DNA of 29,085 bases from a virus. A program made the translations under genes and the position numbers. The stretch is taken from positions 1 through 29,085 of IMG/VR virus record IMGVR_UViG_3300029993_000023; one strand, written 5' to 3'. The notes beneath the pieces were generated by a model, which made no database searches, was not told where the DNA came from, and saw nothing but the letters and a program-made list of their open reading frames with translations. This document shows positions 1 through 29,085 of the stretch, in pieces. How positions within the stretch are numbered: position 1 is the first letter of the stretch; every line of letters starts with the position of its first letter.

Positions 1-1325
1 TGGCGCAGTCCATTACACCGACCATCGTCACGATCAATACGACCGTGACGCGAGCGCCTGTGCCGTCTCAGCTTCAGCGGAGTGGCGCGGCCGTTTCTAC
101 GGGAGGCACTACCCTTGCAGCCGGTCACTGGCAGTACGTGGGTACGCCTTCCGATCTGACATCCATCCTGGTGGCGCCCTTGGCCTTGGCCTCTCTGGCA
201 TGGGCATCCGGCACCGTGACGGCAACCGCCGTGGCGGCGGTTGAGTTCACCACCGGTGAGACCTTTTCGACCACCATTGCCGGCGCCGTGCCTGCCGCAT
301 ACAACGGCACCTATCTGGCGACCGTCACCGGTGCCGACACGTTTACTTTCACACTGACCAGCAACCCCGGCTCGGAAACGTCTCCCGGTACCTATACCCC
401 GCCGAGCTCGGCCTTCCTGACCGATGTCGCGACCACGTTCGCTGCTCAAGGTCAGACGGTCGGCTTCTATGTTTTGGAACTGGGCCCGGTCCTGACCAAT
501 ACCGCCGCAGTTGCCGCGCTGCAGACGTGGCTGACGGCCAACAGTTCGCCGCAGCAGTTCTACAGCTATCTTGTGCCGAAGTCGTGGGATGCGGCGGACG
601 CTGCGGGTCTGAATACGCTGGCGGCTGAATACGCCAGTCCCTCAGGGCAGACGTACTTCTTCGTCACTACGACGGCGGCGAATCTTTCCGTCTATGGACC
701 GAACAAGTCCGTGTTCACTCTGGTGGATAGCCCGACGGCGGCCAGCACCGAAGTGCAAATGGCCTCGTTGTTCTACCAGTGGCTGGTTAACAACCCCAGT
801 GCGTCGAACCAGCTGGCGCCAATGCAGTACCGCTACGTCTTTGGCGTCACGCCATGGGCGCAGATGGGCAACCAGTCCACGATCAACGCCATTTTGTCCG
901 ATTACGGCAACCTGATCATCACCGGTGCCGAAGGCGGCATCTCGACGGCGTGCGTCTTCAAGGGCACCACGATGGACGGCCAGCAGTCGGCCGCATGGTA
1001 CGGGCTGGACTGGTTCCGCATCAACGCGCATCAGGATCTGGCCGCCGCGATCATCAACGGCTCCAATACCAATCCGCCGCTGCTCTACGACCAGGCCGGC
1101 ATCAACAACCTGCAGGCCGTTGCCCAGAACCGGGGCAATAGCGCGGTTGCCTTTGGCTGCGCCAATAGCGTGGTGGTCTCCGCCGTGTCGTTCGCCGACT
1201 ACACCGCCGCCAACCCGGACGACTACGCCGCGGGTATCTACAACGGCCTGTCGGCCACGCTGGTGACGCAGAACGGGTTCCTGACGATCACGTTCAACTT
1301 GAACGCCACCTTCTTTGCGCCTTGA
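1..1325 (+). CDS. Contractile tail sheath protein (DUF3383-like), start codon cut by window edge
   Basis: This should be the sheath that contracts around the tail tube during DNA injection. The reading frame is open from base 1. The window begins TGGCGCAG, so an A just outside would give ATG and a protein of 441 residues starting MAQSITPTIVTINT. Internal GTG at 45 is a less likely start. The family call rests on overall resemblance to DUF3383-type phage sheath proteins and on a tube-like gene 10 bases downstream. Residues about 70-133 form a Thr/Gly-rich inserted domain (contains GAVPAAYNGTY) that resembles an insert in the baseplate J protein of this window. The sheath identity is an inference from family and gene order; confidence is good. 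Confidence 0.85.
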   Translation, partial: AQSITPTIVTINTTVTRAPVPSQLQRSGAAVSTGGTTLAAGHWQYVGTPSDLTSILVAPLALASLAWASGTVTATAVAAVEFTTGETFSTTIAGAVPAAYNGTYLATVTGADTFTFTLTSNPGSETSPGTYTPPSSAFLTDVATTFAAQGQTVGFYVLELGPVLTNTAAVAALQTWLTANSSPQQFYSYLVPKSWDAADAAGLNTLAAEYASPSGQTYFFVTTTAANLSVYGPNKSVFTLVDSPTAASTEVQMASLFYQWLVNNPSASNQLAPMQYRYVFGVTPWAQMGNQSTINAILSDYGNLIITGAEGGISTACVFKGTTMDGQQSAAWYGLDWFRINAHQDLAAAIINGSNTNPPLLYDQAGINNLQAVAQNRGNSAVAFGCANSVVVSAVSFADYTAANPDDYAAGIYNGLSATLVTQNGFLTITFNLNATFFAP

Positions 1326-1335
1326 GGACTGACAA

Positions 1336-1776
1336 ATGACCACCTTTGTACCGCAGGGCACACTGAATCGGCTTCGCTGCTCGATCGTCGTTCCCCAAAC
1401 GCCTTACCTCAGTATTACGGCGCCCTACATGGGCAAGAGTTTCGCCAAGATCGCCTTTGGTGGTCCGTTCGGCGAGCTGATTCCAACAGCCACCGGTGGC
1501 GTTACCTCACCGGAACCGTACGTCATGTCGACTATTTCGGTTGGCCTGCTTCGGACGCAGGCGTTGTCGGCCGCATGGCTTTCCCAAGCGCAGCTGCTCT
1601 GCGATATCGGATCGATCGTGGTGTATCCGGACTCGGCCAATTTTCCGGCCATGACCTTCCAGAACGCGATCATCAACGACATCGATCCAGGCGCCTACGA
1701 CGGCACCGACCCGGTGTTCAAGCTGACGATCAAGGGCATTTTCATCGCCAACAGCGAACTCTGGGCCGCCAGCTAA
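1336..1776 (+). CDS. Tail tube protein (DUF3277-like)
   Basis: A 146-residue protein immediately after the sheath gene. Size, position and sequence character (MTTFVPQGTLNRL at the start, ITIKGIF-like beta strand near the end) fit the small tube protein that polymerises inside the sheath in DUF3383/DUF3277 phages. The start ATG at 1336 follows GAGGACTGACAA, with a GAGG ribosome site about 9 bases upstream. The next gene is separated by about 96 bases holding a hairpin, so expression of tube and chaperone may be uncoupled. No signal peptide or membrane segment is seen. Confidence 0.8.
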   Translation: MTTFVPQGTLNRLRCSIVVPQTPYLSITAPYMGKSFAKIAFGGPFGELIPTATGGVTSPEPYVMSTISVGLLRTQALSAAWLSQAQLLCDIGSIVVYPDSANFPAMTFQNAIINDIDPGAYDGTDPVFKLTIKGIFIANSELWAAS

Positions 1777-1782
1777 GTTGAA

Positions 1783-1840
1783 GCTACGGCTAGGTGAGAA
1801 CCGAAAGGCAGTTCCCTTGCTGCTTGCCGTAGCGTCTTTT
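1783..1840 (+). terminator. Inverted repeat between tube and chaperone genes (terminator or attenuator)
   Basis: GCTACGGC at 1783-1790 pairs perfectly with GCCGTAGC at 1826-1833, followed by GTCTTTT. The 35-base loop holds a smaller GCAG/CTGC pair. The long loop and short T run suggest a partial terminator or RNA structure that lowers readthrough from the abundant tube gene into the chaperone gene. Confidence 0.5.
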
Positions 1841-1872
1841 CAAGGGATTCATTTTGCTTAAGGGAGCAAACC

Positions 1873-2466
1873 GTGCAAATCAATGAAAAGCTGAATCTCG
1901 TCTTTCCCATCAGTGAGAACGGGCCGACGTGCTACCACGTCCCGATTTCGCGCGAAGTGTTTGAGGCGAACTACCGAACCATTGCCGCCGCCAAGTCCTC
2001 CATGATGAGCAAGGGCGCGCTGTTCATGGTGTCCTCGGGTCCGCGCATCGCCGTGCTCACGCTGATGGATGAGGGGCGCAAAGAATCGGCGGAGCGAGGC
2101 GAGTTCGACGGGGAGAACAACCCGCTGGATGGCGGAGTTCTGGCCTTGTTGGCAGAGATTCGCCGGTTGACCACGATCCTCTGTCCCAGCGGCGCCGGTT
2201 GGAACATGCTGCCGGTGGACACCGCTATTGCCAACGGCGCGATTGACGAAGACGACTGGCGCGAGACGGAGAGCGCCATCGTTTTTTTTACATGCAACTG
2301 TGCGCTGGCGAGAAAGGCGGAACGGAAGTCCGTCATGCAAGGCACAGCATCGGTCTTGAAGGGTTCGATCACCTCCTTGGCGCCTATGGAGTTCATCAAT
2401 TCCTTGCCGACATTGACGAAAACCGATGCTTCCGCAACGAGCCAGGCGTCATCGCTTCCCTCTTGA
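1873..2466 (+). CDS. Tail assembly chaperone, unshifted form (lambda gpG position)
   Basis: A 197-residue product starting at GTG 1873, with an AAGGGAGC ribosome site upstream. It sits between tube and tape measure genes, the standard place for the tail assembly chaperone that coats the tape measure during tail growth. At 2283-2289 the frame contains T TTT TTT (codons GTT TTT TTT), and the sequence after it in this frame (TCNCALARKAERKS onward) looks poorly protein-like, while the -1 frame looks like a real protein. No Pfam family recognised. The function is inferred from position and the frameshift signal. Confidence 0.75.
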   Translation: MQINEKLNLVFPISENGPTCYHVPISREVFEANYRTIAAAKSSMMSKGALFMVSSGPRIAVLTLMDEGRKESAERGEFDGENNPLDGGVLALLAEIRRLTTILCPSGAGWNMLPVDTAIANGAIDEDDWRETESAIVFFTCNCALARKAERKSVMQGTASVLKGSITSLAPMEFINSLPTLTKTDASATSQASSLPS

Positions 2467-2588
2467 ACGAACTGGCGACGACGCGATTCAACGAATCCCT
2501 GTCGCGTTTTGACTTTCCCCATCCGTCAGCCCGCGCGTATCGCGAGCGGTATCTGCACGAGCTTCTGAAGGGTCTGCGTGGTCACTAA
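1873..2588 (+). CDS. Tail assembly chaperone, -1 frameshift fusion (gpGT-like)
   Basis: Reading 1873-2289, slipping back one base, then continuing from 2289 to the TAA at 2586-2588 gives about 238 residues. The continuation reads FFYMQLCAGEKGG, then GVHQFLADIDENRCF and SRFDFPHPSARAYRERY, which is clearly protein-like. It closes with the tape measure GTG (2578) overlapping its end. Programmed -1 slippage at this point is known for the G/GT genes of lambda and many long-tailed phages. A real or assembly indel in the run of eight T is the alternative explanation. Confidence 0.7.
2283..2289 (+). promoter_or_regulatory. Slippery heptamer T TTT TTT for -1 frameshifting
   Basis: Eight consecutive T (2282-2289) place a perfect X XXY YYZ heptamer in the zero frame. 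The upstream and downstream frames are both open around it and differ by -1. Confidence 0.7.
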
Positions 2589-4368
2589 ATCCGTCATTGA
2601 AATCGAAGTCTCGGACGCGCAGTTCAAGGACTTCTTTCAGCTTTTCGAGCAGTACAAGGAAAAGCTGGAGGCGATGCCGGACGACTGGAAAGCCGTCAAT
2701 GCGGCGAGTACGGAATCGTCAGAAGCACTGGAAGTCACCGCCGCTGCGATCCTGGGATCGATGACGGAGTCGGCGGGCCACGCTTCGGCACTGACAAAGA
2801 ACCTGCGGGAAGCCGCCGCGGCACAGCGCGAGTTCGGCTCTGCCTCGAATGTCGGATCGAACAATCTAAAGGCGATGGCGAAAGATGCCAAGGCGCTGGG
2901 TGAATCGGTTTTCGGCATCGGCAAGTTCCTGTTCAAGCTTGGCGCGATCGGTATTGGATCGGCAGCAGCTGGCCTTTTCGGGATCGATGCGCTGGCGAAC
3001 AGTGCGGTGGCTAATCAGCGCAGCGGGCGATCCCTGGGCCTGACCACCGGACAGAACCGAGCGTTTGACAACGATCTTTCGCGCAACATTGACCGCAGCA
3101 CGTTGACCAGCGTCGCTGACGCCCAAAACAGCTATGTCGGCCGCGTCTGGCTGGCCCGTGCAACGGGGATGAGCCAGACCGATGTGCAGCGTACAGATGC
3201 CGGATCGTTGTCCGCTCAGCTCGCCCTTAAGGCGCATGACTGGTGGGCCTCCACGCCGGAATCGCAGCATACCGATGCCAACCTCATGGCCACGGGATTT
3301 ACTCAGTCCGGCATGTCACTGGCTGATGTTCGACGGCAGGGAAACACACCGCGCTCCGAGCTTGAGAAAGCCTATGCAACGTACAAGGCCGATGCGCCCG
3401 GACTCAGCCAGAGCAACAGCTCAATCAACGCGCTCTATGACTTCAGTCGCAGTCTGAAGAACGCAGGCGACCACCTAGAGATCGACTTCGCCAACAAGCT
3501 TTCCGATCTCAACAAAAATGGTGCGCTATCCAGCTTCATCACGAACCTGGAAAAGGATGCGGAAATCCTGATCAATGGCGTGTTTACCGACGCCAACATG
3601 AAGTCGATGCAGGATGGCCTGACCACATTTGCGACGTACTTGGGTTCTCAGGATTTCAAGGATGACGTGAGAGGATTTGTCGATAACCTGAAGAGCCTAG
3701 CTAAGGCGATGGGATGGATAGTCGACCGAGCAAATAGCGTCCTTCACCCCCAAGATGCTTCCACGACTGACAAAGTAGAGCGGGTTGCGGATGACGTCTG
3801 GGAAAATATGGTGGGAGTGGGGAAAGCTATTTGGAACCCATCCAGAACCATAAAATCGGCGATTGCGGGTAACGTACTCACTGACCCGAATAATCAGGCC
3901 TACCTTTCAAATTTGGAAAAGAATCAGGCATTGCAACCGGGCCTGCTTGGAGCTACAGCGCAGGTCGAATCGTCAGGCCGACTGGACCCAGGAACATCAG
4001 CTGCAGGCGCACAGGGACTTTTCCAGTTCATGCCAGAAACGGCCGCTGCATTGGGCGTCAACAACGTCTACGACTTCAAGCAGAGTTCCACGGGGGCAGC
4101 GAAGCTTTATGCCCAGTTGAGCAAGCGCTACGGAGGAGACGTTCGAAAAGAGATTGCCGCCTACAACTGGAAGCCCGCCGCACTGGATTCGGATATAAAA
4201 AAGCACGGTGCGGACTGGGAGCGCTTTGCGCCGACGGAAACGCAGAACCAGATCCAGAAGGTTTTGTCGCTGATGGCATCGAACAAATCCAAGACAACGG
4301 TCAATCTCGTCGTGACCAATAAGTCCGGCACCAACGTGGCCGTATCAGCCAACGCGGCGGCGATATGA
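2578..4368 (+). CDS. Tape measure protein with C-terminal lytic transglycosylase domain
   Basis: A 596-residue tape measure protein, which would set tail length and be ejected into the host envelope. The N-terminal part is charged and helical (residues 1-60), followed by an Ala-rich segment and a hydrophobic stretch around residues 117-142. Residues about 445-560 match a soluble lytic transglycosylase (SLT) fold: AQVESSGRLDP with the likely catalytic Glu464, GAQGLFQFMPETA, then AAYNWKP. This would cut peptidoglycan during DNA entry. The gene starts at GTG 2578 inside the end of the chaperone frame, with AAGGG upstream. It is short for a tape measure, implying a short tail. The 3660-4150 part is richer in A/T than its flanks. 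Confidence 0.85.
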   Translation: MVTKSVIEIEVSDAQFKDFFQLFEQYKEKLEAMPDDWKAVNAASTESSEALEVTAAAILGSMTESAGHASALTKNLREAAAAQREFGSASNVGSNNLKAMAKDAKALGESVFGIGKFLFKLGAIGIGSAAAGLFGIDALANSAVANQRSGRSLGLTTGQNRAFDNDLSRNIDRSTLTSVADAQNSYVGRVWLARATGMSQTDVQRTDAGSLSAQLALKAHDWWASTPESQHTDANLMATGFTQSGMSLADVRRQGNTPRSELEKAYATYKADAPGLSQSNSSINALYDFSRSLKNAGDHLEIDFANKLSDLNKNGALSSFITNLEKDAEILINGVFTDANMKSMQDGLTTFATYLGSQDFKDDVRGFVDNLKSLAKAMGWIVDRANSVLHPQDASTTDKVERVADDVWENMVGVGKAIWNPSRTIKSAIAGNVLTDPNNQAYLSNLEKNQALQPGLLGATAQVESSGRLDPGTSAAGAQGLFQFMPETAAALGVNNVYDFKQSSTGAAKLYAQLSKRYGGDVRKEIAAYNWKPAALDSDIKKHGADWERFAPTETQNQIQKVLSLMASNKSKTTVNLVVTNKSGTNVAVSANAAAI

Positions 4369-5108
4369 GCGCCATTCCATCCATTGTGTCGGAAGCCCTT
4401 TCATCGGGACTGATTCCCTCTGGCGTGTCGGATTACGACATGTCCTACCAGATATCGCCGATCATTCTGGTGGGCGGGATTGCGGCAAATGCGGCCGGCG
4501 GCCAGATGCCGATCATCTCTCTGTTCGGCCAATCCACGGCGATCAATGGCACGGCGTCGCTTCTCGGCGGCCTGGACAATTACCTGGCGCGTTACATCGT
4601 CATCCCGGGCGGGACGCTGATATCCAATGCGATCGGGACGTACCCCTTCGCTAATCAACAGGTCGCCGCGAATGCGCTGATTCAGAACCCGCTGAATGTG
4701 TCGGTGATGATGATCGCTCCGGTCAGGGATGCGGGCGGCTACAACAGCAAGCTGGCGAACTTCACCTCACTGCAGAACGCGCTTCAGGCCCATAACAACG
4801 CGGGTGGAACCTACAACGTCGCCACGCCCGCCTTTATCTATACGAATTGCCTGCTGACGGCGATGCAGGACATCACGTCGGGCGAGACGAAGCAGAAGCA
4901 GGTGATATTCCAGTGGGATTTCATACAACCTTTGCTGACGCAGCAAGCAGCCACATCCGCCTATAACGCGCTGTACGCCAAAGTGTCATCGGGACAGCAG
5001 ATCGGCCCGAATCAACTACCCGGCGTGGGCCCAGCCGGTGGCGTGGCGCAGGGTGCCTCACCGACCAATAGCGTTGGCTCGACCATCACGTACCCGATCA
5101 GCCCATGA
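4365..5108 (+). CDS. Baseplate-region structural protein, function unknown
   Basis: A 247-residue protein whose ATG overlaps the tape measure stop as ATGA. I do not recognise the family. It begins MSAIPSIVSEALSSG, is rich in Ala/Gly/Ser and Asn, has no membrane segment or Cys cluster, and ends in a flexible Gly/Pro-rich tail (about residues 210-247). Between tape measure and baseplate plug, contractile-tail phages usually encode the protein that joins the tube end to the hub (LysM or gp53-like position). That role is an inference from order only. Confidence 0.6.
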   Translation: MSAIPSIVSEALSSGLIPSGVSDYDMSYQISPIILVGGIAANAAGGQMPIISLFGQSTAINGTASLLGGLDNYLARYIVIPGGTLISNAIGTYPFANQQVAANALIQNPLNVSVMMIAPVRDAGGYNSKLANFTSLQNALQAHNNAGGTYNVATPAFIYTNCLLTAMQDITSGETKQKQVIFQWDFIQPLLTQQAATSAYNALYAKVSSGQQIGPNQLPGVGPAGGVAQGASPTNSVGSTITYPISP

Positions 5109-5377
5109 TCATTCCTCTGCAGATCAACACGAACAGCAATCCGCCGTTCTCGGCGCAGATGACGCTGGATGGCGTGAGTTACACCGGCGCAGTGACGTGG
5201 AACATCGCGGGGCAGCGCTGGTATCTGACGCTGACTGATCAGAGCGGGTCGGTTCTTTGGTCGGGCGGCCTGATCGGTTCGCCGCTGGATAGTGATACCC
5301 CGATGGCGCCGGGCATCTTCAGCACGTCAAAACTGGTTTTTCGCGAAGACACGGGTAATTTTGAGGTCACTCCGTAA
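5105..5377 (+). CDS. Baseplate plug protein (Pam3 gp18-like)
   Basis: A 90-residue all-beta-looking protein (MIIPLQINTNSNPPFSAQMTL at the start; W-Y-L-T-L-T-D and W-S-G-G-L in the middle). Its size, position before the hub gene and pattern fit the small baseplate plug described for cyanophage Pam3 and related contractile-tail phages. It would sit at the lower end of the tube. The start overlaps the previous stop (ATGA at 5105), and its own stop overlaps the next start as TAATG. Family assigned by eye. Confidence 0.65.
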   Translation: MIIPLQINTNSNPPFSAQMTLDGVSYTGAVTWNIAGQRWYLTLTDQSGSVLWSGGLIGSPLDSDTPMAPGIFSTSKLVFREDTGNFEVTP

Positions 5378-6333
5378 TGGGGCGTTACTACGATATTGCG
5401 ATTACGCCAGCTGCAGGTGGTGCGGCTTTCAGGACGTACAGCTCCTATCCCAATGGGCAATACGATCCCGGCGCGCTCAATATCGAGTTCGACATGCCGG
5501 TGCTACCGAATGGCACGCCATCGGGCGGTCAAACGCTGACGATCGAAGGTATCTCGCTGCAGGACTTGAACCAGGCGCAGCAGTTCGCCGGCATGAACCT
5601 GGTGATGAAGGGCGGCATGATGCCGGGCTTTCCGCTGGTCAATCCCGCGCAGGCCGGCATCCTCGTCAGTGGGCAGATATTCCAGTCGTTTGGCAACTGG
5701 ATCGGTACCGAGATGACGCTGGACTTTGTCCTGCTGCCGTCGACCTTCACAAACGACAACCCGGGCAACTTTGTTCTGGACTGGAAGCAAGGGACAAGCC
5801 TCGCCGATGCGTTGAAGCAAACGCTGTCGGTGGCCTATCCGAACATGCCGGTGACGGTGAATATCAGTCCCAACATCAACGCATCTTCGGACCAGACGCA
5901 TTTTTGCGGGACTCTGGACGAGATGGCGCAGTTCATCGGTGACTTCACTGAGGACACGTTCAAGAATCGAATCGAAATAGCAATTCAGGCAGGTAAGGTT
6001 ACCGCTTTCGATAAGACCTACCAGCCAGCGCCGATCCAGCTTAATTTTTTGGATTTCATCGGCCAGCCAACATGGATCGATAGCAACATCATCCAGATCA
6101 AGACGGTAATGAGGGCGGATCTTCAGCTCGGGTCAATTGTAACGATGCCGCAAGGCCTGCAGAACGCACCAGGAATCATCACGACCACGGGCGCCTCGCT
6201 GCCATCTAGCAACAAGTACAAAAGCACTTTCACGGGTAGCTTCACCGTGACCGAGCTCAGGCACATCGGGAATTTCCGATCATCTGATGCTGGAAGCTGG
6301 GCGACCGTATTCAACATGGTGACGAATGGCTGA
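5377..6333 (+). CDS. Baseplate hub protein (gpD/gp27 role)
   Basis: A 318-residue protein between plug and spike, the usual place of the hub that forms the ring under the tube and carries the spike. The N-terminal third is beta-rich (YYDIAITPAAGG; LNIEFDMPVLPNGTPSGG), followed by a mixed domain and a C-terminal GSFTVTELRHIG strand typical of hub proteins where the tube-like domains close. The start is TAATG-coupled to the plug gene. From about 5960 the gene becomes more A/T-rich and stays so through the spike gene, suggesting exchange with another phage. Confidence 0.7.
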   Translation: MGRYYDIAITPAAGGAAFRTYSSYPNGQYDPGALNIEFDMPVLPNGTPSGGQTLTIEGISLQDLNQAQQFAGMNLVMKGGMMPGFPLVNPAQAGILVSGQIFQSFGNWIGTEMTLDFVLLPSTFTNDNPGNFVLDWKQGTSLADALKQTLSVAYPNMPVTVNISPNINASSDQTHFCGTLDEMAQFIGDFTEDTFKNRIEIAIQAGKVTAFDKTYQPAPIQLNFLDFIGQPTWIDSNIIQIKTVMRADLQLGSIVTMPQGLQNAPGIITTTGASLPSSNKYKSTFTGSFTVTELRHIGNFRSSDAGSWATVFNMVTNG

Positions 6334-6925
6334 CAACTACGCCAAGCTCTGGCTGCAGAAAAATACCAACCAGCAGGCCATTACGCGAGCTCAGCAGGTG
6401 ATAAAGAAAACGGGAAGGGCTCTTCCGTGCTCTGTCGTTTCGGTCAATGGATCAATTGTCACGGTAAAGTTTGAAGTTGACGCGGGAAAATTCACGCTTC
6501 CACAAATCAAGATACCGATTGCGCAGAGCAAATGGATGCGCATGCCTATTCAGCCCGGCGACAAGGGCATGACGGTTCCGGCTGATGCATCTATCGCTGG
6601 CATATCAGGGTTGGGAACAGGCGTTGCTACGCTTACATCGCAAGGGAATCTTTCATCCCTTCAGTTCATTCCATGCGGTAGCTCCGACTATCCATCGGTA
6701 AACCAGAACGCGGCCTATATTTCCGGTCCTGAAGGCGCGGTTATCGAGACAGAGGATGGCACGTCAAAAATCGAAGTGAGTACATCAGGCATCACCCTGA
6801 CTTTCGGCGGAAAAGTCGTCACCCTGAACTCGACCGGTTTCATGATCGACGGCATTCTGTTCGAGACGCATATGCATAGCTTGGTGCAAACCGGATCGTC
6901 GGACTCCGGCCCTCCTGTTCCGTAA
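6326..6925 (+). CDS. Baseplate spike protein with HxH metal-binding tip (gpV/gp138-like)
   Basis: A 199-residue puncturing spike. An N-terminal OB-fold-like domain (about 30-110, with PCSVVSVNGSIVTVKFEV and QPGDKGMTVP) is followed by a beta-helical stem and a C-terminal THMH motif at residues 181-184, then GSSDSGPP. In P2 gpV-type spikes the paired His residues bind an iron ion at the apex, so the tip motif supports this call well. The start lies 8 bases inside the hub gene. The gene is followed directly by a strong terminator, so it ends a transcription unit or marks a control point inside the tail operon. Confidence 0.8.
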   Translation: MADNYAKLWLQKNTNQQAITRAQQVIKKTGRALPCSVVSVNGSIVTVKFEVDAGKFTLPQIKIPIAQSKWMRMPIQPGDKGMTVPADASIAGISGLGTGVATLTSQGNLSSLQFIPCGSSDYPSVNQNAAYISGPEGAVIETEDGTSKIEVSTSGITLTFGGKVVTLNSTGFMIDGILFETHMHSLVQTGSSDSGPPVP

Positions 6926-6942
6926 ACATTCGCCATTCACGA

Positions 6943-6962
6943 CCCCGCCTAGCGGGGTTTTT
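6943..6962 (+). terminator. Rho-independent terminator
   Basis: CCCCGC (6943-6948), loop CTA, GCGGGG (6952-6957), then TTTTT. It lies 18 bases after the spike stop and directly before the wedge gene, in the middle of the late operon. Confidence 0.85.
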
Positions 6963-6978
6963 CTTTGGGAGACGTGTC

Positions 6979-7326
6979 ATTCGCACCTATGGAAGAGTGA
7001 CCAACCCCGATGGCAGCAAGACGTGGGTCGTCATCCAGACCGACGCCAACGGCTACAACGAGAACGTCTATCTGACAACGTTGGCCCAGGTACTGAAATT
7101 GAACCTCGGCGAGAGCCCGTTCTATGCCTCGTATGGCATCCCGCAGTACCAGACGATACAGACGCAAGTCATGCCGGACTACTACGCCATGATGACGCAG
7201 ACCCAGTTTTCACCGTTCTTTGCTGGCCTGACGATCAGCCGCGTGCAGACCTCCGCGGCGCCGCTCTACAACGTCAACGCCGTGACCTTTAGCGGGTCCA
7301 TTCTCAACGAGACGATAGCCACATGA
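6979..7326 (+). CDS. Baseplate wedge protein, gp25-like, probably ATT start
   Basis: A gp25/gpW-like baseplate wedge component. Recognisable features are VYLTTLAQVLKLNLGESPFY and the following YGIP, seen in this family. The first ordinary start is GTG 6997 (109 residues), but it has GGAAGA only one base upstream. The frame is open further up and reads IRTYGR before that Val, which looks like conserved coding sequence. ATT at 6979 is 7 bases after GGGAG (6967-6971), so I prefer an ATT start giving 115 residues. No ATG, GTG or TTG lies in frame between the terminator and 6997. The stop overlaps baseplate J as ATGA. Confidence 0.75.
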   Translation: MRTYGRVTNPDGSKTWVVIQTDANGYNENVYLTTLAQVLKLNLGESPFYASYGIPQYQTIQTQVMPDYYAMMTQTQFSPFFAGLTISRVQTSAAPLYNVNAVTFSGSILNETIAT

Positions 7327-8729
7327 CGCTTCCCTTGATCATGACCAGCACCGGTCCGCTGGCAACGTCTCCCGATGCCCTGCATGACGCGCTGATCACG
7401 GGTGTAGCGGCGACCAACCCCGACTACACCGCGAATCTTCCCGGCTCGCTGATCGAGGACATCTCGTCCACGGACGTGGGCGCCCTTGTCACAATGGATC
7501 AGGCGCGCGTCGAGGCGGTGAACGATGTCACGCCGTATGGTTGCAATGCCTTCATCCTGAATTTTCTGGGTGCGCAGTTCGGCATTCCCCAGGGCCTCCC
7601 ATCGAACGCCAGTGTCTTTGTCGTTTTCGCTGGTCCTGCGGGTTACGTTCTCCAGCCTGGCTTCACTGTCGGTGATGGAACGAACCAATATGTCCTGCAA
7701 GACGGTGGCGTGATTGAGTCCAACGGACTTTCGCCACAGCTCTTCGCCGTCGCTTCCAACTCTGGCAGCTTCGCCATTCCGGCGAACAGCGTCACCAAGC
7801 TCATCACCTCCGTTCCCAGCGCCTATGCGGTCACCGTGAACAACCCGGAGGCTGGCGTAGCGTCAGCCGCCGCAGAGAGCGTGCAGAGCTATCGAGCCCG
7901 TGTTCTACAGGCTAGTGTCGTCGGTTCCACAGGCACGCCAGCATACGTCAAGACGCTACTTGAAAAGATCATCGGCGTGCAGCAGCAGCTGGTGTCCATC
8001 AACCAGGTCGCAGGCGGATGGCAGATCATCTGCGGCGGCGGCGATGCCTATTCGGTCGCCACAGCGATTCTGCAGGGCGTTCCAGACATCGCCACGCTGC
8101 AGGGATCGCAGCTCGCCATCACCGAGATGACGGAAGCCAATCCAGTCGTCATCACGACGAACCTCAATCACGGCTACACCGTCGGCCAGACGGTGGTGGT
8201 GTCGGGCGCAACGCCGGCAGGCTTCAATGCCTCCTATACGGTGGCGTCGGTCACGCCGACCACGATCACGACGACGACGAACGGGTCAGCCTTTGGCACT
8301 TATACGTCGGGCGCCAAGCTGACGCCGAACCCGCGTAACGTGTCGGCTACCGTTTTCCAGAACCCAGACAGCTATACGATTCCTTTCGTCAATCCGCCAC
8401 AACAGACGGTGACGATCGATGTGACGTGGAACACCACGCTGCCCAGCTTTACGGCCGGACTGTCGGTCAATCAGCTGGCCGCTCCCGCGCTTCAGTCCTA
8501 CATCAACGGCGTGTTCGTCGGTCAGCCGATCAACCTCTTGGAAGCGACGGCCGTCTTTCAGCAGGCTGTGGCCTCGATCATTTCCGCACCGAACATCACC
8601 ACGTTGATTTTCACCGTAACGATCAATGGCGTGGTGGCGACGCCCACGGCCGGTACCAGCATCATCGCCTCCGATCCGGAATCCTACTTCTTCTGTTCCG
8701 CCGCTGGCGTGACGGTCGCGCAGGGCTGA
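7323..8729 (+). CDS. Baseplate J-like protein
   Basis: A 468-residue baseplate J family protein (P2 gpJ/T4 gp6 role), the wedge piece that trimerises around the hub and triggers sheath contraction. Visible family features are DPSxxxxxLI-like NLPGSLIEDISSTDVGAL near residue 38-55, ESVQSYRARVLQ (186-196) and GTPAYVKTLLEKIIGVQ (204-220). Residues about 273-335 are an extra Thr-rich domain (GATPAGFNASYTVASVT) inserted before the C-terminal region and resembling an insert in the sheath. The gene is ATGA-coupled to the wedge gene. Confidence 0.85.
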   Translation: MTLPLIMTSTGPLATSPDALHDALITGVAATNPDYTANLPGSLIEDISSTDVGALVTMDQARVEAVNDVTPYGCNAFILNFLGAQFGIPQGLPSNASVFVVFAGPAGYVLQPGFTVGDGTNQYVLQDGGVIESNGLSPQLFAVASNSGSFAIPANSVTKLITSVPSAYAVTVNNPEAGVASAAAESVQSYRARVLQASVVGSTGTPAYVKTLLEKIIGVQQQLVSINQVAGGWQIICGGGDAYSVATAILQGVPDIATLQGSQLAITEMTEANPVVITTNLNHGYTVGQTVVVSGATPAGFNASYTVASVTPTTITTTTNGSAFGTYTSGAKLTPNPRNVSATVFQNPDSYTIPFVNPPQQTVTIDVTWNTTLPSFTAGLSVNQLAAPALQSYINGVFVGQPINLLEATAVFQQAVASIISAPNITTLIFTVTINGVVATPTAGTSIIASDPESYFFCSAAGVTVAQG

Positions 8730-8730
8730 C

Positions 8731-9636
8731 ATGGCACAGATCGAGTCCTTCGCCACGGTGCCTCTGCAAGCGCCGATCAACAGCTATTTGTATCTTGAGT
8801 ATTCCGACGATGAGGATTTGCAGGCCTTCGTCGCATCGCAAAACGCGCTGGCGCAGTCCTATTTGACCTGGTTCAACCAGACGCCACTGGCGCTCTACAC
8901 GGCGCCAGCTGTCAGTGGTCCGCTGCTCGACTGGACGGCACAGGGCATCTACGATATCAGCCGGCCGGTGCTTTCCACGGAAGCTTCAACGGTCATCGCC
9001 GGCTATGACTCCGCGGCCTACAACACGATTGCGTACGACGCTGCCAGTTATCTCAGCAGCGGTTCGGCTATCACGGCCAACGACGACATCTACAAGCGCG
9101 TGATGACGTGGAACATGTATCGCGGAGACGGTCAGTATTTCACGATGGGATGGATGAAAAATAGGATCAATCGTTTTTTGAATGGACCCAATGGGACGGA
9201 TTACACCGTTCAAGAAAATCCGCCATCGATCACTGTCTCAGGGACCGTTTTTACCGTCACCGCCTATGCCGGGGACATCTACACCGCCCTGCAACTGGCG
9301 TATGCCAACGGCTATTTGTCGTTTCCCTTTCAGTACACGATGTCGTTCCTCGCCCTCGTCTTTCTCAACGATGGCGGCGTGCTTCAGATGACATCGGTAT
9401 CGGACTACCCGCTGTCCGATTACGGGTTGGCTGCGGGTGCTGTTTGGTACAACGGCGGAACGGTCGCCGTCGTACCTGGCGTCACACCGAATCCGTCTGC
9501 CCCGCCTGTCTATTTTGCTGGACTCACCGCACCCGGCTTGCTTTCGCTAGGCGGCGGAAATCTTCCATTCAACGACCCAGCCAATAACGGGCAGCTGTGG
9601 AACAACGCCGGCCTCATCTGTATTTCCGCAGGGTAA
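8731..9636 (+). CDS. Baseplate/tail protein in gpI position (DUF2612-like)
   Basis: A 301-residue protein one base after the J stop. It starts MAQIESFATVPLQAP and contains LLDWTAQGIYDISRP around residue 70, a pattern I associate with tail proteins encoded after baseplate J. It probably links the baseplate wedge to the fibers, as gpI does in P2. There are no membrane or enzymatic motifs. The exact family is uncertain; the role is inferred from order. Confidence 0.6.
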   Translation: MAQIESFATVPLQAPINSYLYLEYSDDEDLQAFVASQNALAQSYLTWFNQTPLALYTAPAVSGPLLDWTAQGIYDISRPVLSTEASTVIAGYDSAAYNTIAYDAASYLSSGSAITANDDIYKRVMTWNMYRGDGQYFTMGWMKNRINRFLNGPNGTDYTVQENPPSITVSGTVFTVTAYAGDIYTALQLAYANGYLSFPFQYTMSFLALVFLNDGGVLQMTSVSDYPLSDYGLAAGAVWYNGGTVAVVPGVTPNPSAPPVYFAGLTAPGLLSLGGGNLPFNDPANNGQLWNNAGLICISAG

Positions 9637-9639
9637 ACC

Positions 9640-10269
9640 ATGACACTTTTCGTCTTCGCCAATAACGTCAATACGCAACTTGCCGGATCAATTTCGAGTT
9701 CAGCGACCAGCCTGACGCTTTCGAGTGCTTTTGGGCTTCCCGCATCCATACCGTCCGGGTATTGCATCGCCATCACGCTAAACGATTCGGCGACACAGCA
9801 GAACTTCGAGATCGTGTATGCCACGGCTATTTCAGGATCAACCCTTTCGGGCTTATTGCGAGGGCAAGAGGGGACGCATGCACTGGCTTGGAATGTCGGT
9901 GACTTCGCCTTCAGCGCTCCGACGGCTGGGCAGATGAAAAATGCGACTCAGCTTCCGCAGTTTGCTTCTTTATTGGCTGGGTCTGGATGGAAAAAGTATC
10001 CCGATCCAAATAGCCCTACGGGTTTTTTTATCGAGCAATGGGGTGAGACTGGAGTCGCTGGTAATGGCGCTATAACAACAGTCACTTTGCCCATCCCATT
10101 TCCCACTGTAACGCTTTCGACGGTTGCAAGTTACCTCGCTGGAACGATTCCAACGGGATCTGGTTCTTTAGGTGCAGCACCGAACACGCTATCCACGATC
10201 CATATTCAGAGTACCCATGGTGGCGCGGGATCAGAGTGGGGCGTTTTTTACCGCGCTTTGGGCTACTGA
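9640..10269 (+). CDS. Tail fiber/adhesin with Gp53-like C-terminal domain
   Basis: A 209-residue receptor-binding candidate. The N-terminal part reads NNVNTQLAGSISSSATSLTL, a common beta module that attaches fibers to the baseplate. The C-terminal half (about 108-209: FFIEQWGETG, then TTVTLPIPFPTV and EWGVFYRALGY) matches the pattern of putative tail fiber gp53-like C-terminal domains. The ATG lies 3 bases after the preceding stop. Codons are more A/T-rich than in the baseplate genes, as expected for exchanged host-range genes. TGAGA-ATTA-TCTCA at 10267-10280 overlaps the stop codon. Confidence 0.75.
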   Translation: MTLFVFANNVNTQLAGSISSSATSLTLSSAFGLPASIPSGYCIAITLNDSATQQNFEIVYATAISGSTLSGLLRGQEGTHALAWNVGDFAFSAPTAGQMKNATQLPQFASLLAGSGWKKYPDPNSPTGFFIEQWGETGVAGNGAITTVTLPIPFPTVTLSTVASYLAGTIPTGSGSLGAAPNTLSTIHIQSTHGGAGSEWGVFYRALGY

Positions 10270-10311
10270 GAATTATCTCATCCATTTATTTAAACACATC
10301 GAGAAAAATGC

Positions 10312-11364
10312 ATGAGTACTTATCCGTCGCCCGTTTTTCAAAACGTCACTGCTGAAGCCGTTGTCACGGATTCGCTCGTTACAACGGGCGGAACGGTTGA
10401 CGGTACTGTTATCGGTGGAACCACGCCAGAAGAAGCGACGTTTACGAACGTCAATACCACCACGCTTAACGGCGGGAATTACGTAGCCAGTCTGGTTCAA
10501 GGTGCCAATGTCACTGTAGACAATACCGACCCGCGAAATCCAGTCATTAGCACGGTGGCCGGCATTCCCGACGCACCCAGTGACGGCAATATCTACGGCC
10601 GACAGGATGAGGCATGGGTGGTTGCAGCAACAAGCTCACCTCTGGCGAACCCGATGACAACGCCGGGTGACATGATTTACGGCATTACCGCAGGAAACCC
10701 TAGCCGTTTAGCCATTGGATCAGGCGGACAAGTTTTGACAGTGGTTGACGGACTTCCTTCATGGCAGACATCCGCCGCGCTGGTTAACCCGATGACGGCC
10801 GTTGGTGATGTCATTATTGGCTCAACGGCAGGCGCTCCCATACGTCTTGGGCTTGGTGCATCGGGGAAGGTTCTTCTGAGTAATGGAACCACCGTGGTAT
10901 GGGGTAATACGCCCACGCCCATTACAACCGCCGGGGATTTGATCGTTGGCGGTTCGGGTGGCGCGCCTACGCGATTGGGTATCGGGGTTAACGGAACCGT
11001 TCTAGGCGTCTCGGGTGGCGTTTTGTCTTACGTGGCTCCCGGCGCGGGCGGTCAATCACTTGTCGTCATCAATCCGCAAACGGGAAGTTATACACTTGCG
11101 CTATCCGATTTCCCGACAAACGGGAACATTGTTGATATCCAGATCACCAGCTCAAGCGCCCAGTCCGTGACGATTCCTCCCAATAGCTCCGTAGCGGCTC
11201 CGATAGGATCGCAGATCATCATGTCAGCATGGGGTACGGGTGCCGTCACGTTCGTTGCTGGTACGGGCGTAACCTTTGTGGACGCGTGGGGCGTGGCGAC
11301 AACGGCACAGTTTGACTCGCGCTATGCCCGGCAGGTAGCTACCGATATCTGGCAGATTCTATGA
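10312..11364 (+). CDS. Tail fiber protein with three 40-residue repeats
   Basis: A 350-residue fiber. The middle holds three tandem repeats (about 113-151, 159-198 and 202-241) following the pattern P-(M/I)-T-x2-G-D-(M/L/V)-I-x-G-x3-G-x-P-x-R-L-x-(I/L)-G-x2-G-x-V-L. This type of repeat forms the extended shaft of phage fibers. The C-terminal section after residue 245 (SLVVINPQTGSYTLALSDF) is a beta domain ending FDSRYARQVATD, which may carry the trimer tip. The ATG follows a short A/T-rich leader with GAGAAAA. The stop overlaps the SPRY gene as ATGA. Confidence 0.75.
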   Translation: MSTYPSPVFQNVTAEAVVTDSLVTTGGTVDGTVIGGTTPEEATFTNVNTTTLNGGNYVASLVQGANVTVDNTDPRNPVISTVAGIPDAPSDGNIYGRQDEAWVVAATSSPLANPMTTPGDMIYGITAGNPSRLAIGSGGQVLTVVDGLPSWQTSAALVNPMTAVGDVIIGSTAGAPIRLGLGASGKVLLSNGTTVVWGNTPTPITTAGDLIVGGSGGAPTRLGIGVNGTVLGVSGGVLSYVAPGAGGQSLVVINPQTGSYTLALSDFPTNGNIVDIQITSSSAQSVTIPPNSSVAAPIGSQIIMSAWGTGAVTFVAGTGVTFVDAWGVATTAQFDSRYARQVATDIWQIL

Positions 11365-11978
11365 GTATTTTTGCTGCGCGTTGCCGACAAAATCACCAGC
11401 AGACGGTTTACCCGCCATCCACGCTAAACCCAGCCGACAAGGATTCATCGCTGACTCTTAGCGACGGGAATCTCGTCGTTACAAAGGGAGGATCAGACTA
11501 CCATTGCATTGTTCGATCAACGCGTGGTCTTTCTTCGGGAAAGTGGTATTGGGAAGTACAGATGACCGCTTCCATGCCCAACTCGCGAGAGATAGCGGCA
11601 ATCACAACGTCATCTGCGCCATTAAACCAAGAGGCTGGTGGAACCGTCTATGGCTATGGCTATAACGGCATCAACGGACAGATTTATCACAATGGCGGTC
11701 CCGTTTCTTCTTTCGGTGGGGGTCCAAATTTTGATGTGGGTCAACGCGTCATGTTCGCTTTTGACGCAGATGCGGGTGAATTTTGGGTAGGTTTATTGGG
11801 TAGCTGGATTTTCCCAGCCAACCCTGCGACAGGCATTAACCCTTCCATTACGGGCATCGCTTCCGGCACATGGTTTCCTACCATTGACATGTTTGACGTG
11901 GGCGGCGCTGCTGAGATTTACTTTTCAACAGCCAGTCAAACATATGCTCCACCATCGGGTTTTTCATCGGTAGGTTAG
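11361..11978 (+). CDS. SPRY-domain protein, probable receptor-binding subunit
   Basis: A 205-residue protein whose residues about 28-200 look like a SPRY/concanavalin-like sandwich: GLSSGKWYWEVQM, YGYGYNGINGQIYHNG, VGQRVMFAFDADAGEFWVG, then GTWFPTIDMF. Such domains bind sugars or proteins and occur at the ends of phage fibers. Translational coupling (ATGA) to the fiber gene suggests the two products work together, one as shaft and one as binding head. Last gene of the late tail block; it converges with the integrase-side genes 13 bases further on, with no clear terminator between. Confidence 0.75.
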   Translation: MSIFAARCRQNHQQTVYPPSTLNPADKDSSLTLSDGNLVVTKGGSDYHCIVRSTRGLSSGKWYWEVQMTASMPNSREIAAITTSSAPLNQEAGGTVYGYGYNGINGQIYHNGGPVSSFGGGPNFDVGQRVMFAFDADAGEFWVGLLGSWIFPANPATGINPSITGIASGTWFPTIDMFDVGGAAEIYFSTASQTYAPPSGFSSVG

Positions 11979-11991
11979 GCCATGCCGGGCG

Positions 11992-12324
11992 TCACTCTGG
12001 CGGCGTTGCAGTCTTCGAATAGATGAGGCTGGCCAGCATCTCCCGCAGCTGCTGCGGCATCGTCGTCGGGTATTTCGAGTACTTGTCAGCCAGCCGGAGC
12101 CACTCCTCGTGCACCTCTGCCTCGGTGATCTCTGACCGGGGTGAGACGTCGATGAGCTCGTCCTGATCGTTGAACGTATACCACCATAACGACCGGTGCA
12201 TGAAGATCCCAGCCTTGCAGTAGTAGCAAAGCGATCCCTCGCTGCCCATGTCCCAGTTCACCCGGTTGCAGTTGTCGCAGGCCGATCCGGGTCCGAAGAG
12301 GGATTTTTCGATGTGTCTGCCCAT
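11992..12324 (-). CDS. Zinc-ribbon-like protein, unknown function
   Basis: A 110-residue soluble protein with two CxxC pairs (Cys16/Cys19 and Cys33/Cys36), which would bind zinc. The rest is charged, with no other recognised motif. It is transcribed in the same direction as the integrase and starts 25 bases after the integrase stop, so it could be cotranscribed with it and expressed in lysogens. It may be an accessory (moron) gene. Family not recognised. Confidence 0.6.
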   Translation of the reverse strand: MGRHIEKSLFGPGSACDNCNRVNWDMGSEGSLCYYCKAGIFMHRSLWWYTFNDQDELIDVSPRSEITEAEVHEEWLRLADKYSKYPTTMPQQLREMLASLIYSKTATPPE

Positions 12325-12349
12325 GGCGGCAGGGTAGCGGGGCGGTGTC

Positions 12350-13525
12350 TCAGGGGGTGAGGTAATCAGCCCAGGCCTGCATCAGCTGGCGTCGCTTCTC
12401 GAGCAAGTCGCCTCGGCGGTAAGCGGCTTCGGTTTTGTCCTTGACCACATGCGCCAGCGCCGACTCGCTGACCTCGTTGGGGAAGTCGGTTCGTTCGGTC
12501 GCCCAATCCTTAAACGTTGAGCGGAAGCCGTGCACGGTGAAGCGTGCGAAGCCAATGCGCTCGAGCAGCTTGTCCATGGCGGCGTTCGACATATGGGCTT
12601 TCAGGCCACGGTCCCCCGGGAAGATGAAAAGACCTCCGCGCAATCGTGGGGTCCGCTCGAGCACGGCTATTGCTGCGTCCGTCAGCGGGACAGGGTGAAC
12701 ACGCTTCGCCTTCATGCGCTCTTTCGGTATGGTCCAAGTGTCGCCGGCAATCTCGAGCCAGCGCGCTTTGCTGACCATGTTCGTGCGCGAGGCTGTGAGG
12801 ATAAGGAACTCGAGCGCTCGGGCGGAGATAGCCGTGTCAGCGCGCAGCGTCGCCATGAATGCAGGCATCTCGAGATAGGGCATTGCAGGAAAGTGGCGCA
12901 CCGCGCGCACGCTTGAGGGCTTCGGTAGCAGCTTGGCGAGGTGACCACGCCATCGTGCCGGGTTCTGCCTATCCCAATGCCGCTGGGCATACTGGGCATC
13001 AAGCACCGCCTCTACACGCTGCCTTACTCGAGTCGCCGTCTCCGTCTTGGTCTCCCACACAGGCCGAAGTATCTCGAGAACGTCAGCTGTGTCGATCGCG
13101 TCAACCGGCTTTGATCCGATGAACGGGAATGCGTAAAGTTCGAGCGTCGATTGCCACTGGGCGGCGTGCTTCGGATTCGTCCATGACTTTCGCTGACTGG
13201 CGATGTACTCGAGCGCTGCCTCGGCGAATGTTGGGATCGAAGCCCGGGTCGCGTTAGCTGCCTTCCTCGCCTCGAGCGGGTCGATACCCTCGAGCTTTGC
13301 TTTGCGTGCAAGCAACGCCGCGGCTCGAGCTTCAACAAGGCTGACGGTGTGCAATGCACCCAGTCCCATATCTCGAGTCTTTCCAGCTCGAGTGAATCGG
13401 AAGATCCACGACTTAGACAGCGTGGCCGTCACCTGTAGATACAAGCCTCCACCATCCGCGTAATATCCAGGTTCGGCCACAGTCGCCACGCGACGCGCCG
13501 ACAAGCGATTCAGCGCCCGGGCCAT
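12350..13525 (-). CDS. int: P4-type tyrosine integrase (DUF4102)
   Basis: A 391-residue site-specific recombinase. The N-terminal arm-binding domain is of DUF4102 type (YYADGGGLYLQV at 21-32, SKSWIFRF, then MGLGALHTVSLVEAR). The catalytic domain shows Arg247 (TASRT), Lys272/274, His332-x2-Arg335 (HGFRSTFKDWA), His359 (LAHVV) and nucleophile Tyr369 (AAYRRGD). The usual GE after the first Arg motif (ARTGE) is NM here. I chose ATG 13525 because family homology begins at MARALNRLSARRV. The frame stays open to 13687, but that extension runs through the tRNA-like att sequence. Fourteen CTCGAG sites lie inside this gene. Confidence 0.92.
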   Translation of the reverse strand: MARALNRLSARRVATVAEPGYYADGGGLYLQVTATLSKSWIFRFTRAGKTRDMGLGALHTVSLVEARAAALLARKAKLEGIDPLEARKAANATRASIPTFAEAALEYIASQRKSWTNPKHAAQWQSTLELYAFPFIGSKPVDAIDTADVLEILRPVWETKTETATRVRQRVEAVLDAQYAQRHWDRQNPARWRGHLAKLLPKPSSVRAVRHFPAMPYLEMPAFMATLRADTAISARALEFLILTASRTNMVSKARWLEIAGDTWTIPKERMKAKRVHPVPLTDAAIAVLERTPRLRGGLFIFPGDRGLKAHMSNAAMDKLLERIGFARFTVHGFRSTFKDWATERTDFPNEVSESALAHVVKDKTEAAYRRGDLLEKRRQLMQAWADYLTP

Positions 13526-13667
13526 CGACCCACATTCCCACCCATGTTTTACACCCTGATTGCCACTTACATTGGCGAACAGTAGCGGAAAACAAAACCC
13601 ATAGAAACGTTGATGCAGCAAGGCTTGCTTGCTTTGGGCGAATGGTGCAATATGCGCGGCTCGCGGA

Positions 13668-13681
13668 CGCTCTCTCCGCCA
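13668..13681 (+). other. Candidate attP core: 3' end of a tRNA-Ser gene
   Basis: CGCTCTCTCCGCCA matches the 3' end of tRNA-Ser genes of the E. coli serU type: acceptor strand TCTCTCC, discriminator G, encoded CCA. No T-arm precedes it, so it is not a whole tRNA. It lies 143 bases upstream of the integrase start. DUF4102 integrases commonly insert into tRNA 3' ends, so this fragment would restore the host tRNA after integration. Confidence 0.55.
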
Positions 13682-13693
13682 ATACATAAGCCT

Positions 13694-13719
13694 AAAGCCC
13701 TGTTAATTCGGGGCTTTTT
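13694..13719 (+). terminator. + strand terminator downstream of the tRNA-like end
   Basis: AAAGCCC (13694-13700) and GGGCTTT (13711-13717) enclose a 10-base loop, with TTTTT at 13715-13719. Genes on both sides run on the minus strand, so a + strand terminator makes sense mainly as the replacement terminator of a tRNA restored at the att site. Confidence 0.6.
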
Positions 13720-13720
13720 G

Positions 13721-13939
13721 CTATGCGGCTTTTGACTGACCCATGTTTCCAACCACATCGCGATCAGCCATCAACTGCGAAATCCATTCGTCGACCTCTG
13801 ATTCTGACCAGAGCGATCGCTTGCCGAATTTACCCGGCCGCGGGAAAGTGCCTTCCTTGATTCCTTTGTAAACGGTCGTGTGGCTCAGCGAGACTTTCTC
13901 GCACACGGCCTCGAGCGTGAGTAAGTGTTGAGCGCTCAC
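13721..13939 (-). CDS. AlpA-type excisionase/DNA-binding protein
   Basis: A 72-residue winged-helix protein of the AlpA/MerR-like excisionase family: LLTLEAVCEKVSLSHTTVYKGIKEG, then FPRPGKFGKRSLWSESEVDEWI. These proteins direct excision by the neighbouring integrase or activate its gene. It starts at GTG 13939, which overlaps the upstream stop as GTGA. It lies directly on the other side of the presumed attP from int, the arrangement expected for xis. One CTCGAG site lies near its 5' end. Confidence 0.8.
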   Translation of the reverse strand: MSAQHLLTLEAVCEKVSLSHTTVYKGIKEGTFPRPGKFGKRSLWSESEVDEWISQLMADRDVVGNMGQSKAA

Positions 13940-14250
13940 CCCTCACGCTCCGCAAGAAATTCATCCAGGCGACGAAGTATCGAGCCGCCATCCTCGACGC
14001 CGTAGTCCCTCATGCATTCCCAGATAACATCCCGGCAATCCCTCAGCAACGCCTCAGCCCGATCAGCGCGGGATTGAAGGTTTGTTGTGGCGCGGGAGTT
14101 CCACCAGGAATAGAGCGTTGCCTCTCCTTCCTTGGTGTCTTTGCTGCAAGCTCCGCAATCGTTGCATTCGACATTCTGTCCCCATCGAGCCATGTCAGTT
14201 ACAGACGCTATCCCGCCGCAGAACGGGCAGTTAAGAAGCTCAGCCTTCAT
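13936..14250 (-). CDS. Lar-like restriction alleviation protein
   Basis: A 104-residue protein beginning MKAELLNCPFCGG with Cys8/Cys11 and Cys29/Cys32 (VECNDCGAC) followed by an LYSWWNSR motif. This is the Lar-family pattern (NCPFCGG ... CxxCGA ... WNxR) of small phage zinc proteins; Rac prophage Lar protects DNA against type I restriction. The C-terminal half (about 55-104) is a helical extension not typical of short Lar proteins. The start overlaps the end of the upstream gene by 11 bases. Confidence 0.7.
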   Translation of the reverse strand: MKAELLNCPFCGGIASVTDMARWGQNVECNDCGACSKDTKEGEATLYSWWNSRATTNLQSRADRAEALLRDCRDVIWECMRDYGVEDGGSILRRLDEFLAEREG

Positions 14251-14959
14251 GCGATTCTCCGATGGCTAGATCAGCGCGGATGTACTTGACCTCGCAAGCA
14301 AGCACGGAATCCTCGCACCACGATATGCCGTCATGGTCCCGTGGGAATTCTTTTTCCGAGTGCCAAGCTTCATCGGACACTTGCAAATAAATGGCATCTG
14401 GCGCAGTGCGAACAAGGTCACTCAGCAGCTTGCACTCACCACCCTCAGCCCGGCGAGCGTTGGCCGGTAACTTGAATCGCCCACGAGCGAAGCCTTTTGC
14501 ATCGCATCCATCGTCCAGCACGGCATCGTATGTTTCGGCGTGCCAAGCAGTGATCGTCGCGGGGAATTCTGTTCCGTTGCTTGATTGCCAAATGACGCGA
14601 GTGCCATTCGGAAGAAATCTACCCCCCTGAGCGTCCTGCGTGGCTGGGATCGGTGGTTTTGGTTGTTTCTCATCGCGAGCGCATATCGTGCAAATGGATG
14701 GTCCGCCGCACCTTACCATTAGCCCATCAGGCCGTTTCCACACATGACCATGACCCGTGTTCGTTCCCCAATCGGTTGCTCGGTCATCCGCATTCTCCAC
14801 CTGCGAGAGAAGTTCGGCGTATTTCCTCAAACGCTTTGCTATTTCGTCGGACAATCCAGAATGCGACATGGACGTGCAGCAAGGAATATCCATTATCTCC
14901 GCCAATTCCTCGTTACTAATCCCACTGTGATCTTTCGCACCCACACTTGGCCCGCTCAT
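14240..14959 (-). CDS. Hypothetical early protein
   Basis: A 239-residue soluble protein that I do not recognise. It holds several Cys and His residues (PCCTSMSHSG near residue 27; CGGPSICTICARDE near 84-97, a possible metal site). A segment GTRVIWQSSNGTEFPATITAWHA looks like a small beta-barrel. The C-terminal part (DAIYLQVSDEAWHSEKEF ... CEVKYIRADLA) resembles short phage proteins that end in YxxADL. It may be a mosaic of two or three small domains. ATGA-coupled to the upstream gene. Confidence 0.6.
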   Translation of the reverse strand: MSGPSVGAKDHSGISNEELAEIMDIPCCTSMSHSGLSDEIAKRLRKYAELLSQVENADDRATDWGTNTGHGHVWKRPDGLMVRCGGPSICTICARDEKQPKPPIPATQDAQGGRFLPNGTRVIWQSSNGTEFPATITAWHAETYDAVLDDGCDAKGFARGRFKLPANARRAEGGECKLLSDLVRTAPDAIYLQVSDEAWHSEKEFPRDHDGISWCEDSVLACEVKYIRADLAIGESHEG

Positions 14960-15405
14960 ACCGAACCCTCGGCAGGCGATGGGGCGGCTTTGATGGCGTA
15001 GCGTAATTTGACGTTGGCAAGCTGCGCCTGCGAAGCATAAGGGCCTATTTTCAGTTGGTACTTTGCGTACAACTCCGCGAGCACATCGCTTGCGAATTTG
15101 GCTGCGTCGATCAGTTCAACCACCACACCCTGCGGCGCGACAACCGGCGAGGGTTTGAATGCCTTAATTGCATCCCGCAAGTGGCCGTTTGTGTATCCGC
15201 CAGCTTCGCTAATGTATGCGTGAATGAAATCCGCAAGCGCATCAGCATAATCCACCGGCTCAGCCTTCGCCTGCTCGGCGAGTAACGTTGTGATTCGATA
15301 ACGCATCTTCGTGAATAGCTGCATTGCCGAAACCGTTCCTTGCGCTACGTCAAACTCAAGCGCATCTAGCTGAGCACGCACTTCATCAACAGTAGGATTA
15401 CCCAT
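14956..15405 (-). CDS. Hypothetical early protein
   Basis: A 149-residue mostly helical protein with no recognised family. The first 50 residues form a likely helical pair (VDEVRAQLDALEFDVAQG). The middle has GGYTNGHLRDAIKAFKP. Start ATG 15405 lies inside the last codons of the upstream gene (8-base overlap) and the stop overlaps the downstream start as ATGA, so it is embedded in the operon and very likely real. Confidence 0.6.
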   Translation of the reverse strand: MGNPTVDEVRAQLDALEFDVAQGTVSAMQLFTKMRYRITTLLAEQAKAEPVDYADALADFIHAYISEAGGYTNGHLRDAIKAFKPSPVVAPQGVVVELIDAAKFASDVLAELYAKYQLKIGPYASQAQLANVKLRYAIKAAPSPAEGSV

Positions 15406-15775
15406 GGTCGTTTCCTTTTGCTAGGGCGGCTTGCAGTGATTCGATTATTTCCGTGCGGATCATGCTTGGGAAATCTGTGGTTCCATCAACCGCAAAACAG
15501 CCGATGGGGCCAAAAATACATAGAGCTTTAACGCCTGCGTTTTCTCTAACCTCAATGTTCCAACCAGCCGGAAGTTTCTGCCTAGCATCCACCGCATCCC
15601 CAGTCCCAAGGCTGGAAGTTTTTGCTTGCCAGCCTTGCCATAGCCGTTGAGTGTTTATGTACTCGTAGTGGTTAGCCGCTCCGGCTGAGTCTTCGGCATG
15701 GTCAATATAAAAACCTTCGCTCAAAGCCCACTTCTCAAAAGCGGCCCGATCAATCTCGGCATCCGAATAGTTCAT
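15398..15775 (-). CDS. Hypothetical phage protein (FEKWA / LWQGWQAK type)
   Basis: A 125-residue protein with the pattern AAFEKWALSEGF, Y-x3-T-Q-R-L-W-Q-G-W-Q-A-K, frequent in small uncharacterised proteins of temperate proteobacterial phages. Residues 70-110 read GWNIEVRENAGVKALCIFGP, a short beta domain. ATGA-coupled to the gene upstream. Function unknown. Confidence 0.6.
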   Translation of the reverse strand: MNYSDAEIDRAAFEKWALSEGFYIDHAEDSAGAANHYEYINTQRLWQGWQAKTSSLGTGDAVDARQKLPAGWNIEVRENAGVKALCIFGPIGCFAVDGTTDFPSMIRTEIIESLQAALAKGNDHG

Positions 15776-16119
15776 TTCTCACTCCCATCAGCCGGAAGGG
15801 TTGGGGTTACCTTGTCTAAATACTTGAGGATCGCCAGACGTAAAGAGGTCTTGCAGTGGTTGAAAAGTAACGCCGACTTTTCCGGGCAGTTTTCGATAAA
15901 TTCCCAACTGGCTGCGTTAAGCGCAGATCCCCATTCTTCGGCATCTTTTCGAACCAAAACCCATTCCCCCGAATCGCCGGAGTTGAGAATGGCTTCGAGT
16001 TCGTCTGAAATGTAGTTGCAGGCGTCGTTATAGCCTTCGTCATAACCAGACTTAACACTCTGACTACCTGTCTGAGTTAGCCGATCAATCAACTCCCGCA
16101 GCTTGTCTTGAGTGTTCAT
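15772..16119 (-). CDS. Hypothetical early protein
   Basis: A 115-residue acidic helical protein (MNTQDKLRELIDRLTQTG, then GYDEGYNDACNYISDELEAIL). Start ATG 16119 is chosen because it overlaps the upstream stop as ATGA; the frame is open 48 bases further upstream but that would run into the nucleotidase gene. Its stop is ATGA-coupled to the next gene. No family recognised. Confidence 0.6.
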   Translation of the reverse strand: MNTQDKLRELIDRLTQTGSQSVKSGYDEGYNDACNYISDELEAILNSGDSGEWVLVRKDAEEWGSALNAASWEFIENCPEKSALLFNHCKTSLRLAILKYLDKVTPTLPADGSEK

Positions 16120-16562
16120 GGGGTGGCCTTCTGTGGCTTTCGTAATTGGTTTAGAACATCGGCCCAAGTAATTCCGTTAATAAACGGGATAAGCGTTCCT
16201 TTGAATTTCATGCAATTTGCTTTGTGCGGTCGGTCATCTACTAGAAAATCGTCTTCATCTCCTAGCAATCCTTTGTCGTGAGTGATGATGATTCGACGCT
16301 TCAATTCTGGAAGGTGATTCATTACCCACTGCGCTTTATCTTTGTAGGCAAATGAAATACCAGTTGGCGGTTTTGTAGCTATCCATACTTCGTAACCCAT
16401 GCCTATCAAGCTACGAACGCCAGCTAATCCATCAGGGTAAGGATTCATCGCAAGATATGCCCCCGGAACCCGTTTTATCTCGTCACCGGTTGCTTCTATT
16501 TCATCGCGGTATGCGTCAAAATTAACCAGCACTCCATCCATGTCTACGAATACTCGATTCAC
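16116..16562 (-). CDS. HAD-family 5'(3')-deoxyribonucleotidase-like protein
   Basis: A 148-residue HAD hydrolase. Motif I is VFVDMDGVLVNFD, with Asp7 as nucleophile and Asp9 as acid/base. Motif II is in VWIATKP, and motif IV is DDFLVDDRPHKA. Length and motifs fit the NT5C-like group that removes phosphate from deoxynucleoside monophosphates, which in a phage could adjust the nucleotide pool. The start is GTG 16562, overlapping the upstream stop as GTGA. The substrate is not provable from sequence. Confidence 0.8.
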   Translation of the reverse strand: MNRVFVDMDGVLVNFDAYRDEIEATGDEIKRVPGAYLAMNPYPDGLAGVRSLIGMGYEVWIATKPPTGISFAYKDKAQWVMNHLPELKRRIIITHDKGLLGDEDDFLVDDRPHKANCMKFKGTLIPFINGITWADVLNQLRKPQKATP

Positions 16563-16783
16563 AACTTTCTCCCTACCGAATGTGATTGATGGTCTGAGTG
16601 GGCGTGGAAGGGTAGGTCAGGAAACGATCCCCACGGAGCACGAAACTCACGGTACATACTGTCCGGCGATATGCCGCTGCGATGACCGTGGCGACCCTTG
16701 CGTCCTTCGCTCCAATACTCGCGGTGGTTGGTGGTCGTGTTGTCGTGCCAGCCATCGGGCCAGAACTCTTGTGTCGGGTTCAT
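16559..16783 (-). CDS. Small hypothetical protein, 74 residues
   Basis: This frame starts at ATG 16783, overlapping the ninB stop as ATGA, and stops overlapping the nucleotidase GTG start as GTGA. Both junctions support a real gene. The protein begins MNPTQEFWPDGWHDNTT and is rich in His, Arg, Ser and Trp with no hydrophobic core visible, so it may be a small DNA- or protein-binding factor. The same frame is open further upstream inside ninB, which I take as chance. Confidence 0.55.
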   Translation of the reverse strand: MNPTQEFWPDGWHDNTTTNHREYWSEGRKGRHGHRSGISPDSMYREFRAPWGSFPDLPFHAHSDHQSHSVGRKL

Positions 16784-17157
16784 GCGGCTTTCTTCGCGTA
16801 GTTGTGCGCGCCAAACATGCGGTGAGCGTGTTCGCTCTTTTCTGACCAGACGATGCCAACCTCGTTGCCGTTCGCGTACAACCAAGTGATGAAATCCGCC
16901 ATGCGTTTGACACCGTAGTTGCTGGTGCTTTCGCCGAGCATCACGACACCACCAGTCCAGCCCTCTGCCATCTCAGTCTCTTCGGCAAAGGCCGCGGTAA
17001 GAACAGCCTTCCAGTGAGCCGGCGGCATGAGTTTCATCACCCAGGTTCCGGCGACCGTGCAGCGCCATTTTTTTTGGCGTGAGAAATCGGTCAGCATCGG
17101 CCACATTTTTGAGTTTTGGCTCAGCGTGCGCTTCGAGTCGGTATCGTCTGAATTCAC
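16780..17157 (-). CDS. ninB: NinB recombination protein
   Basis: A 125-residue protein with the NinB pattern: RTLSQNSKMWPMLTDFSRQ at 10-28, HWKAVLTAAF, GGVVMLGESTSNYG and the end WLYANGNEVGIVWSE. NinB (lambda Orf) binds single-stranded DNA and helps load the phage recombination machinery in place of host RecFOR. It is encoded just downstream of the RecT- and RecE-like genes, matching that role. ATGA overlaps exist at both ends. Confidence 0.88.
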   Translation of the reverse strand: MNSDDTDSKRTLSQNSKMWPMLTDFSRQKKWRCTVAGTWVMKLMPPAHWKAVLTAAFAEETEMAEGWTGGVVMLGESTSNYGVKRMADFITWLYANGNEVGIVWSEKSEHAHRMFGAHNYAKKAA

Positions 17158-17315
17158 TTTCTCGCCTCCGCCGCCATCCGAATCAGCTCAAGCCGAATCG
17201 TCTTCTTCGCGGCCTTGTTGTACGGAACCTGCCACGGTGATTTCCAGCGACCTTTACGGCCAGCTATGCGCGGAGCAATCTCGCCTTTGACGAACGTTGT
17301 GCGGTTACGGCTCAT
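17154..17315 (-). CDS. Small basic protein, 53 residues
   Basis: Start ATG 17315 lies one base after the stop of the RecT-like gene and the stop overlaps ninB as ATGA. The protein is strongly basic (MSRNRTTFVKGE, then GRKGRWKSPW) and might bind nucleic acid. An upstream in-frame ATG at 17360 would lie inside the RecT-like gene and is not needed. No family recognised. Confidence 0.55.
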   Translation of the reverse strand: MSRNRTTFVKGEIAPRIAGRKGRWKSPWQVPYNKAAKKTIRLELIRMAAEARK

Positions 17316-17316
17316 C

Positions 17317-18135
17317 TCAGGCCTCGGCCAGAGCCAGCGTGCGCTCATCCCAAAAGGCAATAAGCTCTGCTCGCTCGCTTTGATCCAACAACGTGATCAG
17401 TGCCGACGCTTCATCGAGTTCGTCACGCGTGGTTGCTTCGGCAAGCTTGTCGTGGATCTGCTGGGCTGTAATGTCGTCTACGGACGGAACGCGCGGCGCG
17501 TCGTCGGCGAGTTCATGCTCAATCTGCTGCAGCGTTTCACTTGTGCGCAATCCGCCTTGCGTCACTGTGCGGAGCTGGCCAATGTCCTCGGCTTCCTCGG
17601 CAGTGTGGATGCCCATGCTTACCTCGGGCGCGTACAGGCGCGACCAGAAGCCAGCGGCTCGGTACATAAACATCAGCTCGGGCATGGTTTTCCACTTACT
17701 GCCGGACTTCTGCAGCCATCCTTCTTCTTTAACCATCGTCCAAGTGATCCAGGGACCGATGCAGCGCTCGCCATCTGACTTGTCATCGGCGTAGGCGCGG
17801 ACCTTGTAGCCTTCGTGCTTTGGGTCCGTTCCGACAACTTCGAAACGCATCGGCTTGAAGCGGCCGCAGGCATTCACGGTGGCGATCAGGAAGGTGGATG
17901 ACCACGACGGCTTGCCTTGAATGACGGCAAGATTCTGCATCACCATGAGTTCGTTCGCGCCGATGCGCTGCGCGATTTCCATCGCGATGATCACGTTGGC
18001 GATGTTGTCTTGGTAAATCTTCGGAACCAGCGTCGAGCTGGCGTAAGCCTTCGCCTTACGTTGCAACAGAGAAAAAGGACTCTCTGCGGCTAATGCCTGG
18101 CTCGGCGTTTCGGTTTGTGTAGCGACTGCGCTCAT
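17317..18135 (-). CDS. RecT-like single-strand annealing protein (probable)
   Basis: A 272-residue protein directly downstream of a RecE-like exonuclease, the usual place of its annealing partner. Conserved-looking segments are IANVIIAMEIAQRIGANELMV, MQNLAVIQGKPSWSSTFLIA, GPWITWTMVKEEGW and MFMYRAAGFWSRLYAPE. I associate this set with phage proteins found beside DUF3799 nucleases, but the classic RecT motifs are not obvious, so the call leans on context. The C-terminal 70 residues are acidic and helical. GAGGAA lies 7 bases before ATG 18135. Confidence 0.6.
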   Translation of the reverse strand: MSAVATQTETPSQALAAESPFSLLQRKAKAYASSTLVPKIYQDNIANVIIAMEIAQRIGANELMVMQNLAVIQGKPSWSSTFLIATVNACGRFKPMRFEVVGTDPKHEGYKVRAYADDKSDGERCIGPWITWTMVKEEGWLQKSGSKWKTMPELMFMYRAAGFWSRLYAPEVSMGIHTAEEAEDIGQLRTVTQGGLRTSETLQQIEHELADDAPRVPSVDDITAQQIHDKLAEATTRDELDEASALITLLDQSERAELIAFWDERTLALAEA

Positions 18136-18150
18136 GCGTAATTCCTCGGG

Positions 18151-19053
18151 TTAATCGTTCAATGCCCAGCGCGGCAGCGCGAGCGTGTGGATCGACGGCG
18201 CGTATGCCGGCCATTTGTCGGTCTTCAGGCAATCGGTAAGGGCATCCATCTCGCGCCGGCGCAGTTCATAGCCGCGCGCCTCCGCGTCAGCGTCGATGCA
18301 GTGCACGGCGACGGCGTAGGGCGGGGACTTTTCCACCGCAACGAACAGGAATGCGCGTAGGGCGTTGTCCGTGGCCGTCATGCCTTCGCTGTAGTGCGCG
18401 TGCTGGATGTGATATCGGTAATTTGCGACGGACTTCGCAAAGCCTCGCGGGCTCGCATCCTCGGTCGACTTCAGGTCGATGGCGATACGGCGGTCAGCGA
18501 TCCAGTAATCGAGCCGTGCCTTGCACAACAGGCCGGTTTCCCGGTCATGCCAGATGATGGTCTGCTCAGACTGTCCGCCGCGGAACAACTTGCCGGCGAT
18601 CGGATGCGCGGCGACGGATGCCTGAATGCCACGCAGAATGATTGCGTCGTCGTGGCTGATCTCAATCTTGCCAGCCATCTCGCGCTCCCACTCGTCCCAG
18701 TACGCACATGCTTTCAGCGTTTCAGGGCTGGGATTCTTTGCGTTCCGGTTGCGGTCGGGTACACGGCGAAACGGATGCTCTCGGGCGATGATGTACGTCG
18801 AGTCGAACAATTCCGGTTCCAGTACGGCGACATGCAGTGCTCGACCAAAATGCTTGGCGGGTGTCTCGTTGTCGTCAAGGTCGGCCAGCCACGCGCGGTA
18901 GTGCGCCGGCGTCACGGAGAGCTGCTTCAGAGCGCCGCAGTTCACCACGCCAAGCTCTTTGCGGTGATACACCTCGGCGGGCACGTTGGGGTAGATGCCC
19001 GGCGCGAACTGGGTGATGCTGGTGAGTAACGGCGACTTGATCTGCGCGTTCAT
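18151..19053 (-). CDS. RecE-like PD-(D/E)XK exonuclease (DUF3799)
   Basis: A 300-residue nuclease expected to degrade one strand from DNA ends for phage recombination. Motifs: GRALHVAVLEPELF with His74 and Glu79, RLDYW with Asp182, then AIDLKSTEDA with Asp193 and Lys195, and YHIQHAHYSEG with Gln217. These match the exonuclease VIII/DUF3799 active site order (H, E, D, DxK, Q). The gene overlaps the coiled-coil gene upstream (ATGA at 19050-19053) and precedes the RecT-like gene by 15 bases, forming a recET-like unit. Confidence 0.82.
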   Translation of the reverse strand: MNAQIKSPLLTSITQFAPGIYPNVPAEVYHRKELGVVNCGALKQLSVTPAHYRAWLADLDDNETPAKHFGRALHVAVLEPELFDSTYIIAREHPFRRVPDRNRNAKNPSPETLKACAYWDEWEREMAGKIEISHDDAIILRGIQASVAAHPIAGKLFRGGQSEQTIIWHDRETGLLCKARLDYWIADRRIAIDLKSTEDASPRGFAKSVANYRYHIQHAHYSEGMTATDNALRAFLFVAVEKSPPYAVAVHCIDADAEARGYELRRREMDALTDCLKTDKWPAYAPSIHTLALPRWALND

Positions 19054-20186
19054 GCCGCAGCCTGTTTTTTCACGCGCGCCGGCTTTACATCGTTTGCGAC
19101 TGCAATCTTTAGGTCGGAAAAGAGTTTCTTCGGAACAATGCCCATATCATCTTGGGCGCCGTACTCGTCAAACCATTCGATAAGAGCGGCAACAGCAGCA
19201 CCAAGCGTCAAGCTGGCGACACGCGCGGCTTCGGACTTTTTCAGTGCCTCGTTGCGCGCCAAGCGAACTTCTTCAGCCTGCGCCTCCAATCGGGCCTGCT
19301 CAACCTTCTGCGCTTCACGTTGTGCGGCTAGACGCTTGTCCTCATCTTCGCGAACCCGATCAGCTTCGGCACGAGCCTCACGATCAGCCTTTTCCTGCAC
19401 AGCACGGCGTGTCGCTTCCGCGGCAGCATCACGCTGGCGCTGTGCCTCCGCCTCCGCAGCCAAGCGGTCCCGCTCGATCTTGGCCAGCCTGTCGGCCTCG
19501 GCCCGCTCTTCATCTGCTTTCTTGCGCGCGGAAGCTAGGCGCTCATCCTGTTCCTTGCGAAGCTGGGCAAGCTCGGCCTGATCGGCAATCAGTTTCGCTT
19601 GTGCCGCTTCATGCGCCAGCTGGTCGGTATGCATCTGTTCAAGGCGGGCGATCGCGGTGGACTGAGCCAGACGGGCGGACTCGATAAATTCCGCGAAACG
19701 CTCTTCGTCAATCAACAATGCCTGAAGGTCGATAATCTCTCGCGCGATGTATTCCGCTGACTTGCCGACAAGCTTTAGCGGAATGCCGCGAATGTCGTCA
19801 ACGTGCTCCTGAATGGCTGCGATGCGCGCTGCCTCAGCCTCCTCTTCGGCACGCTTGGCATCGGCCAGCGCCTGGTCATAAGCCACCTGCAGAGCGTTGA
19901 GGCGCGTCTCTTCGGGCGAGATGATGGCGATAAGCTCACCCTCTTTGCCGATGACGGCTTTCGAGAATTTGGTCGCGTCGTCCCGCGCATCCTTGCCGGT
20001 CTTCTGGATCTCGACACGGGTATTCTTCAGCAGCATGCGCGCGGCGTGGCACTCGTTGTAACCAGCAGCATTCGTGATGCCAGTAATGCGCGCCGACTGC
20101 TTCGCCAGCTCAGCCAATTCAGCCTTGCGCGTGGCAAACCCGAGAGCCAGCTCGGCGCGTTCGATGACTTGCAGTTCCGTATTCAT
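19050..20186 (-). CDS. Long coiled-coil protein linked to the recombination genes
   Basis: A 378-residue protein. Residues 1-105 form a helical domain (CHAARMLLKNTRVEIQKTG ... SPEETRLNAL) resembling DUF1351-type proteins often encoded beside RecE/RecT in phages. Residues about 105-325 are an Ala/Glu/Arg/Lys-rich coiled coil, broken near 130-165. The basic end reads PARVKKQ. It may act as a scaffold or DNA-binding helper in recombination, which is an inference. AGAGGA is 6 bases before ATG 20186. The high charge makes antisense frames look open; those are shadows. Confidence 0.7.
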   Translation of the reverse strand: MNTELQVIERAELALGFATRKAELAELAKQSARITGITNAAGYNECHAARMLLKNTRVEIQKTGKDARDDATKFSKAVIGKEGELIAIISPEETRLNALQVAYDQALADAKRAEEEAEAARIAAIQEHVDDIRGIPLKLVGKSAEYIAREIIDLQALLIDEERFAEFIESARLAQSTAIARLEQMHTDQLAHEAAQAKLIADQAELAQLRKEQDERLASARKKADEERAEADRLAKIERDRLAAEAEAQRQRDAAAEATRRAVQEKADREARAEADRVREDEDKRLAAQREAQKVEQARLEAQAEEVRLARNEALKKSEAARVASLTLGAAVAALIEWFDEYGAQDDMGIVPKKLFSDLKIAVANDVKPARVKKQAAA

Positions 20187-20226
20187 ATTAATTCCTCTCG
20201 CCGCTAACCGGCTTGTGTTGGGTGGG

Positions 20227-20636
<410 letters not shown>

Positions 20637-20640
<4 letters not shown>

Positions 20641-20915
20641 GCAGCCTCCCACGCACCCTTAGCCGCGTCGGTTACTTCAAATACAGCAGTAACTTTTCGC
20701 ACTTCGATATCAGCTCTAGCGCTGATTTTGCTGTTACGTGTCGGACCCGTCTCGGCAAGTTCCATTACACCTTTCGTTGTTCCGAAAGAAATAGCCATGC
20801 GTGCTTTCTCAAGGTTAATTACATCACCCTTGGTGTCTTTGGCGTAACCGAAAAACACGCCACGATGCTCAGTGCAAACGATGACGGGACGTGCGGTATT
20901 CTTTGAAACTGTCAT
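20637..20915 (-). CDS. Small phage protein (DUF6948-like)
   Basis: A 92-residue protein. RPVIVCTEHRGVFFGYAKD, then NLEKARMAISF and GVMELAETGPTRNSKIS fit a common small early phage family of unknown function (DUF6948 as I recall it), with the C-terminal TAVFEVTDAAKGAWEAA strand. AAAGGGAAA precedes ATG 20915. It is the first gene after a 37-base gap in the operon. Family assignment is moderate. Confidence 0.65.
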
Positions 20916-20952
20916 GGTGTTTTCCCTTTGTTTGTTGGTTGGTAAAAATTAA

Positions 20953-21357
20953 TTAGCGGTAATTCCTCTGATCCGCCGTCTCGTCAAAACCTGCCTCCAC
21001 GTCATTTTCCGCGGCCTCGCGAATCACAATCGGCTCTCTATCGATCCACGGTTTCAGCGCATGGAACATCTTCGGAAGCATCGCCTCTTGCCAAGGCGTC
21101 AGAGGTACGCCAGTAGATAGGCACTCGATGATTGGCCACGCCTGGATCGCGTAAGCGGTGATGTTTGCCATCTCGCGAACTTCGTCACTGAACTCGGCAT
21201 CATCACGACACGGCAGGTTATCGAACAGAAGTTCACCGACCTTTTCGCGGTCTGACTTGATGGCATCCTCGGCGCGCTCAACGGCAGCGAATTGCGCATC
21301 GGTATCGGGTTCGCCGCTGGCTAACTTCCAATCGTCGTAGCTGCGTAGGGCGCTCAT
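20953..21357 (-). CDS. Hypothetical early protein
   Basis: A 134-residue acidic soluble protein (MSALRSYDDWKLASGEPD at the start, SDEVREMANITAYAIQAWPI in the middle). ATGA-coupled to the membrane protein gene upstream. No family recognised; no Cys pairs, no membrane segment. Its acidic character (ENDVEAGFDETADQ near the end) would suit a DNA-mimic or protein-binding role, but that is a guess. Confidence 0.6.
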   Translation of the reverse strand: MSALRSYDDWKLASGEPDTDAQFAAVERAEDAIKSDREKVGELLFDNLPCRDDAEFSDEVREMANITAYAIQAWPIIECLSTGVPLTPWQEAMLPKMFHALKPWIDREPIVIREAAENDVEAGFDETADQRNYR

Positions 21358-21563
21358 AAAAAGAATCCCTCAAAAATCTCAATAGCCGACACAGCCGCGC
21401 AGATAACGACGACCGCATAAGCGCCAATCCACAATGCAGCGAACGGACCTAGTTCATCGCGCAATTCGTCGTACTTGTTCACCATCCAGTCGGTACGGCG
21501 GCGCTTTGGTAGCGGCTTGGTGGAGTCGATGAAGGTGAAAGGGTGCGATTGACGGGCGTTCAT
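21354..21563 (-). CDS. Small single-span membrane protein
   Basis: A 69-residue protein with a basic N-terminal half (KPLPKRRRTDW) and one hydrophobic segment at about 43-66 (FAALWIGAYAVVVICAAVSAI). The positive-inside rule puts the N-terminus in the cytoplasm. ATGA overlaps at both ends place it firmly in the operon. Function unknown. Confidence 0.6.
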   Translation of the reverse strand: MNARQSHPFTFIDSTKPLPKRRRTDWMVNKYDELRDELGPFAALWIGAYAVVVICAAVSAIEIFEGFFL

Positions 21564-21961
21564 GGCTGACCCTTTAGGATTTGGTCAGATACCCACTGGC
21601 GCATACGTATCCAGCGATTTTCTGGTGAGTTATCCAACGTCCATCGCTCGTCGTTTTCAAAGACAATTTCAGCAGCCAAAGCTGGTGCAATGTTGAATGC
21701 GTCCGCGACGGCGTAACGGTCTTCTGGATCAAGCTTCGTCATATCCAGTCCGCGAGCTGCGCCAAGAACACCAATGGCGCAATAACTACCATCTGCCGTA
21801 ACAAGCTCGTCTGCAATAAGTCGCTTGTCTTGCATGGCATCAAGGGCCACAAGCAAGTCAGAGAGAAACTTCTGTCCGCGCTTTCCAAACGTCGCCGACT
21901 GCACAGCGCCACGCCATAAGCCAATGTCCTCGCAGTCGTCGCTATAACCAGACCGGCTCAT
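21560..21961 (-). CDS. Conserved phage hypothetical protein (MSRSGYSDDC type)
   Basis: A 133-residue protein with segments I recognise from many proteobacterial phages and prophages: MSRSGYSDDCEDIGLWRGAV, GKRGQKFLSDLLVALDAM, YCAIGVLGAARGLDM and an end rich in Trp/Arg (ENRWIRMRQWV). The function is not known. ATGA-coupled on both sides. Confidence 0.7.
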   Translation of the reverse strand: MSRSGYSDDCEDIGLWRGAVQSATFGKRGQKFLSDLLVALDAMQDKRLIADELVTADGSYCAIGVLGAARGLDMTKLDPEDRYAVADAFNIAPALAAEIVFENDERWTLDNSPENRWIRMRQWVSDQILKGQP

Positions 21962-22149
21962 ATCTTTTCCTCCACATCCGCCGTCAGCGCCAACAGGTCT
22001 GCGGCTAACTGGATGGATTCTTCGCGGGATAGATAGATTCGCGATCCTTCAATAGTGATGATCGCGAACATGGTTACGTACTCGATCCCATAGCCCCGCT
22101 TAACCTTAAGTTCGCCACGGTTGAAAACGTCAAACGCTGCGATAGCCAT
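21958..22149 (-). CDS. Small hypothetical protein, 63 residues
   Basis: Reads MAIAAFDVFNRGELKVKRGY, then a beta segment (TMFAIITIEGSRIYLS) and a helix (ESIQLAADLLALT). It lies 3 bases after the stop of the Ala-repeat gene and overlaps the next gene as ATGA. Function unknown. Confidence 0.6.
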   Translation of the reverse strand: MAIAAFDVFNRGELKVKRGYGIEYVTMFAIITIEGSRIYLSREESIQLAADLLALTADVEEKI

Positions 22150-22152
22150 GGC

Positions 22153-22950
<798 letters not shown>

Positions 22951-22997
22951 GCTCATCTCCCTTCCGGCTTGGCCTCCGTTTGGTGGCCGATGGAGAG

Positions 22998-23026
22998 AGA
23001 TTAGGATAGGCCTAATATCATGTCAA
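22998..23026 (-). promoter_or_regulatory. Left early promoter (PL-like)
   Basis: On the minus strand TTGACA (23026-23021) is followed after 17 bases by TAATCT (23003-22998), a weaker -10. Transcription would start about 35-40 bases before the first left gene. The spacer and -10 are covered by operator OL1 and the -35 by OL2. Confidence 0.65.
23000..23016. promoter_or_regulatory. Operator OL1
   Basis: ATTAGGATAGGCCTAAT, a 17-bp imperfect palindrome matching the perfect OR1 site in 14 or more positions by eye. It begins 4 bases after the PL -35 and ends at the fourth base of the -10. Confidence 0.7.
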
Positions 23027-23041
23027 TAGGTCAATCCTAAT
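23025..23041. promoter_or_regulatory. Operator OL2
   Basis: AATAGGTCAATCCTAAT; the right half ATCCTAAT is identical to OR1. Its centre is 25 bp from the centre of OL1, and it overlaps the PL -35. Confidence 0.6.
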
Positions 23042-23058
23042 TAGTTTCATGCAGACGT

Positions 23059-23082
23059 AAAAAAGCCCGCTCATGGCGGGCT
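23059..23082 (-). terminator. Rho-independent terminator on the minus strand
   Basis: AGCCCGC (23064-23070) and GCGGGCT (23076-23082) around a 5-base loop. On the minus strand the stem is followed by TTTTT. It would end transcripts from the genes at 23107-23761 just before the left promoter. Confidence 0.85.
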
Positions 23083-23106
23083 CGTTGGTCAGTTGTGTTT
23101 GGCGGC

Positions 23107-23586
23107 TTATTCTTGCTCTTTACTGTCTCCGCCCTTGAATTGGCTTCTCAGGAAAGATCCCACAACGCCGACAACGGTTATTCCTCCAACTATGCCGGCT
23201 GCCTTGTAAGCCTGAAGGTATGCGAGCGCAACGGAGGCGATAAGGCAAAAGGCGAGCGCAGCAAGGGCCACGTAATGCATGCGCTGATTGTCCTTGGCGG
23301 TGCAGTCAATCACTTTTTCGTGTAATGACAGCTGTTTGGCAACCGTAGCATTACTGTCAGCCTGCTCCTTTTCCATCATCGCCACGATTCGTCCCGTAAT
23401 TCCAGGATGGAGGTGTTCGAACCGTTCAAGATGATCTGGATGGGGGAGCGGCCCGCTATAACTTTCTTTCGTCGCCACATGCATAGCTACCGATCCCTCG
23501 GTGTGAGGAATTGGCTTGGGATGAAGGGCTTGAGGTCGGCTCTTACTTAGAGCGATTTGGCGCTTTTTGCTTGAGCGCTTGCTCAT
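23107..23586 (-). CDS. DUF2335-family membrane protein
   Basis: A 159-residue protein: basic N-terminus (SKRSSKKRQ), then YSGPLPHPDHLERFEHLHPG and RIVAMMEKEQA, the DUF2335 signature, then two membrane spans at about 102-124 and 127-147. DUF2335 proteins are frequent in prophages next to repressor regions; a role in lysogeny or exclusion is possible but unproven. It overlaps the upstream gene by 44 bases and is followed by a terminator. Confidence 0.75.
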   Translation of the reverse strand: MSKRSSKKRQIALSKSRPQALHPKPIPHTEGSVAMHVATKESYSGPLPHPDHLERFEHLHPGITGRIVAMMEKEQADSNATVAKQLSLHEKVIDCTAKDNQRMHYVALAALAFCLIASVALAYLQAYKAAGIVGGITVVGVVGSFLRSQFKGGDSKEQE

Positions 23587-23761
23587 GAGCCGCTACCGAC
23601 ATGGCGCGCTTCATGCGGTTTCCCACGGTCGTGAAGTGGCGTTGTACGCCAAACTCGTGCGTAGGCATGGCGGGAAGCTTGCTCGACAGCGGCGTATGAG
23701 AGAAGTCCAGCAGACTTCCAAAGGCGTCGGCAAACGATAAGGGCTTCAGTTGTGCGCTCAT
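23543..23761 (-). CDS. Small hypothetical protein upstream of the DUF2335 gene
   Basis: A 72-residue soluble protein (MSAQLKPLSFADAFGSLLDFS at the start; GVQRHFTTVGNRMKRAM later). Its 3' end overlaps the DUF2335 gene by 44 bases. No purine-rich ribosome site is visible upstream; instead TGCTATAGT, an extended -10, ends 8 bases before the ATG, so the mRNA may start at or near the start codon. No family recognised. Confidence 0.5.
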   Translation of the reverse strand: MSAQLKPLSFADAFGSLLDFSHTPLSSKLPAMPTHEFGVQRHFTTVGNRMKRAMSVAAHEQALKQKAPNRSK

Positions 23762-23769
23762 AGGTCAGC

Positions 23770-23778
23770 ACTATAGCA
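23770..23778 (-). promoter_or_regulatory. Extended -10 promoter for the 72-residue protein and DUF2335 genes
   Basis: Minus strand TGCTATAGT fits the TGnTATAAT extended -10 pattern. A TTGACA lies upstream but only 11 bases from the -10, too close to act as its -35. The predicted start is at or within two bases of ATG 23761. Confidence 0.45.
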
Positions 23779-23836
23779 GTCCGTTTTGTCAAATACGTTA
23801 ACCACGGTTTAATCCTCCCAGCTTCCGATCCATTGC

Positions 23837-24157
23837 TCAGCGCCCAAGTTTCACAGGCATACCGATGCCCGATTTTTTGGTAACCCCATCTGCATAGGTG
23901 AATTCCCCTTCGCACTGCAGATCATTGTTCTGCAGGTTTACGTAGGTTGTTTGCATGTGAGAGAACTTGGTGACCTTGCCATGATCAGCGACCAATTGAG
24001 GCGTGGCGTTGTACATGGTCATGAGCTGTGACTGGACTTCTGGCCATGCACACGGGTTTTGATGCGCCACCGAGGCGGCGGGCATGTTCTGCGCACTGGC
24101 GCTTGCTACCCAAGCGACTACGATCAAAGAAGAAATTCCTTGTAGTTTCTTAGCCAT
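23837..24157 (-). CDS. Small exported protein, possible lysogenic-conversion gene
   Basis: A 106-residue protein with a clear Sec signal: MAKK, a hydrophobic core of about 15 residues (ISSLIVVAWVASA) and a likely cleavage after SAQ near residue 23. The mature part has two Cys (about 36 and 81), which may form a disulfide, and CEGEFTYADGVTKKSG. It should reside in the periplasm. GGAG is 6 bases before the ATG. It lies between repressor and DUF2335 genes, a place where phages carry genes expressed in the lysogen. Family not recognised. Confidence 0.6.
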   Translation of the reverse strand: MAKKLQGISSLIVVAWVASASAQNMPAASVAHQNPCAWPEVQSQLMTMYNATPQLVADHGKVTKFSHMQTTYVNLQNNDLQCEGEFTYADGVTKKSGIGMPVKLGR

Positions 24158-24275
24158 TCCGTTCTCCGGTAGTTACAGTATTTTCTCAAGTGATGCTGAA
24201 AGAATGGCTATATCAAGCGAGTCTCACCGCTGAGGACACGCAAGGTGTCTCATGGAGCCAACAGGAGAGACGATG

Positions 24276-24488
24276 ATGACTGACCAGTACGACGAACTGT
24301 TCCAGAAGTACCTTACTGCTTTCGGGCTTTTACGCGCGCCGACGCAGATGGCGTTGTGTCTCGATTCTTTCCATTGCTCAAAAACTCCAGCGCTTCCCGA
24401 AGCGGCTCATTTGAAGACATGTCAGGTAATTGCGTTCCCATCACCTCGACAAGCTTCTGGTATTCCAAGGGCCGGTGCTCGGCGCTGA
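24276..24488 (+). CDS. Small ORF with strong ribosome site, antisense to the repressor end
   Basis: ATG 24276 lies 7 bases after AGGAGA. The first residues, MTDQYDELFQKYLTAF, look like a natural protein, but from 24313 on the frame runs antisense through the repressor gene and looks random. It may be the 5' end of a gene whose 3' part was lost by exchange, or a short functional ORF. Low confidence as an intact gene. Confidence 0.3.
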   Translation: MTDQYDELFQKYLTAFGLLRAPTQMALCLDSFHCSKTPALPEAAHLKTCQVIAFPSPRQASGIPRAGARR

Positions 24489-24828
24489 TCTTTAACAAAG
24501 CGGAAAGTGCCAGGGAAAGGTGATCAACACGACCCCTTAGGGCCGCGATTTCACTTTCCGGGTCGTCAGCGATGTTTTTCATGGACGGGTTCGCTCCAAA
24601 ATAAAGTTCGTCGAACGTCGATCCGTGATCTTCAGCAATTCTTCTGGCTAACTCCGTTTCGGGACGATATTCGCCGTTTAGCCATGCGTTCGCTGTGACG
24701 GTGGCATATCCGTAACGTTTCGCTAGATATGAGCCAGCACCGCGACGCGGATGGTTTTTTTCTAACAAGAGTTTTGAAAGCCGCTTGCCAAATGCGTCGG
24801 CTGTGTCATCGCGAATCTTCTTAGGCAT
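24313..24828 (-). CDS. CI-like phage repressor (HTH, no protease domain)
   Basis: A 171-residue DNA-binding protein, the presumed lysogeny repressor. Residues about 10-80 form an XRE-like helix-turn-helix (FGKRLSKLLLEKN, YLAKRYGYATVTANAWLNGEY, LARRIAEDHG). The rest is a helical region (EIAALRGRVDHLSLALSALL) likely for dimerisation. No S24/LexA-type Ser-Lys peptidase is present, so RecA-driven self-cleavage is not expected. It is divergent from cro, with three operator-like palindromes between or overlapping the starts. There is no good ribosome site before ATG 24828. Confidence 0.82.
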   Translation of the reverse strand: MPKKIRDDTADAFGKRLSKLLLEKNHPRRGAGSYLAKRYGYATVTANAWLNGEYRPETELARRIAEDHGSTFDELYFGANPSMKNIADDPESEIAALRGRVDHLSLALSALLKISAEHRPLEYQKLVEVMGTQLPDMSSNEPLREALEFLSNGKNRDTTPSASARVKARKQ

Positions 24829-24836
24829 GGCCTAAA
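24820..24836. promoter_or_regulatory. Operator OR3 over the repressor start codon
   Basis: CTTAGGCATGGCCTAAA keeps the TTAGG and CCTAA half-site cores with the same 17-bp layout as OR1. It spans the repressor ATG, which would suit self-repression or Cro repression of cI. Confidence 0.5.
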
Positions 24837-24852
24837 TATTGACCGGAATAGA

Positions 24853-24869
24853 GTTAGGTTTGCCCTGTT
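24853..24869. promoter_or_regulatory. Operator OR2
   Basis: GTTAGGTTTGCCCTGTT has one good half-site (TTAGG) and a weak second. Its centre is 25 bp from OR1, exactly the OL1-OL2 distance, and it overlaps the -35 of the right promoter. Confidence 0.5.
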
Positions 24870-24896
24870 GACTAGTTATTAGGATCATCCTAATAT
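24868..24896 (+). promoter_or_regulatory. Right early promoter (PR)
   Basis: TTGACT (24868-24873), 17 bases, TAATAT (24891-24896). This is near consensus. Start of transcription is expected at about 24902-24905, that is, on the cro start codon at 24904. Confidence 0.8.
24878..24894. promoter_or_regulatory. Operator OR1, perfect 17-bp palindrome
   Basis: ATTAGGATCATCCTAAT is a perfect inverted repeat with one central base. It fills the PR spacer and the first four bases of the -10, so bound repressor would block RNA polymerase. Confidence 0.8.
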
Positions 24897-24903
24897 CTGG
24901 TCC

Positions 24904-25134
24904 ATGACCACTAACCCGCTTGATACCGTAATTGAGAAAGTCGGCACTCAGCAGAGGCTGGCTGAACTGCTTGGCGTTAAATCTCCATCTATAGCCGAAT
25001 GGCGTAAGCGCAAGCGAGTGCCCGCCGAACGCTGCATAGCGATCGAGACACTCACCTCTGGCGCTGTCACACGCTACGACTTGCGCCCCGACGTATTCGG
25101 CCCAGCCCCGAAAGCCAAGCGGCAGGCTGCCTGA
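24904..25134 (+). CDS. Cro/YdaS-like regulator
   Basis: A 76-residue helix-turn-helix protein: VGTQQRLAELLGVKSPSIAEWRKRKRVPAERC, followed by ETLTSGAVTRYDLRPDVFG, the pattern of YdaS/Cro-type phage regulators. It is divergent from the repressor and is the first gene from PR. There is no ribosome site before ATG 24904, and the predicted transcript start falls on this ATG, so the mRNA is probably leaderless. The stop overlaps the next + frame as TGATG. Confidence 0.85.
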   Translation: MTTNPLDTVIEKVGTQQRLAELLGVKSPSIAEWRKRKRVPAERCIAIETLTSGAVTRYDLRPDVFGPAPKAKRQAA

Positions 25135-25478
25135 TGTCACTTCCGACGAGAGAAACGTGGCTTGTAGGGTTTGAACGCGGCTTTCTTGCTGGCGCTCTGA
25201 GCGTTGCCTTGGTCGGTATCGCGTTTGCTCACTTTGATCGCGATCTCCCCGATCCATCTTGGGATCGCGTGCAAGAGCACGAAAAAGCAACCTATCTCGT
25301 ACCAAAGAAGCAAGCGCTCCGAGTCTGGATTTATCAGATTCCAGATGCTGGCGACTGCAAATATAAAAGCTCCGAAGAACAGGGCTTTTTGGCTCAAGAG
25401 AACCAGTTCTTCGAACGCTCTCGGCTTGCTCAGTGCGATAGCTGGAATTTCCTTCATAGCCATCAAAAGGATTCCTGA
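25134..25478 (+). CDS. Candidate ORF after cro (competes with an antisense ORF)
   Basis: A 114-residue frame starting in TGATG overlap with cro. It has one hydrophobic segment near residues 16-33 (GFLAGALSVALVGIAFAHF). The C-terminal half (residues 60-114) looks less natural. It occupies the same DNA as a minus-strand ORF with three membrane spans, with codons aligned on the two strands, so probably only one of the two is a gene. The coupling to cro and the operon direction support this one. Confidence 0.4.
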   Translation: MSLPTRETWLVGFERGFLAGALSVALVGIAFAHFDRDLPDPSWDRVQEHEKATYLVPKKQALRVWIYQIPDAGDCKYKSSEEQGFLAQENQFFERSRLAQCDSWNFLHSHQKDS

Positions 25479-25505
25479 GATGAGTCCCAGAAGGAAATTT
25501 TCCAT
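25137..25505 (-). CDS. Candidate three-span membrane protein, antisense in the right operon
   Basis: A 122-residue frame from ATG 25505 (GTG 25535 also possible). Hydrophobic segments lie at about 4-20 (FLLGLISGILLMAM), 40-58 (ALFFGAFIFAVASIW) and 67-92 (LLLWYEIGCFFVLLHA), with a basic tail (KPYKPRFSRRK). It reads like a natural inner-membrane protein. It lacks a strong ribosome site and opposes the operon. If real, it could be expressed in the lysogen like other genes opposed to early operons. Confidence 0.45.
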   Translation of the reverse strand: MENFLLGLISGILLMAMKEIPAIALSKPRAFEELVLLSQKALFFGAFIFAVASIWNLINPDSERLLLWYEIGCFFVLLHAIPRWIGEIAIKVSKRDTDQGNAQSASKKAAFKPYKPRFSRRK

Positions 25506-25625
25506 GCGTACTGCCGCCCTTATTGATATCTGCACAGCTTACCGCTGGCAGGGCTTTTCTTTTTCGGTTCGTTTCCATTTGAAAAATTTTGGCCCCACGG
25601 GGATCTACAACGCGAGACATGTGTC

Positions 25626-26033
25626 ATGACACCCATTGACGAACCCCAGTTGCCGTTTCGGATGGACGCCTATCCGATTGAGCGCAACGTAATCATCGCG
25701 CAGCCGAATTTTCGCGGCGCAATGAACCTGTCCATTGATCTGTGCAGGTTCGAGAACGACAAACAGGCGTCCGGCAAGGTGGGCGTCGACGCTGGCGCTT
25801 ACAGCTGCAAGAAGAACGGTCAGAAGCCCTGGTCTGTCGATGAGATGCGCCGGGTAATGGAGATAGGCCAGAACCTTATGCCGCTGTCTTGGCTGGCTCA
25901 CCAGTACGGCCACGGCCTTGTGCTGCTGGAAACCGAAGCCGAGCGGCGAGATCGCATCAGCCAAGAGCGGATTGTCGAGCTGGAATTCAAGAACCGTGTT
26001 CTCACCGATGCACTGCGCGGAGTAGCCGCATGA
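25626..26033 (+). CDS. Hypothetical early-right protein (CII position)
   Basis: A 135-residue protein, two positions after cro where lambdoid phages carry CII-type regulators. Visible segments: DAGAYSCKKNGQKPWSVDEMRRVME, LMPLSWLAHQYGHGLVLLETEAERR, then a helical end. The middle could be a DNA-binding helical domain, but I do not recognise a defined family. ATG 25626 lies inside the palindrome GTGTCATGACAC (25621-25632). The downstream gene is ATGA-coupled. Confidence 0.65.
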   Translation: MTPIDEPQLPFRMDAYPIERNVIIAQPNFRGAMNLSIDLCRFENDKQASGKVGVDAGAYSCKKNGQKPWSVDEMRRVMEIGQNLMPLSWLAHQYGHGLVLLETEAERRDRISQERIVELEFKNRVLTDALRGVAA

Positions 26034-26209
26034 CCATCACCGATACCGGCCGCAACGATCCCATCGACTTCGTTCTCGGCGAAATCTATACCGCCATCGC
26101 CCGTTTATCGCGTGAGGCTATCGAAGCCAATCGCCTGCGCCAAAACGAGCGCGACGCCAGGCAGAAGATGCTCAGCCAGTTGCGCGCTGAAACGGGAATG
26201 AAGGCATGA
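26030..26209 (+). CDS. Small helical protein, 59 residues
   Basis: Starts in ATGA overlap at 26030. After TDTGRNDPIDFVLGEIYTAI the protein is one long charged helix (EANRLRQNERDARQKML). A longer upstream frame (from 25889) lies inside the preceding gene and is not used. Function unknown. Stop ATGA-coupled to a 26-residue ORF. Confidence 0.6.
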   Translation: MTITDTGRNDPIDFVLGEIYTAIARLSREAIEANRLRQNERDARQKMLSQLRAETGMKA

Positions 26210-26286
26210 AAACTTTCTTCCTCACCTTCCGCGAGCGCCGCATCTTCCTTGAGGCTGTTAGGGCGTTGAGGGGGTTTCGGATATGA
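26206..26286 (+). CDS. 26-residue micro-ORF coupled on both sides
   Basis: Begins ATGA at 26206 in the stop of the preceding gene and ends TGA at 26284-26286 overlapping the next ATG (26283). The peptide starts MKTFFLTFRERRIFLEAV and is hydrophobic-basic and amphipathic. Exact coupling at both ends argues that it is translated. It may be a real small protein or only a translational bridge. Confidence 0.5.
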   Translation: MKTFFLTFRERRIFLEAVRALRGFRI

Positions 26287-26642
26287 GCGCGTATACGCCC
26301 GGCCCCTGGGTTTGGTCGAACGTCTATAAGACAGGCGAGGAAAATCCGACGTGGGCGCTCGTTTCGACTACCGACAACTACGGAATTCTTGCGTGCGACG
26401 GGATTGAGAATTCTCCGCAGGGATTGAACGATTTTGAGAACGCTCAGTTGATCGCGTCTTCTCCAGATTTATTGGAGGCGCTTCAGCAGATAGATAGCGG
26501 CAGTTGCGAAAGGTCTACTGAAGGATATGGGGCATGCCGCAAACAGGGTTGTACGCCGGACGCCCCATACCTTGCTGACAAGATGTGCAACAGCTGCATA
26601 GCTCACGAAGCGATCCAGAAAGCCACAGGCGGTGGCCTATGA
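26283..26642 (+). CDS. Conserved phage hypothetical (TPGPW ... NAQLIASSPDLLEAL)
   Basis: A 119-residue protein. TPGPW near the start and NAQLIASSPDLLEALQQI at about residue 57-75 are hallmarks of a very common uncharacterised phage family. A Cys-rich end (CERSTEGYGACRKQGC, then CNSCIAHEAI) may bind metal. ATGA-coupled at both ends. Confidence 0.7.
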   Translation: MSAYTPGPWVWSNVYKTGEENPTWALVSTTDNYGILACDGIENSPQGLNDFENAQLIASSPDLLEALQQIDSGSCERSTEGYGACRKQGCTPDAPYLADKMCNSCIAHEAIQKATGGGL

Positions 26643-27160
26643 GCGTTGCAGCACATCGTTTCGACAACGCCAAACGTCGTCGTCCAGATAGCCATGCGCG
26701 TCAGGCAATGTTGACGCCTAGCTATGTGCTTGAGCCAGTACGCGCTTTGCTTGGCGGCATCGGCCTTGATCCTTGTACTGAGCCCGACAACCCGACGCGT
26801 GCCGATATCTTCTACCACCAGCCGATGGACGGCTGTGCGCTTCCATGGGATGCAGAGACGGTCTGGTGCAATCCACCGTATGGCGAAGCGCGTAACCGCT
26901 GGGCCGCTCGGTGCATCAGCGAAGGTAAGCAGCGCAAGGTCGTCTTGCTGATGCCTGCTCACACCGAAACAAGGACCTTCCAGACGTGCCTGCATGCATG
27001 CACGTCAGTTTTGCTTGTTCAAGCGCGCCTTCGCTTCGGAGTTCTACGAGAGAACGGACGACAGGAAGCCGCAAGCCATGGGAGCGCGATGTTTGGCTTT
27101 GGCGTGTGCCTTGAAAGTCTTAGTGGACTCGGCTTCGTTGCTGCTGGAGGTGCCGCATGA
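26639..27160 (+). CDS. Phage Dam-type DNA N6-adenine methyltransferase
   Basis: A 173-residue member of the phage N6-adenine methyltransferase family (PF05869 type). LTPSYVLEPV and GLDPCTEPD (residues 42-50) form the cofactor site, and CNPPY at 77-81 is the catalytic DPPY-like motif. KVVLLMPAHTETRTF and FGVLRENG follow as in the family. It would methylate adenine in phage DNA, protecting it from restriction. Start 26639 is chosen for the ATGA overlap. The Vsr/DUF559-like endonuclease is encoded three genes on. Confidence 0.82.
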   Translation: MSVAAHRFDNAKRRRPDSHARQAMLTPSYVLEPVRALLGGIGLDPCTEPDNPTRADIFYHQPMDGCALPWDAETVWCNPPYGEARNRWAARCISEGKQRKVVLLMPAHTETRTFQTCLHACTSVLLVQARLRFGVLRENGRQEAASHGSAMFGFGVCLESLSGLGFVAAGGAA

Positions 27161-27303
27161 AATCCCCCGACAACATCCCCGGCTGGGTGATCGTTGAAGA
27201 AGACGGAACGCCTGGCCTCTGGTTTCGCACCCGTGACGAAGCACGCCGGGTCGCTCATGAATCGGGACTCGATCCCAAACAGGTTAGGCGGGAGGTGGAG
27301 TGA
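27157..27303 (+). CDS. Small hypothetical protein, 48 residues
   Basis: Starts in ATGA overlap at 27157 and ends TGA at 27301-27303 overlapping ATG 27303. Reads MKSPDNIPGWVIVEEDG, then LWFRTRDEARRVAHESG, a small beta-beta-alpha fold by pattern. The strong GGGAGG near its 3' end serves the next gene. Function unknown. Confidence 0.6.
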   Translation: MKSPDNIPGWVIVEEDGTPGLWFRTRDEARRVAHESGLDPKQVRREVE

Positions 27304-27659
27304 TGTTCGACCAAGCAACTATCGATTTTGCCCAGGCGCGCGCTGATCGTGACGCCGGCATGGCATCGGCTCTGCAACACGCCGAGTCCGACTGCATCGA
27401 CTGGCCCGACAAGGCCTATGCATTTCTCGCTGACTTCGCGCGCTACCAGAGCCATTTCTGCGGCTATGAAGTGACAGCGGCAAGTCATGCCTGCCCGACG
27501 TTCCCGCAGCCCGTCAACGAGCGCGCATGGGGCGGTATTTACACGCGAGCGCAGCGGGAAGGCTTGATGGTCAAGGATGGCTGTGGCGTGCATCCCAAGC
27601 GTCACGCGAGCATCTGCACGCGGTATCGGTCGATGGTTTTTGTGGGTGGTGCGGCATGA
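27303..27659 (+). CDS. Conserved phage hypothetical protein
   Basis: A 118-residue protein. IDWPDKAYAFLADFA, CPTFPQPVNERAWGGIYTRAQREGL and HASICTRYRSMV form a pattern I have seen in early-right genes of many phages, usually near replication genes. The function is unknown. ATG 27303 (GTG 27300 possible) follows GGGAGG at a normal distance. ATGA-coupled to the endonuclease gene. Confidence 0.65.
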   Translation: MFDQATIDFAQARADRDAGMASALQHAESDCIDWPDKAYAFLADFARYQSHFCGYEVTAASHACPTFPQPVNERAWGGIYTRAQREGLMVKDGCGVHPKRHASICTRYRSMVFVGGAA

Positions 27660-28147
27660 ACTCAGTCGCTCCAGCGTGGCAGCAGTGGGTTTGCGATCAA
27701 GGTACCCGCGGGGGTTCGGTCGAGTCACCCATGGAAGATTTATTCCAGGGCGCCTATGAAGTTGTGTGGATGGTCGGCGGATATGGAGCGACGTTGCCGC
27801 GTCGTCTTGAAAGCCAGCAGGTCTATGGCCCCTATCGTCTCGATTTCTCGATTCAGGGCGAAGGTGAAAAGGGTCGATATCAGATCGCCATTGAAATCGA
27901 TGGTCACGACTTCCACGAGCGAACTAAGGAGCAGGCGTCAAAGGACAAGGAGCGTGATCGCTACCTGCAAAAGCACAACTGGAAAGTTCTTCGCTTCAGT
28001 GGTTCCGACATCTATCGCAACTGCTTTGGCTGCGCTCAAGAGGTGATTCATGCCTACGTTGTAGCGCACACCGGAAAAGAGATCCGCGAGGCAGCGGCAG
28101 AACGGCATATGGCGCGCTTGCGTGAACTGCTTGGGCCAGCGCCATGA
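27656..28147 (+). CDS. Vsr/DUF559-like PD-(D/E)XK endonuclease
   Basis: A 163-residue protein with the DUF559/Vsr-like layout: VESPMEDLF (Glu27), YRLDF (Asp63), IAIEIDGHDFHERT (Glu80 and Asp82), KDKERDRYLQKHNWKVLRFSGSDIY. These residues form the metal-binding site of this nuclease fold. It may nick or cut DNA in phage recombination, packaging or defence. The start is chosen for the ATGA overlap; an upstream frame extension lies inside the previous gene. The target is unknown. Confidence 0.75.
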   Translation: MNSVAPAWQQWVCDQGTRGGSVESPMEDLFQGAYEVVWMVGGYGATLPRRLESQQVYGPYRLDFSIQGEGEKGRYQIAIEIDGHDFHERTKEQASKDKERDRYLQKHNWKVLRFSGSDIYRNCFGCAQEVIHAYVVAHTGKEIREAAAERHMARLRELLGPAP

Positions 28148-29019
28148 GCAGAGCCCGCAACATCAAGCCTGGCTTCTTCAAGAATGACCTTCTTGCCGAG
28201 TGCAATCCGCTGACTCGAATCCTCTTCGCCGGCCTGTGGTGCGAGGCGGACAGGGAAGGCCGCATGGAAGATCGCCCCAAACGCCTGAAGGCTGAGTGCC
28301 TGCCTTACGACGAGTGTGACATCGAAGATCTTCTTGGCGAGCTGTCTGACCGCGGATTCATCGTTCGCTACTCGGTTGAGGGTAAACGGTATATCGCGGT
28401 AGCAGAGTTTTCTCAGCACCAGAACCCGCACCAGCGTGAGGTTCCGAGTGTCATACCGGCTCCAGCCGAAACAAAGCACAACCTAGGCAATGACAAAGCA
28501 CATCCTAGGCTAGACGCAGCCGAGAAATGCACTGGTTCAGCCGGGCTTGTAACTGATTCCCCTTCCCTGATTCCTGATTCCAGTAAAAGCTCGCTCGCTC
28601 CGACTATTCCGTACACCGAGCCGAGCACTCCGGAAGGAACTCCGGCAGGGCGAGCGTGCTTGCTGATGAGAAGCGCTGGGTGTGAGCGGGTTAACCCAAG
28701 CAACCCCGACCTGCTGGCCGCGCTGGACGAGGGCGTGTCACCGGAGGCACTGCGTGACACGTATCTCGAATCACCCGGTAAATCGAACCCGTTCGCATGG
28801 GCCATTACGACCGCTCGTAATCGAAATGCTGAAGGCGCCAAACCGCTTCAGCAAGCGCGAGCAGGGCCAAGCGCGACGGCATCGAAAGCTCCGCCCGGCA
28901 AGGTCATGGCCGGAATCTTACGACTTGAGGAAATGAAAAATGAACTGGCTGAAACGCGAACTGTTGACCGGATTTCAAATCCTGATGACGCTCGGCTTGG
29001 ATCGTCAGCCAGCCGCTGA
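28144..29019 (+). CDS. Replication initiation protein (lambda O position)
   Basis: A 291-residue protein. The N-terminal domain (KPGFFKNDLLAECNPLTRILF, GLWCEADREGRMEDRPKRLKAE, then FSQHQNPHQREVPS) is the winged-helix domain common to phage replication proteins of O/DnaT type. A disordered Ser/Pro linker (about 100-175) is encoded by DNA with direct repeats that look like origin iterons. The C-terminal part (residues 175-235, ALRDTYLES, NPFAWAITTARN) resembles the DnaT-like helicase-loading region. ATGA-coupled to the endonuclease gene. Confidence 0.75.
   Translation: MSRARNIKPGFFKNDLLAECNPLTRILFAGLWCEADREGRMEDRPKRLKAECLPYDECDIEDLLGELSDRGFIVRYSVEGKRYIAVAEFSQHQNPHQREVPSVIPAPAETKHNLGNDKAHPRLDAAEKCTGSAGLVTDSPSLIPDSSKSSLAPTIPYTEPSTPEGTPAGRACLLMRSAGCERVNPSNPDLLAALDEGVSPEALRDTYLESPGKSNPFAWAITTARNRNAEGAKPLQQARAGPSATASKAPPGKVMAGILRLEEMKNELAETRTVDRISNPDDARLGSSASR
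28471..28581 (+). repeat. Direct repeats inside the replication gene, candidate origin
   Basis: ACAAAGCACAaCCTAGGC at 28471-28488 recurs at 28493-28510 with one mismatch, 22 bp start to start (about two helical turns). CTGATTCC follows three times at 28553, 28567 and 28574. The lambda origin iterons also lie within the O gene. Confidence 0.5.
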
Positions 29020-29085
29020 AGTGATCGTGGATGGGACGGTGCCGACGTGGATAAACACGCTGACCACTGGCCGGCAGTTCGAGGA
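28940..29085 (+). CDS. Start of a replication-associated gene (lambda P position), cut by window end
   Basis: ATG 28940 lies 80 bases inside the end of the O-like gene, with GAGGAA about 6 bases upstream. The frame is open to the window edge and reads MNWLKRELLTGFQILMTLGL, then RQPAAEVIVDGTVPTWINTL, a pattern I associate with phage genes following the replication protein. It may be a helicase loader or accessory factor; only 48 residues are visible. Confidence 0.6.
   Translation, partial: MNWLKRELLTGFQILMTLGLDRQPAAEVIVDGTVPTWINTLTTGRQFE

Follow-up and report, generated by a model that had tools for sequence, protein, structure and literature searches.

The integrase (int) and excisionase (xis) genes of the phage described here carry an array of the exact palindrome CTCGAG that is, we are nearly certain, selected at the nucleic-acid level, and a comparable array recurs in a second integrase lineage. 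In the window, i.e., the whole 29,085-base stretch of DNA analysed, an exact count returned 15 copies, 14 in int, one in xis and none in the rest, the very distribution claimed in the original prediction. All of them fall between positions 12398 and 13915, a density of ~ten CTCGAG per kb in a xis-int module of 1.5 kb (Table 1). The window is also contained, identical over its length, in IMGVR_UViG_3300028801_000005 (G002), whose ends overlap by 127 bases, indicating a genome that is circular and 46,715 bases long, and in this full genome CTCGAG is found nowhere besides xis-int.

Table 1. Features of the xis-int module in window coordinates
Feature	Position	Strand	Description
int	12350..13525	-	Tyrosine integrase, 391 aa; Arm-DNA-bind_3 PF13356, Phage_int_M PF22022, Phage_integrase PF00589 (Pfam)
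CTCGAG array within int	12398..13392		14 exact copies, their starts 15-162 bases apart
Array sites in int, first part	12398, 12560, 12656, 12752, 12809, 12869, 13027		CTCGAG
Array sites in int, remaining seven	13073, 13208, 13271, 13289, 13324, 13372, 13387		CTCGAG
Probable Int arm-type site	13528-13535	-	Direct repeat ATGTGGGT, 5' of int
Probable Int arm-type site	13540-13546	-	CATGGGT, 5' of int
Probable attP core	13670..13681	-	TGGCGGAGAGAG, reverse complement of tRNA-Ser-type 3' end
xis	13721..13939	-	AlpA-family excisionase/regulator, 72 aa; PF05930; PHROG excisionase families
Probable arm-type site	13739..13745	-	CATGGGT near xis end, other side of attP core
Fifteenth CTCGAG	13910..13915		Inside xis

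Shuffling the whole window with its dinucleotides preserved gives 9.8 ± 3.1 CTCGAG over 29 kb, or ~0.4 per int-sized gene, in agreement with the earlier estimate that a random hexamer should appear well below once in such a gene. Codon-preserving shuffles of int, set beforehand as the refuting test, give 3.4 ± 1.4 copies with a maximum of 10 in 20,000 shuffles, and the observed 14 was never reached. Ten int sites lie in phase 0 (CTC GAG, Leu-Glu) and four in phase 1 (xCT CGA Gxx), the latter using CGA for arginine, while the 11 Leu-Glu pairs comprise ten CTC GAG and one CTC GAA, so that the codon and phase counts first reported hold in full. No other palindromic hexamer is comparably prominent in the window int, and CTCGA within xis-int is almost always extended to CTCGAG (15 cases, versus one CTCGAA, no CTCGAC and no CTCGAT). 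Protein composition, codon bias or chance could appeal to the ten window sites that are Leu-Glu codon pairs, but the codon shuffles and the several reading phases speak against them, as do the reappearance of the array in another lineage and the mere 0-3 copies of 288 homologues; we give this explanation practically no weight.

The second lineage (lineage B, the window integrase belonging to lineage A) was found by integrase search in four contigs whose integrase is ~52% identical in protein to that of the window. The xis-int module holds 17 CTCGAG in G007 (15 in int, two in xis) and 13 in G008 (11 and two); G815 has 12, all in int since its xis lies beyond the contig, and G816 has ten (seven in a partial int, three in xis). 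Outside the module the word is absent from G007, G008 and G815 and present once in G816. G007 and G815 are related phages, with 79-85% DNA identity across several long stretches, whereas G008, G816 and G002 have distinct backbones and the DNA similarity between G007 and G008 is limited to the xis-int module. Temperate phages of four or more kinds carry the array. Lineages A and B have no clearly common gene besides xis and int. At least 18 non-integrase genes of a further phage, G818, are common with the window phage (37-76% amino acid identity), and its integrase (L248) is of lineage-B type and lacks the array; a backbone like that of the window phage combined with such an integrase shows that the integration module is swapped among backbones.

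No bacterial host was found for either lineage in the genomes searched. The window integrase had no match above 54% in the bacterial genome collection. For the lineage-B integrase, a threshold of E ≤ 1e-130 gave no match among the 399 and 397 genomes searched in the orders that contain Massilia and Methylobacterium, and identity did not exceed 60% in three other bacterial orders. No close relative was found among named phages. Cytosine-specific DNA methyltransferase genes are located near non-array int relatives in Caulobacter phage DMCA (L402) and Acidovorax phage Acica (L404).

Dense CTCGAG might also have been a family trait imposed by the protein, a possibility that does not survive the comparison with related integrases: in a set of 293 distinct integrase ORFs, every member without the array (288 homologues) holds just 0-3 copies. 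In a tree of 50 integrases the window gene pairs with L084 (75% identical, no copies) with support of 100, and lineage B falls beside L247 and L248, with no copies each. The fewest changes explaining the array on this tree are two and, judging from this topology, it arose at least twice. A survey of 204 integrases revealed no comparable array of any other palindromic hexamer, and among the matches listed for other CTCGAG clusters in viral contigs there was no family integrase beyond lineages A and B. The other viral clusters inspected were set aside as tandem repeats, Leu-Glu-rich or low-complexity frames, or CTCGAG-rich genomes. Four viral contigs (L315, L349, L390 and L313) show CTCGAG excess throughout, at 8-15 per kb or ~2-3 times the codon-shuffle expectation, possibly a HIP-like word in other lineages.

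These comparisons bear on an earlier suggestion, namely that the array is a highly iterated palindrome (HIP) inherited from a former host. The module would have come from a genome using CTCGAG as a HIP, or have been moulded in one, by a methyltransferase-tied mutational ratchet as for cyanobacterial HIP variants. Phage contigs with genome-wide CTCGAG excess do exist (e.g., 8.7 per kb in L315 and 14.9 per kb in L390), and HIP variants track methyltransferases and could come from biased repair (PMC4390886). However, the nearest relatives L084, L247 and L248 have no copies at all, non-array members of the 293 have three at most, the flanks of bacterial carriers are CTCGAG-poor, and no homologue in a CTCGAG-rich genome was found. 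With two gains at the tips of the tree, and gain, loss and conservation within lineage B while the carrier phages are nearly CTCGAG-free elsewhere, the idea is disfavoured and we consider such an import improbable. Of the three earlier proposals this leaves a site bound by a host or phage factor, and a methylation signal.

Conservation within lineage B, whose members share ~80-89% DNA identity, points to selection on the word itself. Many array sites persist in every member; where sites differ, several bases change at once (CAGGAA, CTGGCC or GCCGCC to or from CTCGAG), with different amino acids as well. For the residues that G008 and G007 have in common, we compared codons whose third base lies inside a G008 array site with codons elsewhere: the array-site codons are identical in 22 of 22 cases, versus 180 of 305 for the other codons (Fisher p = 1.6e-5), and other comparisons of the same kind gave p = 0.002-0.013. 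That array-site codons are kept identical indicates that a DNA (or RNA) word is under selection. Most sites occupy different codons in lineages A and B, the common ones being found in DPLEAR, ETATRVR and LLEKR. The 11 Leu-Glu pairs of the window integrase are the highest number among 127 homologues (mean 2.6), so the protein gave way, in part, to the DNA word. The earlier claim that the bias acts on DNA whatever the reading phase, and is driven by neither protein nor codon usage, is right, and recurrence and conservation in lineage B strengthen it considerably.

Outside xis-int, CTCGAG is missing from four of the five array phages, and a single copy was counted in ~154 kb for all five together, against ~54 expected from dinucleotides; for G002 alone the expectation is ~15.6 from dinucleotides or ~10.5 from 5-mer statistics. 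Other palindromes are missing too (CACGTG in G002; CCGCGG, CTGCAG, GAGCTC and GGGCCC in G007), so this depletion looks like ordinary restriction-site avoidance, palindrome avoidance being common among phages (PMC12707154). The 18 non-array relatives hold 108 CTCGAG in 689 kb (0.16 per kb) and just one of them has none. Avoidance as a mark of array phages alone is weakened by two non-array relatives, G818 and G827, which are also nearly CTCGAG-free. In any case, avoidance cannot account for the CTCGAG enrichment in int and xis.

A rival explanation is that the sites are selected to be cut, such that CTCGAG-restricting hosts destroy or block the integration module and bias infection away from lysogeny. 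The genes int and xis are dispensable for lytic growth, and the sites are confined to them with almost none in other genes. Palindromes of this sort are generally avoided by phages (PMC12707154). On the other hand, a cut in int breaks the phage genome as well, so sites should be lost, and mere tolerance does not account for arrays conserved at 10-17 copies; we hold this explanation to be very improbable.

The array flanks the probable attachment site without entering it. The putative attP core TGGCGGAGAGAG is present in a single copy per genome, at the same place in lineages A and B, and the core with its flanking CATGGGT-type repeats shows an identical layout in G002, G007 and G008. CATGGGT repeats occupy corresponding places in G007 and G008 and are also seen near int in L084 and L248. 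A tRNA-Ser gene lies ~150 bases from int in six bacterial homologues; no attL or attR was seen for the window phage. The xis-int intergenic stretch (~200 bases) contains no CTCGAG, while ~2 per genome would be expected, and since the word occurs only in coding DNA on both sides, the array probably flanks attP and is separate from the arm-type repeats. CTCGAG as an Int arm-type site was accordingly rejected: it is absent from the intergenic attP, where CATGGGT repeats are found instead. Directly upstream of xis, at 13936-14250, a gene encodes a Lar-type restriction-alleviation domain (PF14354), which may bear on a connection with restriction/modification. The early region of the window harbors tandem hexamer-type repeats at 20231-20480 and 22271-22489 (~42 copies of TAGCCG, and GCTGCG organised in a higher unit of 48 bases).

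The location of every site in coding sequence, together with the shortfall in the intergenic stretch, could also be read as an mRNA word, with an RNA factor binding or cutting CUCGAG and limiting int and xis expression. We know of no RNA factor of this specificity, a perfect palindrome indicates DNA, and folding of the int mRNA is not unusual (z of -1.3 and -0.7 versus codon shuffles), so that an RNA-level role seems quite improbable.

What reads the word at DNA level is suggested by its form. The core comprises exactly six bases; around it there is no broader consensus, apart from G being mildly preferred on its 5' side and C on its 3' side, and site spacing is irregular, without fixed distance. 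Spacing in lineage B tends to be somewhat more even than random (CV of 0.53 and 0.46 versus ~0.83; p = 0.03 and 0.02 in two tests that are not independent), and the corresponding value for the window array is p = 0.12. Restriction/modification enzymes typically recognise an exact hexamer. A strict 6-bp palindrome that shows no broader consensus, is apparently read at DNA level and is kept out elsewhere corresponds best to an enzyme of this type or to a reader of its methylation. Alternatively, a sequence-specific DNA-binding protein, acting without methylation, could coat int-xis via CTCGAG and silence it like nucleoid-type silencers, the word being avoided elsewhere to spare other genes. Sites that span both genes, tend to even spacing in lineage B, are restricted to the module and are almost missing elsewhere would suit such a silencer. 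Its operator-like wider consensus or fixed spacing is not seen, though, a strict 6-bp palindrome would be unusual for it, and no regulator gene common to both lineages was found beyond xis and int; we regard this option as unlikely.

Pfam and PHROG searches, covering G002 and most called genes of G007 and G008, recovered a set of recombination genes (RecT, ERF, SSB, and YqaJ and exonuclease VIII types) along with structural genes and a repressor-type peptidase. In G002 and the scanned proteins of G007 and G008, Pfam returned no DNA methyltransferase, type II restriction enzyme or common candidate reader; with no reader recognised in the phages, the factor is probably supplied by the host. Matches to T5orf172/MUG113 (GIY-YIG-like) were obtained in G002 and among G007 and G008 proteins, their relatedness or specificity not being established, and the small protein at L278:6900-7379 (minus strand, G002) looks like the G002 match.

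In the model that we favour, the array would be read by a CTCGAG-specific DNA factor of the host, which is most likely a methyltransferase, or else a restriction-modification system, with XhoI/PaeR7I-type specificity. Through its methylation state, either directly or via a reader protein, the array would mark int/xis DNA, and DNA so marked would be controlled in its expression or in its use for integration and excision. Elsewhere, CTCGAG would be kept out by the harm done there by the same factor or a nuclease partner. The model finds parallels in the iterated palindromes of cyanobacteria, which track methyltransferases (PMC4390886), and in phage P1, which requires methylated sites at pac (PMC12707154). 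Against it, the reader gene was not recognised by Pfam in the phages and must be the host's; known methylation-controlled elements have their sites at promoters, origins or pac, and the present array lies in coding sequence and misses the intergenic attP; and a restricting host should select against CTCGAG in int too. Marking of the integration module by a host CTCGAG methyltransferase or restriction-modification system, a whole in which we infer the reader step, is thus a tentative reading that may well be wrong.

Going further, we speculate that temperate phages repeatedly write a host methyltransferase word into int-xis and purge it elsewhere, such that the epigenetic state of the host gates integration and excision. 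This is doubtful at present; if true, it would amount to an epigenetic lysogeny switch encoded within protein-coding DNA. A restriction-type word favoured in two genes and avoided otherwise, with at least two origins in unrelated backbones, implies that the integration module is acted on by a specific factor of the cell, and if this factor were a methyltransferase or a reader it would add a new control layer to the lysogeny decision. Beyond phage biology, the array shows DNA-level selection able to reshape protein sequence.

No earlier description of CTCGAG arrays was found in the literature searched, whose coverage is incomplete. As proteins, the window integrase and excisionase are unremarkable in their families: int has the three domains of a P4-type tyrosine integrase and an AlpA-type xis adjoins it (Pfam). 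The probable attP core, which resembles a tRNA-Ser 3' end, and the repeated probable arm-type sites would suit a P4-type system at a tRNA gene. Relatives lack the CTCGAG array, and the array is not the arm-type site, a role for which the CATGGGT repeats are likely. Phage avoidance of restriction sites (XhoI/PaeR7I-type) resembles the depletion of CTCGAG and several other palindromes outside xis-int, but it predicts depletion everywhere, whereas array phages are strongly enriched in int and xis.

Further parallels are the clustered Dam sites of E. coli oriC (GATC/SeqA) and of the pac site of phage P1. Dam methylation is needed at P1 pac (PMC12707154). In both clusters, as in our array, exact sites of methyltransferase type are clustered locally in one functional element of a replicon. 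The array differs in its word, in the larger size of the element and in its position within int/xis coding DNA and not at an origin or packaging site, methylation of the array being hypothetical. Cyanobacterial HIP1 (GCGATCGC) and its variants, which are methyltransferase-associated (PMC4390886), are likewise exact short palindromes iterated above expectation, as seen here for int (14 versus 3.4 ± 1.4) and for the complete lineage-B genes (11-15 versus 1.2-1.9). Given its absence from the remainder of the 46.7-kb genome, and its difference in place and word from methylation-site clusters, we regard the array as a new kind of element with respect to the collections searched, which are incomplete. 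HIPs are spread genome-wide at about one per 1000 bases, whereas the CTCGAG array is limited to a single 1.5-kb module.
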